Shown: positions 1-64,000, counted from the stretch's first letter. The stretch is 64,000 nucleotides of DNA from Arthrobacter sp. NEB 688 (GCF_013201035.1 NZ_CP053707.1:434001-498000), one strand, 5' to 3'. Made by a program: numbers and translations. Notes: a model not told the origin generated them from the sequence alone.

Positions 1-77
1 GCCCCGAGGCAGCGGTCGAGGACGAGCTCCTCGTCCCGCGCGGGGACGGCCACGACGACGTGCCGGACCGGCGTCAC
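1..77 (-). CDS. Glycosyltransferase family 2, N-terminal fragment
   Basis: Only the first 25 codons lie in the window; the gene runs off the left edge. The GTG start at 77 overlaps the stop of the deacetylase/methyltransferase gene in a GTGA junction, so the two are probably translationally coupled. The N-terminus reads VVVAVPARDEE, the typical first strand of GT-A fold family 2 glycosyltransferases (nucleotide-sugar binding). The position behind an acyl-CoA dehydrogenase-like gene and a PIG-L gene suggests a glycan or glycoconjugate pathway. The fragment is too short to name a donor or acceptor. Confidence 0.6.
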   Translation of the reverse strand, partial: MTPVRHVVVAVPARDEELVLDRCLG

Positions 78-1468
78 GCGCGGCCCTCTCGCTCGGCGAC
101 CGACCCCGCCGGGCCGCCCCACAGGTCGACGAGCACGTCGTCGTCCTCGAGGTGCAGCCGGTGCGGCAGGTCGTCGAGGGCCGCCGCCGCGACGTCGTGG
201 ACGAGCGGTCCGTCCAGGGGGACGTCCTGCGTGCCGTGGCGCCAGTGGACGAGGAGCACCTCGCCGTCGGGGGCGAGGGCGTCCCGCACGCGGCGCAGCG
301 TCTCGAGCAGCTCGGTCGGGCGGAGGAAGTAGCCCACCTCCGACAGGACGGCGAGGTCGACGCGATCCTGCGGGCCGGGGTCGTCGGGCAGTACCTCGGG
401 GACCCGCCCGAGCACCCACGAGACGTGCTCGGGGGCGTCGACCCGGGCGAGGTCCAGCGCTCGCACGCTGACGTCCGTGGCGGTCACCCGGTCCGCGCGC
501 TCGGCGAGACGCCGCGTGAGGACCCCCGTGGCACAGCCGATCTCGAGCGCGTGGTCGTAACGCTCGCGCAGCAGGACGCCCGCCGTCAGGTCGCGCTTGC
601 GGCGCTCGAAGAACGACCCGTGGAAGCCCCAGGGGTCGTCGCCCGCCTCGTACATCGCGTCGAACGCCTCGGCGCCCCCCGCGCTCGTCCGGCTCGCGGG
701 CTGAGCGCCACCGTCCGCGACGAGCAGCTCGAGCGGTCGCGCGGCCCGGCGCAGCACCTCCGGCGGGAGGACCGGCCGGTCCCCCTCGGCCGGCCCGAGC
801 GGCGAGGACTGCGACGGGTACTCGCGCAGCGCCGCCGCCTTGCGGTCGACGGCGTCCCGGTCGAGCTCGACCACGCATGCGCGCTCCCACGGCAGGTCAT
901 CGGGAAGACCCCAGTGCCACAGCCAGATCGGGTACTGCAGCAACGTCGCCCCACGCTCCGCGGCGACCTCCGCCGCCACGGCGCCGAGGGTGTCGTGGTC
1001 GGGGTGGCGGTCGCCGCTCCACGGGGCGACGACGAGCGAGCCCGGCCGGACGACGCGCTGCACCGCCTCCCGCAGCGCACCACGCCGCACCGCGAGCGAG
1101 CCGTCGGGGAGGCCGAGGTGCGTCAGGCCCGCACGGGGCGACAGGGCCGAGACGGCCGCCGCCGCCTCCAGCCGTCGCACCCCACCCAGCCGGTCGGGAC
1201 CCCACGCCGAGGCGTCCGGGTGGGAGCCCTCCCCGTCGGTCGCGACGACGACGCTGACCGGCATCCCGGCCCGGTCGGCCAGCGCCACGAGGCCGCCGAC
1301 CCCGAGTGCCTCGTCGTCCGGGTGAGCGGCGAGGACGAGCAGCTCGTCGTGGCGGGCCGCGAGCGCGGGCACGTCGAGCACCGGGGCGAGCGCCCAGCGA
1401 GGGTCGCCGAGCCAGGTGCTCTCCGACGTGCCGGTGTCGGTGTGGCGGAACGCCGGTGCGCCAGTCAC
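74..1468 (-). CDS. PIG-L deacetylase fused to SAM-dependent methyltransferase
   Basis: This 464-residue fusion protein has two catalytic halves. Residues about 40-250 form a PIG-L/LmbE zinc deacetylase, with the metal motif AHPDDE at 48-53 and a second motif HPDHD at 155-159; the family removes acetyl groups from N-acetylglucosaminyl-type substrates. Residues about 265-455 form a class I methyltransferase of the NodS-like type, with the SAM loop EIGCATG near 309-315. The GTG start overlaps the stop of the upstream acyl-CoA dehydrogenase-like gene (GTGA), and the stop overlaps the next glycosyltransferase start in the same way, so three genes form one tight operon. The substrate is unknown. 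The deacetylase and methyltransferase may act in sequence on one sugar. Confidence 0.85.
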   Translation of the reverse strand: MTGAPAFRHTDTGTSESTWLGDPRWALAPVLDVPALAARHDELLVLAAHPDDEALGVGGLVALADRAGMPVSVVVATDGEGSHPDASAWGPDRLGGVRRLEAAAAVSALSPRAGLTHLGLPDGSLAVRRGALREAVQRVVRPGSLVVAPWSGDRHPDHDTLGAVAAEVAAERGATLLQYPIWLWHWGLPDDLPWERACVVELDRDAVDRKAAALREYPSQSSPLGPAEGDRPVLPPEVLRRAARPLELLVADGGAQPASRTSAGGAEAFDAMYEAGDDPWGFHGSFFERRKRDLTAGVLLRERYDHALEIGCATGVLTRRLAERADRVTATDVSVRALDLARVDAPEHVSWVLGRVPEVLPDDPGPQDRVDLAVLSEVGYFLRPTELLETLRRVRDALAPDGEVLLVHWRHGTQDVPLDGPLVHDVAAAALDDLPHRLHLEDDDVLVDLWGGPAGSVAEREGRA

Positions 1469-2493
1469 CGGGTCTCCTCCCCGTCGAGCACGAGGGCCCC
1501 CAGGGCGGCGAGGTCCCGCTCGGCGTGGTGCTGGCGCAGGTAGACCGTGAGGTCGGCGACCCGCCCGGCGTGCTCGTCGTCCGCGGTGAGCGGCGCCGGC
1601 CCGAGCCCGTGCCCGACGGCCCGCAGCACCTCCTCGGCGGCGTCGGCGACGACCGCCCGCACCCGCGCCGCGAGCAGCGCGCCCGCCCGCCCGTCGGCCG
1701 ACCCGTCCCCGATGGCCCGGGCCGCGTCCCGCAGCGACAGCAGGGCGCCGTGGAGCAGCCGGTCGACCGCCCCCAGGTGCAGGAGGGCGACCTGGTCCGG
1801 GGGCCGGCGCCGCGCCGCGTCGACGAGGCGCCCCGCGACGGCGGCCGCCGCCCCGAACCAGACCGCGGCCACGCCGATCCCACCCCAGGCGAAGCCCGGA
1901 CGCTCGAGGTACCAGTCCCCCTCGCCCACCGCGACGGTCGGGACGTCGGTGAGCGTCATCGACCCGGTGCGGACCGCGGCGAGACCGCGGGGCACCCACC
2001 GGCCGTCGTCGTGGACCACGCCCGGGTGGCGCAGGGGGACGGCGTGGAGGCCGGGCCGGGCACCGGCGTCGACCGTGACGAGCGCGTGGCTGACGGTCGT
2101 CGACAGGGAGCACCAGGCCTTCGTGCCGTCGACGCGGGTCGTGCCGTCGGCGGCGGTCCGCGACACCAGGACGGCGCCCGGCGCCCGCGCCGCGTAGACG
2201 CCGAAGGTGCTCGCGGCGTCCACCCCGAGCGAGGACAGGTCGGGGTGCCCGGCCTGCGCGAGCACCGCGACCGCGTCGAGGTGCGGCTCGGCCGCGCGCG
2301 CGACGGTCAGGTCCAGGGACCCCAGGGTCGCGAGCGTCGACAGGTAGCGCCACGGGTCGGCCGCCAGCCGCTCGGCGACACCGGCCTCCCGTCGCGCGAC
2401 GGCGAGCCCGTCGAGGACGTCGCCCGCCGCGACCTCGAGGTCCTCGCGCCGCCACTCCTGCGCCCGCCACGTCGTGTGCACCCGGGCAGCCAC
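1465..2493 (-). CDS. Acyl-CoA dehydrogenase-like flavoprotein
   Basis: A 342-residue protein with the overall layout of the acyl-CoA dehydrogenase family: a helical N-terminus, a middle beta domain (GTKAWCSLSTTVSHALVTVD, about residues 122-141) and a C-terminal helical bundle. It is shorter than canonical family members (about 380 residues), and I cannot point to the catalytic glutamate. The GTG start at 2493 is the first of a minus-strand operon and is followed by GTGA overlaps. In this setting, with a PIG-L deacetylase, a methyltransferase and a glycosyltransferase, it more likely serves a biosynthetic oxidation than fatty-acid degradation; that is inference from neighbours. Confidence 0.7.
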   Translation of the reverse strand: MAARVHTTWRAQEWRREDLEVAAGDVLDGLAVARREAGVAERLAADPWRYLSTLATLGSLDLTVARAAEPHLDAVAVLAQAGHPDLSSLGVDAASTFGVYAARAPGAVLVSRTAADGTTRVDGTKAWCSLSTTVSHALVTVDAGARPGLHAVPLRHPGVVHDDGRWVPRGLAAVRTGSMTLTDVPTVAVGEGDWYLERPGFAWGGIGVAAVWFGAAAAVAGRLVDAARRRPPDQVALLHLGAVDRLLHGALLSLRDAARAIGDGSADGRAGALLAARVRAVVADAAEEVLRAVGHGLGPAPLTADDEHAGRVADLTVYLRQHHAERDLAALGALVLDGEETR

Positions 2494-2614
2494 GCCCCAC
2501 CGTCCTCGCCGCCCGGGAGGGCGCTCGCCACTGTCGTCGCGAGGGCGTTACCCAGGGCGCCACCATCCACACCCGGTCACGGGCCCGGGATGCCGGCGCG
2601 GCACGCGCGTGCGG

Positions 2615-4453
2615 TCAGGCGCTCATCCGGGGGGAGGCCATCCCCTGGCCGAGGCTGGACCCGGTCGCGGTGCGGCGCAGGACGAGCGCGGCGACGTCGT
2701 CGTCCGCGGACTCGTCGCCGACGGTGCGGACGAGCCGGGAGAGGGCGTCGTCGAGGGTCGCCCCCTGCAGCGCACGCATGGCGTTCTGCAGGCGGGTCAG
2801 GCCGGTCTCGAGGTCCTCGTCGCGGCGCTCGACGAGGCCGTCGGTCACGAGGAGCAGCGAGTCGCCCGGGCCGAACGGCAGCTCGAGCCCGTGGCGGCCG
2901 TCGGCCAGCCCGAGGGGCGGTCCGTCGGCGTCGGGCAGCCTTTCGACGCTGCCGTCGGGGTGGGCGATCAACGGGGGCAGGTGGCCGGCGCTCGCGACGT
3001 GGACGGTGCCGGCGCGGGCGTCGGCGAGCACGTAGACGAGCGTCACGAGCTGCTCGTTCTCGAAGCGGGTCACCATCCGGTCCAGGGCGTCGAGGACCGA
3101 CTCCGGGGTGGGGTCGACCGACGCGAAGGCACGCACCGAGGCCCGCATCTGCGCCATCGCCGCCGAGGCCGCGACGCCGCGCCCCATGACGTCGCCGACG
3201 AAGGCGACGTGCCGGCCGTCGCCGATGGTGAAGGCGTCGTAGAAGTCGCCGCCGACCTCGGTGCGGCCGGAGGGCTCGTAGCGCCACGCGACCTCGAAGT
3301 CGTCGTCACCGGAGAGCAGCTCGGGCAGGACCGCCCGCTGCAGCTGCTCGGCGACGGCGCGGGTCTGCCCGTAGAGGTCGGCGTTGTCGAGGGCGCTGGC
3401 GGCCCGGCGCGCGAGGTGCTCGGCGAAGCGCACGTCGTCCTCGTCGTAGTGCCGGCCCGGCCGGCTGGAGCCCCACGTGAGGAGGCCGGCGACCCGTCCG
3501 CGGACGAAGAGCGGCACGATGAGGACGCTGCGCAGGTCGAGGGCCGTGAGGGCCGCGCGGTGGCCGGCGTCGCGGGCGGTCCGGTCGAGGACGTCGTCGG
3601 TGACGTCGGGGACGAGCAGCGGGCGGCCGGTCTCGACGACGCGGTCGAGCCACGAGCCGTCGGCGGCGCCCTCGGGCCACCGGTCCCGCATCGCCGCGAC
3701 GAGCTCGGTGGCCGCGGGGTCGGTGTGCGCCGAGGCGAGGCGGCGCAGCGTGCCGCCGCGCACGACGTCGACCGCGCACCAGTCCGCGTAGCGCGGCACC
3801 GTCATCCGCACCATCTTCGCCGTCGTCGAGCGCACGTCGAGGCTGCTCGCGAGCTGGATGGACGCCTCGGCGAGGAACGCGAGCCGGCTCGTCTGCTTCT
3901 CGGCGACGGCCGCGGCCTCGATGCGCTCGAGGGCCTGGGCGCAGGTGTCGGCGAGGACGTCGATGAACTCCAGGGCCGCCGGGTGCGGCGGGGCGGCCTC
4001 CGGGATGGAGAGGTGGATCGCCCCGAGCGTCGACTCGGTGCCACGCAGGGGGACGGTGACGATGGTGCGCTCGCCGCGACCGGCGATGGCGGGGTAGCGC
4101 CGGCTGATCTCGGCCGCGCCGACCACGACGATGCGCTTGCCGTTGGCGATCGCGTCGGCCATCGAGTTGCGGGTGTCGAGCGGGAAGGTCCACCACGCGG
4201 TCGCCTCGGCCTCCGGCAGCCCGCGCACGCCGATGAGGCGGGCCTCGTCGGGCCCGTGGCGCAGGCCCAGCGCGGCGATCGTCGCGCCCACCGCGTCGGC
4301 CATGTGCTCGGTGACGACGGTGGTCACGGCGTCGACCGTCGTGGCCCGCACGAGCTCGTTCGTGACGTGCGCCAGCTCGGTCAGTGTCTGACCCACCTGG
4401 CGGGGGAGGCGCGGCGTGCGCGGCGCTCCGTCGAACGGCTCCACGCGGCACAT
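2615..4453 (-). CDS. GAF-GAF-SpoIIE protein serine phosphatase
   Basis: A 612-residue soluble regulator. Two GAF-type sensor domains (about residues 25-190 and 195-355) precede a PP2C-like SpoIIE phosphatase domain (about 370-600). The phosphatase metal motif is visible as GGDFYDAF, followed by GDVMGRG and later VTDGLVERR, so the catalytic domain looks intact. Such proteins dephosphorylate anti-anti-sigma factors in partner-switching cascades and respond to small ligands or redox cues through GAF. No anti-sigma or anti-anti-sigma gene is nearby, so the target is elsewhere. The gene is monocistronic and transcribed away from the DUF2383 gene. Confidence 0.9.
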   Translation of the reverse strand: MCRVEPFDGAPRTPRLPRQVGQTLTELAHVTNELVRATTVDAVTTVVTEHMADAVGATIAALGLRHGPDEARLIGVRGLPEAEATAWWTFPLDTRNSMADAIANGKRIVVVGAAEISRRYPAIAGRGERTIVTVPLRGTESTLGAIHLSIPEAAPPHPAALEFIDVLADTCAQALERIEAAAVAEKQTSRLAFLAEASIQLASSLDVRSTTAKMVRMTVPRYADWCAVDVVRGGTLRRLASAHTDPAATELVAAMRDRWPEGAADGSWLDRVVETGRPLLVPDVTDDVLDRTARDAGHRAALTALDLRSVLIVPLFVRGRVAGLLTWGSSRPGRHYDEDDVRFAEHLARRAASALDNADLYGQTRAVAEQLQRAVLPELLSGDDDFEVAWRYEPSGRTEVGGDFYDAFTIGDGRHVAFVGDVMGRGVAASAAMAQMRASVRAFASVDPTPESVLDALDRMVTRFENEQLVTLVYVLADARAGTVHVASAGHLPPLIAHPDGSVERLPDADGPPLGLADGRHGLELPFGPGDSLLLVTDGLVERRDEDLETGLTRLQNAMRALQGATLDDALSRLVRTVGDESADDDVAALVLRRTATGSSLGQGMASPRMSA

Positions 4454-4846
4454 CCTCGCAGGTGGAACGACCGGTTGTCAGCACCGACCGTCCGGCGGGG
4501 GCCGAACAGGCCGCCCTGTCGCGGCTCCATCCCGAGCATCGATCGACGAATGTGTCGAATGATGCACGCCCGCCCCCAGCAGGATGGTCCCGTGGATGCC
4601 TGGCTGCGTACGCTGCTCGCCCTCGGGGGCGGCCTCGCCCTGCGCTCGGTCACCCGTCGCGCCGGCCCGGAGGCGCTGGAGCGGTACTGGCCCGGCAGCC
4701 CTGTCGGGCTGGCGGCCGTGCGCCGGCTCGCCGGGCTGCCCCCCCCGGCTGAGGCGTCGCGAACAACGTCTCGACAGGACGGTTCGTGGGCGCGCCACCG
4801 GGGTAGCGCAGGGGTCCAGCCACCACAGCACACGAAGGAGCACGAC
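4454..4846. other. Intergenic region with a possible small ORF
   Basis: This 393-bp gap separates the divergent SpoIIE phosphatase and DUF2383 genes. A GTG at 4592, preceded by AGGA, opens a frame with strongly G/C third positions (begins VDAWLRTLLALGGG) until a run of eight cytosines at 4739-4746. Past that run the codon bias fades, yet the frame stays open into the DUF2383 gene. Losing two cytosines would end it with a TGA as a 50-odd residue peptide. It may be a small membrane-associated protein or a decayed one. No clear promoter is visible. Confidence 0.3.
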
Positions 4847-5290
4847 ATGTCGGACGACGCCAAGGCGGCCAAGGAGCTCGTCGAGACCCTCAAGGACGGC
4901 GAGCGCGGGTTCGCGGACGCCGCCGAGAAGCTGCGCGACAGCGACCACCCCGAGTGGGCCACGACGCTGCACCGCCTGTCCGAGCAGCGCGCGGGCTTCC
5001 ACCGCGAGATCGTCGCCCTCGGCCACGAGTACGGCGACGACGTCGACGAGAGCGGCTCGGCCGCGGCCGCCCTCCACCGCGGCTGGATCGCCCTCAAGGA
5101 CGCCGTCACCGGCGACAGCCCCGACAGCGTGCTCGGTGCCGCCGTCACGGGCGAGGACCACGCCGTCAAGGAGTACGAGAAGGCCCTCGAGCAGGACCTG
5201 AGCGCGGGCTTCCGCGAGGTCGTCGCGCGCCAGCACGCCGACGTCGTCGCCGCGCGCGACGAGGTCAAGGCGCTGCAGACCGCGAGCTGA
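4847..5290 (+). CDS. DUF2383 (PA2169-like) four-helix-bundle protein
   Basis: A 147-residue, mostly helical, acidic protein matching the PA2169/DUF2383 family of ferritin-like four-helix bundles. The conserved pattern includes LKDGERGF near residues 16-23, the HRLSEQRAGFHREI helix and a C-terminal helix ending in ARDEVKALQ. The function of the family is unsettled; members are often stress-induced. The ATG at 4847 is chosen because GAAGGAG lies six bases upstream. The gene is monocistronic and ends at a strong hairpin shared with the convergent desaturase gene. Confidence 0.85.
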   Translation: MSDDAKAAKELVETLKDGERGFADAAEKLRDSDHPEWATTLHRLSEQRAGFHREIVALGHEYGDDVDESGSAAAALHRGWIALKDAVTGDSPDSVLGAAVTGEDHAVKEYEKALEQDLSAGFREVVARQHADVVAARDEVKALQTAS

Positions 5291-5304
5291 CCCCACCCCG
5301 CACG

Positions 5305-5345
5305 CCCCGAGGGGCCTCGTCCGACGTGGACGGGGCCCCTCGGTC
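5305..5345. terminator. Bidirectional terminator hairpin
   Basis: CCGAGGGGCC at 5307-5316 pairs with GGCCCCTCGG at 5334-5343 across a 17-base loop. It sits between the convergent DUF2383 and desaturase genes, so it can serve both strands. No U-tract follows, as is usual in high-GC actinobacteria. Confidence 0.75.
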
Positions 5346-5366
5346 GTCGGGGTGGTGACGCCGCGG

Positions 5367-6302
5367 TCAGGCGTTCTGCCGCGCGGCGATCTTCGCGGCC
5401 CGCTCCTCACGCTTCTCGACGAAGCGGGTCGCCTCGCCGTCGAGGGCCGCCACCGCGGCGGCGAGCTCCTCGCGGGCCTGCTCGCCGTCGGCGTCGAGGC
5501 CCTCGAGCTCCCAGACGCCCCACTGCCGCAGCAGCGGCGCGACGATGTCGTCGTGGTGGATGCGCAGGTCGTAGATGCCGGCCATCGCCATCTGGACGGC
5601 CTTGCGGCCGAAGCCCGGGATGATCGCGCCGGGCATCTGGAAGTTCACGACCTCGTCGGTGATCGCCCGCATCGTCTGGCTCGGGGTCAGCTCGAGCGCC
5701 GCCTGGATGATGTTCCGGTAGAAGATCATGTGGAGGTTCTCGTCCTTGGCCACCCGGATGAGCAGCTTCTCGGCGACGGGCTCCTCGGTGAAGCGGCCGG
5801 TGTTGCGGTGCGACACCCGGGTCGCGAGCTCCTGGAAGGACACGTACGCGCAGACGTTGAGCAGCGGCTTGTCGCCGGAGTCGTAGCCGGTCTCCATCGT
5901 GTCCATCCGCGCCCGCTCGAGCTCGTCGGGGTCGACGCCGCGCGTGACGAGCAGGTAGTCGCGGATGCAGAACGCGTGCCGGCCCTCCTCCGCGGTCCAG
6001 CGGTTGACCCACGCGCCCCACGCGCTGTCGCGGCCGAAGGCGCGCTCGATCTCGCGGTGGTAGCTCGGCAGGTTGTCCTCGGTCAGGAGGTTGACCTCGA
6101 GCGCGGTGCGGGCGATCGGTGAGAGCTGCGACTGCTCGACCGACCACGGCTCGCCGCCGAGCTCCTTGAAGTCGCGACCGAGCGACCACGGCACGTACTC
6201 GTGGGGCATCCACTCCTGGGCGGCGCCGAGGTGACGGTTGAGGTTCTCCTCGACCGTGGGCTCCAGCGCGGCCAGCAGCGCGGCGCTGTCGAGTGTGGCC
6301 AT
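5367..6302 (-). CDS. Acyl-ACP desaturase-like (DesA) di-iron protein
   Basis: A 311-residue protein of the soluble stearoyl-ACP desaturase family, which uses a di-iron centre in a ferritin-like bundle to introduce a double bond into ACP-bound acyl chains. Visible ligands are E of LLTEDNLPSYHREIE, the EEGRH motif (TAEEGRHAFCIRDY) and DENLH (AKDENLHMIFYRN), which give the two ExxH pairs. The length matches mycobacterial DesA1/DesA2. The ATG at 6302 is supported by GAGGAGG just upstream. It is a single gene, convergent with DUF2383 and divergent from the DUF1990 gene. The regiospecificity cannot be read from the sequence. Confidence 0.88.
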   Translation of the reverse strand: MATLDSAALLAALEPTVEENLNRHLGAAQEWMPHEYVPWSLGRDFKELGGEPWSVEQSQLSPIARTALEVNLLTEDNLPSYHREIERAFGRDSAWGAWVNRWTAEEGRHAFCIRDYLLVTRGVDPDELERARMDTMETGYDSGDKPLLNVCAYVSFQELATRVSHRNTGRFTEEPVAEKLLIRVAKDENLHMIFYRNIIQAALELTPSQTMRAITDEVVNFQMPGAIIPGFGRKAVQMAMAGIYDLRIHHDDIVAPLLRQWGVWELEGLDADGEQAREELAAAVAALDGEATRFVEKREERAAKIAARQNA

Positions 6303-6443
6303 GGGGGTCCTCCTCGTGCTGGGGAGGGCGCGGGCCGCGCCCACGCCCTGCCTACACCCTCGGCGGCCCCCGGGCCAGAGGGAGGAACGGACCAACCGCG
6401 CTCCTGCGCACCGGGCGAGCCACCGAGGAGGCAGGATCGAGCC

Positions 6444-6977
6444 ATGACCGTCGGCTTCCTCGACCCGCACCAGCGGGCGCGGCTGTCGTCCGCACGCCTG
6501 TCGTACGACGCGCGGACCGGCTTCCTCGACGTCCCGCCGGAGGGGTACGCGCGCCTCGACGAGTCGGTCGTCCTGGCGCACACCGACCTCGAGGGCGCGG
6601 CCCACGACCTCTTCACCTGGCAGGTGCAGGCGCGCGCGGGGCTGCACGTGCGCACCTCCGAGCTGCCGCTGCGCACCGGGACCGTGGTCGAGATGCGCGG
6701 AGGCGTCGGGCCGCTGGCGCTGACCATCCCGTGCCGCGTCGTCGACGTCATCGACGAGCCGGGTCGCGCGGGCTTCGCGTACGGGACGCTGGCCGGCCAC
6801 CCCGAGGCGGGCGAGGAGCGCTTCCTCGTGGAGCGGCTCGACGACGGGCGGCTCCGCTTCCGCATCACGGCGGTCTCGCGGCCCGCGTCACTGCTCGCCC
6901 GCCTGGCCGGCCCGCTCGGCCGGGCCGGCCAGCGGTGGATGACCCGCCGCTACCTGCGCGCCCTCGACCGCCCCTGA
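6444..6977 (+). CDS. DUF1990 family protein
   Basis: A 177-residue protein that fits the DUF1990 family: RLSYDARTGFLDVPPEGY at the N-terminus, a central PLRTGTVVEMRGGVGPLAL segment, and a C-terminal GEERFLVERLDDGRLRFRIT strand pair followed by an AVSRP turn. The family is widespread in actinobacteria and plants and has no firmly assigned function. There is no signal peptide or membrane segment. The ATG at 6444 follows a GAGGAGGCAGGA purine stretch. It stands alone, divergent from the desaturase. Confidence 0.8.
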   Translation: MTVGFLDPHQRARLSSARLSYDARTGFLDVPPEGYARLDESVVLAHTDLEGAAHDLFTWQVQARAGLHVRTSELPLRTGTVVEMRGGVGPLALTIPCRVVDVIDEPGRAGFAYGTLAGHPEAGEERFLVERLDDGRLRFRITAVSRPASLLARLAGPLGRAGQRWMTRRYLRALDRP

Positions 6978-7028
6978 CCCCTCGGGCCGACAGGAGGGCG
7001 TCAAGACGCGTCAGGGCACGTCAAGATC

Positions 7029-7703
7029 GTGCGTCGACGCGACCCTCCGGCCGACCACCGGCCGAGGCTGGTCGTCGTGACCGCAGACACCAGCTCCGCC
7101 CCGTCCCTCCCCACCCGCCGAGCCGCCGCGACGGCCGGAGGCCCGGGCTCGATGCTCGCGACCGCCGCGGACCTCGTGGCGGCCGGTCTCGAGCAGACCC
7201 TGGCCGCGGCCCGGTCGGGCGACGCCACGGCGGCCCGCCGCGTCGTGCGCGGTTCGGGCCGTCGGCGCCTCGCGTGCCGCCGGGCGGACTGCTGCGCCCG
7301 GGTGCGGGTCGCGCACCGCGTGGCGGCGCCCCACGCCCTGCCGCGCACCGCGTCGGAGCTGCGCCTCGTCGCGGAGCTGGACCACCTCGGCGGCCTCGTC
7401 GACAGCCTCGCCCGGCAGGTCGCGACCGGGGCGCTCCCGCCGACGGCGCTCGCCGCGCTGCGGGACGACCTCGACACCCTCGCGTCCTGCGGCGTCGCCC
7501 GGCTGCGGCGGCTGTCGACCCTGAGCGGCCCGGACATGGACCCGGGCTACCGCCACGACGGCGAGGCCCTGCGCGCGGTGCTCGACCACCTGCCGGCGCT
7601 CGCGGAGGCACCCTCGCCGCGGACGCCGCAGCCCGCGCTCACGTGCCGGCGCATCGTCGAGTCGGTGCTCGCGGCCTCGTCGCTCGCCGCGCGGATCGCC
7701 TGA
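7029..7703 (+). CDS. PhoU-like domain protein
   Basis: An up to 224-residue protein, all helical after residue 40. The segment LRLVAELDHLGGLVDSLARQV near residues 113-133 resembles the conserved second half of a PhoU three-helix repeat, and the preceding arginine-rich helix with paired cysteines (CRRADCCARVR) precedes the bend where PhoU repeats have QQPVA. PhoU proteins control phosphate transport and its sensor kinase, but no pst or pho genes are adjacent. A GTG at 7077 is an equally good start. The similarity is at pattern level only. Confidence 0.55.
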   Translation: MRRRDPPADHRPRLVVVTADTSSAPSLPTRRAAATAGGPGSMLATAADLVAAGLEQTLAAARSGDATAARRVVRGSGRRRLACRRADCCARVRVAHRVAAPHALPRTASELRLVAELDHLGGLVDSLARQVATGALPPTALAALRDDLDTLASCGVARLRRLSTLSGPDMDPGYRHDGEALRAVLDHLPALAEAPSPRTPQPALTCRRIVESVLAASSLAARIA

Positions 7704-7979
7704 CGCAGACCGGCGCACCACCCCCGAACAGAGCAAGGCCGTCGCCCGACCGAGTGAGGAAGCGCGTGCTTCGTGTGATGGCGGGGAGACCGGCAAGTGG
7801 CAGGGATGTGACCCCGCCCCGCGCCGACTTCCGCGTCATCCCCGTGACGACGTGGATGGTCGTCGCACCGCACGCACCTGCCGCATCCCGTCAGCCAGAC
7901 ACGAGCCTCGGTCGGATGCGACGTCGAGCGTCGGAACGCAGGTCCGGCAGTCGCAGCGGACCACGTGCGACCACTCGCT

Positions 7980-8478
7980 ATGGCTGAGCCCGACTGGGGA
8001 GTCGACGAGGCAGCGGGGTCCTTCGGTCCCGCGACGTGGTCCCGGGAGCCGGTTCACTCAGATCGGCCCGAGGACCTGCGGGAGGTCGCGGCCGCCCTGG
8101 CTCTGGGCACTCACCCGGCCGACGAGGCACCGCCGTGGTGCTTCGTCCCGGCGATCAGGCCCCAGGGTGAGCGGGCCTGGGTCCGCGACTGCCGCGTCCG
8201 GCATCTCACCAGGGCCGACAGCGACGGGCGCGCGGAGCGGTTGCCGTGGACCGCCGCCGAATACGCAGAGACCGAGGACGACACGAACCGCATGCTGGCA
8301 GGGCTGGGTCTTCCGCCCCGACCCGCGGGGCAGGATCCGGCTGCTCCGTCCGCCGCCCTCATACCCGGACGCGCAAGCGGTCCTGGACGAGATCTGGGCC
8401 GGCTGGGTGGACGGACCGGAGACTGCGAGTCCGGCATTCGTCGAGCATGTCCACCGACGCCTGCGCGCCATCTTCTGA
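7980..8478 (+). pseudogene. Hypothetical gene with a +1 frameshift
   Basis: Two reading frames join to one coherent product. From the ATG at 7980 the frame reads MAEPDWGVDEAAG through TNRMLAGLGLPP near 8315. From about 8317 the good coding pattern continues in the next frame, reading PDPRGRIRLL, then AQAVLDEIWAGWVDGPE, to a stop at 8478. Removing one C from the four-cytosine run at 8316-8319 would restore a protein of about 165 residues. I do not recognise the family. It could be a recent pseudogene, a sequencing indel, or much less likely programmed slippage. The gene lies just outside the left end of the island. Confidence 0.6.
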
Positions 8479-8608
8479 CGCGGGGCACGATGCCGCCCGC
8501 AAGTCCCACCACCCACGTGGCCGATGCGAGAGCTCGCAGCCCGTCGGCGGGCCAGCAGCCGGGGCCCAGACCCTCGATCGGGCAGCTCCAGACCCCGGAC
8601 AGAGCAGA

Positions 8609-8637
8609 GCCCCGACCGCGTTTCCGCTGATCGGGGC
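8609..8637 (-). terminator. Hairpin downstream of tRNA-Arg
   Basis: GCCCCGA at 8609-8615 pairs with TCGGGGC at 8631-8637. It lies 25 bases past the 3' end of the minus-strand tRNA-Arg and can also end transcription of the frameshifted plus-strand gene. Confidence 0.55.
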
Positions 8638-8661
8638 CCGTCCTACTGTCTCAACACAGTG

Positions 8662-8734
8662 CGCGCCCGAAGGGATTCGAACCCCTAACCTTCTGATCCG
8701 TAGTCAGATGCTCTATCCGTTGAGCTACGGGCGC
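8662..8734 (-). tRNA. tRNA-Arg (anticodon ACG)
   Basis: A complete 73-nt cloverleaf on the minus strand. The acceptor stem GCGCCCG (5' end at 8734) pairs with CGGGCGC. The anticodon stem TCTGA/TCAGA encloses the loop CTACGGA with anticodon ACG, and the T arm carries GGTTCGAATCC. No CCA is encoded. The 5' 43 nt are part of a 48-bp repeat found again at 35964-36011, so this gene is the integration target of the island and its promoter side now comes from the island. Confidence 0.95.
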
Positions 8735-8739
8735 CCGTC
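8692..8739. repeat. attL: 48-bp island boundary repeat
   Basis: These 48 bases are identical to 35964-36011. They cover nucleotides 1-43 of tRNA-Arg(ACG) plus five bases of its 5' flank. The flanks diverge at once on both sides (T versus G before, C versus A after). With an integrase gene just inside the other copy, this is the left attachment site of a 27.3-kb integrated element. Confidence 0.9.
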
Positions 8740-8770
8740 CCCTTGCGGGGACGCCCAGACGATACCGGAC
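8735..8770 (-). promoter_or_regulatory. Island-supplied tRNA-Arg promoter and leader hairpin
   Basis: On the minus strand a -10-like TATCGT (8764-8759) follows GTCCGG, 25 bases before the tRNA. The leader then forms GUCCCC-GCAA-GGGGAC (8752-8737), a hairpin with a GNRA tetraloop that ends two bases before the mature tRNA. The old chromosomal promoter, left at 36035-36040, has the matching GTCCGG plus TAGTCT. The island therefore appears to carry a replacement tRNA promoter. No good -35 hexamer is visible in either copy. Confidence 0.45.
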
Positions 8771-9271
8771 GGGTGCCCCCAGTCCGAAATCCAGACCTGT
8801 CGCAGGACAGTGCAAGGCCCGTGACCTGCGCAGATGCGCCCTGATCCTGGTCTTGGGCCGCGCACGGCCTTCCTTCGCGATGCTCAACCAGCCGGTCGAT
8901 CATGCTGCCTACCTTCTCCTTCGTTGTGTCCACGCAGACACATGTCCGTGTCCGCCGGAAACCCGCCAGGGTCTGACTCTGCATCCGCACCGCGACCTCC
9001 GCTCGTAGCTGCGATCAACGTGACGGCCGCGACACCCCTGGCACTCCCCCGTACGCAGCCGTCTGCGACACGCCAGCACAGATGGGCGTGACCCATCGAC
9101 GGCCTGAGGCACGACACCTCCCCGCTCTTCGGCACGACGGCGCCATCTCTCTCACCGCCCCGAGAGCCCCTGAACGCCTCCCATCCCTCCCCGGCTCGAG
9201 GGAGCGGCGGCTCTCTCCGAGGGCGACGACGGTGGTGGCCCCGCATCTGCGTGGCCACCACCGCCCACGGG
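8771..9271. other. Gene-free left end of the island
   Basis: About 500 bp without a convincing gene on either strand. Frames that stay open here lack coding-type third-position bias and have no ribosome binding sites. The only clear element is the terminator hairpin at 9231-9262. Regions like this next to an attachment site often carry integrase arm sites, but I see no clear repeated motif. Confidence 0.5.
9231..9262 (-). terminator. Terminator of the small repeat-protein gene
   Basis: GGTGGTGGCC (9231-9240) pairs perfectly with GGCCACCACC (9253-9262) across a 12-base loop. It begins ten bases past the stop of the minus-strand gene ending at 9272. Confidence 0.7.
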
Positions 9272-9481
9272 TCACACCTGCTGCTGGATGGTGCCTCCGG
9301 GGTTGCGGCGGGCCGCCGCATCGGTGACGAACTGCCCCGTACTCGCGGAACGGTTCACGGCGCGGGAGTTGCCCGTCCCCCGGCCGACCCGCTCCGTGGT
9401 CGTGGTTGCCGGGGACCGCCGCACAGCTGCTGCCGTGACGAAGCGCCCGGTGCGGGCGCTGCGGTTGATGGACTTGGCCAT
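9272..9481 (-). CDS. Small basic protein with duplicated NRSxxTGxFVT motif
   Basis: A 69-residue arginine- and serine-rich protein, MAKSINRSARTGRFVTAAAV at its start, built of two copies of one unit: NRSARTGRFVT (about residues 6-16) and NRSASTGQFVT (about 39-49), each followed by an A-x-RR-x-P turn and a threonine-rich tail. Short proteins with this repeated motif are scattered in bacteria, often on mobile DNA, and lack an assigned function; that is from memory of the pattern. The basic charge would suit nucleic-acid binding. The ATG at 9481 has only a weak GAGG upstream. A hairpin terminates the gene, which is monocistronic and divergent from the XRE-ImmA pair. Confidence 0.75.
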   Translation of the reverse strand: MAKSINRSARTGRFVTAAAVRRSPATTTTERVGRGTGNSRAVNRSASTGQFVTDAAARRNPGGTIQQQV

Positions 9482-9713
9482 GACATGGCCTCGATTCTGA
9501 GCGCCTTCCCGGACCGACACCCGCCCGCCGCCGTGTTCGGCGACGAAGAAGACGAGTAGCCTCGGCGGATCCGCTCGGCAGTGGATCGTGAGGCCTCGAA
9601 CCGGGAGACCCCGGTCGGGGCCTCATGCTCGTTAACTACGGAACCACACGGTAGCAGCGCCGCACAAGACCATACGCTTCACTTTCTCGCATATTTTGCG
9701 CACCCCGACTTGA

Positions 9714-9727
9714 TCCTGTCGACAGGA
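9714..9727 (+). promoter_or_regulatory. 14-bp palindrome overlapping a ribosome binding site
   Basis: TCCTGTCGACAGGA is a perfect palindrome whose right half supplies the AGGAG (9724-9728) that lies seven bases before the TTG start at 9736. As DNA it could be an operator, perhaps for the XRE protein encoded downstream. As RNA it could hide the ribosome binding site. An A/T-rich stretch with TATTTT at 9692-9697 lies just upstream and may include the -10 element. Confidence 0.45.
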
Positions 9728-9735
9728 GTCGCAGC

Positions 9736-10518
9736 TTGTGGTTCACTCGACGCATGAATCGATCTGTGGAGGCCGCCGGGGTCGCGCTCGCGGACGCCGC
9801 TACCTTGGTGGGGGACAGCGGGCTCGGCGTCGCGCTGTCCGAGCTGGTGCGTGAGGTCTGGTCGACCAATGTCGCCCGCTTCGCCCCCGAGGAGCACGGC
9901 GACACCAGCAAGTCGTTGGGCTGGCAGTGCTACGAGAACTTGAGGGTGATCGCCAGCCGGCGCTTCTTGGGCGACGAGGCCGTCCCCGCCGAGGAAAGGT
10001 GGGACATCCCGGGCCTGTGGGTGGGAACGCCCAAGAACGTCCTGACCATGCGCTTGTCCGGCATCTCACTCGTCTTCAAGAAGGCGCCACACGTCCAAGG
10101 ACGGGAGCCGCTGTGGGCCCGATTCCCAGAGTGGGAGACAGAGAGCTACATCCGACAGGACCTGGCGCGCAAGAACGCCGTCGTCTTGGGTGGAACCGCG
10201 CCGAGAAACTCCCAGCAGGGCGAGCTGCCGTTCGGGCCCGAGGACCAAGTCACCCCGGGCAGGGTCCGTGACTTCATGGTGGTGTGGGGCGGCGACCTCA
10301 ACACGGGCGAGACCTCGGGCTGGCTCACTGTTCCGGTGGCCTGGCCCGAGCTCCACTTCGCGGGCGTCACGCAGCTGTGGGCAGACGCAGACGGGTCCTC
10401 GACCGCAGATGCCCGACGCGACGAGCAAGAGGTCAACGAGGCGATTGCCGCGCAGGGTGACCTCGAGCCCATCGTGCGCCTCAAGGCCCGCCCGAGGGAC
10501 AGCCAGGGCGAGGCGTGA
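9736..10518 (+). CDS. Uncharacterised partner of XRE-ImmA/IrrE protein
   Basis: A 260-residue soluble protein that I do not recognise. It is mixed alpha/beta, with tryptophan-rich segments (RWDIPGLWVGTPKN near residue 92, FMVVWGGDLNTGE near 180, LPVAWPELHFAG-like strand near 200) and an LVFKKAPHV strand near 112. It has no signal peptide or membrane helix. The start is TTG at 9736, supported by AGGAG seven bases before; the first in-frame ATG (9754) has none. Its stop overlaps the GTG start of the XRE-metallopeptidase gene (GTGA), so the pair is co-translated. The coupling to an ImmA/IrrE gene suggests that it is the effector or target controlled by that protein, for example a toxin. This is inference from order alone. 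Confidence 0.7.
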   Translation: MWFTRRMNRSVEAAGVALADAATLVGDSGLGVALSELVREVWSTNVARFAPEEHGDTSKSLGWQCYENLRVIASRRFLGDEAVPAEERWDIPGLWVGTPKNVLTMRLSGISLVFKKAPHVQGREPLWARFPEWETESYIRQDLARKNAVVLGGTAPRNSQQGELPFGPEDQVTPGRVRDFMVVWGGDLNTGETSGWLTVPVAWPELHFAGVTQLWADADGSSTADARRDEQEVNEAIAAQGDLEPIVRLKARPRDSQGEA

Positions 10519-11609
10519 GAGCGACCAGGCCTTCCGGGCAGTCCACCGACTTCGACCCGTCGCGCCTCACGGTGGCCCGACGACTGCGCGGCATGTCCAA
10601 AGCCGCGCTCGCTCGCGAGGTCGGGATCTCGCCCACCGCCATCACGCAGTTCGAGAAAGGCGGCGCGAGACCGAGTCACGGCGTGCTGGCCCAGATGTGC
10701 CTGACGCTGGGCCTGCCACGTGACTTCTTCGGAGCCGGCAACCCGTTGGCACTCCTACCCGCCTCCGAGGCGCACTTCCGGTCCTTGCGCTCCACCAGCG
10801 CCACTGAGCGTGAAAAGGCCCTGGCGTTCGGCGAAGTCAGCTTGGAGGTTGTGCGGCTGATCGAGAACTACGTCGACTTCCCACCGCTGAACCTGCCCGA
10901 CATCTCCGTGCCCGAGAGCATGTCCCCAGAGGCAATCGCATCGTGCGCCGCCGAGGTCAGGGCAGCCTGGAGCCTCCCCGAAGGACCGATCGCGAACATG
11001 GTCAGCCTCCTGGAAGCGCACGGCATCCTGGCCCTTCCCCTGCCCGAGACCACGGACAGGAAGGTCGACGCGTTCTCCACGGCCGCCGGCGGTCGCCCCC
11101 TGGTCTTCTTCAAGCCGGGTGCTGGCGACAAGGCCCGTCGACGCTTTGATGCGGCCCACGAGCTCGGGCACTTGGTGTTGCACCCAGACACCGAACCTGG
11201 CTCGAAGACGGTCGAGCGGCAGGCGCACGCGTTTGCGGCAGAGTTCCTCATGCCACGCAGGCAGATTGAGCCTCTTCTTCCCAAGCGCATCGACTGGCCG
11301 ACACTTCACGACCTGAAGCAGACATGGCAGGTCAGCTTGCGCGCGCTGGTGTACCGCGCGCACGAACTGGGTCGCCTCAGCGACGCCTCGTACCGCAGGG
11401 CAAACCAGCAGCTTGCCATCTGGGGCCTCCCGGAGCCCGGGGAGCTCGGTCCTGCCGAATCTCCCCGCCTCCTAGGCAAGGCCAGAGCGCTTCTTGAGGA
11501 AAATAATATCGACTTGGCCTCGATCCTTAAGGCCGGTCGGATTCCGACGGACCTGTCGGACATGGTCTTATCTGCTGGGACGAGGATTCGACCAAACGTC
11601 ACTATCTAG
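10515..11609 (+). CDS. XRE-family regulator with ImmA/IrrE metallopeptidase
   Basis: A 364-residue two-domain protein. An XRE helix-turn-helix occupies about residues 18-65 (ARRLRGMSKAALAREVGISP, then ITQFEKGGARPS). A zinc metallopeptidase of the ImmA/IrrE (COG2856) type follows at about 160-290, with the HELGH motif at 215-219 and the downstream E-R-Q-A-H-A-F-A-x-E-F-L-M-P helix that supplies the third ligand. In known relatives the peptidase cleaves a repressor or antitoxin on a cue (ICEBs1 ImmA, Deinococcus IrrE). The GTG start overlaps the preceding stop. The pair likely forms a self-regulated stress or toxin-antitoxin-like module of the island. Confidence 0.85.
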   Translation: MRATRPSGQSTDFDPSRLTVARRLRGMSKAALAREVGISPTAITQFEKGGARPSHGVLAQMCLTLGLPRDFFGAGNPLALLPASEAHFRSLRSTSATEREKALAFGEVSLEVVRLIENYVDFPPLNLPDISVPESMSPEAIASCAAEVRAAWSLPEGPIANMVSLLEAHGILALPLPETTDRKVDAFSTAAGGRPLVFFKPGAGDKARRRFDAAHELGHLVLHPDTEPGSKTVERQAHAFAAEFLMPRRQIEPLLPKRIDWPTLHDLKQTWQVSLRALVYRAHELGRLSDASYRRANQQLAIWGLPEPGELGPAESPRLLGKARALLEENNIDLASILKAGRIPTDLSDMVLSAGTRIRPNVTI

Positions 11610-11859
11610 GTTTCGCCCCCAACTGGCGGCCAAGCCTTCAAGCATTTGATGACTTTCTTGCCCGCTTCCCTGCCTGTTAGAGCCGTCTGCGCCGCTCGGT
11701 TCTGCGCGAAGTCCACACGCCCGCGAGCTGTCGTCAGAGCCACATCGATCGGTCCAACGACCCTTGTTGCTCGCGCTATCCACGGATCATGGCCACGGGT
11801 GGCAGGATGCTGAACGCATCGGCCCGCGAGGCCACTTCATCACCTTCCAGGGGGACACA

Positions 11860-12690
11860 TTGTTCAGAGTCGGCCTGACCACCGCCTCAGCTGTCGGCAT
11901 CGCCCTTTTGATCAGCTCCTGCGCCGCAAACCCTGCGGCGCCGACCAGCAGTACCGCTACAGCTTCCTCGCCGAGCCCGACGCCCACGGCCAGCCTCTCG
12001 ACTAGCGCCGCAACGGATCAAGAGAGCCCCACAGCCAGTGAGATGCCCACACCGAGTGAGGAAGACAGCACCGGTGATGCCGCCGAGCCAGCCACGAGCG
12101 AGGGTGCGCTCAGTGTGCGGAAGTCAGGTATTGGGACGGTGGCCGACGGCGCCTTCATGTCGTGGGCGGTCGTTCTTGACAACGCCGGTCCGGACCTCTC
12201 CCTTGTCGACGTCACCGTGACCGGTTTGAGCAAATCCGGAGAGGCGGTCGCCACCACCAGCGAGACCCTGAGCCGGGTGCCCACTGGCGAGAGCTACGTC
12301 GCGGGCCTGTTCGATGAGAAGGGCGTCAAGAGGATCGAGGTTGACATCTCCGGTGATGACTCCCCTTACGCCGAGGATTACAGCCCGATTTCGGGGGAGC
12401 TGGGTAGCAGGGTTAGCGTGAGCGGGCGTTCCTTCGACGCCATAGTTAGGGCAACCGTGACGTCCAGCCTCGACGTCAAAACCAGCGATGGAATGCCGTT
12501 CTACATTGCCTACTTCGACGCCGATGGAAACGTGGTCGGCGGAAGCTCCGGGTTCACGCCCGGATCATTCAGACCCGGCAAAACACGACAGGTTGCACTG
12601 CAGAGCAGCATGATCGGCCCTCCTGCGGACCGCTTCAAGAGTGCCCGCATCTCCTTCGACCTTTCCGACAGCTACCTTGAGGCGTCCTAG
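11860..12690 (+). CDS. Secreted lipoprotein, function unknown
   Basis: A 276-residue exported protein. From the TTG at 11860, placed after a GGGGG purine run, the N-terminus is FRVGLTTASAVGIALLISSC, a signal peptide ending in a lipobox (ISSC). A low-complexity Ser/Thr/Pro linker of about 70 residues follows, then a beta-rich globular domain (about 100-276) with VVLDNAGPDLSLVDVTVTGL-type strands like FxLYD/DUF-type immunoglobulin folds. It resembles in plan the lipoprotein at 31232-32332 on the same island. There are no partners in the same operon. The role is unknown, probably cell surface. Confidence 0.7.
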   Translation: MFRVGLTTASAVGIALLISSCAANPAAPTSSTATASSPSPTPTASLSTSAATDQESPTASEMPTPSEEDSTGDAAEPATSEGALSVRKSGIGTVADGAFMSWAVVLDNAGPDLSLVDVTVTGLSKSGEAVATTSETLSRVPTGESYVAGLFDEKGVKRIEVDISGDDSPYAEDYSPISGELGSRVSVSGRSFDAIVRATVTSSLDVKTSDGMPFYIAYFDADGNVVGGSSGFTPGSFRPGKTRQVALQSSMIGPPADRFKSARISFDLSDSYLEAS

Positions 12691-12913
12691 AGGCCGAACT
12701 CTTCAGCACACCGGTCGGGCAGCCTGCGTCTGCAACCTTGAAGCCTTGGCCAAAGCAGCGCGCGGAACGGATTCACGGCCTCCCTTGGGCCTGGGGCGGT
12801 CCCAGGCGATAGACGTCTCCGCTGGAGGCTGCGGTCCATGCTTTCCCACGACTTCAGGGACCCTCGCCACGGCGGGGGCGTGGCGCCCTCGCTCCGCCCC
12901 AGATGCCCGTGGC

Positions 12914-13057
12914 TCAGCTCTCGCGTTCGAGGGCGCCAGAGCTAATGTTGATGGCCTGGCCATGGATGGCCGATGTGCCGTCGACCTTGCGGAAGAGCGA
13001 CACGGTCTGGGTGACGGGGCAGCCCCCGGCGCCGATGACGAAGAAGACGTCAAGCAT
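12914..13057 (-). CDS. Possible small ORF or gene remnant
   Basis: A 47-codon frame from ATG 13057, starting MLDVFFVIGAGGCPVTQTVS, with strikingly G/C-biased third positions. The same bias runs about 16 codons further upstream, until a TAG. That suggests the 3' remnant of a larger gene rather than a complete small gene, or a start I have missed. No family is recognised and no ribosome binding site is clear. The rest of 12691-13116 shows nothing else. Confidence 0.3.
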   Translation of the reverse strand: MLDVFFVIGAGGCPVTQTVSLFRKVDGTSAIHGQAINISSGALERES

Positions 13058-13116
13058 GCGCAGGGCCGTGGAGGTGCGTCCGGCCTTCTGCTTGGTCGTC
13101 GACTATGCGGTCCCGG

Positions 13117-14505
13117 TCACTCGCAGACGACCCCGTCGTGGTCTCGGTCCTGGTACCAGTCGTACTCGGGGTCCTTGCCGCTGTAGTACGGGCCGTAGCC
13201 GGCGGCGATGGCCGCCTTGCATGTCCCGAAGTGGGGATCCGTGGAGGTGGTCGGCTTCGGTGGCTTGGTCGCCGAAGGCTTGGGCTTGGGGGCTGCCGTC
13301 TTTGCGGGTTCCACCCGGCCGCCGCCGAGCGGGATGGCCTTGGTGGTAGGGAGCTTTTGGGTGGGGCAGGAGGTCAGGATCCGCTCGATCGCGTCGTGTT
13401 CGGCGGCGGTGACCCAGAGCTTGTACTTGGCCTTCACGGCGACCTGCCGGGCCACGTAGGCGCAGCGGTAGCTCTTGCTCGGGGGCAGCCACGTGGCGGC
13501 GTCGCCGTCGCTCTTGGACTGGTTGGTCGGGCCGTGGACGGCCAGCAGGTTCAGGGGGTCGTTGGCGAAACGGGCCCGCGTGCCGGCATCCAGCTTCTGG
13601 GCGCCCTTCTGCCACGCGTCGGAGAGGGCGACGACGTGGTCGATCTGGACGGCGGAAGAAGTGCCCTGCCCGCGCACGAAGCGCATGTCCTTGCCCGTGT
13701 AGGGCTCGCGCAGGGTGCCGGTGAGGACGAGGCAGCCGTTCGTGCCGGCCTTGAGTGTGATGCCCCGCAGGTCGCGGCGCAGGATGTCGTTGCGGGTGTC
13801 GCATCCGTTGCGGTCCACGTCCGCCCACGCCTGACCGAAGTTGGCCCGGTCGTAGCCGGTCTTGGGTGCGCGGCCCTTGACCGCCAGGGCGGCCAGAGCC
13901 GCCAGAGCAGTCCCGCGCCCCGCAGCCGGCTTGGTCGGAGTGGTGGTGGGGGTCGCGCTGGGCGACGGCGAAGGGCTGGACGCGCTGGGCGTCGCCGTCG
14001 GTGTTGGGGCGGCCGTCTGCGTCGGGGTCGGCGACGCGCTCGCCTCTGCAGGTGCGAGGGCCGTTGCCGAGGCGACAGCGGAGGTGGTCGGTGGAGGCGT
14101 GTCGGCGGTGGCGCCGCCGACTCCGGCAAGCACGATGGCACCCGCGAGAGCGGCGCCGGCCTGGGCGCGGCCTCTCAGGCGCGCCCAGGAGACGTGTCCA
14201 CGGGCCAGGCCGACAACCGCAACGACGAGGGCGTACACGCTGGTCATGATGAGCAGACCGCTCAGCCCGGAGCTGGCGGCACCCAGCCCCGCCGTGAGCA
14301 CCAGCCCGCCCCACCCCGCCCAGGCCGCCGGACCCATCCGTCGTACCGGGTGCTGCGAGCCGGACCAAGCCGGAGTCGCGGTCTGCTGTGCAGGCGGGAC
14401 ATAGGTCGGCGGCGCCGGCACGATGTGCTGGGTCCACCGCTGCCCGTCCCAGTACCGCTGCCCTGCCTCGGTGGGGTACCACCCCGCCGGCGCGTCGTTG
14501 CCCAT
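13117..14505 (-). CDS. Membrane-anchored DUF2510/HNH (DUF1524) nuclease with excalibur tail
   Basis: A 462-residue protein. Residues 1-30 are a DUF2510 motif (PAGWYPTEAGQRYWDGQRWT). Two hydrophobic stretches about 60-130 anchor it in the membrane, and a Ser/Thr/Pro-rich linker follows. The HNH-type nuclease domain (DUF1524/GmrSD-like) carries IDHVVALSDAW and NDPLNLLAV with N-x-x-K (TNQSKSD). The C-terminus is a calcium-binding excalibur motif, DRDHDGVVCE. A GGGGGG purine run fits the ATG at 14505 better than the ATG two codons earlier (14511). A nuclease outside the membrane may act on incoming DNA or on neighbours, or recycle DNA. It is monocistronic. Confidence 0.8.
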   Translation of the reverse strand: MGNDAPAGWYPTEAGQRYWDGQRWTQHIVPAPPTYVPPAQQTATPAWSGSQHPVRRMGPAAWAGWGGLVLTAGLGAASSGLSGLLIMTSVYALVVAVVGLARGHVSWARLRGRAQAGAALAGAIVLAGVGGATADTPPPTTSAVASATALAPAEASASPTPTQTAAPTPTATPSASSPSPSPSATPTTTPTKPAAGRGTALAALAALAVKGRAPKTGYDRANFGQAWADVDRNGCDTRNDILRRDLRGITLKAGTNGCLVLTGTLREPYTGKDMRFVRGQGTSSAVQIDHVVALSDAWQKGAQKLDAGTRARFANDPLNLLAVHGPTNQSKSDGDAATWLPPSKSYRCAYVARQVAVKAKYKLWVTAAEHDAIERILTSCPTQKLPTTKAIPLGGGRVEPAKTAAPKPKPSATKPPKPTTSTDPHFGTCKAAIAAGYGPYYSGKDPEYDWYQDRDHDGVVCE

Positions 14506-15034
14506 GACCATCCCCCCTGCTGCACTTCCCGGCTACTGCGTCGGAACGGTAGCCCCTCCCACCGACGGGCGCGGACGGTTCCGGGCTTCGAGCGTCTGGG
14601 CCGGGCCGGCTGATCGCGGGCTGGGTCTGGTCGTCACACGCTGTGGGAGGCGAGGAGGTGCGTGACGTGAATGAGGTCCTGCACACCACCGCTGCGCGCC
14701 GCTAACTACCGCGCGACACCCCGCAGGCCTGCTTGCTCAGCGGCGGTGCCATCGGGTTGGGCGCTGGGGTCCCGGAGCTGACGGCGGAGCCGCCTTGCGC
14801 CCGCTGTTCGGTGCCAGGGCGGAGCAGACTCTGCGGCGTCGTCCCCTGCCAAGACGCGTCGCTGCCGGAAAGTTGCGAGAACTCGCACTCTGGCATCGTT
14901 CGCGCAGGTCAGCGCCTCGACATCCGCCGACGAGGGATACCAGCAGCCATGGTTCCGGTTGCGTCCTCGCGAGGTGTTCGTAGGTTGTCTGGTCGGGAAG
15001 GGATGAGGTTCTACCGGGTCGAGGGGGTTGTGCG
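14506..15034. other. Intergenic region with a candidate promoter
   Basis: A 529-bp gap between the divergent surface nuclease and the WXG-like/toxin operon. No frame has convincing coding bias. The region holds a candidate promoter for the toxin operon at 14959-14986 and must also hold the nuclease promoter, which I cannot pick out. Confidence 0.5.
14959..14986 (+). promoter_or_regulatory. Candidate promoter of the toxin-immunity operon
   Basis: TTGCGT (14959-14964) and TAGGTT (14981-14986) are separated by 16 bases. They lie about 50 bases upstream of the WXG-like gene start. The match is modest. Confidence 0.3.
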
Positions 15035-15328
15035 GTGCAGGGGTTCGAGGTGGACCCGTCGACGTTGGTCGACGAGGCGAGGTCCTTGGACGCGGTTGTC
15101 TCGGGCGTGGCTTCTGGACGCCTCCAAGGGGTCCGGACGGGGCACACCGGTGTCGGGGAGCTCGACCGTGCGGTCGGCAGCTTCACTCACGCTTGGCAGG
15201 AGGGGCTGCAGGTGATGCTCGAGGACGCCTCGGACCTGACGGACGGGATGCGAGCGGCCGCCAGACGGTACCTGGACCTGGACGCTGCTGCGGCCGAGCG
15301 GCTGCGCTCGCAGCAGCCGGAGCGATGA
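15035..15328 (+). CDS. WXG100-like small partner of a secreted toxin
   Basis: A 97-residue helical protein from GTG 15035, laid out as two helices around a turn. It has the size and position of WXG100/ESX-type proteins: an N-terminal FEVDPSTLVDEARSLDAVV helix and a second helix with FTHAWQEGLQVMLEDAS. The canonical W-x-G is not obvious; the tryptophan lies in the second helix. Its stop overlaps the ATG of the toxin gene (ATGA). Such proteins pair with LXG-like toxins to form the type VII secretion signal. No EccC ATPase or other ESX core gene is in the window, so export must rely on a system elsewhere in the genome. Confidence 0.7.
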   Translation: MQGFEVDPSTLVDEARSLDAVVSGVASGRLQGVRTGHTGVGELDRAVGSFTHAWQEGLQVMLEDASDLTDGMRAAARRYLDLDAAAAERLRSQQPER

Positions 15329-16701
15329 GCGCCTGGGGCGACCTGTCCGCCGGCCTCGCGCCGCGTGACCTGGTCCGGGGCGATGAGAGCGGCTTGTTGC
15401 TGGCCTCGCTCGAGCTGGAGTCGTGGAGCTCGGTGATCCAGGACGTCATCGACGGGTACAGCTCGTCGGCACCGCTGTGGGAGGGGCGAGCCCGGGAGCA
15501 GTGGACGCGGCGCACCACGGCCGAGGGACGTAGGTGGCGGGTCGCGGAGTCGGCGTTCCGCACGGCTGCCGACGCGCTCGATGCCTACCGCGGTGCGCTG
15601 CTCGGGGCGCGGGAGACCGCGCACGAGGCTCGCCGCCTCTGGGACAGGGGTGTTGCCGCCGCCCAGGCGCAGGAACGGTCCCTCGCCCAGCAGCGCTCGG
15701 CCGCGCGCGCCACTGGGAAGCGCGTCTTCGTCGAGCCGGTGCTGAGTGCCGGCGACGCCGACAAGGAGAGGGCTGCCCGCCTCCTGGAGCAGGCCCGGGC
15801 AGGGCTGCAGGAGGCAGGGCTACAGGCGGCGCGCACGCTGCGGAGCCTCGCTGAGCTGGCGCCTGAGCGGAAGTCATTGACGCAGTCCCTCGCCGAGCTG
15901 AGCAGTCCCGCGATCTTCGCTGCCACCTGGTGGGCCCGGATGAGCGAGCAGGACCGGCACGCCGCGGGGACCGACTTCGCCGGCCTGATGAACCACGACC
16001 CCCAGGTGATGCGCGAGTTCGGTGCCGGCATGGCGGCCGGCGCCGGCGACGCGCTGATCTCGATGAACCACAACGCCGGCCCCGAGATGTCTGAGGCGTG
16101 GAAATCGCAGACGAACGAGTGGGCGTGGCAGCACCAGATGGCCCCGGGCGGTCTGGCCATGTCCGGCGGGATCCTCGTCGGGGGCGAGCTGGTCAACTCC
16201 ATCTCTGGCCCCGAAGGGCGCGCCGCCACCGCGACCGAGCGAGCGGCTCAACGGCTGCTGCGCCGTCTGGAGCGGTACGAGCGGCGCTACGGGATCACCG
16301 ACCCCGTCCAGATCTGGGACAAGGTCGGTCCCTTGCGCCGCGGGATCATGGTCGAGGCGCACCACGGCGGCAACCTGCCCGGTGGGTTCAAAACCATCGA
16401 CATCTGGGACGAGCGCTCAGGCAGCGCCACGAGCGTGAAGTCGATGGACCTTCGTGCGCCCACCTACTCCAGCGATGCCTCGGTTCGCTCCACCCTGAAG
16501 GGCTACGTCGACTCGATGGCCGACTTCGAGGGCGCCCGGCGAGGCGAGGTGCGGATCACCAGGTTCGACGTCACGTCCCGCAACCTGCTCGTCGTCATCC
16601 CACCCCAGGCCAGCACCCCGGCGCACCATGCCATCGTGGAGTCGATGCAGGAGTACGCCCGCAGCGTGGGCGTCACCATGACACTGAAGGAGTGGCCGTG
16701 A
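15325..16701 (+). CDS. Polymorphic toxin with PD-(D/E)XK-like nuclease C-terminus
   Basis: A 458-residue protein. Residues 1-190 form a long helical domain like type VII secreted toxin heads, and 190-310 a linker with a small hydrophobic Gly/Ala-rich patch. Residues about 325-458 match the pattern of a CdiA-CT-type restriction-fold nuclease: RG at 339-340, E344, D359 and the SVKSMDL motif with K372, then Y381 and a LKGYVDSM helix. E-D-K is the expected PD-(D/E)XK catalytic set. Its start overlaps the WXG-like partner and its stop overlaps the following immunity gene (GTGA). It probably cleaves nucleic acid in competing cells. Whether the target is DNA or tRNA cannot be told. Confidence 0.8.
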   Translation: MSAWGDLSAGLAPRDLVRGDESGLLLASLELESWSSVIQDVIDGYSSSAPLWEGRAREQWTRRTTAEGRRWRVAESAFRTAADALDAYRGALLGARETAHEARRLWDRGVAAAQAQERSLAQQRSAARATGKRVFVEPVLSAGDADKERAARLLEQARAGLQEAGLQAARTLRSLAELAPERKSLTQSLAELSSPAIFAATWWARMSEQDRHAAGTDFAGLMNHDPQVMREFGAGMAAGAGDALISMNHNAGPEMSEAWKSQTNEWAWQHQMAPGGLAMSGGILVGGELVNSISGPEGRAATATERAAQRLLRRLERYERRYGITDPVQIWDKVGPLRRGIMVEAHHGGNLPGGFKTIDIWDERSGSATSVKSMDLRAPTYSSDASVRSTLKGYVDSMADFEGARRGEVRITRFDVTSRNLLVVIPPQASTPAHHAIVESMQEYARSVGVTMTLKEWP

Positions 16702-17165
16702 GCGGGGACGCGACGGTGGAGGTCTTCCGGTTCGACTCGCAGATCCTCATTACTCACCTCACGCGCGAGCCGGGCGAGGGATGGCTCGAGACCGACTACT
16801 ACGAGCTCCTCGCCGAGGACGTCGACGACGAGGACCTCGGACGGGCAGTGCTCGCCGCGATGTACCCCAGCGGCGACCAGCGGCCCGTGCGGGCCGGCCA
16901 CGCCCTCTACCCGGGCCGGCTCGGCGTGCCGAGTGAGGGCATGGTCCTCAACAGTGGACAGTCGGCGACGATCGCCCAACGAGCGGGCGGACCTGTCCAC
17001 GTCGACACCATGAACAGCCAAGGCTCCAAGGGCGCGTGGACGCGCAGCCGAGGCGACTTCACCCAACAGCTGGAAGAGGCGAAGGCCATCCCGCTCGGTC
17101 GCGCCGTGCGTCAGGCACTGGAGGAGTCCCACCGCGTCGAGCCACCTCGGTCCGACGGCCCCTGA
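16698..17165 (+). CDS. Probable immunity protein for the nuclease toxin
   Basis: A 155-residue acidic, soluble protein (ELLAEDVDDEDLGRAVL near residues 37-53) from GTG 16698, four bases overlapped with the toxin stop. It has no signal peptide. Its size, position directly after a toxin and lack of recognisable enzymatic motif fit a cognate immunity protein that binds the toxin C-terminus. I do not recognise a named immunity family. Confidence 0.65.
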   Translation: MSGDATVEVFRFDSQILITHLTREPGEGWLETDYYELLAEDVDDEDLGRAVLAAMYPSGDQRPVRAGHALYPGRLGVPSEGMVLNSGQSATIAQRAGGPVHVDTMNSQGSKGAWTRSRGDFTQQLEEAKAIPLGRAVRQALEESHRVEPPRSDGP

Positions 17166-17372
17166 GCGGCACGATTCGCGGACGCCGTAGCTGCCCCAGT
17201 GCCGCGCCGATCGACTGAGCTGGATCCCATGACATTCGGCGGCCGAGGCCATCCAAGACTCGCCTTGGGCCAAGGACGCTCCCTTGGGCGACCTCCTCGC
17301 AGGATCGAGGCCAGCCGGCGCGCTCCGACTCAACGGTGGCGCTTCGCGCCGATCGCCCAACTGCCGGCACGA

Positions 17373-18161
17373 TCAGCCCTTCGAGCGACTAGAGGGACGC
17401 AGCGGGATGTGACGACAGGCTGACGGTGTGCCACCGCACGTCTCGCAAGCTTCGGGTGGGGTCTCGGCGAGCCACCGATCGACGGTGCGAGGGAGCCACA
17501 CCGGTCGGCCCTTGCCGGTCACCCAATCGGGTTCGGGCAGGAGGTGGCGCTTAGTGCGCACCACGGAGTCGCTGAGCCCGATACGCCGGGAGATGCTCTC
17601 GATCGTCTCCACCCCTTCCAAGCCTGTGGGGGCGGGCCGCGGGAACGGCCCGTGAGGGCGGGTGAGGCGCTGGACGACATGGGCGAGGACGCCGAACTCA
17701 TCGGCGATCGCGGCCAGTGAGCGGCGTTGCTGGCGGGCCTCGACCCAGGCCTCGATCGATTCCCGCGAGGGCAAGGGGCCCCAGTCGCGGGTGGCCCGGG
17801 TGACGCTCTGATGAGAGACCCCGTCCCGTGCGGCGATCTCCTTGACCCGGACTCCACGCCTGCGGTCACTGACCCACCGGGCGCGACGCTCCTCCAGAAG
17901 CACCGGGGACAAGTAGGCGCGGCCCACATGCTGATCGGGCGGCGGGAACGGCCCGAAGCGGCCCGTCGCCTTGAAGACCGCCCGCTCGGAGACCCCTGCT
18001 CGCCGCGCGATGAGCGCAACGGATTCCCCGGCCCGGCGTCGCGCGAGCCATTCGAGCTCAGGGTGGCTCTCCGACACGGTGACGAATCTAATGTCCCGCG
18101 CTGGTTGCAGCCCGGTGCGATGCGGCCGCGTGACCTGATGCACGCTCACACGCTCGCTCAT
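17373..18161 (-). CDS. Tandem helix-turn-helix repeat protein with Cys-His tail
   Basis: A 262-residue basic protein built of repeated helix-turn-helix units: 47-73 (VALIARRAGVSERAVFKATG then GPFP), 106-131 (VKEIAARDGVSHQSVTRATR then GPLP), 149-174 (LAAIADEFGVLAHVVQRLTR then GPFP), and a fourth at 187-232 that ends in an excisionase-like wing and WLPRTVDRWLA. The first residues, MSERVSVHQVTRPH, look like the back half of another unit, and the frame is open further upstream to a stop near 18225, so the true start is uncertain or the gene has lost its beginning. The tail CETCGGTPSACRH could bind zinc. It is probably a DNA-binding protein that reads a long or repeated site; the target is unknown. 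Confidence 0.7.
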   Translation of the reverse strand: MSERVSVHQVTRPHRTGLQPARDIRFVTVSESHPELEWLARRRAGESVALIARRAGVSERAVFKATGRFGPFPPPDQHVGRAYLSPVLLEERRARWVSDRRRGVRVKEIAARDGVSHQSVTRATRDWGPLPSRESIEAWVEARQQRRSLAAIADEFGVLAHVVQRLTRPHGPFPRPAPTGLEGVETIESISRRIGLSDSVVRTKRHLLPEPDWVTGKGRPVWLPRTVDRWLAETPPEACETCGGTPSACRHIPLRPSSRSKG

Positions 18162-18221
18162 GCCGATGACTGGGATCGGCCCCAGAGGAACAGCCGAGGG
18201 TGCATGGCGCGCTCTTCCCGG

Positions 18222-18470
18222 CTACAGGCGAGCCAACCATCCGCTGTCGTGATCCCGCCACCCGCAAAGGCAGCACTCGACGTGGTCCCAGTGCTCCTCC
18301 TCAGTGACCCACTCCTTGTCCAGGATGGGCTCGCCATTGCCCTGCCTGCCGCGCACAAGGCAGCGCGTGACGCGCCGCGTGTCGCGCCCCAAAACGATGG
18401 TGGAGCTGTGGCCGCACTCCGGGCAGTTAATCTCTTCGGGGAAGTCGTACTCGTCAAAGATGTCGGTCAT
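18222..18470 (-). CDS. Small zinc-ribbon protein
   Basis: An 82-residue protein from ATG 18470, beginning MTDIFDEYDFPEEINCPECG. Two cysteine pairs, CPEC (about residues 16-19) and CCLC (about 67-70), are spaced as in zinc ribbons, with an acidic N-terminus and an EEEHWDH segment between. No ribosome binding site is evident, so the start is uncertain. It reads in the same direction as the tandem-HTH gene, 60 bases upstream of it, so the two may share a transcript. The function is unknown. Confidence 0.55.
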   Translation of the reverse strand: MTDIFDEYDFPEEINCPECGHSSTIVLGRDTRRVTRCLVRGRQGNGEPILDKEWVTEEEHWDHVECCLCGWRDHDSGWLARL

Positions 18471-18807
18471 GCTCGACACGGTCCGGTGTGCCGCGGGGAC
18501 GTCAATCAGCCTTGCGAGGGCTGGCCCGAGAGGGTGCAGCTCACTCAGTGACAGGCCCGCTGGCCGTTGGTTTGGTGACTGTATACGTATCCCTCTAGGC
18601 GACTCGGGCGCGCGTCGCCTACCCATGCCGCGGATAGGGCGGTACGGTCAGCCAGCGCTGGGGGCCTAGCGGTAGAGAGCGATATCCAGGTTTACGGTCG
18701 CGTAGAATCTGGTAGGGACAGTGCCACGACATGCTGCTTGATTGGCGGGTCAAGCTGAACTCGCGTGTCATCATCGCGATGAGTTCGACCTTGAGGGGGT
18801 TTGGCCT
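18471..18807. other. Intergenic region upstream of the ATPase
   Basis: A 337-bp gap between divergent genes, with more A/T than its surroundings from about 18570 on. It contains GTATAC near 18583, a -10-like TAGAAT at 18703-18708 without a clear -35, and a 6-bp inverted repeat GCTTGA/TCAAGC at 18736-18755 with an 8-base spacer. No gene is seen. The compositional change suggests that one edge of an inserted segment lies here. Confidence 0.4.
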
Positions 18808-20340
18808 GTGACTGGCCTTGATTTGAATGCTGTTCGGGATATTGTGCGCTCCATTTCGATGGGATCGCGAGTAGCAGAAGATGAGAGACAGGCGCTTTCT
18901 GCATACTTTGTGGAGACAGAGAACTGGCGCAAAGTTTTCGAGGGCGAAGTTGATGTTGTCTTCGCCCCGAAGGGTGGCGGGAAAAGCGCAATATATTCGA
19001 TGCTCATGTCTCGCGAAAGTGCGCTATTCGATCGCGGCATTCTGCTGACCACCGCCGAGAATCCCAGCGGGCAGACCGCTTTCGCTGAGGTTGAAAAAGC
19101 CCCCCCAACTAGCGAAGACGAGTTCGTGGGCCTCTGGAAGACCTACTTCCTCGCACTCATCGCACAGACCTTCAACTCTTACGACATCAACTCTCCGAAG
19201 GCTAACGAGCTTATTGCGCTCTTGGAGGGCGCCGAGCTCGTCAAGCCCGACGGTACCCCGAAGAAGCAGATTCTTCATTTTGTGATGGACTATGTTAAGT
19301 CATGGTTCCGACCGGCCGAATCGGTAGAGGCTGAGCTTCGCATGGACCCTTTAACGGGGATTCCGATAGTGAAGCCGAAGATCACGTTCACGGAGCCTAC
19401 AACCGCGGAAAGATCGAACGGCTTCGTAGCTATCGACGACCTACTACTCAAGGCGGACGAGGCTCTCGAGGCCGAGACGCTAGACGTGTGGATTCTGCTC
19501 GATAGACTCGACGTTGCATTCGCCTCTGAACCGGAGCTGGAGGCGAACGCCCTAAGGGCTCTTTTCCGCGTCTACCGTGACATTCAGGCCCTTGACCACC
19601 TCAAACTGAAGATCTTCCTTCGAAGTGACATCTGGGACGCAATCACGCGGCAGGGCTTTCGCGAAGCAAGTCATATCACGCGCGATCTACGAATCACTTG
19701 GAGCGAGAGCGCCCTAATGCAACTTGTAGTGCAACGCCTGCTCCAAAGCAATGCTTTAGCCCAGCATTACTCCGTGGATCGCGATCAGGTGCTCGCGAGT
19801 GCACAGGCTCAAAAAGCCCTCTTTTACAGCGTCTATCCCGCTCAAATCGACCAGGGAAGCAAGAAGCCTGCCACGTTCGACTGGTGCCTCACTCGCACCA
19901 AAGACGGCACAGGCACGAACGCGCCACGCGAACTAATACATCTCTTATCTGAGACTAAGAACGAGCAGCTTTCTCGATTTGAGATCGGGCAAGCCACCCC
20001 CGAGGGGCATGCCATATTCGATAGGCAGGCATTCAAGGACGCCTTGCCTCAGGTTTCCGAGGTCCGGCTAAAGCAGACGCTGTACGCCGAGCACCCCGCC
20101 CTGCGCTCATATCTCGAGCTGCTGGAGGGCCAGAAGACCCGACACAATCATGCTAGCTTGGCGCGACTGTGGAGCGTTTCTGAGGAACAAGCGCAGGCTG
20201 TTTCCGAAGACCTTGTCCGGATTGGCTTCTTCGAAGCACGCGGAGAGGACTACTGGGTGCCGTTCATGTACCGCCATGCGCTGTCCTTGGTTCAGGGCTC
20301 AGCGGAAGAGGTTGGAACTGTCTCTTCCGACGACGACTAG
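18808..20340 (+). CDS. Sll1717-type P-loop ATPase
   Basis: A 510-residue protein from GTG 18808 (GAGGGGG eight bases upstream). The Walker A motif FAPKGGGKSAIY is at about residues 51-62 and Walker B WILLDRLD at about 228-235, followed by a sensor-like FLRSDIW near 270. The C-terminal part (about 430-500) looks like a winged helix (LARLWSVSEEQAQAVSEDLV). This matches P-loop ATPases annotated as the Sll1717 family, relatives of KAP/STAND NTPases often seen in defence islands. Its codon use (frequent A/T third positions) differs sharply from every neighbour, so it was acquired recently from a lower-GC source. It is a single gene, and its role is unproven. Confidence 0.75.
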   Translation: MTGLDLNAVRDIVRSISMGSRVAEDERQALSAYFVETENWRKVFEGEVDVVFAPKGGGKSAIYSMLMSRESALFDRGILLTTAENPSGQTAFAEVEKAPPTSEDEFVGLWKTYFLALIAQTFNSYDINSPKANELIALLEGAELVKPDGTPKKQILHFVMDYVKSWFRPAESVEAELRMDPLTGIPIVKPKITFTEPTTAERSNGFVAIDDLLLKADEALEAETLDVWILLDRLDVAFASEPELEANALRALFRVYRDIQALDHLKLKIFLRSDIWDAITRQGFREASHITRDLRITWSESALMQLVVQRLLQSNALAQHYSVDRDQVLASAQAQKALFYSVYPAQIDQGSKKPATFDWCLTRTKDGTGTNAPRELIHLLSETKNEQLSRFEIGQATPEGHAIFDRQAFKDALPQVSEVRLKQTLYAEHPALRSYLELLEGQKTRHNHASLARLWSVSEEQAQAVSEDLVRIGFFEARGEDYWVPFMYRHALSLVQGSAEEVGTVSSDDD

Positions 20341-20343
20341 ATT

Positions 20344-20464
20344 GGTCCTTCCAGATGTGGTCGTTCAGCACGAGCACCACCAGGGCCAGGACGGTCACCG
20401 GTGAGCCGAGCCATCGGAGCGCTACCGGCCAGCGTGTCGCCCGCTCCCTGCTCCCCCGGCCCAC
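20344..20464 (-). pseudogene. Truncated membrane-protein gene remnant
   Basis: Reading down from a GTG at 20464, the frame gives a basic start followed by ALRWLGSPVTVLALVVLVLN and DHIWK. This matches the N-terminal membrane helix of a common actinobacterial integral membrane protein, as I remember the pattern. Coding character stops where the frame meets the 3' end of the foreign ATPase gene, after which it only continues as antisense. The gene seems to have been cut by the insertion that brought the ATPase. Confidence 0.45.
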
Positions 20465-20520
20465 GCACAGAGCCTGCCCGAGCAGCCGAGCCTGCGGGTC
20501 ACGATCGAGGATCTACGAGG

Positions 20521-21097
20521 TCACGACCTCGAAACGGCAGCGCGCCAACCGCGTTGGTCGCGAGACTCACGCAGCAGCTCGCCGAAGCCCATAAGCGCCT
20601 CCAGTTGCGCAACGGCGTCTGCGTCGGGTGCTGAACTGTCCGCCGGCAGGCGCCCCGTCAGCCGGAGCACGGCGGCGTCCGCGATGTCCGCGGCGTCCCA
20701 GCCCATCCGACGGTCGGTAGCGGCGTAGTCGGCCAGCAGCGGCAGGGTGCGCTCGCTCGGGTAGAACAGCGTCGCCGTAATGAGGGCGGGTGAGGTCAGG
20801 TGTCCTTGGCACGTCTCGAGCGCGTCGTGCACCGGGTCGCAGAGGGCCTCGTCGTGGCGGGCGATCGCGTACCAGCAGCCCATCACCAGGGGGCGCCAGC
20901 CGCCCGCAAGCATCAGCCGCACCTGCTCGTCGGTCACGGCCCGGCTGCGGCGCGCGACGCTGCAGGACGCTGCGGTCGGCGTCGGCGGCGGCGGAGCCCA
21001 TCAGCTTCATGTAGTGCGGGGCGACGAGGTCCATCCCGCCCAGCTCGAGGAGGCGATCGTCGGCAGCCATCATGGCGTCGGTGTCGGGGGTGCGCAT
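20521..21097 (-). pseudogene. DUF6000-like gene with a frameshift
   Basis: The first part from ATG 21097 reads to GGMDLVAPHYMKLMGSAAAD. The rest, from about 20937, reads VTDEQVRLMLAGGWRPLVMG and on to a stop at 20521, one frame over. Together they fit the DUF6000 pattern (APYYLKLLG, then DEELAALLxGGWR, then a helical repeat-like body). The shift lies between about 20935 and 20975; total length is one base over a multiple of three. A shorter protein could still start at the GTG at 20937 (138 residues) but would lack the N-terminal helix. It is probably a decayed gene, unless the base is a sequencing error. Confidence 0.55.
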
Positions 21098-21138
21098 GCC
21101 CGCAGACCGTAGCCGCCGTCCCCGACCCGCGCCCGGCC

Positions 21139-21339
21139 ATGGCTCATCACCGCTGGAGGCGCTTCCTCCGCCGGCCGTGTCGCCCTGCGCTGCAGACCTT
21201 GCCCGAGGGGACCACGCCGTCCGAGCTCGCCCGAGCGCTCGGCATCCCGCCGAAGACGCTGCGTGCGTGGCTTCGCGCTCAGGGCTGGCAGTCGGTGCCC
21301 TATGAGCGCTGGCACCTCAGCGAGCAGCAGGCAGGCTAG
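21139..21339 (+). CDS. Small helix-turn-helix protein
   Basis: A 66-residue basic protein from ATG 21139. After an arginine-rich start it contains PSELARALGIPPKTLRAWLR (about residues 29-48), a helix-turn-helix like the C-terminal DNA-binding domain of Lsr2 or small Xis-type proteins, and ends in GWQSVPYERWHLS. It could be a regulator or directionality factor for the recombinase gene that begins about 220 bases downstream on the same strand. The ribosome binding site is weak. Confidence 0.5.
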   Translation: MAHHRWRRFLRRPCRPALQTLPEGTTPSELARALGIPPKTLRAWLRAQGWQSVPYERWHLSEQQAG

Positions 21340-21559
21340 GCCCGGCAGCACTTCACCGCTGGGCACCGACGCTCCTAGTTCGCTGGGGCACCGAGGATGG
21401 TCGAACCAGCGCCAGGTGAGGTCGTGTCGGCGGTGCGCTCAAGGCAGGCTGGTACCCAGGCACACAGGTGATGGACTACGCCAACCCTGACCGCTGGAAA
21501 CCCCCCTTTTGAGCGGTCAAGGTTGACGCTGTCCGGCCGTCCTCGCAGGTCAGCCCCCA

Positions 21560-23281
21560 TTGCCACGCGCGAGCGACTGCGCACTGTCTGCGCTCGTGAC
21601 CGATGCGATCACCAGGCCCACCGAGGCCTCACCCCGTCCCCTGCCCACCGCCGCAGACGCTGCGCGCCGTACCCGACTGCACCGACTGCTGCCCGCCACC
21701 GGTGCCGAGCAGCCGCCACGGCCAGCGCGCTCGGTCGCGGAGCGGGTGCTTGCCGGACGCCCCGTGAGTGGTCTCGCCGCGACCGCGCCCGCCGCTGCAG
21801 GTGGCGCGTTCTCCCGTCACCGGCATCTGAAGGTCGCCCAGCCTCCGACCACCGTCCCGCCCGAGCGCATCGCCGGTGCGGCGTTCCTCGAGGAGGCCCA
21901 CCGTGAGCTGGTCAGCTACTCGATGGCGACCGGCACGCGGCGGGGATACGAAGGCCACCAGGCCGCGTGGGTCCGGTGGTGCGAGCAGAGCGACATCGAC
22001 CCGCGGTCGGCGACACCGCATGACGTGGCCCTGCACCTGACCTCCTACCTCCTCGGCGGCGAGGACGAGGCCGTGCGCGGCCCCGACGGGCAGCTGCTCG
22101 CCGCCATCGCCACCTCGACCCTTCAGGTCCGCCTGGCCGCCATCGATAAGTGGTTCGAGGTTGACGGGCGCGCGCGCCCCGGGCACGACCTCGAGGTCAA
22201 GACACTGATGCAGGGTGTGCGGCGGCTCTTCGGGGTCGCCACGACCCGCGCGAAGAAGCCGGTGCTGCTCGCCGACCTTCGGCTGCTGCTCGCGGTCGTG
22301 CGGCAGGCCCAGCTGCGCCCTCGACGGGACCTGGTCCTGGTCGAGGCCTCCCGGCAGTTGGGGGCCACCCCCGGCCAGCTCGCCCGCTTGGACTGGACCG
22401 ACGTGGACCTCTCCGGCGCCGACGCCTACCTGGCGCTGCCACCGGACAGGCGCGGGGGCTCCCGCCGGCGGGTGCGACTGCGCGCGAGCGCATCTCACGA
22501 ACGCTGCCCTGTCGAAGCGCTGCGCGCGCTGCATGAGGCCGCCACGGCCGACAGCACGGCTGTGTTCGGCGACGATGCCGGCAGGCGCCTGACGCGGCAG
22601 GCCATCGACAAGCGCCTGAGGACGGCAGCCAGTGTCGGCGTGGCCGCGCCGAGGGCGAGCACCAAGGCGCTGCGGGATGCGGCGATGCTCACGGTGGGTT
22701 GGTTCGCGGCGCTGCGCCGGTCGAACCTGGCAGCACTGAACTGGTCGGACCTGACCTGGACTCCTGACGGCTCGATCCGGGTGCGCCTTCGACGGTCCAA
22801 GACCGACCAGCAGGGAGCGGGAGCGTGGAACTGGCTGCCAGCCCTATCCGGCGACGCCGCCTGCCCGGTCGCAGCGCTGACCGCATGGCGTGAGCGCGTG
22901 GAGGAGCTGATCGGCGCCGACCCCCGTCACGTTCTCGCTGACCAAGCGTTAATCCCGGCGATGGACCGGCACGACCACCTCAAGCACCGTGGCGAGAGGT
23001 TGCAGCGGCTCCGAGGAGAGGCCGTCAACGAGCTGATCCAAGACCTCGCGGGTCGTGCCGGGCTCGCCGCGCCGGGTGCGACCGGTGCGAGCTCGATGGG
23101 TGGCCACAGCTTGCGCGCCGGGTTCGTGACACAGGCGTGCATCTCTGGCCTGCCGCTGATCGAAATCGCGAAGGTCACGCACCACGCGGACGTGCGCAGC
23201 CTCGGCGTCTACTACCGCCCGACCGACCGTTCATCGGAGAAGACGATCGCGGCGGTAGTGGCCGGAGCCGCCGGGTCTTGA
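21560..23281 (+). CDS. Tyrosine recombinase (island-internal, first of three)
   Basis: A 573-residue phage-integrase-fold recombinase. The N-terminal arm-binding/SAM-like domain spans about 115-200. Catalytic residues are visible: Arg near 384 (FAALRRSNLAAL), Lys near 413 (LRRSKTDQQ), His and Arg near 516-519 (GGHSLRAGF), His near 542 (VTHHADVRSLG) and the nucleophile Tyr near 550 (GVYYRPTDRS). All six key positions appear intact. The start is uncertain: TTG 21560 or GTG 21596, neither with a good ribosome binding site. It converges on two further recombinase-like genes across a perfect terminator, so the cluster may be a separate mobile unit nested in the island. Confidence 0.85.
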   Translation: MPRASDCALSALVTDAITRPTEASPRPLPTAADAARRTRLHRLLPATGAEQPPRPARSVAERVLAGRPVSGLAATAPAAAGGAFSRHRHLKVAQPPTTVPPERIAGAAFLEEAHRELVSYSMATGTRRGYEGHQAAWVRWCEQSDIDPRSATPHDVALHLTSYLLGGEDEAVRGPDGQLLAAIATSTLQVRLAAIDKWFEVDGRARPGHDLEVKTLMQGVRRLFGVATTRAKKPVLLADLRLLLAVVRQAQLRPRRDLVLVEASRQLGATPGQLARLDWTDVDLSGADAYLALPPDRRGGSRRRVRLRASASHERCPVEALRALHEAATADSTAVFGDDAGRRLTRQAIDKRLRTAASVGVAAPRASTKALRDAAMLTVGWFAALRRSNLAALNWSDLTWTPDGSIRVRLRRSKTDQQGAGAWNWLPALSGDAACPVAALTAWRERVEELIGADPRHVLADQALIPAMDRHDHLKHRGERLQRLRGEAVNELIQDLAGRAGLAAPGATGASSMGGHSLRAGFVTQACISGLPLIEIAKVTHHADVRSLGVYYRPTDRSSEKTIAAVVAGAAGS

Positions 23282-23297
23282 TGGGTCGGACCGAACT

Positions 23298-23330
23298 GCC
23301 CGGCCCCTCCGCGTCGCAGAGGGGCCGGGC
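23298..23330. terminator. Bidirectional terminator hairpin
   Basis: GCCCGGCCCCTC (23298-23309) pairs with GAGGGGCCGGGC (23319-23330), a perfect 12-bp stem with a 9-base loop, between the convergent recombinase genes. Confidence 0.85.
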
Positions 23331-23349
23331 TGTCGCTTCGCACGCGCGT

Positions 23350-24657
23350 TCAGTTGAAGTCGTACACGGGGTGCACCTCGTCCTCGATGCCGAGTCGGAC
23401 GTATCGCGCCAGCTCAGCCTCGTCGTAGCGCATCGTGATGGCTGCGGTCTCGGCGAACGTGGCACCGGACCGGACAAGTGCGGTGGATGTGGTCACCCGC
23501 AGCGTCCTGGTGGCGATGAGGCGGCTGGGATCAAGGTCGGGCAGCGCCGACAGGACCAGCTCCCGGATAAGGTGGCGGGCGTTCTGCCTGGTCATGACAC
23601 CCCACTTCCCGGCGTAGTGCGTCGCGAAGACCGGCCCGGAGGTTCGGCCCTGGCGCCGGCAGACCTCGAGCTGGTCTTCCAGTCCACAGGCCGGGCACAT
23701 CGGGTCTGCCCCGCACATCTCGACGTCTGGTTCTACGTGCGGAACGGAACGGACCTGGACCTGCCCCGCACGAAGCTTCGCGACCCGGTAGGTCACCTCG
23801 TACCCGTCGTGGGTGACCCGCACGTCTTCGATGAGCAGGTTGGCGAGGCTGATCTGACGCAGGGCGTGATGGATGCCGAGCGCGAACCATGCGAGGTTGC
23901 GCACCCGTCGGTCGCGCGTGGGATCGCAGTGCACGAGGAGCCTATGAAAGTCCTCCGCCGAGAGGGCGCGCACCTCGCTGGGCGAGGACAGCCGAAGGCC
24001 TGCGCGCCGAGCGGCGCCACGCACCCTGGCGCGCAAGGCGCCGGCCTGGAGCGAGCACGTGCCTGCAGGGATGTCACCGTCGCGCGTCAGGATGCCGTAC
24101 TCCACGCTCTCGGCTTCGATCTCGAGGCGGCGCCCCCGATAGGTCAGATCGCCGTTGGGCCCCGCTGCCACATCCAGCCCCTCAACCTCGGACCAGGTGG
24201 GCACAGCGCCAACTCGCGCCAGGGCCACCAGCCGGCGCAGGGCCAAGTCCGTGATCTCAGGGCGAGGAGTGGCGGCGTGGGCAGCCACTTGGTGCACCTC
24301 GGCGTCTGTCAACGGGCTGATCCGCTCCCTCGGTTCGGGACCGATCCGCTTGAGTGCGCCCAGGTAGCCATCGACGACTGGCCACTTCTCCCCGGTGCCG
24401 CCCAACTGGCGGATGCGCGCACGCAGGCTCTCTACGCGTCGGCTGGCGTAGCTGTGACGCATGCCAGGGCGCTCGGCGAGGAAGGCAACCACCACCTCGC
24501 CCGTGGGCCGCGACGCCTTGGCGCCGTGACGGTCGCAGAAGGCCTCCCATGCGGCCCAGTTCATGCTGTCGGTCTCCAGCGCGGTGTCCGCATAGCCGCT
24601 CCAAGCGAGCTCGTCGGCGAGCATCTGGAGGACGGTCGGTGAGATGTCCCCGTTCAC
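23350..24657 (-). CDS. Tyrosine recombinase-like protein (second of three)
   Basis: A 435-residue protein with the core pattern of tyrosine recombinases: Arg in FALGIHHALRQISLANLL, a Lys in YRVAKLRAGQVQVR, TRTLRVTTSTALVRSGATFA in place of the usual HxLR box, and a terminal ELARYVRLG that supplies a candidate Tyr. A four-cysteine-type insertion (CGADPMCPACGLEDQLEVC) may bind zinc between the first Arg and HxLR boxes. It is preceded by an ATGA overlap with the 510-residue gene, so both are co-translated. Loss of the box-II histidine is seen in some specialised recombinases. It could be active only with its partners. Confidence 0.7.
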   Translation of the reverse strand: MNGDISPTVLQMLADELAWSGYADTALETDSMNWAAWEAFCDRHGAKASRPTGEVVVAFLAERPGMRHSYASRRVESLRARIRQLGGTGEKWPVVDGYLGALKRIGPEPRERISPLTDAEVHQVAAHAATPRPEITDLALRRLVALARVGAVPTWSEVEGLDVAAGPNGDLTYRGRRLEIEAESVEYGILTRDGDIPAGTCSLQAGALRARVRGAARRAGLRLSSPSEVRALSAEDFHRLLVHCDPTRDRRVRNLAWFALGIHHALRQISLANLLIEDVRVTHDGYEVTYRVAKLRAGQVQVRSVPHVEPDVEMCGADPMCPACGLEDQLEVCRRQGRTSGPVFATHYAGKWGVMTRQNARHLIRELVLSALPDLDPSRLIATRTLRVTTSTALVRSGATFAETAAITMRYDEAELARYVRLGIEDEVHPVYDFN

Positions 24658-26186
24658 TGGTCCACCTGCCCAGCGCCGTCGACGACCGCGCGTGACACCT
24701 CATCCGTCAAGGGCGCGAAGCTAAGCAGCCACTCACGCATCTGGTTCGGCTTGCGAAAACGGAGCACACGAAGCAGCTGTCCTTCAGTCGCGCCCCGCAG
24801 CACCAGATTCGAGGCGTGCATCTGACGCGCGGACTCCCACGTGTAGCCGGCCTCCCCCAGGCCCACGTCGCGCAGAAAGCGGATGAACGCGCTGCGCGCG
24901 GCGCCGACCGTGATGGCGTGCGAGGAGTCGTTGCTCCATCCTGTCGGTGCCACCAGCAGTGGCGCCGACCCAGGAAGACGATCCCCACGCGCGGCCTCCC
25001 GCACCAGTAGTAGCTCTCTCACAGCCGCGACCGCGCAGAGCGTCGGGTAGGGGATCGGCTTGACCCCGAACCAGTCTGTCCCCGGGCCCTGCTGCTTCAT
25101 GCTTCGCGGCAACCTCACCTCGAGGCCGCCGGCCGCGCTGTCGGACAGTGCTGTTCGCACGTCGTCGAGGGTGAGGCGCGCGAAGATGTCCGAAGGGGTC
25201 AGCCCGCGCATGGCGGTCAGCTTGAGCGCAGTCAATGTGACCATCTCGCTCCTGGCCGAGCGCGTGCCAGCTCGGGCGACCAGCTGCCGGGCACCCGTGC
25301 GAAGTCGGGGTGCAACAGCGGACTGGTAGCTGAGGGGCTCCCCGGGGTGCAGGGTCAGCGCGGGAGACTGCCGCGCGCAGGACAGCAGGTAGGTGTGGAT
25401 CGCCCTGTACAGAATCGGTCCTCCCGCCACCTGGCGGCCCTTCACAGAGAGCAGCCCCGTCCCAGCTCCGGCGCGGGGCAGCCGCAGATGATCGCGCACC
25501 ATGCAGGCAGCGCAGGCCAGCCACACCTGCTCGGAGAAGAGGTGAGCACACGGGATCTGCACCATTCGTCCGGGAAGGATCAGGGTCACCGAGCCGTCGC
25601 CCTGGAGCGCCACGTCCTGATCGCGCAAGGACGCCAGCTCCTTGCACGTCAGTCGTGCGTCCAGACTCAGGATCGCTGCCACTGCGCAGGCGGAGTCGGC
25701 GCGGGTCCTCGGACCGGCCTCGCAGAGGGCCTTGAAGTCGCTCGGCGGCATCAGGGGCGCCGGGTCTGATGCCTTCGCGGTCGCCGCATAAGTCATTGCG
25801 CAGCTCCTGCGAAGGTTGCTCAGCTCATCAAGGCTGAACAACTCGAGGGGACAGTCTCGGCCGGCGACGCGGTAGGAGTAGCGCACGGCAGACAGCAAGA
25901 TCTCCACCTGCCCCAAGCAGACCGCGCCGGTCCTGGTGTTGCCCTTGCTGAACCTGCGGATCTCTCCGCTCATGGCTCCGTCGAAGAGCGCCACGATCTC
26001 GGCCCGGCCCGCACCCAGCGGGTCCATGCCTCGCCCCTCGCACAGCGGCTTCCAGACCAGGCGAAAGGCGCCTTCGTACTTCTTTGCCGTGTCCTCGTTC
26101 ACCGCGCTGGGCAGGACGGCCTTGGCCTCATCGATGAGGGAGTCCAAGTGCTTCCCCGCTTCCGACCAAGCGGTGGTGCTGGTCAC
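24654..26186 (-). CDS. Divergent tyrosine recombinase-like protein (third of three)
   Basis: A 510-residue protein. Its C-terminal half keeps the shape of a tyrosine recombinase: Arg in TALKLTAMRGLTPSDIFARL, Lys in LPRSMKQQGPGTDW, and GYTWESARQMHASNLVLRGA in place of HxxR. The nucleophile position seems to be missing (ends QMREWLLSF), so this subunit may be catalytically dead. CAHLFSEQVWLACAACMV holds further cysteines. It is overlapped on both sides, by the 85-residue gene (ATGA at 26183) and the 435-residue gene (ATGA at 24654), in one minus-strand operon. Recombinases-in-trio elements also combine active and diverged recombinase subunits. Confidence 0.6.
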   Translation of the reverse strand: MTSTTAWSEAGKHLDSLIDEAKAVLPSAVNEDTAKKYEGAFRLVWKPLCEGRGMDPLGAGRAEIVALFDGAMSGEIRRFSKGNTRTGAVCLGQVEILLSAVRYSYRVAGRDCPLELFSLDELSNLRRSCAMTYAATAKASDPAPLMPPSDFKALCEAGPRTRADSACAVAAILSLDARLTCKELASLRDQDVALQGDGSVTLILPGRMVQIPCAHLFSEQVWLACAACMVRDHLRLPRAGAGTGLLSVKGRQVAGGPILYRAIHTYLLSCARQSPALTLHPGEPLSYQSAVAPRLRTGARQLVARAGTRSARSEMVTLTALKLTAMRGLTPSDIFARLTLDDVRTALSDSAAGGLEVRLPRSMKQQGPGTDWFGVKPIPYPTLCAVAAVRELLLVREAARGDRLPGSAPLLVAPTGWSNDSSHAITVGAARSAFIRFLRDVGLGEAGYTWESARQMHASNLVLRGATEGQLLRVLRFRKPNQMREWLLSFAPLTDEVSRAVVDGAGQVDQ

Positions 26187-26440
26187 GACAGGCCCTTGAG
26201 CGCGCGCCGTGCCAGGGTGAGGTCGGCCGAGCTGTAGGCGGCGTCAGCCAGGGAGTCGAGCCACAGCTGGAAGTGGTCGCTGTCCAGCGGGATGTCGAGG
26301 TGCCAGCAGGAGTCGGCGAAGGCCGCAAGGGCGGGGCCACCAGCGTGCTCCTCCGCCGCGCGGTCGCTCCCGATCGTGAGGAGGTCGTTCAGCACATCGT
26401 GCGGTGCGCAGCCCGTGCCGGGGTCATGGTGTGTGGTCAT
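26183..26440 (-). CDS. Small protein heading the recombinase operon
   Basis: An 85-residue acidic, helical protein from ATG 26440 (starts MTTHHDPGTGCAPHDVLNDL, ends TLARRALKGLS). Its stop overlaps the next start (ATGA), so it is translated together with the two recombinase-like proteins. I do not recognise the family. Its place suggests an accessory or regulatory subunit of the recombination complex. An imperfect palindrome CGTGCG/CGCACG lies at 26484-26502 in the presumed promoter region. Confidence 0.55.
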   Translation of the reverse strand: MTTHHDPGTGCAPHDVLNDLLTIGSDRAAEEHAGGPALAAFADSCWHLDIPLDSDHFQLWLDSLADAAYSSADLTLARRALKGLS

Positions 26441-26582
26441 GACCGGGACAGTCCGGGGGACCTCCGCGCGCGCAACCCTTTACCGTGCGGCGTCGTCGCA
26501 CGCTCATAGGCGAGCGCGCGGTTCGGCACGTGCCCCCTGTCGCCGCCAGCCGACCTCCCGGATCGCGGCATGTGCGGACGTC

Positions 26583-27254
26583 TCAGCAGTGACGGGCCGC
26601 TGCTGGCGTCGCCTCGTCGTGCTCGGACCGCGAAAGGGCGCGTTCTCGGATCCAATCTGCAGCCCCTTGCCAGGACTCACGGATCTTCGGGTCGAGGTCG
26701 GCCGTCATGCGTTCGAGAAGCGCATCGAGTTCCGGGCTGGGTCCCGCGTCAGATAGCAGGATGGCCTCGGCCCTGGCGAAGTAGGCCTCAAAGCCGTCCT
26801 TCTGCTTGATCTCGCCCAGCCCGTCGTCGCGTAGCTGGCTCAGGAATGTCGGGCGGTTCAGGAGTGCGTTCAGGCGCGGCCAGCCGTCGCGATCAAGGCG
26901 CGCGACCATGTCCAGGACTGCCGACTCGGCCGATGCAGGGGACCGGATGTCCCAGCGGGTGTCCAGCCTCTCGCGATACAGGCCGTACGACTCAGAGAGC
27001 GACTTGGGCAGGGGGCGACGCCGGCTGGAGAACTCCAGCCACGGGGCCGGCGCGACGGAGAGGTTGATGTAGCAGCTGGTCTGGTCGCGGTCGCCCCACG
27101 GGGACATCTGGACGTTGGCGAGGGCGACGTCGCCGGCATCGTTGATGCGCCGCCAGGTCGGCGCAGAGCCTTTGAAGCCTGCCGCGCGTGCCGAGGGGCC
27201 CATGTAGGCACGGAGCGCAACCCGCACAGCGTCCTTCACCGTCATGCGACGCAT
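26583..27254 (-). CDS. DUF4304-like protein
   Basis: A 223-residue soluble protein resembling the DUF4304 family: an N-terminal AYMGPSARAAGFKGSAPTWR segment, then strands DVALANVQMSPWGDRDQTSC and YINLSVAPAPWLEF. In family members a similar layout is found next to toxins or in defence regions, but no biochemical role is established. ATG 27254 is preferred over a farther upstream start (27308) because the coding pattern begins there; no strong ribosome binding site supports either. It is monocistronic. Confidence 0.6.
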   Translation of the reverse strand: MRRMTVKDAVRVALRAYMGPSARAAGFKGSAPTWRRINDAGDVALANVQMSPWGDRDQTSCYINLSVAPAPWLEFSSRRRPLPKSLSESYGLYRERLDTRWDIRSPASAESAVLDMVARLDRDGWPRLNALLNRPTFLSQLRDDGLGEIKQKDGFEAYFARAEAILLSDAGPSPELDALLERMTADLDPKIRESWQGAADWIRERALSRSEHDEATPAAARHC

Positions 27255-27403
27255 CGTCGCACCGCCGCGGCGGTACGACCAGGAGTGCGGCTTTGATCCG
27301 CGAAGCATCCTGACCGCGCCATGAGCGCACGTCTGCCGCTCACCGCCGATCAGTTCGAATTCGGTCGGGCCGATGGTCGTCGTGCCACCATCAAGCGTGA
27401 CCA

Positions 27404-27781
27404 GTGCGGGCTTCGAAAGGACCAGACGTCGTCCCTGGCGTCGCCGAGCTGCGCTTACTCGGGTTCGAACCGCTTGAGGAGTACACCGGCGCGTTGCTCG
27501 TGGGCGAGATGTGGCCGGAGGAGCATCGCCGCTTTGTGCCCGAGACGAGAGAGTCCTGGCTGCGTGAGGAGCCGCAACTGGGTGGACGTCTGTGGTTGCT
27601 TCGCTCGCCGTGGCCGGGCTGGTCGTTGCGGGAGACGTTCAACGCGATGTGGGCCGGGCTTGAGAGGCCCGACGGCGAGTACGACCCGGACTACGTACTT
27701 GCCGGAGCGGCCGACTTCTTGCGATGGAGTGAGGGCGAGGCGATCAAGTGGCGGGTGCTCACATCGGACGACGTCGAGTAG
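27404..27781 (+). CDS. Hypothetical acidic protein
   Basis: A 125-residue protein from GTG 27404, with a clear third-position G/C bias. It contains ELRLLGFEPLEEYTGALLVG at the start, a Trp-rich middle (LWLLRSPWPGWSLRETF) and an acidic end (VLTSDDVE). It has no signal peptide or membrane segment. I do not recognise it. Its small size and acidity are immunity-protein-like, but no toxin is adjacent. Confidence 0.5.
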   Translation: MRASKGPDVVPGVAELRLLGFEPLEEYTGALLVGEMWPEEHRRFVPETRESWLREEPQLGGRLWLLRSPWPGWSLRETFNAMWAGLERPDGEYDPDYVLAGAADFLRWSEGEAIKWRVLTSDDVE

Positions 27782-27833
27782 CGCTCCGCAGCGCAAGAAG
27801 CCTTCGCGGCATGTGCGAGCACTCCAAGAATCG

Positions 27834-28295
27834 TTAGCCGCCGGGCAGTGACCCAAGGGGACCGGGGCCGGTGGCCTCGGACCGCAGGCTGCTCGGTTCG
27901 AGCCAGATGCGGACAATCAGATTGGTTTCCCTCGTCCCGGCGAGGGACCAGTCGGGAACTGAGTCCTTGAAACGCTGAACTACGTATTGCAGCCGAACCG
28001 CCAAGCCTTCGACGTAGCGGGTGGGGTCTCCCTGGCGCGTCCAGTCTGAGGTCTCGCCTTCAAGCGTGCGCAGCGTGAACATAGGCCAGTCGCCCATGCT
28101 CCCCCAGAACACCCTGGTGATGGTCCCGTCGAGGATGGTGGAGGGATAGCGCCCAGAGTCGATGGCACGCCACCAACGCCACGAACCAACCAACGCTGGG
28201 ACCGGCGCTAGTCCTACGTCCGGCCGCTTTCGCGTGGCCTTCTGCATGGCGCGGACATGTGCTTTGTCGGCACGGAGGTCGTACTGGAGTTCCAC
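27834..28295 (-). CDS. Hypothetical protein
   Basis: A 153-residue soluble protein from ATG 28295. The N-terminus MELQYDLRADKAHVRAMQKA is helical, followed by a beta-rich body with several tryptophans (GSWRWWRAIDSGRYP, FWGSMGDWPMFTLR). Its family is unknown. It is convergent with the preceding plus-strand gene, and stands alone. Confidence 0.5.
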   Translation of the reverse strand: MELQYDLRADKAHVRAMQKATRKRPDVGLAPVPALVGSWRWWRAIDSGRYPSTILDGTITRVFWGSMGDWPMFTLRTLEGETSDWTRQGDPTRYVEGLAVRLQYVVQRFKDSVPDWSLAGTRETNLIVRIWLEPSSLRSEATGPGPLGSLPGG

Positions 28296-28621
28296 GCGCT
28301 CACTCTGCCGCTTGCCTCGCTGCCCCGCCCGCTCATCGGCATGAGCGACTGTTGCGGGGGCCGAGGACGGTCACTCGCAGATCCGCTGAGTCGTGTGTTG
28401 GCGGCCTGAGCGCTGCTATAGATCCTGCTGCGGCCGCACCTTTCCTGCGATGCCAGTGCGGCCGCACCTTCAAGACCCGCTCGGTCTCTAGCAGTCATCC
28501 TGAAACGCTTCGAGCGCCTCCTTGGTCGCCGGAGGACCGCCGTCGACGTCAAGCACCTTCACCGGGAGCCCGATGGCATGGCCGATTGCTACGGGTCAGC
28601 GGCCCAGCACTCTTCGAGGGC
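28296..28621. other. Intergenic region with a short direct repeat
   Basis: A 326-bp gap. The 14-base sequence TGCGGCCGCACCTT occurs twice, at 28429-28442 and 28457-28470, 28 bases apart; each contains the palindrome GCGGCCGC. They could be regulatory for the gene at 28622 or a coincidence of a G/C-rich sequence. No gene is supported here. Confidence 0.35.
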
Positions 28622-29242
28622 ATGACACGCAACGACCTCATGCCTCCCCCGCTCACCCTTCACACCTCGCACGGCCCTGCAGAACTGACGCTGCGGCTGA
28701 AGAAGAAGCCCGGGGTCCACGTCCGGGTGCGCCTGCAGATCTCCTCCCCCTCGCCGCGCAGGATCACGCACGAGCTCGACATCGACCCGACGACCACCAC
28801 GTGGCACGGACCCGTCCGGATCGGTCCGGGCGAGAAGCTCACGCCCCTCCAGCGCGTTCTCCTGCGGAGCGAGCTCCAGTACGCGCTGCATCACGACCAA
28901 CTGCGCGACCTCCTGGGCACGCCATGGGGGCTGCGCGCCCGGGCCTGCACCTACGAGCACACCTTTCCGAACGGGCACCGCCCGCCCCAGATCTCGGCGC
29001 ACGAACTGCCCGTCACCGTGGAAGACCAGGCCGCTCTCCTCCGCGAGGTCATGCTCCTCAGCCGCGCATCCCTGCGGTACGACGAGGACGCCTTCCTCGC
29101 GCAGATGTGCCGTACCGTCCCGGACTCGTTCCTGCCCCTGGCGCTGGACATCTTCCGGGACACGCACGGACCGAACGCGGACGCCCAGCAGGCCACCGAT
29201 CACGCTCTCCGCATCATCAAAGCCATCCAGAGCGACTCCTGA
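28622..29242 (+). CDS. Hypothetical protein
   Basis: A 206-residue soluble protein from ATG 28622 (or 28640). It has a beta-rich N-terminal half (PAELTLRLKKKPGVHVRVRL, then ITHELDIDPTTTTWHGPVRI) and a helical C-terminal half (VEDQAALLREVMLLSRASLR). The family is not recognised. It ends about 85 bases before a 15-bp stem terminator shared with the convergent nuclease gene. Confidence 0.55.
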   Translation: MTRNDLMPPPLTLHTSHGPAELTLRLKKKPGVHVRVRLQISSPSPRRITHELDIDPTTTTWHGPVRIGPGEKLTPLQRVLLRSELQYALHHDQLRDLLGTPWGLRARACTYEHTFPNGHRPPQISAHELPVTVEDQAALLREVMLLSRASLRYDEDAFLAQMCRTVPDSFLPLALDIFRDTHGPNADAQQATDHALRIIKAIQSDS

Positions 29243-29326
29243 CGTCACCAGTGAGGTGCGCCCACCGTGCCGGCTTCCGGCACGCCGTCGCCGGTCACGG
29301 CCGCCAGAGGACAGGACGAATACAGA

Positions 29327-29359
29327 GACTGGGCCCCAGCGCATCGCTGGGGCCCAGTC
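29327..29359. terminator. Bidirectional terminator with 15-bp stem
   Basis: GACTGGGCCCCAGCG (29327-29341) pairs perfectly with its complement at 29345-29359 across a CAT loop. It lies between the convergent genes ending at 29242 and 29367, only eight bases past the latter. Confidence 0.9.
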
Positions 29360-29366
29360 GTCGGTG

Positions 29367-30668
29367 CTACGCCACCTCCCGTCGGGGAGTCGCGTTGAGC
29401 GCAGCCGTGGCTGCTCTGAGCTCGTCGTGGATTCGAGCGGAGGCGTCCTTGCTCAGGAGCAACAGGGCGCTGATGGACTTCTGCGCGCTCTCGCCGTGAC
29501 GGCGGACGATGGCATAGTCCCGAAGCGTCTCCTCCGCCCTCACCAGGTGTGCTTGCGCTGCGCGGACGTCGACCCCCTGCTCGTCACTGTCGTCACGTGC
29601 GGCGCCGACCCGGAGGAACTCACGCACGACGAGGTAGACGAGCTCGAGAGCGGTCTGGTCCCCGTCGAGGGCCACGACCCAGGCGGAGGGGCCGACACGC
29701 GCCAGTGGAACGGTGCCAGGCACCTCGCTTGTCGTGCGCACGACGGCGATTGCCGCTTGAGCGTCCCGATTCTCCGAGGCCGCCTGCAGTTCGCGAGCCA
29801 GAGCCGTCGGGCCCAGAGGACGCGTTCGGCTCTTGGCCTCGAACACCACGCGCACCGGCCGCTCGCTGGCCCCGACTACGAGTGTGGCGACACCGTCGCC
29901 GGTACGGCGGGTGGTTCCTGCCGCCGCCTCGGAGCCGGTCTCGGCGAACACGTCGCCGGCGGCGGTCACGACCGCGCGGGCGGCGGCCATGGAGTACGCC
30001 TCCCAGTCGTCGCCGACGGCTCGGCTGGACTTGCGCCCAGCTTCCTGGGCCGCGGACTCCGCCTGGACCTGAGCAGTCAGGGCCGACAACTGCGCCGACA
30101 GCTCGGAGCGCGTCGCGTCCAGCTGCGTCAGGACGTCCCGGCGCAGCATCTGCACAGGGCCCTCCCTATCGAGGCTGACCGCGTCGCGCACACTGGCGGC
30201 GTGGGCGCTCAGCGCGTCTCGGACCTGACGCAGAGCGGTCTCTTGTACCTCCGCCGTCACAGCTCGCACTGAGTCGCGGATGGTGTGCGCCTCACCAGCG
30301 AGCGCGGCTTCCACCCGAGCCGGCAGGTGCGTGAGCACCTGCTCGGCGGCCGTGATGACGGTCTGCTCGCCCGAGCGCAGCTGGGCGATCGTCTGGGTGA
30401 GGTCTCGACTGGCCGTGGCGGCGGACTGGTCGACCGCCTGACGGAAGCCGGCCAGGGTCCGCTCGAGGGAGCCAGTGTCGACCGAGGCCGACCCGAGCTT
30501 GAGCGCGACCAGACCGATGGGCAGAGCCCGCCGGACCAGGTCGAGGGCACCGGCAGGACCCGACGCGGAGACGGCAGCGGCGACGAGCGCCGCCGCCTCA
30601 GCGTTGACGATCGTGACGTCCCGCAGGAGCAGGCGGTCGGCGTGGACGATCAGCCCGTTGTCGTTCAC
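29367..30668 (-). CDS. Coiled-coil PD-(D/E)XK nuclease, RmuC/DUF2130-like
   Basis: A 433-residue protein. Residues about 60-215 form a long helical, coiled-coil-like segment (LRSGEQTVITAAEQVLTHLP and similar heptads). Residues about 220-380 form a restriction-fold domain: VGDDWEAYSMAAARAVV near 220, the GDGVATLVVG strand with D near 257, and VVFEAKSRTRPLG with E-x-K near 274-276. This is the plan of RmuC and DUF2130 nucleases, which act at replication or recombination intermediates. GTG 30668 overlaps the stop of the 120-residue partner gene (GTGA). A toxin-like or anti-phage role is possible; it could also restrain recombination. Confidence 0.7.
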   Translation of the reverse strand: MNDNGLIVHADRLLLRDVTIVNAEAAALVAAAVSASGPAGALDLVRRALPIGLVALKLGSASVDTGSLERTLAGFRQAVDQSAATASRDLTQTIAQLRSGEQTVITAAEQVLTHLPARVEAALAGEAHTIRDSVRAVTAEVQETALRQVRDALSAHAASVRDAVSLDREGPVQMLRRDVLTQLDATRSELSAQLSALTAQVQAESAAQEAGRKSSRAVGDDWEAYSMAAARAVVTAAGDVFAETGSEAAAGTTRRTGDGVATLVVGASERPVRVVFEAKSRTRPLGPTALARELQAASENRDAQAAIAVVRTTSEVPGTVPLARVGPSAWVVALDGDQTALELVYLVVREFLRVGAARDDSDEQGVDVRAAQAHLVRAEETLRDYAIVRRHGESAQKSISALLLLSKDASARIHDELRAATAALNATPRREVA

Positions 30669-31027
30669 AGGCGGACCCCCTGACGGGTTGCCGGCACAGG
30701 GCACTCTGGTGGCAGATTCAGGCGCGCGCGCCGGCACTGCAGGCAGTTGCCCGGTTCGCCGGCCGCGTCGTGGAGCAGCTCGGACTCCCACACGAGGAGC
30801 TCGATCATCCGCTCGTCGAGTTCCGGGAACGAGGTCGCGATCTCCTCTTCGACGAGGACCTGCTGGTGCCAGAGGAGGTTGGCATCGCAGGAGTCGTGAG
30901 CCATGGCCTCCGCCACCTTGATGGCCAGCTGGCACCACAGCCCCAGAAGGGCGACGGAGTGCTGCGAGCGGGGCGGTCTCGGAGTAGTGGCCGTTCCCAG
31001 CGGGAACAGCGGTTGGATGTCAGACAC
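30665..31027 (-). CDS. Small partner protein of the coiled-coil nuclease
   Basis: A 120-residue helical protein from GTG 31027, with GGAGG just upstream. The central helices (LLGLWCQLAIKVAEAMAHDS, then LVEEEIATSFPELDERMIEL) are followed by a cysteine pair in NCLQCRRARL. Its stop overlaps the nuclease start, so the two are made in step, as for a subunit or an inhibitor. The family is not recognised. Confidence 0.6.
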   Translation of the reverse strand: MSDIQPLFPLGTATTPRPPRSQHSVALLGLWCQLAIKVAEAMAHDSCDANLLWHQQVLVEEEIATSFPELDERMIELLVWESELLHDAAGEPGNCLQCRRARLNLPPECPVPATRQGVRL

Positions 31028-31231
31028 AGGTCCTCCAACAGGACGACCGTGGCGCGAGGGAGGATGCCCCCGCTGTCGCACGGGGGTCATCGACCCACTG
31101 ACACTCCTTGCTGCCACCTCGCTGGGGACAACCTCTCTGGTGTCACCCGATGCGGGGACAGCGTTAAGCCTCGGTGTCGCAGTGAGGGCCTCCGGCTGTC
31201 TGGCGCGCCGGGGAAGCCCAGGCGGCGGCTC

Positions 31232-32332
31232 TCAGCTGGTGCACTTGGCGAGCGCTTCCTTCTCGAGCGACCACTTCCAGACGCCGTCCTCGATGAACAT
31301 GTGCGCGTCGATGGGCACCTTGAGCCCGTCGACGTTGAGCTGGGCGTCGACCTTGGTGGCCGGCAGCTTGGTCTTGGTGCCGGGGATGGCCGAGTCACCG
31401 ACGTCGGTAGCGCCCAGAGCCTTGCTCCAGGTGATCTTGGGCGGCGCCTCGGCGGTGCGGCAGGCGATGAACTCGCGCTGCGTGAGCAACTCCTGCTGGG
31501 GGCCGACGAGTGTCTCGTACTGGCTCTTCCAGTCGCGCTCGCCGAACTGCGTGACCCACGTCCTGAAGGCACTCTCTGCGCTCCCTGCTGGCTCGGCGGC
31601 CGTCGTCGCGGAAGGGCTCGCCGACGCGACTGCCTCGGGGGCGCCTTCCCAGTCGACGGGCGGACCCACGTAGACCGAACAGTCAGCAGGGTCGCCAGAG
31701 ACGATGGGCGAGGTGTCGACCTTGATCTTGCCTCCGGCCGGCACCAGTTCTGGGAAGGCGATGTCGCCGCCGATGAGCTTGCCGCTCTTGTCCTTGCAGG
31801 CGAGCGCGATGCGCGGGTCCTTGATGGGGATCGTGAGCGGGTTGGTGATGACGAAGCTGACGTCGCGGTGGTCGCCGGTGCCGGTGATCTTGAGGTCGGA
31901 AACCGGGATCGCGGGGAAGGGCTGGTCGCTGAACGTTCCGGACGCCTCGACATCCAGAGTGGCCTCGACCTTGGCGGCCTTCTGCCCGGGCTCGAGCGAG
32001 ATCTGCGTCCCGATGATGTGGTCGGCGCTGGGCTGGGAGAAGGACTCGACCTGGGACTCGCTGCCGAGGATCTCGCCGGCGTCACCCAGGATGTTGAAGG
32101 ACACGGTGACGGTCTGTCCGATGTTGTCGCTGTTGTTGTGTACGACCGCTGTTGCCCAGACGTACTCGTCGGCCTGCCCGAACCCGGAAGCGGTGATCGT
32201 CCCGATATCTTTCGGTGCCGCCTGCGACGCGGCCGGGGCTGCCGCGGTGGCCGCTTCCTTGGGCTCGGATCCGCTGCCGCATCCCGCAAGGGTGATGGCT
32301 GCGAGAGTGAACACGACGGCGACTGATCGCAC
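31232..32332 (-). CDS. Surface lipoprotein
   Basis: A 366-residue exported protein. The signal peptide MRSVAVVFTLAAITLAGC ends in a clear lipobox (LAGC). A short Ala/Pro/Glu linker is followed by a FxLYD-like beta domain (about 45-200, with VVHNNSDNIGQTVTVSFNIL) and, after a second Ser/Ala linker, a C-terminal domain of about 110 residues resembling NTF2-like or DUF-type fold (AFRTWVTQFGERDWKSQYET). Its function is unknown. Its plan parallels the lipoprotein at 11860-12690. Confidence 0.75.
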   Translation of the reverse strand: MRSVAVVFTLAAITLAGCGSGSEPKEAATAAAPAASQAAPKDIGTITASGFGQADEYVWATAVVHNNSDNIGQTVTVSFNILGDAGEILGSESQVESFSQPSADHIIGTQISLEPGQKAAKVEATLDVEASGTFSDQPFPAIPVSDLKITGTGDHRDVSFVITNPLTIPIKDPRIALACKDKSGKLIGGDIAFPELVPAGGKIKVDTSPIVSGDPADCSVYVGPPVDWEGAPEAVASASPSATTAAEPAGSAESAFRTWVTQFGERDWKSQYETLVGPQQELLTQREFIACRTAEAPPKITWSKALGATDVGDSAIPGTKTKLPATKVDAQLNVDGLKVPIDAHMFIEDGVWKWSLEKEALAKCTS

Positions 32333-32567
32333 TGGGGATGCTCCTGCGGTAGGTGGGGGAAGGCGACCCTGCTCATGAAGGGCCGAGGCGCAGAACCTAC
32401 GCGGTGGCTACGACAACCGGTCTGAGGATCGGCCATAGTGTGACGAGCCGCACGAGGACCAAAGCGAGTTGCCCACTGTCGCAGCGGCTCCGGGACCTAG
32501 ACGCGCCATGCCGGCCGACTCGCCGAGGCTGCGCGATGACGGCCTGCATCATTGGTACGGTCACCCC

Positions 32568-32900
32568 ATGGGGGTATCACCACGCTTGTTCTTCGTCATC
32601 GCCGCCGGCCTCGCGCTGCTCGGACTGGGCTTCGGCCTGGCTGGGGTCTCGGTCGGCCCGAACGCGAATGAGCCCGTCTCGTGCGGCAGCTTTCTGCGTC
32701 CTGACGGCGAGGCGGCGAAGACGGAGGACCACATCGACGCGCTCGCTTTCGGCGAGACCGACCGCGACATGAGCACTGCCTGCGAGAGTGCGCTGGAGCG
32801 ACGTCAGCTGCCGACATACGGGCTGTTGGGCCTTGGCGCGCTGTTCGTCCTCGGAGGCATGTTGACCATCTCGCAGCAGACCGCCCCGCAGCGCCGGTGA
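32568..32900 (+). CDS. Small membrane protein with two helices
   Basis: A 110-residue protein from ATG 32568. Hydrophobic helices lie at about 7-28 (LFFVIAAGLALLGLGFGLAG) and 84-101 (YGLLGLGALFVLGGMLTIS), with a 50-residue hydrophilic loop holding two cysteines (CGSF and TACESAL) that may form a disulfide outside the cell. The next gene overlaps its stop by four bases. The family is not recognised. Confidence 0.6.
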   Translation: MGVSPRLFFVIAAGLALLGLGFGLAGVSVGPNANEPVSCGSFLRPDGEAAKTEDHIDALAFGETDRDMSTACESALERRQLPTYGLLGLGALFVLGGMLTISQQTAPQRR

Positions 32901-33403
32901 CAGAGCCCGGGAAGCTGTCGGCTCGCGCAGCCGCGGAGCTGCTTGGCGTCGAGGCGCTCCAGCACGCGGAACGACTGGCGCTCGAGCTGGAGGAGCTGCT
33001 GCGTGAGAGTGAGGAGCCGGTCCTGTACTTCGGCGACGAGCCCGGCGCGTCGTGGGTGTGCCTGTGGCGTGAACTGGACGATGCCGACTACCAGCTCGCG
33101 ATCGCGATCTCTACGGAGGACTCCTCTCGCGTGCAGGAACACGTCCGTGCCGTCCTCGTGGCCGTGGTGGGCCTCGACCTAGTCGACAGCGGTGACGACG
33201 TGGTGCTGCTCGACTGGGCGAGCGCGGACGTCGCCGACGGCTCGCAGGCGCAGCTGGCGACCGCATTGGCGCTGGCGGTGGTGGCCGGCTACGACCCGCC
33301 CATCGAGCTCGAGGCGTGTCACTGGACCGGTCCGCAGTACACCGACGAGCAGATCGCGACCTGGCGCACGATCATCGAGTCGTACGAGGACGTGGAAAAG
33401 TAG
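32897..33403 (+). CDS. Hypothetical protein coupled to the membrane protein
   Basis: A 168-residue acidic soluble protein from GTG 32897, in GTGA overlap with the preceding membrane-protein gene. An N-terminal helix (AERLALELEELLRESEE) leads into an alpha/beta body (VLYFGDEPGASWVCLWRELD) and ends in an acidic helix. It has no motif that I recognise. The pair may be an immunity or sensor module; this is only a guess from size and order. Confidence 0.5.
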   Translation: MTEPGKLSARAAAELLGVEALQHAERLALELEELLRESEEPVLYFGDEPGASWVCLWRELDDADYQLAIAISTEDSSRVQEHVRAVLVAVVGLDLVDSGDDVVLLDWASADVADGSQAQLATALALAVVAGYDPPIELEACHWTGPQYTDEQIATWRTIIESYEDVEK

Positions 33404-33512
33404 ATCCATCCCGCGCCGACACCACGACCACTGGGCCGGCGCCGGCCAAGATCCCCGGATGCTCGAGTGACGTGCCTGCCGCTCCGCTGCGATGCCCTTT
33501 CGGCCAATGCGC

Positions 33513-35222
33513 TCAGGTGACAGGCGGCAGGCCAAGCCAGTCACGGATCCGCCGGGCCAGGAGCCCGTTGCCGCGCGGGGGGCTGTCGAGGAGCGCCTTC
33601 TCGACCATGTCGTCCATGCCCTCCCACTTCGCTTGTGACCCGATTCCCTCGATGATGCCGCGATAGCTCTTCATGAGCTCGTGCTCGTCGTGGCCTGACC
33701 ACCGCGAGGCCACGAGGGTGTCGGCGCCGTAGGTGACCCATGTGGTGATGCCGGCCTTGCGGAAGTCGTAGAGCGTGGCGTTGCGCAGTGACGGGAGCGC
33801 CGGCCAGAGGTCGTCGAGCTTGTCCACGGCTGGGCGGAGGTAGTCCTCGCAGAAGTTGCTGGAGTCCAGCTCGTACCCCTGGGGAGAGACGAAGAGGGTG
33901 CCGTCGGCGCCTGCCAGGCCAGCCTCGACGTGGTTCTTGATCAGAGTCCTGACGACTTCGCTGAGCGGTGCCGTCCTGCTCTCCCCATCTGGTCGCATCT
34001 TGAGGTGGCCCCCGGCCGGAGGCACGATCCGGGCGTCGGCCCCGTCGCAGTGGTCGGCGCGCAGCCGCAGGCTCTCACCGGGCCGTGTCGCGAGCTGCAC
34101 GATCGTCAGCGGCAGGATGCGGTAGCGCTCCCCCGCTCGGATGCCGCCCTCGAGGCGGGCACCGCGCTCGGCGAGGGCGTCACCGAGGTCGACCCAGAAC
34201 CCGAGCCCGTGGTAGGCGCGCTCCTGTGCCGTCACGGGTCGCACGCGGCGGAACGGACTGCGCTTGACGCGGCGGCGTCCGCCGTTGCCACGCGGGTTCC
34301 ACGTCCTGAACGGGTTCGGGCCGGGGGGAAAGTGGCCGGCATCGAAGGCACGGTCGAAGACGAAGGACATCGCAGTGCGAAAGGCCTTCTCGGTGGTGGC
34401 CGAGATGATTGGTGAGCCGTCTGGGCTGACCGACGCCTCGAGAACGGGGGGGCGCGGTGGCACCGGCTTCCGGCCGCGCGGACCCGTGCCGGTGTTCCAC
34501 AGAGCCAGCTTCTGGGCGTAGACCGCCTCGAGGCGGTCGTACTTCTCCTGCTTCTGTCGGTTGTTGTGCTCCGCGCGCAGGTTCACGGTTCGGCGGAGCA
34601 TGAGGGCGTCGTTGAAGTCCTCGTGCCTGAGCAGGGACAGGTGGATGCTCGCTCCGGCCTCGAGACCGTACTTCGCGAGACGATCGTCGTTCTCGCCGTA
34701 GAGCATCACCGCCTTGATGAACCCGAGCTGCCCCTTCCACCAGATGTCGCTCTTGCCCTCGAAGCCCTGCTGCTTCCACTCGGGGCTCTCGAGGTGGATG
34801 ACCCGCTCGATGTACTGGGCGACCGTGCTCCCGAGCTTGCCCTTGGCGGCGGGCTGCGTCGTGTCGGTGTCGTGGCTGAGGACCGGGGTCGGGGTCGGGG
34901 TCGTGCGGCTTGCGGGGGATTCCGCCACCGCCGCGGACGCATCGTCGGTGACACGCGAGGGCGCGGAGCGAACGGGGTAGCCCTTGTCGTCGCAGGGCTG
35001 CTGCAGCACACGCGCGGTCTCGACCTGCAGGGCGAAGCCGCGTGCGAGGGCTTCGTCGGAGAAGGTGCGCTTGCGCGGGTTGTTGAGAACGCTGACCCGC
35101 CACCGCACGACGAACTTGACGGCCGAGCACGGCGCATCGCACCCCCTGAGGGGCTCCCAGGTCACCTTGGCGCCATCGGCGGTGGTGGCGCTGCAGTAGG
35201 GACCGCTCCATCGGATGCTCAC
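33513..35222 (-). CDS. int: Site-specific tyrosine integrase of the island
   Basis: A 569-residue recombinase encoded about 740 bp inside the right attachment site. The N-terminal half has a Cys-rich start (CDAPCSAVKF) and an arm/SAM-like domain. The catalytic C-terminus shows Arg near 379 (LATRPGESLRLR), a box II YDFRKAGITTWV (Arg near 485) and HDEHELMKSYRGI with the candidate Tyr near 519. The box-II histidine is replaced, as in some actinobacterial integrases. The GTG start overlaps the stop of the excisionase-like gene (GTGA). It presumably recombines the 48-bp tRNA-Arg core. It is larger than typical integrases (about 400-450 residues). Confidence 0.85.
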   Translation of the reverse strand: MSIRWSGPYCSATTADGAKVTWEPLRGCDAPCSAVKFVVRWRVSVLNNPRKRTFSDEALARGFALQVETARVLQQPCDDKGYPVRSAPSRVTDDASAAVAESPASRTTPTPTPVLSHDTDTTQPAAKGKLGSTVAQYIERVIHLESPEWKQQGFEGKSDIWWKGQLGFIKAVMLYGENDDRLAKYGLEAGASIHLSLLRHEDFNDALMLRRTVNLRAEHNNRQKQEKYDRLEAVYAQKLALWNTGTGPRGRKPVPPRPPVLEASVSPDGSPIISATTEKAFRTAMSFVFDRAFDAGHFPPGPNPFRTWNPRGNGGRRRVKRSPFRRVRPVTAQERAYHGLGFWVDLGDALAERGARLEGGIRAGERYRILPLTIVQLATRPGESLRLRADHCDGADARIVPPAGGHLKMRPDGESRTAPLSEVVRTLIKNHVEAGLAGADGTLFVSPQGYELDSSNFCEDYLRPAVDKLDDLWPALPSLRNATLYDFRKAGITTWVTYGADTLVASRWSGHDEHELMKSYRGIIEGIGSQAKWEGMDDMVEKALLDSPPRGNGLLARRIRDWLGLPPVT

Positions 35223-35623
35223 AGCCCGGCTCCCCTCGTGCGCACGTCGGTGGGGATGCCGTCGGCGAGGGCGTAGCGGGTCAGGGCCCCGATGGGGACC
35301 TCGACGACGGCGCCGTCGCAGATGAGGTGGGCCAGCTCGGTGTCGCTGAGGCTCAGGAGGGTCATGAGGTCTTCGCGACGGTGCACGACCACGCCGTGCC
35401 GAGCGGCGGCGGCGGCCGAGAGCCGGCCCTCGGTGCCGTCAGCGACGGTGGTCGCGGGCCGGGCTGCCGGCCGGGTCAGCGGGGGCAGGGCGCTGACCTT
35501 CAGGGCCCTGCTGGGCGCCCGACCGGGCTGCACGCGGTGGTGCGGTTGGGAGAGGGAGCCGGAGTCGGGCTTCGGCTTTGTGATCGGCTGCCATGCGAAG
35601 GGCAACCGGCTCGTCGTCGTCAT
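35219..35623 (-). CDS. Excisionase-like DNA-binding protein
   Basis: A 134-residue protein from ATG 35623. The C-terminal part resembles an excisionase or MerR-type winged helix: DLMTLLSLSDTELAHLICDG followed by the wing AVVEVPIGALTRYALADG. The N-terminal 60 residues are Pro/Arg-rich and probably disordered. It lies directly before the integrase, four bases overlapped, in the usual xis-int order near an attachment site. Its job would be to set integration against excision. The start is uncertain. Confidence 0.6.
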   Translation of the reverse strand: MTTTSRLPFAWQPITKPKPDSGSLSQPHHRVQPGRAPSRALKVSALPPLTRPAARPATTVADGTEGRLSAAAAARHGVVVHRREDLMTLLSLSDTELAHLICDGAVVEVPIGALTRYALADGIPTDVRTRGAGL

Positions 35624-35963
35624 GGACCGCACTGGTCCGGACCAAGGAACCGGGCGCAATCGGCCACGGCCGCCACGCGAGCCGCTCCCGGAGGGGCGCC
35701 GGCCGAGCGCCGGGCGCGCCGACGCGAGTCGCCGGTTCCGGGCAGCGTGTGCCGAGGCCCACCGGCTCAGAGAGCAGGCACGCTCAGCGCCGCCGTGTGT
35801 CCAGACCTGTGTCCGGACACCGGTCAATCCGTGTCCATGGCCCCGCTGATCCGCACCGAGGGCCAGCCAGCACCGGGCCGACGCCGGCTCGAGAGCGGCC
35901 CTGACCTGCATCGACGCAGTCCGAGAAGTCGGACGCGGAGCGGTGGGAGTGAGGTTCGGGCCG
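35624..35963. other. Right-end non-coding region with repeated GTGTCC motif
   Basis: A 340-bp region between the excisionase-like gene and attR. GTGTCC occurs at 35797, 35809 and 35831, with an inverted copy at 35815; the middle pair forms the perfect 12-bp palindrome GTGTCCGGACAC (35809-35820). A second inverted repeat, GTCCGA/TCGGAC, lies at 35919-35934. These are candidates for integrase or excisionase arm sites or for an xis operator. No gene is supported. Confidence 0.45.
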
Positions 35964-36011
35964 TCTGATCCGTAGTCAGATGCTCTATCCGTTGAGCTAC
36001 GGGCGCCCGTC
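35964..36011. repeat. attR: 48-bp repeat with 5'-half tRNA-Arg fragment
   Basis: The sequence is identical to 8692-8739 and contains nucleotides 1-43 of tRNA-Arg(ACG) on the minus strand. The 3' half of the tRNA is absent, so this copy cannot give a tRNA. The flank to the right (-10-like TAGTCT at 36040-36035 preceded by GTCCGG) is the original chromosomal tRNA promoter. Confidence 0.9.
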
Positions 36012-36034
36012 ACGCCGAAGCGCAACGAGAGAGG

Positions 36035-36046
36035 AGACTACCGGAC
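36035..36046 (-). promoter_or_regulatory. Orphaned chromosomal tRNA-Arg promoter
   Basis: Minus-strand GTCCGG followed by TAGTCT lies 29 bases before the 5' end of the tRNA fragment. It is the counterpart of the island-borne copy at 8759-8770 (GTCCGG plus TATCGT). After integration it would drive only the truncated tRNA. Confidence 0.4.
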
Positions 36047-36144
36047 CCTCGCCGTCCACCAGAAATCGGCCCCTCGACGCCCCCCGTGCACCCTCCCGGG
36101 GCGGTGCGTGCCGACCACGTGTGCGGCCGGCCGCCCCGCCCGAC

Positions 36145-36831
36145 TCAGTAGGCGACGGCGAGGTGCCCGCGCCGGGGCGAGTCGGCCTCGATCTCGTCGA
36201 GGAGCGCGGCCGCGAAGTCGGCGCCCCCGATCGCCGTCCGCCCGTCCTCGTCGGTGAGGACGAAGCCGTCGTCGGTGACGCGGTAGCTGCCGGTGCGCTC
36301 GCCCGGCACGTGCGCGCCGAACTCCATGCCCGGGGAGAGGAAGGACCAGCGCAGGTCGTCGGTGCGGGCCAGGAGGTCCTGGAGCACGTCGTTCATCTGC
36401 GTGGCCTCGCGGACGAGGGCAGCGACCTGCTCCGGCGGGATGCCGTCGACCGGACCCATGCCCTCCTCGATGACGCGGGGACCGCCGGCGGTGCGCCGCA
36501 GGGAGCTGAACCCGCCGACGACGTAGAGCTCGCCACCGGCCTGCGCGACGTGGTCCGCGACGGCGCGGTCGACCGCACCGAGCTGCCCGTCCAGACCGCC
36601 CCTCGGCGAGAGCGCCGACACGACGACCGAGGCATCGGCGAGGACCTCCTCGAGGGCTGCCGGATCGGCGACGTCGACGGCGCGGTACTCGGCGCCGTCG
36701 AGGCCACCCCCCTCGGGGGCCGTGGCGCTGCGGCTGACGACGACGACGCGGTGGCCGCGGGACGCGGCCTCGTCGACGATGTGGCGTCCGGCGAAGCCGG
36801 TCCCGCCGAGGACGGTGATGGTGGTGGTCAT
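36145..36831 (-). CDS. NmrA/epimerase-like NAD(P)-binding protein
   Basis: A 228-residue Rossmann protein of the atypical SDR (COG2910/NmrA-like) type. The nucleotide loop TVLGGTGFAGRHIVDEA is at the N-terminus, VVSRSA follows strand 2, and VVSALSPRGG near residue 70 is the family signature. It probably binds NADPH as a reductase or redox sensor. ATG 36831 has AGGAGA upstream. It is divergent from the TetR gene and shares its operator region, so TetR probably represses it. Confidence 0.85.
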   Translation of the reverse strand: MTTTITVLGGTGFAGRHIVDEAASRGHRVVVVSRSATAPEGGGLDGAEYRAVDVADPAALEEVLADASVVVSALSPRGGLDGQLGAVDRAVADHVAQAGGELYVVGGFSSLRRTAGGPRVIEEGMGPVDGIPPEQVAALVREATQMNDVLQDLLARTDDLRWSFLSPGMEFGAHVPGERTGSYRVTDDGFVLTDEDGRTAIGGADFAAALLDEIEADSPRRGHLAVAY

Positions 36832-36985
36832 CTGTTCTCCTGGGTCGCGCGCAGCACGGTGCCGCGCTCGGTTGCTGCCGTGCACCGGCGTGGTCGGTGC
36901 CCGGGCGGAGGAGGACGTGGGCGCCGTAGCATGCCCGGCACACCGCGTCCGCCTGCCGGTGTCGGACGACCCAACGCACGCTAAC

Positions 36986-37002
36986 TTGAGGATGTTCCTC
37001 AA
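36986..37002. promoter_or_regulatory. TetR operator candidate
   Basis: TTGAGGA (36986-36992) and TCCTCAA (36996-37002) form an inverted repeat with a three-base spacer, just 12 bases before the TetR start and between the divergent genes. The outer bases continue the near symmetry (TAAC and CTTA). The TTGAGG half could itself be the -35 of the epimerase promoter. Confidence 0.6.
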
Positions 37003-37014
37003 CTTAGGAGAACG

Positions 37015-37566
37015 ATGCCCCGCGCCCCCCGCCGCGACGCCGCGCGCAACGCGGAGCGCCTGCGCGAGGCGGCGGTCCGGGTCTTCCGGGCCTCCGGCAC
37101 GAACGCGCCGCTCGAGGAGGTCGCGGCCGCCGCCGGGCTGAGCATCGGCACGCTCTACAACCACTTCCCGGGCCGCGACCAGCTGCTCGCGGCGATCCTC
37201 CCGGCGGCCGCCGACGAACAGCTCCGCCGGATCGCGGCTGCGGTCGGCGAGGGGACGGCGACCGACCGGCTGGCGCGCTACCTCACCGAGGTGCTGGCGG
37301 TGCAGGCCTCCGACCGACTGCTCTCCGATGCGCTCGCCGACCCCGAGCGACTACCGCCCGAGGCCGCCTCGTCCTGCGAGGACGTCCTGACACTCGGGGA
37401 GGGCCTCCTCGACGAGGCGCGCGCCGAGGACCCGAGCCTGCTCCTCGACCGCGAGACGCTCCGGGCGCTCGTCGTCACCAACGCGCTGGCGCAGAGGGCC
37501 GGCACCCCGCCCGGGTGGGAGCGGCTCGTGCACGCGCTCGCCACCGCCCACGCCGCCCACGGCTGA
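37015..37566 (+). CDS. TetR-family repressor
   Basis: A 183-residue regulator. The N-terminal helix-turn-helix is typical: RVFRASGTNAPLEEVAAAAG then LSIGTLYNHFPGRDQLLAAI (residues about 25-62). The C-terminal ligand-binding domain is short and helical (SETR-like SBP-56 type). ATG 37015 follows TAGGAG. It is transcribed divergently from the NmrA-like gene across a 183-bp region that holds the inverted repeat, so autorepression and repression of the neighbour are likely. Confidence 0.9.
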   Translation: MPRAPRRDAARNAERLREAAVRVFRASGTNAPLEEVAAAAGLSIGTLYNHFPGRDQLLAAILPAAADEQLRRIAAAVGEGTATDRLARYLTEVLAVQASDRLLSDALADPERLPPEAASSCEDVLTLGEGLLDEARAEDPSLLLDRETLRALVVTNALAQRAGTPPGWERLVHALATAHAAHG

Positions 37567-37599
37567 CGCCACCCGCCTGTACGCCGACCTTCCCGCCCC

Positions 37600-38088
37600 T
37601 CAGGCGTCGTCGGCCTCGCCGGACCGCGGCCCGTGCTCGTCGGCGAGGTGCCGGGTGACGACCTCGGCCACCTCGGCGAGGGTGTCGAGCTGCTCAGGGG
37701 TGAGGAGGTCGACGAAGCAGTGCCGCACCGCAGCCAGGTGAGCGGGCGCGGCGGCCTCGATGGCCCGCTCGCCCTCGGCCGTCAGGTGGACGTCGAAGCC
37801 GCGGGCGTCCCCGGCGCAGGCCCGCCGCTCGACCGTCCCGCGCCCCTCCATCCGAGCCACCTGGCGCGAGAGCCGGCTCCGCTCCCACCCGAGCGCACAC
37901 CCGAGGTCGCGGAACCGGACCGCCCCCTCCGGCGCCTCCGAGAGCGCGACGAGGACGGCGTAGTCGGCCTCGGTGAGGTCCGAGGCCCGGGCCAGCTCAC
38001 GCCCGAGGTGCGCCGTGAGACCGGACCGCAGCGCATGGAACCCGCGCCAGGCCCGCTCCTCCCGCTCGTCGAGCCATCGCGTCTCCAT
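37600..38088 (-). CDS. MarR-family regulator
   Basis: A 162-residue winged-helix regulator: dimerisation helix at the N-terminus, recognition region GCALGWERSRLSRQVARMEG near residues 64-83, wing ERRACAGDARGFDVHLTAEG at about 87-106. ATG 38088 reads away from the pirin gene. The intergenic 55 bp carry two related palindromes at 38101-38126 and 38138-38151, so it probably represses the pirin/FMN-reductase operon and itself in response to an oxidant or phenolic ligand. Confidence 0.9.
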   Translation of the reverse strand: METRWLDEREERAWRGFHALRSGLTAHLGRELARASDLTEADYAVLVALSEAPEGAVRFRDLGCALGWERSRLSRQVARMEGRGTVERRACAGDARGFDVHLTAEGERAIEAAAPAHLAAVRHCFVDLLTPEQLDTLAEVAEVVTRHLADEHGPRSGEADDA

Positions 38089-38100
38089 CCCCCGATGCTA

Positions 38101-38126
38101 CCGCTTGTTGACATATCAACAAGCGG
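38101..38126. promoter_or_regulatory. MarR operator 1 (perfect 11-bp inverted repeat)
   Basis: CCGCTTGTTGA and TCAACAAGCGG flank CATA. The core GTTGACATATCAAC (38107-38120) contains the -35 TTGACA of the pirin promoter, so a bound repressor would block polymerase. Confidence 0.8.
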
Positions 38127-38136
38127 CCCCTACCGT
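38108..38136 (+). promoter_or_regulatory. Pirin promoter
   Basis: TTGACA (38108-38113) and TACCGT (38131-38136) with 17-bp spacing. The predicted first transcribed base falls at or next to the A of the ATG at 38144, and no ribosome binding site lies before that ATG, so the mRNA is probably leaderless. Confidence 0.65.
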
Positions 38137-38137
38137 C

Positions 38138-38151
38138 GTTGTCATGTCAAC
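38138..38151. promoter_or_regulatory. MarR operator 2, overlapping the pirin start codon
   Basis: GTTGTCATGTCAAC differs from the core of operator 1 (GTTGACATATCAAC) at two positions. The two centres are 31 bp apart, about three helical turns, so dimers would bind on one face of the DNA. Confidence 0.6.
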
Positions 38152-38890
38152 TAACGCCGAACTCGTCGGCCCGCACCCCCGGTCGGCCGGAGCCCCCGCC
38201 GGGATGGTGGGCACCCAGCTCGTGAGCGGAGGCCGGATGGCCGACGGGCGGCCGAGCGGCCCGCTCTTCTACTGGTCGGACACCCACTTCACCCGGGACT
38301 TCGAGTTCGGGCTCCACCCGCACCAGGGCTTCGAGATCATGTCGGTCGTCCTCGAGGGCACGACACGTCACTACGACACGGCCACGCAGGAGTGGGCGGG
38401 CCTGGCCACCGGAGACCTGGAGGTCATGGCGACCGGCTCGGGCATCTCGCACGTCGAGCAGGCCGCGGCCGGCACGCGGGTCTTCTCCATCTGGTTCGAC
38501 CCCGACCTCACCACCGCCCTGACCGAACCTCCGCGCTACACCCTCGCGGCCGGGGCCGCCGCCGTGACCGGCGGAGCGGACCCGGCGCCCACGATCGCCG
38601 ACCTCGTCGGCGGGCGCGCCCCCGTCGACCCCCGCACCGGCGGGCTCGCCGTCCAGCGGCTCACGGTGCCCGGGGGCCGTCGCGGCGAGATCGCGCTCGG
38701 CGCCGGCCGACGGGGCGTGGCGTACGTGCTCGGCGGGCACGGGTCGGTCAACGACCTCGAGGTCCACGGCGGCGACGTGCTCGACACCGGCACGGACGAG
38801 GTCGTCACGGTCGGGGGCCGCGAGGCGACCGACGTCTTCGTCGTCTCCTTCCCCGCCAGCACGCCATACACGCCCCTGCGCTCGCAGTGA
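38144..38890 (+). CDS. Pirin-like cupin protein
   Basis: A 248-residue bicupin. The pirin N-terminal domain holds the metal ligands in FGLHPHQGFEIMSVVLEGTT (about residues 59-78) and a GSGISHVEQ turn near 101. The C-terminal cupin is present and shorter. Pirins are redox-sensing or quercetinase-like Fe proteins. The gene is followed by an FMN reductase gene in the same operon and is controlled by the divergent MarR. Promoter geometry indicates a leaderless transcript. Confidence 0.9.
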   Translation: MSTNAELVGPHPRSAGAPAGMVGTQLVSGGRMADGRPSGPLFYWSDTHFTRDFEFGLHPHQGFEIMSVVLEGTTRHYDTATQEWAGLATGDLEVMATGSGISHVEQAAAGTRVFSIWFDPDLTTALTEPPRYTLAAGAAAVTGGADPAPTIADLVGGRAPVDPRTGGLAVQRLTVPGGRRGEIALGAGRRGVAYVLGGHGSVNDLEVHGGDVLDTGTDEVVTVGGREATDVFVVSFPASTPYTPLRSQ

Positions 38891-38931
38891 CCACTCACCC
38901 ACCCCCGCACCGACAGACCGGAGACCGCACC

Positions 38932-39510
38932 ATGACCAGCATCGGGATCGTCCTCGGCAGCACCCGCGAAGGACGCCGCGGCGACCAGGTCGCCGCCTGG
39001 GTCCACGAGGTCGGCGCGCGCCGCACCGACGCCACCTTCGAGGTCGTCGACCTGCGCGACCACCCGCTCCCCCACCTCGGGGAGCCCGCCGCCCCGGAGG
39101 ACGCGGCACGGCACGCCGAACAGCGCTCGCGCTGGTCCGCGACCATCGCCGGTTTCGACGGCTTCGTCCTCGTGACGCCCGAGTACAACCACAGCACCTC
39201 GGGCGTGCTCAAGAACGCGCTCGACCACCTGCAGGCCGAGTGGCACGACAAGGCCGTCGGCATCGTGTCGTACGGCGGGGTCGGGGGCGCCCGCGCGGCC
39301 GAGCACCTGCGGCTCATCGCCGGCGAGCTCCAGATGGCCGACGTCCGCCAGCAGGTCCCGCTCTCGCTCATGACCGAGTTCGGCGCCGACTTCGCGACCC
39401 TCACGCCGGGCGAGTACAACCAGCAGGCGCTCAGCACGCTCCTCGACCAGGTGGTCGCGTGGAGCACCGCGCTGGCCCCTCTGCGCGGGAAGGCCTCTGC
39501 TGCAGCCTGA
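38932..39510 (+). CDS. NADPH-dependent FMN reductase / quinone reductase
   Basis: A 192-residue flavodoxin-fold protein. The phosphate loop GIVLGSTREGRRGDQVA is at the N-terminus and the family signature TPEYNHSTSGVLKNALDHLQ is near residues 82-101; IVSYGGVGGARAAEHLR follows. It reduces FMN or quinones with NADPH. It lies 41 bases downstream of pirin, in one operon, and ends four bases before the convergent GntR gene. With MarR control it suggests a response to quinones or other electrophiles. Confidence 0.9.
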   Translation: MTSIGIVLGSTREGRRGDQVAAWVHEVGARRTDATFEVVDLRDHPLPHLGEPAAPEDAARHAEQRSRWSATIAGFDGFVLVTPEYNHSTSGVLKNALDHLQAEWHDKAVGIVSYGGVGGARAAEHLRLIAGELQMADVRQQVPLSLMTEFGADFATLTPGEYNQQALSTLLDQVVAWSTALAPLRGKASAAA

Positions 39511-39514
39511 CCGG

Positions 39515-40180
39515 TCAGGCCTCTTGCCGCGCGCCGTCGTCGGCCTGCTCCCGCAGGCCGGTGGCGGCCGCGGCCATGTGGGCGGAGAGCACGCGGCGGG
39601 CGACGTCGGGGTCGCCTCCCTTGAGCGCGTCGACGATCGGCTGGTGGTGACTGCGGGCCATGAGCCCCGCCGCCGCCTCCTCAGGGGCGGCGAGCACGGT
39701 GATCCGCATGAGGTCCTTGATGCTCGACCACATCGCGACCAGCGTCGCGTTGCCCGAGGCCCGGCACAGGGCCTCGTGCCAGCCGAGGTCGAGCTCGAAG
39801 CGCTCCGCCGCCGAGGCCCCGGCGCCGGCCTCCGGGAGCCGGCGCTCGAGGTCGGCGACCAGCTCCGCGGCGTCCGGTGCGGCGAGGACGGCGACGACCG
39901 CCTGCCCCTCGAGCGCGGCCCGCACCTCGTAGAGCTCGGCGATCTCTCGCGCCCCGAGCCGGCGCACCCGCAGGCTCAGCCGCCCCGCACCCTCGACGAG
40001 GCCGCTGTTCTGCAGCGCCCGCAGGGCCTCGCGCACGGTGCCCCGGCTCACGCCGAACTCGGCGGCCAGGTCGACCTCGGCGAGCTTGTGGCCGGGCGCG
40101 AAGGTGCCGTCGAGGATCGCCGCGCGCAGCTGGTCCAGCACCTGCTCGCGCAGCGTCCGGTTGACGATCGTCAGCGCCAT
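39515..40180 (-). CDS. GntR-family (FCD) regulator
   Basis: A 221-residue FadR/FCD-type repressor. The winged helix is at residues about 10-70 (LAEVDLAAEFGVSRGTVREA, then LRALQNSGLVEGAG). The helical FCD ligand domain follows, with conserved D and H residues (FELDLGWHEALCRASGN near 128; SHHQPIVDAL near 180; AHMAAA near 205) that bind a metal and a carboxylate. It is divergent from the transporter/transketolase operon, with a 22-bp palindrome between them. A sugar acid or similar carboxylate is the probable inducer. Confidence 0.9.
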   Translation of the reverse strand: MALTIVNRTLREQVLDQLRAAILDGTFAPGHKLAEVDLAAEFGVSRGTVREALRALQNSGLVEGAGRLSLRVRRLGAREIAELYEVRAALEGQAVVAVLAAPDAAELVADLERRLPEAGAGASAAERFELDLGWHEALCRASGNATLVAMWSSIKDLMRITVLAAPEEAAAGLMARSHHQPIVDALKGGDPDVARRVLSAHMAAAATGLREQADDGARQEA

Positions 40181-40241
40181 GGGTCCTCCTCCGTCGGTGA
40201 CCCCGGCCAGGGGCGCACGCGCACATTCTGACAGTCGAGTC

Positions 40242-40270
40242 TTGACTGTTAACTGTTAACAGTTAACACT
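40242..40270 (+). promoter_or_regulatory. GntR operator palindrome within the operon promoter
   Basis: Positions 40247-40268 form a perfect 22-bp palindrome made of GTTAAC-type units (core TTAACTGTTAACAGTTAA at 40249-40266). A -35-like TTGACT (40242-40247) abuts it, and an AACACT (40265-40270) at 17-bp spacing could be the -10. Binding would block transcription. Confidence 0.65.
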
Positions 40271-40319
40271 GGCCGATGTCGCACACTGGGGTGCGGCCTC
40301 GGACGGAAGGCACGACGCC

Positions 40320-41708
40320 ATGACCACGACTCCGGACACCCGGCTCGCCCTGCGCGGCCCGGTCCACGGCACGGGCAGCGAACGGAGGGTGGCGTTCGGG
40401 TCCACCGCCGGCGCGGTCATCGAGGCCTACGACTTCATCGGCTTCGGCACGGCTGCGGCCCTCTACTTCGGGACGGTGTTCTTCCCGAACGAGGACCCGC
40501 TGCTCGGCACCCTTGCCTCCTTCGCGACGCTCGGCGTCGGGTTCGTCGCCCGCCCCCTCGGCGGCATCATCGGTGGCCACCTCGGCGACCGCATCGGGCG
40601 CAAACCGGTGCTCGTCGCCTCGCTCATCGTCATGGGCCTGGCCACCGTGCTCATCGGCTGCCTGCCGACGCACGCCCAGGTCGGCGTGCTCGCGCCGGCC
40701 CTCCTCGTCGCCATCCGCATCGTCCAGGGCCTGGCCTACGGGGCCGAGTGGGGCGGCGCGATCCTCATGACCTACGAGCACGCCCCCTGGACCCAGCGCG
40801 GCAAGTTCACCGGCTTCGTCCAGTCCGGCTTCCCCGTCGGCCTGCTGCTCGCCAACCTCGCCTTCCTCGCGTCGGTCAACCTCCCCGGCGACTGGAAGTG
40901 GCGAGTTCCCTTCCTGCTCAGCGCGGTCCTCGTCATCGTCGGGCTCATCATCCGCTCGAAGGTGCCCGAGTCCCCCGTCTTCGAGGAGGTCAAGGAGTCC
41001 GGCGACCTCGTCCGCAACCCCGTCAAGCAGGTCATCGTCGAGGACTGGCGCAACATCCTGCGCGGCATCGGCCTGCGCGTCGCCGAGACCGCCGGCTACG
41101 CCATCGCGATCACCTACATGATCAGCTACCTGCACAGCACCGAGCTCGCGACCTCCGGCGAGACCATCCTCGCCCTGTGCATCGCCTCCGCCATCGGCAT
41201 CGGCGCCACGGCCGGCTGGGCCGCGCTCACCGACCGCATCGGCCGCCGGCCGCTCTACGTGTGGGTGACGGTCTTCAACTGCGCGTGGGCGATCCCGATG
41301 TTCCTGCTCGTCAACACCGGCCTCTTCGCCGTCGTCGTCGTGACGATCGTCGTCAGCTACTGCATCAGCCAGAACGCGCTCGCCGGGGCGCAGGGCGCCT
41401 GGTTCCCCGAGCTCTTCAAGGCCAACACCCGCTCCTCGGGGGCCTCCCTCGCCTACCAGGTGTCCGCGATGGTCTCGGGGGTCACGCCCTTCCTCACCAC
41501 GCTGCTCTACATCCGGTTCGGGTGGGTCGGACCCGCCCTCCTCTTCCTCGCCTACTCGGCGATCGGCCTGGCCGCGACCCTCGTGACCCGCGAGACGTGG
41601 GGTCCGGCCGAGCGCGCCGAGGCCGCCCGCGTCACCGCCGCCACCCCCCGGGAGGCGGGCGGCGCCACGGTCGCCCCCGCCGTCGTCGCGGAGGTGAGCG
41701 GCCGATGA
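40320..41708 (+). CDS. MFS transporter, metabolite:H+ symporter (MHS) type
   Basis: A 462-residue, 12-helix major facilitator. MHS-family features include the loop GGHLGDRIGRKPVLV between helices 2 and 3 (about residues 89-103), GAEWGGAILMTYEHAP near 142, and DRIGRRPLYVWV in the central loop. MHS members import organic acids, osmolytes or sugar acids with protons. It is the first gene of an operon with a split transketolase and an SDR. The stop overlaps the transketolase ATG (ATGA). The substrate is probably an anionic sugar derivative or polyol acid. Confidence 0.9.
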   Translation: MTTTPDTRLALRGPVHGTGSERRVAFGSTAGAVIEAYDFIGFGTAAALYFGTVFFPNEDPLLGTLASFATLGVGFVARPLGGIIGGHLGDRIGRKPVLVASLIVMGLATVLIGCLPTHAQVGVLAPALLVAIRIVQGLAYGAEWGGAILMTYEHAPWTQRGKFTGFVQSGFPVGLLLANLAFLASVNLPGDWKWRVPFLLSAVLVIVGLIIRSKVPESPVFEEVKESGDLVRNPVKQVIVEDWRNILRGIGLRVAETAGYAIAITYMISYLHSTELATSGETILALCIASAIGIGATAGWAALTDRIGRRPLYVWVTVFNCAWAIPMFLLVNTGLFAVVVVTIVVSYCISQNALAGAQGAWFPELFKANTRSSGASLAYQVSAMVSGVTPFLTTLLYIRFGWVGPALLFLAYSAIGLAATLVTRETWGPAERAEAARVTAATPREAGGATVAPAVVAEVSGR

Positions 41709-42592
41709 CCACCACGACCACGACCGCCGCGAGCGCCGTCGACGCACAGCGCCTCGAGCACGTGCGCCAGGTCGCCCACGACATCCGGATGGGGGTGCTC
41801 GAGCAGGGCGAGGCGCAGGGCGAGGGCTACGTCGGCCAGGCCCTGGGTATCGCCGACGTCCTCGCCGGCCTCTACGGCGACACCCTGCGACTGCGCCCGG
41901 AGGACCCGGAGTGGGAGGAGCGCGACCTGTTCCTCCTCTCCATCGGCCACTACGCGCTGGCGCTCTACTCGGCGCTCGCCGCCGCCCGGGTCATCCCGCG
42001 CGAGGAGCTGCTCACCTACGCGGCCGACGGGTCGCGGCTGCCGATGTCCGGGATGAAGACCTACACGCCGGGGATGGAGATCTCCGGCGGGTCGCTCGGG
42101 CACGGCCTCGGCCAGGCCGTCGGCATGGCGCTCGGGCTGCGCCTGCGCGGGCAGCACGAGCGGCGGGTCGTCAACCTGCTCTCCGACGGCGAGCTCAACG
42201 AGGGCTCGACGTGGGAGGCCGCGATGTCGGCCGCGCACTGGCGGCTCGGCAACCTCGTCGCCCTCGTCGACCTCAACGGCCTCCAGGCCGACGGTCGGAC
42301 CGAGGACGTCCTGCGGCTGGAGCCGCAGGAGGACCGCTGGGCCTCCTTCGACTGGCGGGTCCTGCGCATCGACGGCAACGACCTGCACCAGGTGCTCGGG
42401 GCCCTCGACGCCGCCACCGCCGTCGCGGCGCCGGAGGGGACGCCGACCGTCATCCTCTGCGACACCCGGCTCGCGCACGGCGTCCCCGTGCTCGAGGCCA
42501 AGGACAAGCTCCACTTCCTGCGCGTCGCCCCCGAGGAGTGGCCCGTCGCCAAGGACCAGCTGACCGCACGACACGAGGGAGAGCAGCGATGA
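41705..42592 (+). CDS. Transketolase N-terminal (TPP-binding) subunit
   Basis: A 295-residue half transketolase. The thiamine diphosphate motif is seen as LSDGELNEGSTWEAAMSAAH through ALVDLNGLQADG (about residues 160-200), and GGSLGHGLGQAVGMALGLRL near 128. Catalytic histidines of the N-half are plausibly in SIGHYALALY near 80. It is overlapped by the upstream transporter and the downstream C-terminal subunit (start four bases before its stop). Split transketolases serve dedicated sugar pathways, transferring a glycolaldehyde unit. Confidence 0.9.
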   Translation: MTTTTTTAASAVDAQRLEHVRQVAHDIRMGVLEQGEAQGEGYVGQALGIADVLAGLYGDTLRLRPEDPEWEERDLFLLSIGHYALALYSALAAARVIPREELLTYAADGSRLPMSGMKTYTPGMEISGGSLGHGLGQAVGMALGLRLRGQHERRVVNLLSDGELNEGSTWEAAMSAAHWRLGNLVALVDLNGLQADGRTEDVLRLEPQEDRWASFDWRVLRIDGNDLHQVLGALDAATAVAAPEGTPTVILCDTRLAHGVPVLEAKDKLHFLRVAPEEWPVAKDQLTARHEGEQR

Positions 42593-43578
42593 GCACCACC
42601 ACCGTCCAGCGGTCCGCGGCGATGATCGCCTCGATCGCCGACCCCGGCGTCCCGACGACCCCGGCCCCCTTCGGGCACACCCTCGCCGCGCTCGCGGACG
42701 AGGACCCGCGCCTCGTCGGGCTGACCGCCGACCTCGCGAAGTACACCGACATGCACGTCTTCGCCCAGGCCCACCCGGACCGGTACTTCGAGATGGGGAT
42801 GGCCGAGCAGCTCCTCGTCGGCGCCGCCGCCGGGATGGCCGCCGTCGGCCTCGTGCCCTTCGCGAGCACCTACTCGGTCTTCGCCACCCGGCGGGCCTAC
42901 GACTTCCTCTGCCTCGACGCCGCGGAGCCCGGCCTCAACGTCAACATCGTCGCGGCGCTGCCCGGCCTGACGACCGGGTACGGCCCCTCGCACCAGGCCA
43001 CCGAGGACGTCGCCATCCTCCGCGGGATGCCGGACCTGACGATCTTCGACCCGGCCGACGCGGTCGACGTCGAGGCGCTGGTCCCGGCCGCCGTCGCGCT
43101 CCCGGGCCCGACCTACACGCGGCTGCTGCGCGGCCAGGTGCCGCGCATCCTCGACCGCTACGACTACACCTTCGAGGTCGGCAAGGCCAAGGTGGTGCGT
43201 CCCGGTGACGACGCCGTCATGGTCTCCTCGGGCCTGATGACGATGCGGGCGCTCCTCGCGGCCGAGGAGCTCGCGAGCCGCCACGGCATCGAGATGTCGG
43301 TCGTCCACTGCGCGACGATCAAGCCCTTCGACGAGGAGACGGTCGTCCGCGAGGTCACCTCCGGCCGGCCGGCCTTCACCGCCGAGAACCACAGCGTCGT
43401 CGGCGGCCTCTTCGAGGCGACGGCCGGCGCGCTCGTCCGCCGCGGCGCCGCGGCGAAGGTCCGGCCGATCGGCCTGCCCGACGCGTTCCTCGACGCCGGC
43501 GCGCTGCCCACCCTCCACGACCGCTACGGCCTGTCGACGACCTCCGTCGTCGCGCGGGTCCTCGACGAGCTCCGCTGA
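42589..43578 (+). CDS. Transketolase C-terminal (pyrimidine-binding) subunit
   Basis: A 329-residue partner of the preceding gene. The pyrimidine-domain glutamate lies in YFEMGMAEQLLVGAAAGMAA (about residues 64-83), followed by PFASTYSVFATRRAYD and the GPSHQATEDVAILRGMPDL signature near 126-144. The C-terminal domain (about 195-329) is complete. The ATG overlaps the stop of the N-terminal subunit, which fits equimolar assembly of a heteromeric enzyme. Confidence 0.9.
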   Translation: MSTTTVQRSAAMIASIADPGVPTTPAPFGHTLAALADEDPRLVGLTADLAKYTDMHVFAQAHPDRYFEMGMAEQLLVGAAAGMAAVGLVPFASTYSVFATRRAYDFLCLDAAEPGLNVNIVAALPGLTTGYGPSHQATEDVAILRGMPDLTIFDPADAVDVEALVPAAVALPGPTYTRLLRGQVPRILDRYDYTFEVGKAKVVRPGDDAVMVSSGLMTMRALLAAEELASRHGIEMSVVHCATIKPFDEETVVREVTSGRPAFTAENHSVVGGLFEATAGALVRRGAAAKVRPIGLPDAFLDAGALPTLHDRYGLSTTSVVARVLDELR

Positions 43579-43597
43579 GCCCGAGGGAGTCCCGACC

Positions 43598-44371
43598 ATG
43601 AACCCCACCCACCCGACCGCGCGCACCGCGGTCGTCACCGGCGCCGCCTCCGTGCGGGGCATCGGCTTCCACACCGCCGCCCGCTTCGTCCGCGAGGGCT
43701 GGGCCGTCGTCCTGCTCGACGTCGACGAGGCCGGCCTGGCCCGGGCCGCCGAGGCCCTGCGGGAGACCGACGCGTCGGCGCGCGTCGAGACCCACGCGCT
43801 CGACGTCACCGACCCGTCCGCCGTCCGGGCCGTCGCCGACGCCGTCGCCTCCGGCCCGCTCCCCCCGGTCGGCGCCCTGTGCAACATCGCCGGCATCCCC
43901 AGCCCCGCGTCCTTCCTCGAGGTGAGCCTCGAGGAGTGGGACCGGGTGCTCGCGGTCAACCTCACCGGCCCGTTCCTCCTCTCCCAGGCCTTCGCCCCGC
44001 AGATGGTCGAGGCGGGCTACGGCCGGGTCGTCAACATGTCGTCGGTCACCGCGCAGCACGGCGGCGGGGTCTTCTCCAAGACCGCCTACGCGGCCGCCAA
44101 GGCCGGGGTGCTCGGCCTGACCCGTGGCATGGCCCGCGAGCTCGCGGAGCACGGCATCACCGTCAACGCGGTCGCCCCGGGGGTCGTCGACACCGACATC
44201 CGCACCGGCAGCGACGAGGAGACCGAGCGCGCGCTCGCCGCCGCCGTGCCGCTGCGTCGGCAGGCCCGGCCGCAGGAGGTGGCCGCCCTCTGCGTCTGGC
44301 TCGCCAGCGAGGACGCCGGCTACATCACCGGGACGACGCAGAGCATCAACGGCGGCACCTACGTCGCCTGA
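43598..44371 (+). CDS. Short-chain dehydrogenase/reductase
   Basis: A 257-residue classical SDR: cofactor loop [19 protein letters not shown] at the N-terminus, [10 protein letters not shown] near 90, Ser in [13 protein letters not shown] and the catalytic Tyr-Lys in [12 protein letters not shown]. The acidic residue after strand 2 (LLDVDEAGL) favours NAD. It is the last gene of the GntR-controlled operon, probably oxidising the imported sugar acid or polyol to a ketose used by the transketolase. A strong hairpin ends the operon. Confidence 0.88.
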
Positions 44372-44397
44372 GCGGGCGCGGCCTCCGTCGCCACCCC

Positions 44398-44437
44398 ACC
44401 GGGCCCCCTTGTGAAGGATTTCACAAGGGGGCCCGGT
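44398..44437 (+). terminator. Operon terminator with 18-bp perfect stem
   Basis: ACCGGGCCCCCTTGTGAA (44398-44415) pairs perfectly with TTCACAAGGGGGCCCGGT (44420-44437) across a GGAT loop. It ends the transporter-transketolase-SDR operon. Confidence 0.9.
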
Positions 44438-44580
44438 CGTGGCCTCTCGACCCCCGCGCACGGCGGTCCTACGGTGGAGGTGAGGCCCTGAGCGATGGGC
44501 CGCCGAGGTTCCTTCCCGACAGCGTCGAGAGCCCGTCGCCCGGTGACCGACCCCACCCGGTAGCGGCGGAAGGACCCGCG

Positions 44581-46407
<1,827 letters not shown>

Positions 46408-46408
46408 G

Positions 46409-46444
46409 CCACAGCGCAGGACAGGGCCACAGCGCAGGACAGGG
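46409..46444. repeat. Tandem 18-bp duplication after pckG
   Basis: CCACAGCGCAGGACAGGG occurs at 46409-46426 and again at 46427-46444, directly after the pckG stop and running into the terminator stem. It is probably a simple slippage duplication. Confidence 0.7.
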
Positions 46445-46474
46445 CCCCGCCGGCATGCGCTCCGGCGGGGCCCT
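46441..46474. terminator. Bidirectional terminator after pckG
   Basis: AGGGCCCCGCCGG (46441-46453) pairs with CCGGCGGGGCCCT (46462-46474), a 13-bp stem with an 8-base loop, between convergent genes. Confidence 0.85.
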
Positions 46475-46483
46475 GCCGTGCCG

Positions 46484-47149
46484 TCAGGTGGTGGGCGCGG
46501 TGCCGTTCGCGTCGCCGGGGTCGCTCGAGGTCCCGCCCTGCTGACCGGGCTGTCCCTGCTGCCCCTGCTGACCGGGGACGCCGCCCCGGTCGCCGTCACC
46601 GTCGCGGTCCCCGAAGCCCCGACCGCCGTCACGGTCGCCGTGGTGGTCGCCGTCGCGGTCACCGAAGCCCTGGCCCGGCTGGCCCCCGGGGCCACCACCC
46701 GGGAAGCGGCCCTGGCCGAACCCGCCACGGCCGGCGTCGGACTGCGCGATGGCGGCGGTCGCCCCGGCCGCCCCGAGGGCGCCGATGACGAGGGCCGCCA
46801 CGAGCGCGGCGACCGTGCGCGGGCCGGACCACCGGGAGGGGGTGCCCCAGCCGGCCCACGGACGACGCCACGCGAAGCCGTCGGCGGCGGCCGGCGACGA
46901 CGCGGGAGCCGCCTCGCTCGCCGCAGGAGCCGCGTCGGTCGCGGCCGGCACCCACCCGGCAGCGGGCGGGACCGGCCGGGCCGGGTCAACCTCCGAGGTG
47001 GCCCACGCCGGCGACGGCGCGGCGGGGGCCGGGGGCATCTCGTGCGTCTCTGCGGCCGTCGGCAGGGCCGCGGTCTCGTCGGCCGGGGTCGGCCGGGCGG
47101 CAGGGGAACCGGGCGTCACGGGGTCGTGCTCGTCGCGGCGCTCGCTCAT
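46484..47149 (-). CDS. Single-pass membrane protein with Gly/Asp/Gln-rich tail
   Basis: A 221-residue protein from ATG 47149. The N-terminal 115 residues are Pro/Ala-rich and probably cytoplasmic. One transmembrane helix (VAALVAALVIGALGAAGATA, about 118-137) leads to an external low-complexity tail of GDRDGD, GQQGQQ and Gly-Pro repeats. The tail could bind cations. It is divergent from the response regulator gene and may be one of its targets; similar Gly/Gln-rich tails occur in the glycosyltransferase at 50143-52242. Confidence 0.65.
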   Translation of the reverse strand: MSERRDEHDPVTPGSPAARPTPADETAALPTAAETHEMPPAPAAPSPAWATSEVDPARPVPPAAGWVPAATDAAPAASEAAPASSPAAADGFAWRRPWAGWGTPSRWSGPRTVAALVAALVIGALGAAGATAAIAQSDAGRGGFGQGRFPGGGPGGQPGQGFGDRDGDHHGDRDGGRGFGDRDGDGDRGGVPGQQGQQGQPGQQGGTSSDPGDANGTAPTT

Positions 47150-47314
47150 CGGGGTCTCCTTCGTCGTACGGGTGGCTGCGTGCACGGTGGCACCACCGGC
47201 TGTCACGAACCTGTGGCGCCGCCAGCACCCGGCTGGCAGGGTGGGGACGTGGCGCACAGGAACCGCACAGGTGACGCATCGGGACGACCCAGCCGTGCCG
47301 CACAGACTGGGCGC

Positions 47315-48055
47315 ATGCCGACCCGCCAGCAGCCTGCCCCCGCGCCCGCCCTGACGCGCCTCGACGGCAGTGCCGTGCGCGTCCTCGTCGTCGACGACGA
47401 GCAGAACCTCACCGAGCTGCTGTCGATGGCGCTGCGCTACGAGGGCTGGGAGGTCCGCAGCGCCGCGAGCGGCATCCAGGCGGTGCGCGCGGCCAAGGAG
47501 TTCGGCCCGGACGCGGTCGTCCTCGACATGATGCTCCCCGACTTCGACGGGATGGAGGTCCTGCGGCGGATGCGCGCCGTCGACCCCAACGTCCCCGTCC
47601 TCTTCCTCACCGCGAAGGACGCCGTCGAGGACCGCGTCGCCGGCCTGACCGCCGGCGGCGACGACTACGTGACCAAGCCGTTCAGCCTCGAGGAGGTCGT
47701 CGCCCGGCTGCGGGCCCTCATGCGGCGCACCGCGATCGCCGCCGTCGACAGCGACTCGGTGCTCGTCGTCGGCGACCTGACCCTCGACGAGGACAGCCAC
47801 GAGGTGACGCGCGGCGGGGTCGAGGTGCAGCTGACCGCCACCGAGTTCGAGCTGCTGCGCTATCTCATGCGCAACCCGAAGCGGGTGCTGTCCAAGGCGC
47901 AGATCCTCGACCGCGTGTGGAACTACGACTTCGGCGGGCAGGCCAACGTCGTCGAGCTCTACATCTCCTACCTGCGCAAGAAGATCGACGTCGGCCGCGC
48001 CCCGATGATCCACACGATGCGCGGCGTCGGGTACGTCCTCAAGCCGGCCGAGTGA
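47315..48055 (+). CDS. OmpR-family response regulator
   Basis: A 246-residue regulator with a receiver domain (DD at 27-28, phospho-acceptor D71 in VVLDMMLPDFDGM, Lys in YVTKPF near 121) and a winged-helix DNA-binding domain (VQLTATEFELLRYLMRNPKR, then VVELYISYLRKKID). ATG 47315. It is followed at once by a histidine kinase gene (four bases between stop and start), so the two form a two-component system of the MprA/TcrA type. Candidate targets are the neighbouring membrane protein and glycosyltransferase genes. Confidence 0.93.
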   Translation: MPTRQQPAPAPALTRLDGSAVRVLVVDDEQNLTELLSMALRYEGWEVRSAASGIQAVRAAKEFGPDAVVLDMMLPDFDGMEVLRRMRAVDPNVPVLFLTAKDAVEDRVAGLTAGGDDYVTKPFSLEEVVARLRALMRRTAIAAVDSDSVLVVGDLTLDEDSHEVTRGGVEVQLTATEFELLRYLMRNPKRVLSKAQILDRVWNYDFGGQANVVELYISYLRKKIDVGRAPMIHTMRGVGYVLKPAE

Positions 48056-48059
48056 GCCG

Positions 48060-49562
48060 ATGACACCGTCCCTGCGGATGCCCGGAGCCGCGACCCGGCC
48101 CTCGCGCTGGACGCTGCGCACGCAGCTGATCTCGTCCGTCCTGGTCCTCTTCACCCTCGTCATGCTCGTGACGAGCGCCCTGACCGTCGTCGAGACCAAG
48201 CGCTACCTCGACGGGCAGCTGAGCCAGGACCTCCAGAGCGCCCTGTTCCGTGCCGGCGACCGCCGTGGCGTCTTCGACGACGACAACGACGGGCGAGGCC
48301 CCGGCGACGGCCAGCCGCCCGGCGCACCCGGCAGCGACCGCACCCTCGTCCTCGGGCTGACGGCGTCCGGCACGGTCGCCACCGACGCCCGCGGCTACCC
48401 CCTCAACCAGGTCGTCACGCGCTCGAACACCGACGGCACGCTGAGCGCCGACGAGATCCGGCAGCTCACGGCGGCCGTCGAGGGCGGCGAGCCGGTGCGC
48501 GTCTCCCTCGGGCACGACCTCGGCGAGTACCTCGTGACCTCGCGCAGCCTCGGCGACGGCGGGACCTTCGTCGTCGGTGTCTCGACCCGCCCCGTCGACG
48601 AGCTGCTCGGCAAGCTGCTCGCCCTCGTCATCGGCGGGACGGTCGTCGGCCTCGTCCTCGTCGGGGTGGGCGGTGCGGTCGTCGTGCGGCGCAGCCTCGC
48701 CCCGCTGGACCGGGTGGCCGCTACGGCCCGCCGCGTCTCGACCCTCCAGCTCGACTCCGGCGACGTCTCGCTCGCCGTCCGGGTGCCCGACCGCGACGCC
48801 GACCCGCGGACCGAGGTCGGCCAGGTCGGGCTGGCGCTCAACACGATGCTCGACGACGTCGAGCAGGCGCTGCAGTCCCGGCAGGAGAGCGAGATGCGGG
48901 TGCGCCGGTTCGTCGCCGACGCCTCGCACGAGCTGCGGACGCCGCTCGCGTCCATCCGCGGGTACGCCGAGCTGACCCGCCGCGAGCAGGACCCGGTGCC
49001 TCCCACCGTCACCCACGCCCTCGGCCGGGTCGAGTCCGAGGCCCTGCGGATGCAGGAGCTCGTCGAGGACCTCCTGCTGCTGGCCCGCCTCGACTCCGGC
49101 CGGCCGCTCGAGCGCGAGCCGGTGGACCTGTCGCTGCTGGCCGTCAACGCGGTGAGCGACGCCCACGCGGCCTCCCCCGACCACCACTGGGAGCTGGACC
49201 TGCCGGAGGAGCCGGTCGAGGTCACCGGCGACGGTGCCCGGCTGCACCAGATCCTCGCCAACCTGCTCGCCAACGCCCGCACCCACACGCCGTCGGGGAC
49301 GCGGGTCGTCACGCGGCTGCGGCCCGAGGGCGCCATGGTGCGGCTGTCGGTGTCGGACAACGGTCCCGGCATCCCCGGCGAGCTCCAGCCGACGGTCTTC
49401 GAACGCTTCACCCGCGGCGACGACTCCCGCAGCCGCGCCCAGGGATCGACCGGCCTCGGCCTGTCGATCGTCGCCGCCGTCGGGCAGGCCCACGGGGGGC
49501 GCGTCGAGGTGGCCTCGCAGCCGGGGGCGACGACGTTCTCGGTCCTCCTCCCCGCGACCTGA
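48060..49562 (+). CDS. Sensor histidine kinase
   Basis: A 500-residue membrane kinase. Two transmembrane helices (about 22-43 and 183-209) enclose an extracytoplasmic domain with an acidic patch (FDDDNDGRGPGDG, about 72-84) that could sense cations. HAMP follows at about 210-275, then HisKA with phospho-acceptor H290 (ADASHELRTPLAS) and the ATPase with N box (LANLLANARTHTP), G1 (DNGPGIP) and G2 (GSTGLGLSIV). It partners the response regulator directly upstream. Confidence 0.93.
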   Translation: MTPSLRMPGAATRPSRWTLRTQLISSVLVLFTLVMLVTSALTVVETKRYLDGQLSQDLQSALFRAGDRRGVFDDDNDGRGPGDGQPPGAPGSDRTLVLGLTASGTVATDARGYPLNQVVTRSNTDGTLSADEIRQLTAAVEGGEPVRVSLGHDLGEYLVTSRSLGDGGTFVVGVSTRPVDELLGKLLALVIGGTVVGLVLVGVGGAVVVRRSLAPLDRVAATARRVSTLQLDSGDVSLAVRVPDRDADPRTEVGQVGLALNTMLDDVEQALQSRQESEMRVRRFVADASHELRTPLASIRGYAELTRREQDPVPPTVTHALGRVESEALRMQELVEDLLLLARLDSGRPLEREPVDLSLLAVNAVSDAHAASPDHHWELDLPEEPVEVTGDGARLHQILANLLANARTHTPSGTRVVTRLRPEGAMVRLSVSDNGPGIPGELQPTVFERFTRGDDSRSRAQGSTGLGLSIVAAVGQAHGGRVEVASQPGATTFSVLLPAT

Positions 49563-49571
49563 CGGCCGGGG

Positions 49572-50060
49572 TCAGAGGTCGAGGCGGAAGGCCAGCAGGC
49601 TGACCTCGGGCCGCGGTGACCAGTCGCGCTCGGGCCACCGCCGGAAGCCCAGGCGCCCGTAGAGCCGGTGCGCGGCGAGCATCCACGACCCGCTCGACAG
49701 GACGACGGCCCGGCAGCCGTCGGCGCGCGCCCGCTCGACGCAGTCCTCGCTCAGCAGGCGACCCACACCGGCGCCCCGCGCCCCGGGGTCGACGGCGAGC
49801 ATCCGCACTTCGGCCTCGCCGTCCCCGCCGACCTCGGCGAACGGCGTGCCGGGCCGGACGTACGTGACCGTGCCGAGCAGCCGGCCCGCGTCCTCGGCGA
49901 CGAGCAGCACCGCGTCGCGGGCCCGCGCGCCGGCATCCAGCAACGTTGCGGCGTAGGGGTTCTGTCGGTCCATCCCGCCGTCGGCGGCGTACGCCGCGAG
50001 GGTGAGCTCACCGACCTCGGCGAGCTCGTCGGGTCGGGCGGGGCGGACGGCGACGGGCAC
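49572..50060 (-). CDS. GNAT N-acetyltransferase
   Basis: A 162-residue GNAT protein. The acetyl-CoA loop is RMLAVDPGARGAGVGRLLSE (about residues 86-105), preceded by strand VLLVAEDAGRLLGTVTYVRP and followed by AAHRLYGRLGFRR, the usual C-terminal signature. The GTG start at 50060 is used. The substrate is unknown. It is convergent with the kinase gene (nine bases apart) and stands alone. Confidence 0.88.
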   Translation of the reverse strand: MPVAVRPARPDELAEVGELTLAAYAADGGMDRQNPYAATLLDAGARARDAVLLVAEDAGRLLGTVTYVRPGTPFAEVGGDGEAEVRMLAVDPGARGAGVGRLLSEDCVERARADGCRAVVLSSGSWMLAAHRLYGRLGFRRWPERDWSPRPEVSLLAFRLDL

Positions 50061-50142
50061 GAGCCGATCCTCGCACCCGGGTCATCCACGGGCGACAGCG
50101 CGACCACAGGAGCGCCACAGCGACCGGCCCGACCGTGGACGC

Positions 50143-52242
50143 ATGGACACCGCCACCCTGCGCACGGCCTCCGGCTCCGGGACCCCCGACCTCGCGACGC
50201 ACCCCGCCGCCACGACGACCCCGCGGTCGGGCCGCCTGGCCCGGACCCTGCGCGGACCGGCCGAGGACCCCGCGTGGGCCCGGCCCGCGCTCGTGGCGCT
50301 CCTCGTCGTCACCGCGGCCGCCTACCTGTGGAACCTCACCGCGAGCGGCTGGGCCAACAGCTTCTACTCGGCGGCGGTCCAGGCGGGCAGCGTCTCGTGG
50401 AAGGCGTTCCTCTTCGGCAGCTCCGACGCGGGCAGCTCGATCACCGTCGACAAGCCGCCCGCCTCGCTGTGGGTCATGGCCCTGTCGGTGCGCCTGCTCG
50501 GGCTGTCGTCGTTCGCGATGCTCCTGCCGCAGGTGCTCATGGGCGTCGGCACCGTCTGGGTGACGCACACGAGCGTGCGGCGGCGGTTCGGCCACGGCGC
50601 GGCGCTGCTGGCCGGGGTCGCGCTCGCCCTGACACCCGTGGCCGTCCTCATGTTCCGGTTCAACAACCCGGACGCCCTCCTGACGCTGCTCATGGCCCTC
50701 GCGGTCTGGGCGACGCTGCGCGCGGTCGAGGCCGGCTCCTACCGCTGGATCGCGCTCGCCGGCGCCTTCACGGGGCTCGGCTTCCTCACGAAGAGCCTCC
50801 AGGTGCTCCTCGTCGTGCCGGCCGTCGCCGTCGTCTGGCTCGTCTGCGCCGACACCCCCGTGCGGCGGCGCGTCGTCGGCGGCCTGCTGTCGACCGCGGC
50901 CGTCGTCGTCACGGCGGGCTGGTGGGTGGCCGTCGTCGAGCTCACCCCGGCGTCGATGCGCCCGTACATCGGTGGGAGCCAGACCAACTCCTTCCTCGAG
51001 CTGACCTTCGGCTACAACGGCCTCGGGCGGCTCGACGGGTCCGAGGTCGGCAGGGTCGGTGGCGGTGGCGGTGGCGCCGGTGGCTTCTCGGACGGGGTCG
51101 GCCTCCTGCGGATGTTCGGGTCGGCCGTCGGCGGCCAGATCTCGTGGCTCCTGCCGGCCGCCCTCGTGCTGCTCCTCGGCGGGCTCGTGATGCGGGGGCG
51201 CGCGCCCCGGACCGACGGGCGCCGCGCCGCCTACCTGGCGATGGGCCTGTGGCTCGTCGTCACCGCGCTCGTCTTCTCGCTCATGCAGGGGATCTTCCAC
51301 GAGTACTACACCGTGGCGCTGGCCCCCGCGATCGCCGCCCTCGTCGGGATGGGCGCCGGCGAGGCCTGGGAGCGACGGCACGACGCCGTCGGCGCCCTGA
51401 CCCTCGCCGCGGGCACGGCAGCGGCCTCGGTGTGGGGCTTCGTCCTCCTCTCCCGCACGACGTCGTACGGCGGGTGGCTGCGCTTCGCGGTCCTGGCGCT
51501 CGGCCTCGCCGCGACCCTGCTGTTCCTCGTCGTCGGGCGGATGCACCGCCGGGGCGGGGTGGCCGTCGCCGCCCTCGCGGTCGTCGCCGGGCTGGCCGGC
51601 CCGGCCGCGTACTCGGCCTCGACCCTCGCGACCGGTCACAGCGGCTCGATCGTCACCGCCGGCCCGGCCGGCGCGCGCGGTGGGCCCGGCGGCGGCGGGA
51701 TGCCGCAGGGCGGGCCCGGCGGCCAGGGCGGGATGCCCGGCCAGGCCCCCGGCGGCACGACCACGAACCCCAACGGAGGGACCGCCCCGTTCGGCACCGG
51801 AAGCACGCAGGGAGGGACCGCCGGTGGCGGCACCACCGGCGGGACGAGCCGGGGCGGCGGGATGGGCGGCCTGCTCGACGCCACCACCCCCGACAGCGCG
51901 GTCGTCGAGGCCCTGACCACCGACGCGACGAGCTACACGTGGGTCGCCGCGGCGGTGGGCTCGCAGAACGCGGCCGGCCTCCAGCTGGCCACCGGCCTGC
52001 CGGTCATGGCCGTCGGCGGGTTCAACGGCTCGGACCCCTCGCCCACCCTCGCGCAGTTCCAGCAGGACGTGGCGGACGGGCGTATCCACTGGTTCCTCGC
52101 CGGCGGCGGCTTCGGTGGCCAGCAGGGCGGTTCGAGCGCCTCGAGCGAGATCGCGACGTGGGTCTCGGAGCACTTCACCGCGCAGACCATCGGCGGGCAG
52201 ACGTTCTACGACCTGACACAGCCGACGGGCTCGGGGCAGTGA
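50143..52242 (+). CDS. ArnT/PMT-type membrane glycosyltransferase
   Basis: A 699-residue GT-C fold integral membrane protein with about 11-13 helices. The first external loop contains NLTASGWANSFYSAAVQAGS and SSDAGSSITVDKPPASLWVM, the pattern of family 39/83 transferases that use polyprenyl-phosphate sugars. Residues about 510-590 are a Gly-rich low-complexity stretch (repeats of GG-Q/T-G), followed by a C-terminal soluble domain with WVAAAVGSQNAAGLQLATGL and IHWFLAGGG. It sits upstream of GtrA in GTGA overlap, which suggests lipid-linked sugar transfer to a surface polymer or protein. Confidence 0.88.
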   Translation: MDTATLRTASGSGTPDLATHPAATTTPRSGRLARTLRGPAEDPAWARPALVALLVVTAAAYLWNLTASGWANSFYSAAVQAGSVSWKAFLFGSSDAGSSITVDKPPASLWVMALSVRLLGLSSFAMLLPQVLMGVGTVWVTHTSVRRRFGHGAALLAGVALALTPVAVLMFRFNNPDALLTLLMALAVWATLRAVEAGSYRWIALAGAFTGLGFLTKSLQVLLVVPAVAVVWLVCADTPVRRRVVGGLLSTAAVVVTAGWWVAVVELTPASMRPYIGGSQTNSFLELTFGYNGLGRLDGSEVGRVGGGGGGAGGFSDGVGLLRMFGSAVGGQISWLLPAALVLLLGGLVMRGRAPRTDGRRAAYLAMGLWLVVTALVFSLMQGIFHEYYTVALAPAIAALVGMGAGEAWERRHDAVGALTLAAGTAAASVWGFVLLSRTTSYGGWLRFAVLALGLAATLLFLVVGRMHRRGGVAVAALAVVAGLAGPAAYSASTLATGHSGSIVTAGPAGARGGPGGGGMPQGGPGGQGGMPGQAPGGTTTNPNGGTAPFGTGSTQGGTAGGGTTGGTSRGGGMGGLLDATTPDSAVVEALTTDATSYTWVAAAVGSQNAAGLQLATGLPVMAVGGFNGSDPSPTLAQFQQDVADGRIHWFLAGGGFGGQQGGSSASSEIATWVSEHFTAQTIGGQTFYDLTQPTGSGQ

Positions 52243-52727
52243 CCGTCGTGCGGACCCCCGCGAGCGCCGCCCCGGTGCGCTCGCGGGGGTCGGTGCCCCG
52301 CGAGCTGCTCGTCTTCGCCGTCATCGGCGTCGCGAGCACCGTGCTGCACCTCGGCGGCTTCGTCGTCCTCCGCTCGGTCCTCGGGATGCCCCAGGCGGCG
52401 AACGCGGTCGCGCTGCTCGTCGCCGCGGTCGCCAACACCTGGGCGAACCGGCGCTGGACCTTCGGCGTCCGCGGCCGCGCGGGGGCCGCGCGCCACCAGC
52501 TGCAGGGGCTGCTCGTGCTGGCCCTCACCCTCGCGATGACCTCCGGCGGGCTGGCGCTGCTGGCCCGCGTCGCGCCCGGCGCCCCGACGTGGCTCGAGAC
52601 CGGCGTCGTCGCCGCGACCACGCTCGTGGCGACCGCGGTCAAGTACCTCGCGATGCGCTGGTGGGTCTTCGCCCCGGCGGCGGCTCAGCCGGCGGAGGGG
52701 TCCGGGCTGAACCAGTCGGCCCGGTAG
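52239..52727 (+). CDS. GtrA-family membrane protein
   Basis: A 162-residue protein with four transmembrane helices: LLVFAVIGVASTVLHLGGFV near 24-43, a helix pair with VANTWANRRWTFG (family signature) near 70, and KYLAMRWWVFAP at the end. GtrA-like proteins are thought to flip lipid-linked sugars such as polyprenyl-phosphate glucose. The GTG start overlaps the stop of the preceding glycosyltransferase. Its 3' end overlaps the convergent DUF4333 gene by 43 bases. Confidence 0.88.
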   Translation: MTVVRTPASAAPVRSRGSVPRELLVFAVIGVASTVLHLGGFVVLRSVLGMPQAANAVALLVAAVANTWANRRWTFGVRGRAGAARHQLQGLLVLALTLAMTSGGLALLARVAPGAPTWLETGVVAATTLVATAVKYLAMRWWVFAPAAAQPAEGSGLNQSAR

Positions 52728-53149
52728 CCGCCGTCCGGGTCGGTCACGCGGACGACGACGTAGGTCGAGCCGCCGGGGGTCGAGCAGAGGATCGTCGTCC
52801 CGGGGCGCACGTCGGTCGTGTCCGGGCAGGTGAGGTCGACGTCGTCCATCGGCCCGCCGGCGACCAGCTCCGCGAGGGCGCTGCCGGCCACGAAAGGCCC
52901 GCGCACGATGTCGGAGGCCCCCGTCGTGACGCCACCGGTCGCCACGTCCTCGGGGGGACCGAGCTCCAGGTCGCTGTAGCCCGACTCGCCGGCGGCGAAG
53001 GCGTAGAGGAACATCGGGGCCGCGAAGAACCCCACCGGCGCCACGAGAGCCACGACGGACAGGACGAGCGCGACGATCGCCATGACCCGCGTCGAGTCCC
53101 GACGCGGCGCGGGCGCCGGGGCGGTCGGCGGCTGCTGGAGCGTGCTCAT
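52685..53149 (-). CDS. DUF4333-like membrane-anchored protein
   Basis: A 154-residue protein from ATG 53149. After a Pro-rich N-terminus there is one transmembrane helix (VMAIVALVLSVVALVAPVGF, about 22-41). The external C-terminal part (LTCPDTTDVRPGTTILCSTP and so on, about 105-135) has the paired-cysteine DUF4333 pattern found on many actinobacterial surfaces. The function is unknown. The 3' end overlaps gtrA tail to tail. Confidence 0.75.
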   Translation of the reverse strand: MSTLQQPPTAPAPAPRRDSTRVMAIVALVLSVVALVAPVGFFAAPMFLYAFAAGESGYSDLELGPPEDVATGGVTTGASDIVRGPFVAGSALAELVAGGPMDDVDLTCPDTTDVRPGTTILCSTPGGSTYVVVRVTDPDGGYRADWFSPDPSAG

Positions 53150-53298
53150 GGTCGTGTCCCCCTCGGATGCGACGCCCTCGTCGGCGTCCACCGGGAGTGT
53201 GGCAGGGCCGCACCGGCGGCGTCGGGGCTTCGGGACATCCCCGGAGGTGGGGGCGCTTTTGCCCGCAGCACCCCTGCCGGATACCCTGTGCAAGCGTT

Positions 53299-53388
53299 GG
53301 AGGCGTCGCCTAGTCCGGTCTATGGCGCCGCACTGCTAATGCGGTTTGGGTCTCAAGCCCATCGAGGGTTCAAATCCCTCCGCCTCCG
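53299..53388 (+). tRNA. tRNA-Ser (anticodon GCT)
   Basis: A 90-nt class II tRNA. Acceptor stem GGAGGCG/CGCCTCC, anticodon arm around CTGCTAATG with anticodon GCT, a long variable arm (TTTGGGTCTCAAGCCCA region) and a T arm with GGTTCAAATCC. No CCA is encoded. It reads AGC/AGU serine codons. Confidence 0.95.
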
Positions 53389-53395
53389 CACGAGA

Positions 53396-53433
53396 GAAGT
53401 CCCCCGGGGAGCCTTGCGCCCCCGGGGGACTTC
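53396..53433 (+). terminator. Terminator downstream of tRNA-Ser
   Basis: GAAGTCCCCCGGGG (53396-53409) pairs with CCCCGGGGGACTTC (53420-53433), a 14-bp stem with a 10-base loop, starting eight bases after the tRNA. Confidence 0.85.
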
Positions 53434-53474
53434 GCTGTCCCGATGGCCACCCACCCACGGTCCCGACGCCCCTC

Positions 53475-53544
53475 ACCCGTCGAGTGAGCAGGACACGCCG
53501 TCGGCGCCCCGGCTCGGACGGCGTGTTCTGTTCACTCGACGGGT
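53475..53544. repeat. Large imperfect palindrome next to tRNA-Ser
   Basis: ACCCGTCGAGTGA (53475-53487) is fully complementary to TCACTCGACGGGT (53532-53544). Inside, AGGACACGCCGTC (53490-53502) pairs with GACGGCGTGTTCT (53517-53529) with a single mismatch (a G-U pair in RNA). The resulting stem is about 26 bp long with a small internal loop and a 14-base apex. It is too long and A/T-containing for the usual terminators seen here. It may be a repetitive extragenic palindrome or a small RNA. Confidence 0.55.
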
Positions 53545-53581
53545 CGGGTTTGCGCAGGCGCGCGCGTCGCGGGCACGACGA

Positions 53582-53614
53582 GGCCCCCGGGAGGCCCAGT
53601 CACTCCCGGGGGCC
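53582..53614 (-). terminator. Terminator of the polyol importer operon
   Basis: GGCCCCCGGGAG (53582-53593) pairs with CTCCCGGGGGCC (53603-53614), about 60 bases beyond the stop of the minus-strand SDR gene. Confidence 0.75.
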
Positions 53615-53675
53615 CCGTGCCCTCACCGCCACGCGCGGGGCAGGGGCGGGCGCGTGGAGGTCGTCCGGGGGATGC

Positions 53676-54419
53676 TCAGTGCTGCTCGGCGAGGCTCCAC
53701 ATCGTCCACAGCTCGGTGCGCATCCGCCGCGGCTGCTGGAGGACGTGGACGACGGCCCCGCCGATGTCGGCCGGCTCCATGAACGGGCCCTGCGCGGGGT
53801 CACCGTCCCCGAAGCGCCCGTCGGCGGCCGCGAACGCGGTGTTGACCCCCGCGGGCGCGATGACCGTGGTCCGGATGCCCTCGCCGCGCAGCTCGCGGTC
53901 GAGCGCGTAGCCGAGGTTCACCTGGGCGCCCTTCGTCGCCGCGTAGACCGCCTCCTTGCCGCCGCCGACGAGCAGGCCCGCGACCGAGGCCAGGACGACG
54001 AAGTCGCCGCCGTCGCCCTGGGCACGGAACTGCCGCACCGCGGCCCGCGTCGTCCAGATGGTGCCCTTGAGCGTGACGTCGACCATGAGCTCGACCTCGT
54101 CCGCGCTCTGGTCGAGCACCCCGCCGTAGTACCCGACGGCCGCGTTGGCGACGACCGAGTCGACCCGGCCCCACGCCTCGACACCGGCGGCGACGAGCCG
54201 GTCGGCGGTCTCCTCGTGGCGGACGTCGCCGACGACGGTGACGACGTGGTCCGACCCCAGCTCCTCGACGAGCCGGTCCAGGCCCTCGGGGCGCAGGTCG
54301 CCGGCGACGACCCGGGCCCCGGCCTCGACGGCCAGCCGGACGGTCGCGCCGCCGATCCCACCGCCCGCGCCGGTGACGGCGACGACGGTGCCGGTCAGGT
54401 CACGGCTCGGCGCGGGCAT
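53676..54419 (-). CDS. Short-chain dehydrogenase (polyol operon)
   Basis: A 247-residue classical SDR: VVAVTGAGGGIGGATVRLA at the N-terminus, VVANAAVGYYGG near 86, the Ser of VVLASVAGLLVGG and Tyr-Lys of AVYAATKGAQVNLG. D in VVAGDLRPEG points to NAD. It lies 40 bases behind the second permease gene of the ABC importer, so it is probably part of the same transcript and oxidises an imported polyol, although it could act on another alcohol. Confidence 0.85.
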   Translation of the reverse strand: MPAPSRDLTGTVVAVTGAGGGIGGATVRLAVEAGARVVAGDLRPEGLDRLVEELGSDHVVTVVGDVRHEETADRLVAAGVEAWGRVDSVVANAAVGYYGGVLDQSADEVELMVDVTLKGTIWTTRAAVRQFRAQGDGGDFVVLASVAGLLVGGGKEAVYAATKGAQVNLGYALDRELRGEGIRTTVIAPAGVNTAFAAADGRFGDGDPAQGPFMEPADIGGAVVHVLQQPRRMRTELWTMWSLAEQH

Positions 54420-54459
54420 CAGGCCACCACCGGACGCCGGAGCGGGGAGGAGGGACGGA

Positions 54460-55275
54460 TCACTTGATGGCTCCCATCGACAGGCCGCGGACGAGCTGCT
54501 TCTGGGCCGCCCAGCCCGCGACGATGACCGGCAGCGCGGCGATGGTCGCCGCCGCCGAGAGGACCGCGAGGAACTGCCCGCGGCCGTCGACGAACGAGCC
54601 GAGGAACGGCGGCGTCGTGCGGGCGGCCGACGAGGTGAGCAGCGTCGCGAGGAAGTACTCGTTCCAGCTGAAGATGAACGTGATGAGCGCGGCCGAGGCG
54701 ACGCCGGGCAGCACCAGGGGCAGCGCGACCCGGAAGATCTCGCGGCCCAGGCCGGCGCCGTCGACCCGGGCGGCCTCGATGATCTCGAAGGGCACCTCGA
54801 GGAAGAACGAGCGCATCATCCACACGGCGACCGGCAGGTTCACCGCGCCGTAGACGATCGCGAGCACGTAGATGTTGTCGAGCAGCCCGAGCGTCTTGAG
54901 GATCATGAACAGCGGCAGCACGACCGCGGCCAGCGGCATGAAGCGCGTCGAGATGAAGAACGACAGGGCGTTCTCGACGTTCTTGACCCGCCGGATCGAC
55001 AGGGCGTACGCCGCCGGGATGGCGAGGACGACCGCGACGACCGTCGCCGTCACCGCGGCGGTCACCGAGTTGAGCAGGTAGCCCTTCATGCCGCGGTCCA
55101 TCGCGAGCTGGTAGCCCTCGGTCGACGGCGTGAAGAACAGCTTCGGGTTGACCGAGGAGGCGACCGACTCGGGCTTGAAGCCGTTGAGGATCATCCAGAA
55201 GACGGGGAAGAAGAACGCGAGGACGAGCACCCAGGTGACGAGGGTGACCAGGGAGCCCCGGAGCGAGCGGTTCAT
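54460..55275 (-). CDS. ABC sugar/polyol permease, MalG type
   Basis: A 271-residue inner-membrane subunit with six helices and the EAA loop EIIEAARVDGAGLGREIFRV (about residues 172-191), which docks the ATPase. The opening RSLRGSLVTLVTWVLVLAFFF is the first helix. The ATG at 55275 overlaps the stop of the MalF-type gene (ATGA). It resembles SmoG/MalG permeases of carbohydrate uptake family 1. Confidence 0.92.
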   Translation of the reverse strand: MNRSLRGSLVTLVTWVLVLAFFFPVFWMILNGFKPESVASSVNPKLFFTPSTEGYQLAMDRGMKGYLLNSVTAAVTATVVAVVLAIPAAYALSIRRVKNVENALSFFISTRFMPLAAVVLPLFMILKTLGLLDNIYVLAIVYGAVNLPVAVWMMRSFFLEVPFEIIEAARVDGAGLGREIFRVALPLVLPGVASAALITFIFSWNEYFLATLLTSSAARTTPPFLGSFVDGRGQFLAVLSAAATIAALPVIVAGWAAQKQLVRGLSMGAIK

Positions 55276-56204
55276 CGGCTGCCTCCTGCCATGAAGACCT
55301 TGAAGAGGGTGCGCAGGGCCACGGTCGCGACGATGATCGTGAGGATCACCGTGACCACGCCGTAGGCCGCGGCCTGCCCGACGTCGAGGCCGATGAAGGC
55401 CCGTTCGTAGAGCAGGTAGGCCAGCGTCTTCGTGCCGCCGGTGCCCTTGGTGAGGATGGCGATGGGGTCGAAGACCTGGAGGATGATGACCGACCCCAGC
55501 AGGACGCCGATCTCGACGTACATCCGCAGGTGGGGCAGCGTGATCCAGGTGAAGGTGCGCCAGGTGCCGGCGCCGTCGACCTGCGCCGCCTCGAGGATGC
55601 CCTTGTCCTGGCCCTGCAGACCGGCCAGGAGGATGAGCATCATGAACGGGGTGAACTGCCACGTGAGGACGATGACGACCGAGAGCATCGGGTGCTCGGT
55701 CGACCACGACACGACGGGCAGGCCCAGCGTCCGCGAGAGCCAGTTGAGGATGCCGATGTTCGTGTCGAACATCGAGTACTTCCAGATGAGCGAGGCCGCC
55801 GCCGGCATGACGAGGAACGGCGTGATCATCAGCGTCCGGGCGACGGCGCGGCCGCGGAAGGGCCGGTCGAGCAGGATCGCGAAGAGCATCCCGAGGGCGA
55901 CCGAGAGGATGACCGAGAACGCGGTGATGAGGACGGTCGCGACGATCGAGGGCCAGAGGTCCCCCGAGGTCAGCGCCGAGACGTAGTTCGAGATGCCCGT
56001 GAAGCCACGGTCGTTGGGGTACAGCAGGTTCCACCGCAGCAGCGAGTAGACGATGGTCACGACGAACGGGACCTGCGTCAGCAGGACCAGGAAGATCACG
56101 GCGGGGAGCAGCAGGCCGCGTGCGGCCCGGAGCTCCTTCTTGTTCACCCGCCGGGGTTCGGTGGCGGCCTCGGCCTCCACCGCGTCGAGCTCGGTCACGG
56201 ACAT
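55272..56204 (-). CDS. ABC sugar/polyol permease, MalF type
   Basis: A 310-residue permease with six helices and the EAA loop ILEAAQVDGAGTWRTFTWIT (about residues 205-224). ATG 56204 is preferred because AAGGGAG lies nine bases upstream and the longer frame adds only a Pro/Arg-rich leader. It follows the binding-protein gene after a 16-bp stem hairpin that should reduce its expression relative to the binding protein. Confidence 0.92.
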   Translation of the reverse strand: MSVTELDAVEAEAATEPRRVNKKELRAARGLLLPAVIFLVLLTQVPFVVTIVYSLLRWNLLYPNDRGFTGISNYVSALTSGDLWPSIVATVLITAFSVILSVALGMLFAILLDRPFRGRAVARTLMITPFLVMPAAASLIWKYSMFDTNIGILNWLSRTLGLPVVSWSTEHPMLSVVIVLTWQFTPFMMLILLAGLQGQDKGILEAAQVDGAGTWRTFTWITLPHLRMYVEIGVLLGSVIILQVFDPIAILTKGTGGTKTLAYLLYERAFIGLDVGQAAAYGVVTVILTIIVATVALRTLFKVFMAGGSR

Positions 56205-56247
56205 CTGGGCACTCCCTTGTGCGAGCGGTCGGGCGGGGGTGTGGCGA

Positions 56248-56288
56248 CGGGTGCCGAGGCCGGCCGGAGGGACCGGCCTCGGCACCCG
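56248..56288 (-). terminator. Intra-operon attenuating hairpin
   Basis: CGGGTGCCGAGGCCGG (56248-56263) pairs with CCGGCCTCGGCACCCG (56273-56288), a perfect 16-bp stem between the binding-protein and permease genes. Such hairpins stop most transcripts or protect the upstream mRNA, so that the binding protein is made in excess. Confidence 0.8.
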
Positions 56289-56338
56289 TGGCTCACGGGG
56301 TGCGCGGTGTGCGCGGGATGCGGGGTGTGCGCGGGGCG

Positions 56339-57706
56339 TCAGCCCTTGTGCTTGTCACCCGCGGCCTGCGCGAGCTCCTGGCACTTGGCGAGGGCGTCGT
56401 CGACCGAGGTGCGGTCGGCGAGGTAGTCCGCGACGAGCTGGGCGCACTGGTTGCCCACGTCCTGGAACTCGGGGATCGAGACGTACTGGATGCCGACCCA
56501 CTTCTGCGGGTTGACGCCCGGCTGCTTCGGGTTGACCGAGCTCATGACGTCGAGGGTGATCGGGGCGTAGGCGGCCGCGGCCTCCTTGTACTCCGGGATC
56601 TCGTAGGTCGAGGTGCGCGAGCCCGGGGGCACGTTGCTCCAGCCGATCTGCTGCCCGACGAGCTTGATGTAGTCCTTGCTCGTGGCCCACTTGACGAACT
56701 TGAGCGCGGCGTCCTTCTGCTTGGTCGAGGACGGGATCGCGAGGTTCCAGCTCCAGAGCCAGCCGGACTGCTGGGTCTTCTCCACCGGCATGTGGGCGTA
56801 GCCCATCTTGCCCTTCACCGGCGAGTCGTCGGCCTCGAGCATCGAGGCGGCGACGGAGGCGTCGGCCCACATCGCGGCCTTGCCCTCCTTGAGCGCGGTG
56901 AGGCACTCGTTGAAGCTGTACGACACCGGGTCCTTCTCGCCCGACTCGTCGAGCATCGTCTTGTAAAAGGTGACGGCCTGCTTCCACTCCGGGGTGTCGA
57001 CCGTCGCGTTCCACTGGTCGTCGTACCAGTTGCCGCCGAAGGTCTGCACGACCGTCGTGAGCGGCGCGAACAGGTCGCCCCAGCCGGGCTTGCCGCGCAT
57101 GCAGATGCCGGACATGTCGGCGGAGTTGACCTTCTTCGCCGCGTCCGCGACCTGCTGCCAGGTCGGGCTCTCGGAGAGGGTGACCCCGGCCTTGTCGAGG
57201 ACCTCCTTGTTGTACATGAGGATGGAGGACTCGCCGTAGAACGGCACCGCGAACAGCTTGCCGTCGTAGGTGTTGACGTCGCGGACCGGCGGCAGCAGGT
57301 CGTCGACGTCGTAGGCCGAGTCGGCCTGCAGCTCCGGGGTGAGGTCGACGAGCCAGCCGTTGGCCCCCCACTGCGGCGTCTCGTAGGCGCCGATGGTGAC
57401 GATGTCGTACTGGCCGGCGCCGCTCGCGACGTCCGCGGTCACGGCGGCGCGCAGGTCGCCCTCCTCCATGACCTGGAAGTTGACGGTCGTGCCCGGGTTG
57501 GCCTTCTCGTACTCGGTCTTGAGCTTCTCCATGTCCTTCATCTGGCCGTTGTTCACGGTGGCCAGGTTGAGGGTGACGTTCCCGCCCCCGCCGCCTCCGG
57601 CGGAGCCCGAGTCCGTGGAGACGTTCCCCGACGAGCAGGCGGCCAGGGCGAGGGCCGAAGCCAGCGCACCGGCGCCGAAGGTCAGGGCGCGCTTCGTGGT
57701 GAGCAT
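56339..57706 (-). CDS. Extracellular solute-binding lipoprotein (polyol/sugar)
   Basis: A 455-residue family 1 binding protein. The signal peptide MLTTKRALTFGAGALASALA ends in the lipobox LAAC. A Ser/Gly linker precedes the two-lobed domain (LNLATVNNGQMKDMEKLKTE; YDIVTIGAYETPQWGANGWL; LFAVPFYGESSILMYNKEVL). It has the size and pattern of SmoE/MtlE-type polyol-binding proteins. AAAGGAG lies just before ATG 57706. It is the first gene of the importer operon; no ATP-binding subunit is encoded in the operon. It diverges from the AraC gene. Confidence 0.92.
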   Translation of the reverse strand: MLTTKRALTFGAGALASALALAACSSGNVSTDSGSAGGGGGGNVTLNLATVNNGQMKDMEKLKTEYEKANPGTTVNFQVMEEGDLRAAVTADVASGAGQYDIVTIGAYETPQWGANGWLVDLTPELQADSAYDVDDLLPPVRDVNTYDGKLFAVPFYGESSILMYNKEVLDKAGVTLSESPTWQQVADAAKKVNSADMSGICMRGKPGWGDLFAPLTTVVQTFGGNWYDDQWNATVDTPEWKQAVTFYKTMLDESGEKDPVSYSFNECLTALKEGKAAMWADASVAASMLEADDSPVKGKMGYAHMPVEKTQQSGWLWSWNLAIPSSTKQKDAALKFVKWATSKDYIKLVGQQIGWSNVPPGSRTSTYEIPEYKEAAAAYAPITLDVMSSVNPKQPGVNPQKWVGIQYVSIPEFQDVGNQCAQLVADYLADRTSVDDALAKCQELAQAAGDKHKG

Positions 57707-57965
57707 GCCTAACTCCTTTGGTAGGTCTTACCCCTCCCGACCCCGGGAGGAGGGTGGCCCCCCGAGCCCGGGGAGCGTTCCGGGTCGCCTTGCCGCGGTG
57801 GAACACCGGCAACGTAAGAGCCGGGCCCGACGGCCGACAAGGACCAAGGACCGCGTCGTTTCGGTACTATTTTTCCGTGCTCACCCGTGCGGGTGCTCGT
57901 GCGAGTGAGCGGCACCCCTGAACGCGGCACCGTGAGCGGGGTCCTGACGAGGATGTCAACGAGGA
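57707..57965. promoter_or_regulatory. Divergent control region of importer and AraC genes
   Basis: A 259-bp region that must contain both promoters. It holds a G/C hairpin in the leader of the binding-protein mRNA (CCTCCCGACCCCGGGAGG, 57736-57753), CGGTG/CACCG at 57797-57809, and an A/T-rich TACTATTTTT near 57867-57876 that may be a -10 for the AraC gene. I cannot assign an AraC box with confidence. Confidence 0.35.
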
Positions 57966-59000
57966 GTGGTGACGATTTCGTATCAGTCCACCGGCACGCC
58001 ACGGATCCGGCTCGCGGGCTTCCCCTCGCTCGCGCTCGAGGACGGCGAGACCGACACCCCGCTCGTGCGCGGCCCCTACCCGGACGCCCCGCGCCGCGAG
58101 ATCATCCCGCCGCACCCGCAGCACGCCCTGCGCGTGCTGACCCACGACTTCCCGAGCGAGATCTGCGGATGGGGGGCGCACCCCGAGTACGAGATCCACC
58201 TCATCACCAAGTCGCACGGGTCGTTCATCGCCGGCGACCACGTCGGGACCTTCTCCCCCGGCCACGTGAGCATCATGGGCCCGAACCTCCCCCACGACTG
58301 GGTGAGCGACCTAGAGCCCGGCCAGGTGGCCGTCGACCGCGACGCGGTCATCCAGTTCTCCGACGACTGGATCCGCCAGTGCATGCAGCTGATCCCCGAG
58401 CTCCAGGAGGTCGACGAGGTCCTGCGCCTCTCGTCCCGGGGGCTCGTGTTCTCCGGGGCCACGGCGTGGCGGGCGGCCGAGACGATCGTCGAGGTCACCC
58501 GCACCCAGGGGTCCGAGCAGATGGCGCACTTCTTCCGGCTGCTCGGGCTCTTCGCGTCGGCCCCCGCCGAGGAGCGCGACGTCGTCGCGAGCGAGTGGCT
58601 CGGGCGGCCGACCGACGCCGGCTCGCTGGGCGCCGTCGAGGCCGGGCTGGCGTACATCTTCGAGAACCTCACCGGCGACATCCGGCTCTCGACCGCCGCG
58701 CGGATGGCCTACATGTCCGCGCCGACGTTCTCGAAGTACTTCAAGTCGGCGACCGGGATGACCTTCAGCAACATGGTCAAGAAGCTGCGGATCGCCCACG
58801 CGCGCAGGCTGATCGACACGACGGAGCACCCCATCGCCCAGGTCGCGGCGATGAGCGGGTACCACAACATGGCGAACTTCAACCGGCAGTTCCTCGCCGA
58901 GGTCGGCACGACCCCGACGTCCTACCGGAAGCTGGAGTCGTCGCAGAAGCCGCCGCCGGAGGTGTTCAGCCTCGGGCTGCGCGCACCGACCGAGCCCTGA
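57966..59000 (+). CDS. AraC-family regulator of polyol use
   Basis: A 344-residue regulator. An N-terminal cupin-like sensor domain (HPEYEIHLITKSHGSFIAGD, about residues 73-92; GHVSIMGPNLPHDWVSD) is followed by two AraC helix-turn-helix motifs at about 235-330 (LSTAARMAYMSAPTFSKYFK and IAQVAAMSGYHNMANFNRQF). It starts at one of two adjacent GTG codons (57966 or 57969) right after GAGGAG. It lies between the importer operon and the mannitol-type dehydrogenase gene and probably activates both on binding the polyol. Confidence 0.9.
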   Translation: MVTISYQSTGTPRIRLAGFPSLALEDGETDTPLVRGPYPDAPRREIIPPHPQHALRVLTHDFPSEICGWGAHPEYEIHLITKSHGSFIAGDHVGTFSPGHVSIMGPNLPHDWVSDLEPGQVAVDRDAVIQFSDDWIRQCMQLIPELQEVDEVLRLSSRGLVFSGATAWRAAETIVEVTRTQGSEQMAHFFRLLGLFASAPAEERDVVASEWLGRPTDAGSLGAVEAGLAYIFENLTGDIRLSTAARMAYMSAPTFSKYFKSATGMTFSNMVKKLRIAHARRLIDTTEHPIAQVAAMSGYHNMANFNRQFLAEVGTTPTSYRKLESSQKPPPEVFSLGLRAPTEP

Positions 59001-59016
59001 CCGCCCCGGGGCCCGG

Positions 59017-60483
59017 TCAGCCGCCGAGGACCTCGTCGAGGGTCGCCGGCACGCCCTCGGCCGCGAGCGCGCTGCGCATCCGCAGGAACTCCTCGCGGAA
59101 GCGCTCGTCGTCGGCGAGGTCGCCGAAGACCGCCTCGATGCGGATGAACGCCCCGGGGTCCTCGTCGGCCGCCGCCTCGCGCAGCGCCCGTGCGTGCACC
59201 TCCGGCGGGATCTCGCTCTCGGGCAGGCCACCCCGGGCGATGAGCGCCCAGTACTCGGCCCACGCAGCGACCATCAGCGCCCCGAGGGTGACCGGCCGCC
59301 CGGCCCGGAGGTTGGCGCGCACCGCCGGCAGCGTGAAGGTCGCCATCCGGTTCGCGCCGTCGGTGGCGAGGCGGACGAGGGTGTCGCGGATGCCCGGGTT
59401 GGCGAACCGCTCGAGGAGCGTCGCCATGTACGCCGGCAGGTCGATGCCCGGCAGCTCGCCGAGCGTCGGCGCGGCCTCGTCGGCCATGTAGCGCTCGAGG
59501 TAGGTGCGGATGCGCGCGTCGCGCATCGTCTCGTCGACGAGCGTGTAGCCCACGGGCGCACCGAGGTAGGCCAGCGCCTGGTGGCTCGCGTTGAGCAGGC
59601 GCAGCTTCATCAGCTCGTAGGGCTCGACGTCGTCGACGAACTGCACGTCGACCTCCTCGAGCGCCGGTCGGCCGAGGGGGAACTCGTCCTGGACGATCCA
59701 CTGCGTGAACGGCTCGGCCGGCACGGGCCAGCGGTCCTCGATGCCGAAGTCCTGCAGCAACGAGGTGCGGTCGGCGTCGGTCGTCGCGGGCGTGATCCGG
59801 TCGACCATGCAGTTGGGGAAGGCGACGGTCGCCTCGATCCAGTCGGCGAGCCCGGCGTCGACGAGCCGGGCGAACCCGACCACCGTCTGGCGGCACACCT
59901 CGCCGTTGCCCTGGAGGTTGTCGCACGAGAGGACGGTGAAGGGGGGCAGGCCGGCCTCGCGGCGGCGGCGCAGGCCCTCGACGACGTACGCGAAGGCCGT
60001 CCGGGGGTTCTCGAGGTGCCCGACGTCGTGGACGACCGCCTCGTCGTCGGCGTCGAAGGCCCCCGTCGCCGCGTTCTTCAGGTAGCCACCCTCGGTGACG
60101 GTGAGGCTGACGACGCGCACGGCCGGGTCGCAGAGCCGCGCGTAGACGGCGTCGGCGTCCTCGGGGCCCCAGAGGTACTCGAGCACGGAGCCGACGACGC
60201 GCGGCTCGAGGGAGCCGTCCGGGTGGCGCACGACGAGCGTGTAGAGGCAGTCCTGGGCGCGCATCGCGTCACGCATCGCGGCGTCCTGCGGCAGCACGCC
60301 CACCCCGCAGATGCCCCAGTCCAGGCCCTCCCCGCGCTCCATGAGCCGGTCGAGGTACATCGCCTGGTGGGAGCGGTGGAAGTTGCCGAACCCGAAGTGG
60401 ACGATGCCGACCGTGGCGGTCGTGCGGTCGTACGTGGGGCTCGGCACGCCCGCGTCGGGCGCGGTCGTCGTGAGTGCGGTCAC
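59017..60483 (-). CDS. Mannitol/polyol 2-dehydrogenase
   Basis: A 488-residue long-chain dehydrogenase of the mannitol dehydrogenase family, which oxidises mannitol, arabitol or related polyols to ketoses with NAD. The cofactor loop GIVHFGFGNFHRSHQAMYLD is near residues 26-45, and the catalytic Lys-Asn-His set is seen in LMKLRLLNASHQALAY. The GTG start at 60483 is chosen because AAAGGA lies seven bases upstream and the longer frame is not coding-like. It is convergent with the araC gene. Confidence 0.92.
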   Translation of the reverse strand: MTALTTTAPDAGVPSPTYDRTTATVGIVHFGFGNFHRSHQAMYLDRLMERGEGLDWGICGVGVLPQDAAMRDAMRAQDCLYTLVVRHPDGSLEPRVVGSVLEYLWGPEDADAVYARLCDPAVRVVSLTVTEGGYLKNAATGAFDADDEAVVHDVGHLENPRTAFAYVVEGLRRRREAGLPPFTVLSCDNLQGNGEVCRQTVVGFARLVDAGLADWIEATVAFPNCMVDRITPATTDADRTSLLQDFGIEDRWPVPAEPFTQWIVQDEFPLGRPALEEVDVQFVDDVEPYELMKLRLLNASHQALAYLGAPVGYTLVDETMRDARIRTYLERYMADEAAPTLGELPGIDLPAYMATLLERFANPGIRDTLVRLATDGANRMATFTLPAVRANLRAGRPVTLGALMVAAWAEYWALIARGGLPESEIPPEVHARALREAAADEDPGAFIRIEAVFGDLADDERFREEFLRMRSALAAEGVPATLDEVLGG

Positions 60484-60669
60484 GGGGGGGTCCTTTCGCG
60501 CGCGGCCCGCGGCCGCTGTCACGCGCGGCGTCGCGGGTCCGTCTCGCATGAAACCAAGGTTCGGGGCGCAGGGGGAGACCCCGGGGCCGGACGGGAACGA
60601 AAGCACCAGCACCCGACGACTTCGTATCGATCGCGGCGCGGGGCCTGACGGAGCGGGGTCGCCGAGCCG

Positions 60670-62121
60670 TCAGGCGCAGATGTCCTGGTCGGCCGTGCGC
60701 GCCTCGATCGCCTTCTGGGGCGACGGCGGACTGACCGACGGGGTCGGGATCGGGTCCGTGCCGAGGCGGTTCGGCAGCTCGACGACGGTCTTCGAGCCGG
60801 GGCCGATGACGACCCGGATGGTCGTGCCGAGCCCGTCCGCCTTCTCGGTCTTCGCCCCGGGGAAGGCGGCGGCCACGGTGCGGGCCGCCTGCTCCTGCCC
60901 CGACGTGTACTGGACGAGGACGCCGTCGGTGCGGTCGGTCGTGGAGTCGGTCGTGACGAGCGGGAAGCCCTGGACGAGGAGCGCGTCGGCCTCCTGCTTC
61001 GCCAGGCCGTCGACGCCCGTCGCGTTGACGACGACGACGCCGGCGACGTCGGCCGGGCTGACCGTCAGCGGGGCCTGGCTCGCCGTCGGGGTCGGGCGCT
61101 TCGTGGGCTCGTTGATCGGCTGGTCGGTGCGGATGGTCTTCCAGAGCGACTCGGCCGCCGACGTCCACTGGACCCGGTTCGCGTCGTTCACGTAGGGCTC
61201 CACCGGGACGGTGACGAAGGCGACGTTCTTCACCCCGACGCTCTGCACGGAGGTCGCGAGGTCGCGCATCGTCCCGAGGCCGAGGTCCTCGTCGGTCGTC
61301 AGCGACTTGGTCGCCGCGTCGAGGAAGCCGTAGAGCCGGTCGGGGCGCAGGAGCAACGAGGTGCGCGTGGCCTCCTGGACGATGGAGGACAGGAACGCCT
61401 GCTGCCGCTTGATGCGCCCGAGGTCGGAGCCGTCACCCTCCGTGTAGCGGACGCGGACGTAGCCCAGGGCCTGCGTGCCGTTGAGCGTGTGCCGGCCGGC
61501 CGCGAGCTTGAGGTGCGCCTTGGGGTCGTCGATGGCGACCGGGGTGCAGACCGGCACGCCGCCGAGCGCGTCGACCATCCCCTTGAAGCCGTTGAAGTCG
61601 ACCACCGCGAAGTGGTTGATGAAGATGCCGGTGTTCGCCTCGATCGTGTTGATGAGGCAGGCCGGCCCGCCCTGGCTGAACGCGGCGTTGAACTGCTGGA
61701 GGGGCCACTGCTGCTTCGGGACCTTGGCGTCGCAGCCAGGGGGCATCGGCACCATCGAGTCGCGCGGGATCGACACGACGGTGACGTGCTTGCGGTCCCC
61801 GGACAGGTGGGCGACGAGGGTGGTGTCGGAGCGCGCCCCGGACACCGAGTTGGCGTCCGAGGTGCCCTGCCCCGCACGGGTGTCGGAGCCGATGAGGAGG
61901 ATGTTCGTCGGGTCCGCGTCGACCGGCGTCGGGCGGTCGCTCGACAGCGCGCCGCTGATGTCGAGGCGGCTGATGTTGCCGTCGAGCCGCCACCAGGCGG
62001 CGCCACCCACGAGCGCCGCGACGACGACGAACACCACCGCCACCGTGACGATGCGGCGGCGTCGCGGGCGTCGCGTGGCCTGCACGCGCTGGGCCCGGGC
62101 CCTCCGGGTGGGCTCCGACAC
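60670..62121 (-). CDS. LCP (LytR-CpsA-Psr) family cell-wall ligase
   Basis: A 483-residue membrane protein. A basic cytoplasmic start and one helix (IVTVAVVFVVVAALVGGAAW, about 22-41) anchor the external LCP domain (about 70-270), with ILLIGSDTRAG, the conserved VVSIPRDSMVPMP and the Arg cluster of LGRIKRQQAFL. A LytR_C domain follows at about 350-440 (VVVVNATGVDGLAKQEADAL). LCP enzymes transfer polyprenyl-linked glycopolymers to peptidoglycan. GTG 62121 is supported by AAGGAG seven bases before. It is divergent from the PBP gene. Confidence 0.92.
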   Translation of the reverse strand: MSEPTRRARAQRVQATRRPRRRRIVTVAVVFVVVAALVGGAAWWRLDGNISRLDISGALSSDRPTPVDADPTNILLIGSDTRAGQGTSDANSVSGARSDTTLVAHLSGDRKHVTVVSIPRDSMVPMPPGCDAKVPKQQWPLQQFNAAFSQGGPACLINTIEANTGIFINHFAVVDFNGFKGMVDALGGVPVCTPVAIDDPKAHLKLAAGRHTLNGTQALGYVRVRYTEGDGSDLGRIKRQQAFLSSIVQEATRTSLLLRPDRLYGFLDAATKSLTTDEDLGLGTMRDLATSVQSVGVKNVAFVTVPVEPYVNDANRVQWTSAAESLWKTIRTDQPINEPTKRPTPTASQAPLTVSPADVAGVVVVNATGVDGLAKQEADALLVQGFPLVTTDSTTDRTDGVLVQYTSGQEQAARTVAAAFPGAKTEKADGLGTTIRVVIGPGSKTVVELPNRLGTDPIPTPSVSPPSPQKAIEARTADQDICA

Positions 62122-62282
62122 GATCTGCTCCTTCGGCGTCGCCGTGTCCGGGCGGTGGGCCGGGCGAAAGAGGACGGACGACCGTTCGAGTGTACGGACG
62201 GCACCTGTGCGGAGGCTGGAAACGGGAGGAGCATCGCCCGGTCGGACCGGCGACCGTCGGGACCATCGGGTTGGATGGCCCC

Positions 62283-64000
62283 ATGACACGTCGCACGGGG
62301 TGGGTGCTGGGAGTGGTGGTGGCGCTGGTCCTCGCCGCCGGTGGTGGCGCGTGGTGGGTCCTCGCGCGCGGCACCGCGCAGGACGACGCCGCGAGGGCGG
62401 CCCTCGCCCGGTACGCGGCCGCCTGGGCCGGCAAGGACCTGAGCGCGGTGCCGTTCTCCGGCAGCGGCGCCCCCGCCGACTTCACCGCCGCCGTCGAGGG
62501 GCTGGGGTCCGCGACGGTCAGCGCGCGGCCGGGGTCGCTGCGGCGCGACGGCGCAGCCGCGACCGCCTCGCTCGACGTCACCTGGACGCTGCCCGGCGAC
62601 GTGCCCTGGCGCTACTCGACGCCCGTCCGGCTCCAGGAGCGCGACGGACGCTGGCTCGTCACCGGCCCGTCCGAGGGCTCGCCCTGGCACCCGGAGCTCG
62701 CCGCCGGCGACCGGTTCTCCCTCGAGCGGACGGCCCCCGGCCGCGGTGACCTGCTCGACCGCGACGGCGAGCCGCTCATGCCGCAGGGCACCGTCTACCA
62801 GGTGCAGCTCGACCCGGTCCGCGCCGACGCCGCGGGCGCCGCGGCGCTCGAGGAGGTCACCGGCGTGCGGGCCGGCTCGGTGGTCGAGGCGCTCGCGCAG
62901 CGCACGAAGAGCGGCTCGCAGGCCCCCATCCCGGTCATCACCTACCGCGAGTCCGACTACCGCTCCCGCAAGGCGCGCCTCGACGCCATCACCGGGGTCA
63001 TCGCGCCGAGCGCGACCCAGCCGCTCGGGCGCACCCGCACCTTCGGCCAGCCCCTCCTCGGCACGGTCGGCGAGGTGACGGCCGAGGTCGTGCAGCAGAG
63101 CGACGGGCGCTACGTCGCCGGCGACCGCTCGGGCATCAGCGGCCTGCAGCGCCAGTACGACAGCGAGCTCGCCGGGCGCCCCGGGCTCACCGTCCGGGCC
63201 GGTGACACGAGCGTGCTCGAGGTCGCGCCGACCGACGGGGCCGACGTCTCGACCTCGCTCGACCCGTCCGTCCAGGAGGCGGCCGAGCAGGCCCTCGAGG
63301 AGTCGAGCCTCACGGTGCCCGGCGCCGTCGTCGCGGTCGACGTCCGCAGCGGCGAGGTGCTGGCCGCCGCGAGCTCGCCGAGCAACGGCTTCGACCGCGC
63401 GCTGACGGGCAAGTACCCCCCGGGCTCGACGTTCAAGATCGCCTCGACCTACGCCTACCTGACCCGCGGCATCACGACCCCGACGAGCACCGTCGCCTGC
63501 CCGAAGACCGTGACCGTCGACGGCCGCTCCTTCCGCAACTACGCCGGCGAGTCCATCCCCGGCGCGGTGCCCTTCGCGCAGGACTTCGCGCACTCGTGCA
63601 ACACCGCGTTCATCTCGCTCTCGCAGGAGCTCGGCACGACCGACCTCACGCAGGCGGCGAAGGCGCTCGGCATCGGGTCCGGCTGGGCCTCCTCGCTCGG
63701 CGTCGACGGCGCGTTCGACGGCAGCATCCCCGAGACGCGCAAGGGCACCGACCAGGCGGCGGCCGTCATCGGCCAGGCCCGCACCGAGGTCTCGCCGCTC
63801 GCCCTCGCCGTCATGTCGGGCAGCATCGCCCGGGGCACCTCCGTCGCACCGGTCCTCGTCCGGGGCGACTCGACGCCACGGCCCACCCCCCTCGACGGGC
63901 AGGCCGTCGCCCAGCTGCGGGCGATGATGGCCGAGGTCGTCTCGAGCGGCACCGCGACCACCCTGCGCGGCACGCCCGGCGGGACCGTCCGCGGCAAGAC
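62283..64000 (+). CDS. Penicillin-binding protein 2-like transpeptidase (3' truncated by window)
   Basis: 572 codons are in the window; the gene continues past 64000. A signal-anchor helix (WVLGVVVALVLAAGGGAWWV, about 7-26) is followed by an NTF2-like MecA_N domain (about 30-140), a PBP dimer domain (about 145-320) and the transpeptidase domain. Active-site motifs are S382-T-F-K385, S438-C-N440, and a KT at residues 572 and 573 that begins the KTG box at the very edge. It is a class B PBP (PbpA/PBP2a-like) that cross-links peptidoglycan; an MecA_N domain may indicate low beta-lactam affinity. It is divergent from the LCP gene. Confidence 0.92.
   Translation, partial: MTRRTGWVLGVVVALVLAAGGGAWWVLARGTAQDDAARAALARYAAAWAGKDLSAVPFSGSGAPADFTAAVEGLGSATVSARPGSLRRDGAAATASLDVTWTLPGDVPWRYSTPVRLQERDGRWLVTGPSEGSPWHPELAAGDRFSLERTAPGRGDLLDRDGEPLMPQGTVYQVQLDPVRADAAGAAALEEVTGVRAGSVVEALAQRTKSGSQAPIPVITYRESDYRSRKARLDAITGVIAPSATQPLGRTRTFGQPLLGTVGEVTAEVVQQSDGRYVAGDRSGISGLQRQYDSELAGRPGLTVRAGDTSVLEVAPTDGADVSTSLDPSVQEAAEQALEESSLTVPGAVVAVDVRSGEVLAAASSPSNGFDRALTGKYPPGSTFKIASTYAYLTRGITTPTSTVACPKTVTVDGRSFRNYAGESIPGAVPFAQDFAHSCNTAFISLSQELGTTDLTQAAKALGIGSGWASSLGVDGAFDGSIPETRKGTDQAAAVIGQARTEVSPLALAVMSGSIARGTSVAPVLVRGDSTPRPTPLDGQAVAQLRAMMAEVVSSGTATTLRGTPGGTVRGK

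Follow-up and report, generated by a model that had tools for sequence, protein, structure and literature searches.

A convergent cluster of one intact and two degenerate tyrosine recombinases in a tRNA-Arg island of Arthrobacter sp. NEB 688

Gene layout and catalytic residues of the cluster

We analyzed a window of 64,000 nucleotides from Arthrobacter sp. NEB 688 (GCF_013201035.1 NZ_CP053707.1:434001-498000), in which three recombinase-fold genes lie side by side where the initial annotation had placed them, together with the following features.

18742-20340, plus strand: Sll1717-family P-loop ATPase, a candidate defense gene adjoining the cluster (NF047389, E 6e-57; PADLOC PDC-M28C, E 3e-17)
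21139-21339, plus strand: 66-aa MerR/HTH-like ORF upstream of P0001 (weak HTH Pfam matches, E 4e-5)
21560-23281, plus strand: P0001, 573 aa, intact tyrosine recombinase (PF00589; full-length match to the A family described below; catalytic residues)
P0001 residues ~118-230: core-binding domain
22256-22642, plus strand: degenerate half catalytic domain (middle domain) of P0001, residues ~233-361
22643-23278, plus strand: catalytic domain of P0001, residues ~362-573
23298-23330: hairpin with a 12-bp perfect stem between the convergent stop codons, a probable bidirectional terminator
23350-24657, minus strand: P0002, 435 aa, degenerate recombinase (PHROG_1, hhalign, AF2 model)
24654-26186, minus strand: P0003, 510 aa, degenerate recombinase (hhalign, low-confidence AF2 model)
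26183-26440, minus strand: P0004, 85 aa, first gene of the minus-strand operon (no homolog found)

The minus-strand genes P0004, P0003, and P0002 overlap by 4 bp at each junction, and all four ORFs have a GC3 of 0.83 to 0.88, far above their GC2. P0001 is convergent to P0003-P0002, and the hairpin between them (-42.6 kcal/mol, z -3.3) does have the perfect stem of the "perfect bidirectional terminator" claimed earlier; its role as a terminator is plausible rather than certain, because neither side has a clear T-run. The start codon of P0001 is uncertain, since similarity to its relatives starts near residue 96. The MerR/HTH-like ORF might, speculatively, encode a regulator or a directionality factor. 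Library searches returned no homolog of P0004, which is a candidate accessory factor; its reading as a stand-alone core-binding domain was rejected, as the score fell within those of shuffled sequences. A DUF4304 protein (26583-27308, minus strand) also adjoins the cluster.

The hallmark of the tyrosine recombinase superfamily is a core-binding domain plus a catalytic domain with the residues R-K-H-R-H/W-Y. By alignment, P0001 carries the full catalytic set (R386, K414, H516, R519, H542, and Y551), and it matches PF00589 at E 5e-14. P0002 retains R, K, R, and Y in the alignment, with Arg in place of the box-II His and the second His/Trp lost. In P0003, the box-I Arg (AMRG, assigned by eye because MAFFT had shifted this motif) and the box-II Arg are retained, and the alignment places Glu at the box-II His, Phe at the second His, and Trp at the Tyr. 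The losses noticed at the outset, of the box-II histidine in one diverged protein and of the tyrosine in the other, were thus both borne out. Library searches gave a sub-threshold PF00589 match (E 0.0034) and a PHROG_1 integrase match (E 2.5e-5) for P0002 and no useful match for P0003. For the AF2 model of the 435-residue P0002 (pLDDT 69), the structural matches included Cre (4crx, E 1e-5), and the top ones were all recombinases. For the 510-residue P0003, the first 50 Foldseek matches were nearly all Cre, Xer, or integrase proteins and the best were Cre/XerA, but the model is poor (pLDDT 55), and the result is weak support on its own, as the input alignment contained recombinases and the E values were weak (best, 3e-3). 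Both proteins are homologous to tyrosine recombinases but lack some of the catalytic residues.

A duplicated catalytic half in P0001 and its relatives

Searching with P0001 led to full-length relatives in Nocardioidaceae (Nocardioides silvaticus, N. cavernae, N. jejuensis, Aeromicrobium ginsengisoli, and two more genomes). Counting a congener of the host (G814), the carriers belong to three lineages, the other two being Nocardioides and Aeromicrobium. At seven other loci, an intact gene (A) is directly followed, with an overlap or a gap of a few base pairs, by a paralog (B) lacking the Tyr. All B proteins have lost, in the alignment, both the Tyr and the Lys-bearing hairpin, and the Arg that replaces the box-II His in P0002 also occurs in the Nocardioides A proteins. 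DNA homology among the pairs begins ~90 bp into A, ends at the stop codon of B, and does not include the flanks, which differ; the unit of conservation is therefore the two genes A and B. One pair (L040 8170-10919, G468) is frameshifted and lies near Mza-like genes and a MobF-like relaxase.

Profile comparisons show that P0001 and its relatives consist of a core-binding domain, a degenerate first half of a catalytic domain, and a full catalytic domain, an architecture to which we refer as tandem-CAT. The middle domain corresponds to a degenerate duplicate of the initial ~140 catalytic-domain residues: the A middle domain matches the A catalytic domain at 98% (E 2e-13), and the B middle domain matches it at 95%. 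A and B align end to end (hhalign 99.8%, E 4.5e-30), and P0001 aligns with the A family over its whole length, middle domain included (hhalign 99.9%, E 2.6e-31). The same architecture is supported above shuffles for P0002 (hhalign 96% and score 75 against the A+B profile; shuffle maximum, 22) and for P0003 (88% and score 53 against the A+P0001 profile; shuffle maximum, 24; colinear over 13-392). With the A+P0001 and A+B profiles, both proteins are colinear over all three domains and score 43 to 75, compared with shuffle maxima of 22 to 26 and scores of at most 22 for unrelated proteins of the window. A B-only profile detected neither of them.

Conventional XerA-like and plasmid recombinases (e.g., the 323-aa protein of L060) share homologous core-binding and catalytic domains with P0001 but lack the middle domain, the family profile matching only 10-145 and 273-462; conventional recombinases of the host family are likewise matched in the core-binding and catalytic parts only, with the middle skipped. 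In a literature search of incomplete coverage, no description of such a catalytic-half duplication was found. The tandem-CAT proteins apparently constitute an undescribed family of tyrosine recombinases, with an architecture found in no known family. Several candidates for membership were rejected: the divergent integrase P0013 of the window scored within noise, the other integrases of the host genome (L005 and L006) are conventional and not paralogs of the cluster, and the tandem recombinases of Azospirillum (L057) are an overlapping pair without the middle domain. The latter, two conventional tyrosine recombinase genes overlapping in tandem at 7311-9595 of L057, an Azospirillum brasilense plasmid, are unannotated in the record.

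Among 186 genomes of the host family, the family profile matched at full length only the three proteins of the window and the G814 pair. Searches for P0003 in 297 genomes of the order, in 12 genomes of the genus, and in plasmids gave no match; for P0002, the 394 genomes of the class that were scanned yielded nothing, and plasmids yielded only partial matches of a generic kind. At the sensitivity of the respective scans, no close relatives of either protein were seen in viral contigs or plasmids or, for P0002 only, in 84,980 species genomes. The same four-gene set did not turn up again in any genome searched and is so far unique. The pairing of an intact with a Tyr-less protein recurs at seven loci; the exact four-gene set is seen only here. 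Compared with the A-then-B operons, the intact gene is on the opposite strand and has two degenerate partners; the cluster is a rearranged variant of the tandem-CAT A/B arrangement.

The tRNA-Arg island and the defense neighborhood of the pairs

A 48-bp perfect direct repeat covers the 5' half of a tRNA-Arg(ACG) gene, and in 10 sister genomes the flanks to its left and right are joined, with the repeat as their overlap; these empty sites delimit a 27.3-kb island, across most of which the GC content falls from 73-78% to 59-72%.

8692-8739: attL, 48-bp repeat in tRNA-Arg(ACG) (8661-8734, minus strand)
33513-35222, minus strand: P0013, 569-aa divergent tyrosine integrase beside attR (PHROG_1 integrase, 8e-8; box II YDFRK..GHDEHELMKSYRG, by eye)
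35219-35623, minus strand: 134-aa ORF overlapping P0013, in the excisionase position (no family match)
35964-36011: attR, identical 48-bp repeat at the right end of the island

The att sequence consists of the 5' half of the tRNA-Arg gene plus 5 bp upstream, so that the intact tRNA gene has island DNA upstream and the native upstream region lies beside the half-tRNA; tRNA islands mostly duplicate the 3' end. An HTH-IrrE protein (10515-11609, plus strand; PADLOC RmrA match, E 1e-151) is encoded inside the island, which also holds the Sll1717-family ATPase and a GmrSD_C-domain protein. P0013, which had no Pfam match at E 0.1, is likely the island's own integrase. It had no relatives in the 186 host-family genomes, so no version of the island without the cluster was seen there. 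The cluster lies in mid-island; attL is ~13 kb and attR ~9.5 kb away from it. Given this position and the separate integrase beside attR, the cluster is probably carried by the island and is probably not its integrase. The suggestion of an independent mobile unit found no support: a search for terminal repeats gave no exact repeats above chance around either the cluster or the pairs, the surrounding tRNA-Arg island has P0013 at its edge, and no second four-gene example was found.

Clear defense systems lie near six of the seven pair loci (counted without a background rate for integrases), among them Mza, Hma/Mza, type III and IIG RM, and an MTase with PDC-S11 and NACHT; the seventh locus has only a weak BilD/E1-like match. 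MzaB is downstream of B in L040 and L059, and PDC-S11/NACHT is downstream in L075. Other integrases also occur near pairs, namely, a Tn554-like pair in G740 and conventional integrases in L041, L059, and L060. In G814, the pair is the first set of genes next to a tRNA-Pro gene, and the same contig carries an Hma/Mza-like defense cluster and a MobF-like relaxase (the latter recognized by eye); limited queries detected no other integrase on it, and no attR was found for this element. A second G814 contig (L132, C126, position 1) shares 499 bp with the pair contig and stops at the last base of the tRNA-Pro gene, and it could be an assembly branch arising from excised and integrated forms.

In one Nocardioides genome (G740; L058+L090, C1:657000 on; 6927-28711), a 21.8-kb defense island interrupts rtcB, with empty sites in G853 and G626 and TGCC at both junctions. 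This island has the Tn554-like pair (417 and 797 aa) at its right edge and the A/B pair near its left edge. In N. silvaticus (G626, C2; L092 2572-3890), the same stretch of rtcB is partially duplicated in tandem across the G740 insertion point, perhaps as the scar of an excised element.

Known multi-recombinase systems and the role of the cluster

The initial annotation had set the opposed arrangement apart from that of recombinases-in-trio (RIT) elements, a distinction that our analysis upholds. The ritABC genes are on the same strand and overlap, with the catalytic motif in all three products and ~28- to 34-bp inverted repeats (PMC3414803, PMC8138268), and what is doubled in RitA is the core-binding rather than the catalytic domain (PMC8138268). 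The cluster shares with RIT the three recombinases side by side but has P0001 convergent to P0003-P0002, no Tyr in P0003, neither His in P0002, and a longest flanking inverted repeat of 12 bp, which is at chance level, though imperfect repeats could be missed. Elements of the Tn554 family encode TnpA, TnpB, and TnpC, comprising two catalytic recombinases and a small accessory protein. The cluster shares with them the combination of several recombinases and a small accessory protein, but Tn554 has two catalytic recombinases, and in the G740 island the Tn554-like pair is a module separate from the A/B pair.

In GInt of Pseudomonas stutzeri DSM 4166, three YR-fold proteins, including the degenerate GinC, and a small protein are all essential for excision and integration (PMC5385486), and ginABCD form one same-strand operon with two catalytic subunits at the island's 5' end beside att (Bardaji 2017, PMC5385486). 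Compared with the published description of GInt, the cluster is partly alike: it has three recombinase-fold proteins, though two of them rather than one are degenerate, and an 85-aa protein, and it is carried in a genomic island; it differs in being convergent, in lying mid-island ~9.5 to 13 kb from the attachment repeats, in having one intact subunit, and in the duplicated catalytic half, which has not been described for GInt. SE elements have the order IntA-Tfp-IntB-Srap, with two catalytic recombinases, Tfp, which has the recombinase fold but no catalytic residues, and 13- to 19-bp imperfect terminal repeats (PMC10214605). They resemble the cluster in the dead recombinase-fold protein and the small auxiliary protein, but the cluster has one catalytic recombinase and no exact repeats above chance, a comparison in which imperfect ones could be missed. 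Pfam, NCBIfam, PHROGs, and PADLOC searches of P0001 to P0004 placed no Gin, Tfp, Srap, or TnpC family among the matches. GInt and SE illustrate that machines with dead recombinase-fold subunits exist, an analogy that is no proof for this cluster.

The active/inactive pairs beside defense genes in mobile islands suggest a multi-part DNA integration machine. Our preferred reading, held with moderate confidence, is that the cluster is a heteromeric site-specific recombination module of the tandem-CAT family, hitchhiking or nested in defense islands, here in an island probably served by P0013, to which the mobility of the island is more simply assigned. P0001 is predicted to supply catalysis; P0003 would serve as a noncutting subunit that binds DNA or fills a place in the synaptic tetramer, P0002 would do so with altered cutting, and the additional catalytic half carried by each protein would probably offer a further DNA- or protein-contact surface, with P0004 as a possible helper. 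The "multi-subunit recombination machine" proposed earlier gains indirect support from the intact/Tyr-less operons at seven loci and from the membership of P0002 and P0003 in the same family; the physical complex is what we infer from them. Several observations count against the preferred reading: neither terminal repeats nor an att site could be assigned to the cluster, its four-gene arrangement is known from one locus only, the P0003 model is poor, and the module need not be a mobility gene, given the other integrases nearby in the window and at several relatives.

In a rather unlikely alternative, the set is cargo, an anti-phage or other island component using the recombinase fold (e.g., for DNA binding or rearrangement upon infection). 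Defense genes adjoin nearly all loci, sometimes in the same direction as the pair (as do MzaB in L040 and L059 and PDC-S11/NACHT in L075), and there is one copy per genome, often with a second integrase; however, the A proteins keep the catalytic R, K, R, H, and Y (apart from the box-II Arg in Nocardioides), the defense-operon partners vary by locus, and the G814 pair adjoins tRNA-Pro, as integrases do. That tRNA neighbor, together with P0001 being the only Pfam-detectable integrase in the island, might make the cluster the integrase of the tRNA-Arg island, with or without P0013, but we consider this improbable, since P0013 occupies the normal place beside attR and the cluster is ~9.5 to 13 kb from either end. 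Finally, P0002 and P0003 have lost catalytic residues, show very low similarity, and have no close homolog in any collection, as decaying, functionless copies of a P0001-like gene would; however, both reading frames (435 and 510 codons) are intact, with a strongly biased GC3 and genes that overlap by 4 bp, and all intact relatives retain a Tyr-less partner, which makes such decay quite improbable.

A bolder extension of the recombination-module reading, which we regard as possible and offer tentatively, is a new class of mobile module in which one catalytic and one or more dead tandem-CAT subunits would form a hetero-oligomeric synapse, with the half-domain as a second DNA-binding layer, and which would spread actinobacterial defense cassettes. 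RIT, GInt, SE, and Tn554 pose the puzzle of why two to four proteins, some of them catalytically dead, stand in place of a single integrase. Intact and dead paralogs that share a duplicated catalytic half provide a tractable system for the role of dead subunits and of the extra domain, and their position beside many unrelated defense systems may reveal one vehicle that moves defense cassettes among actinobacteria.
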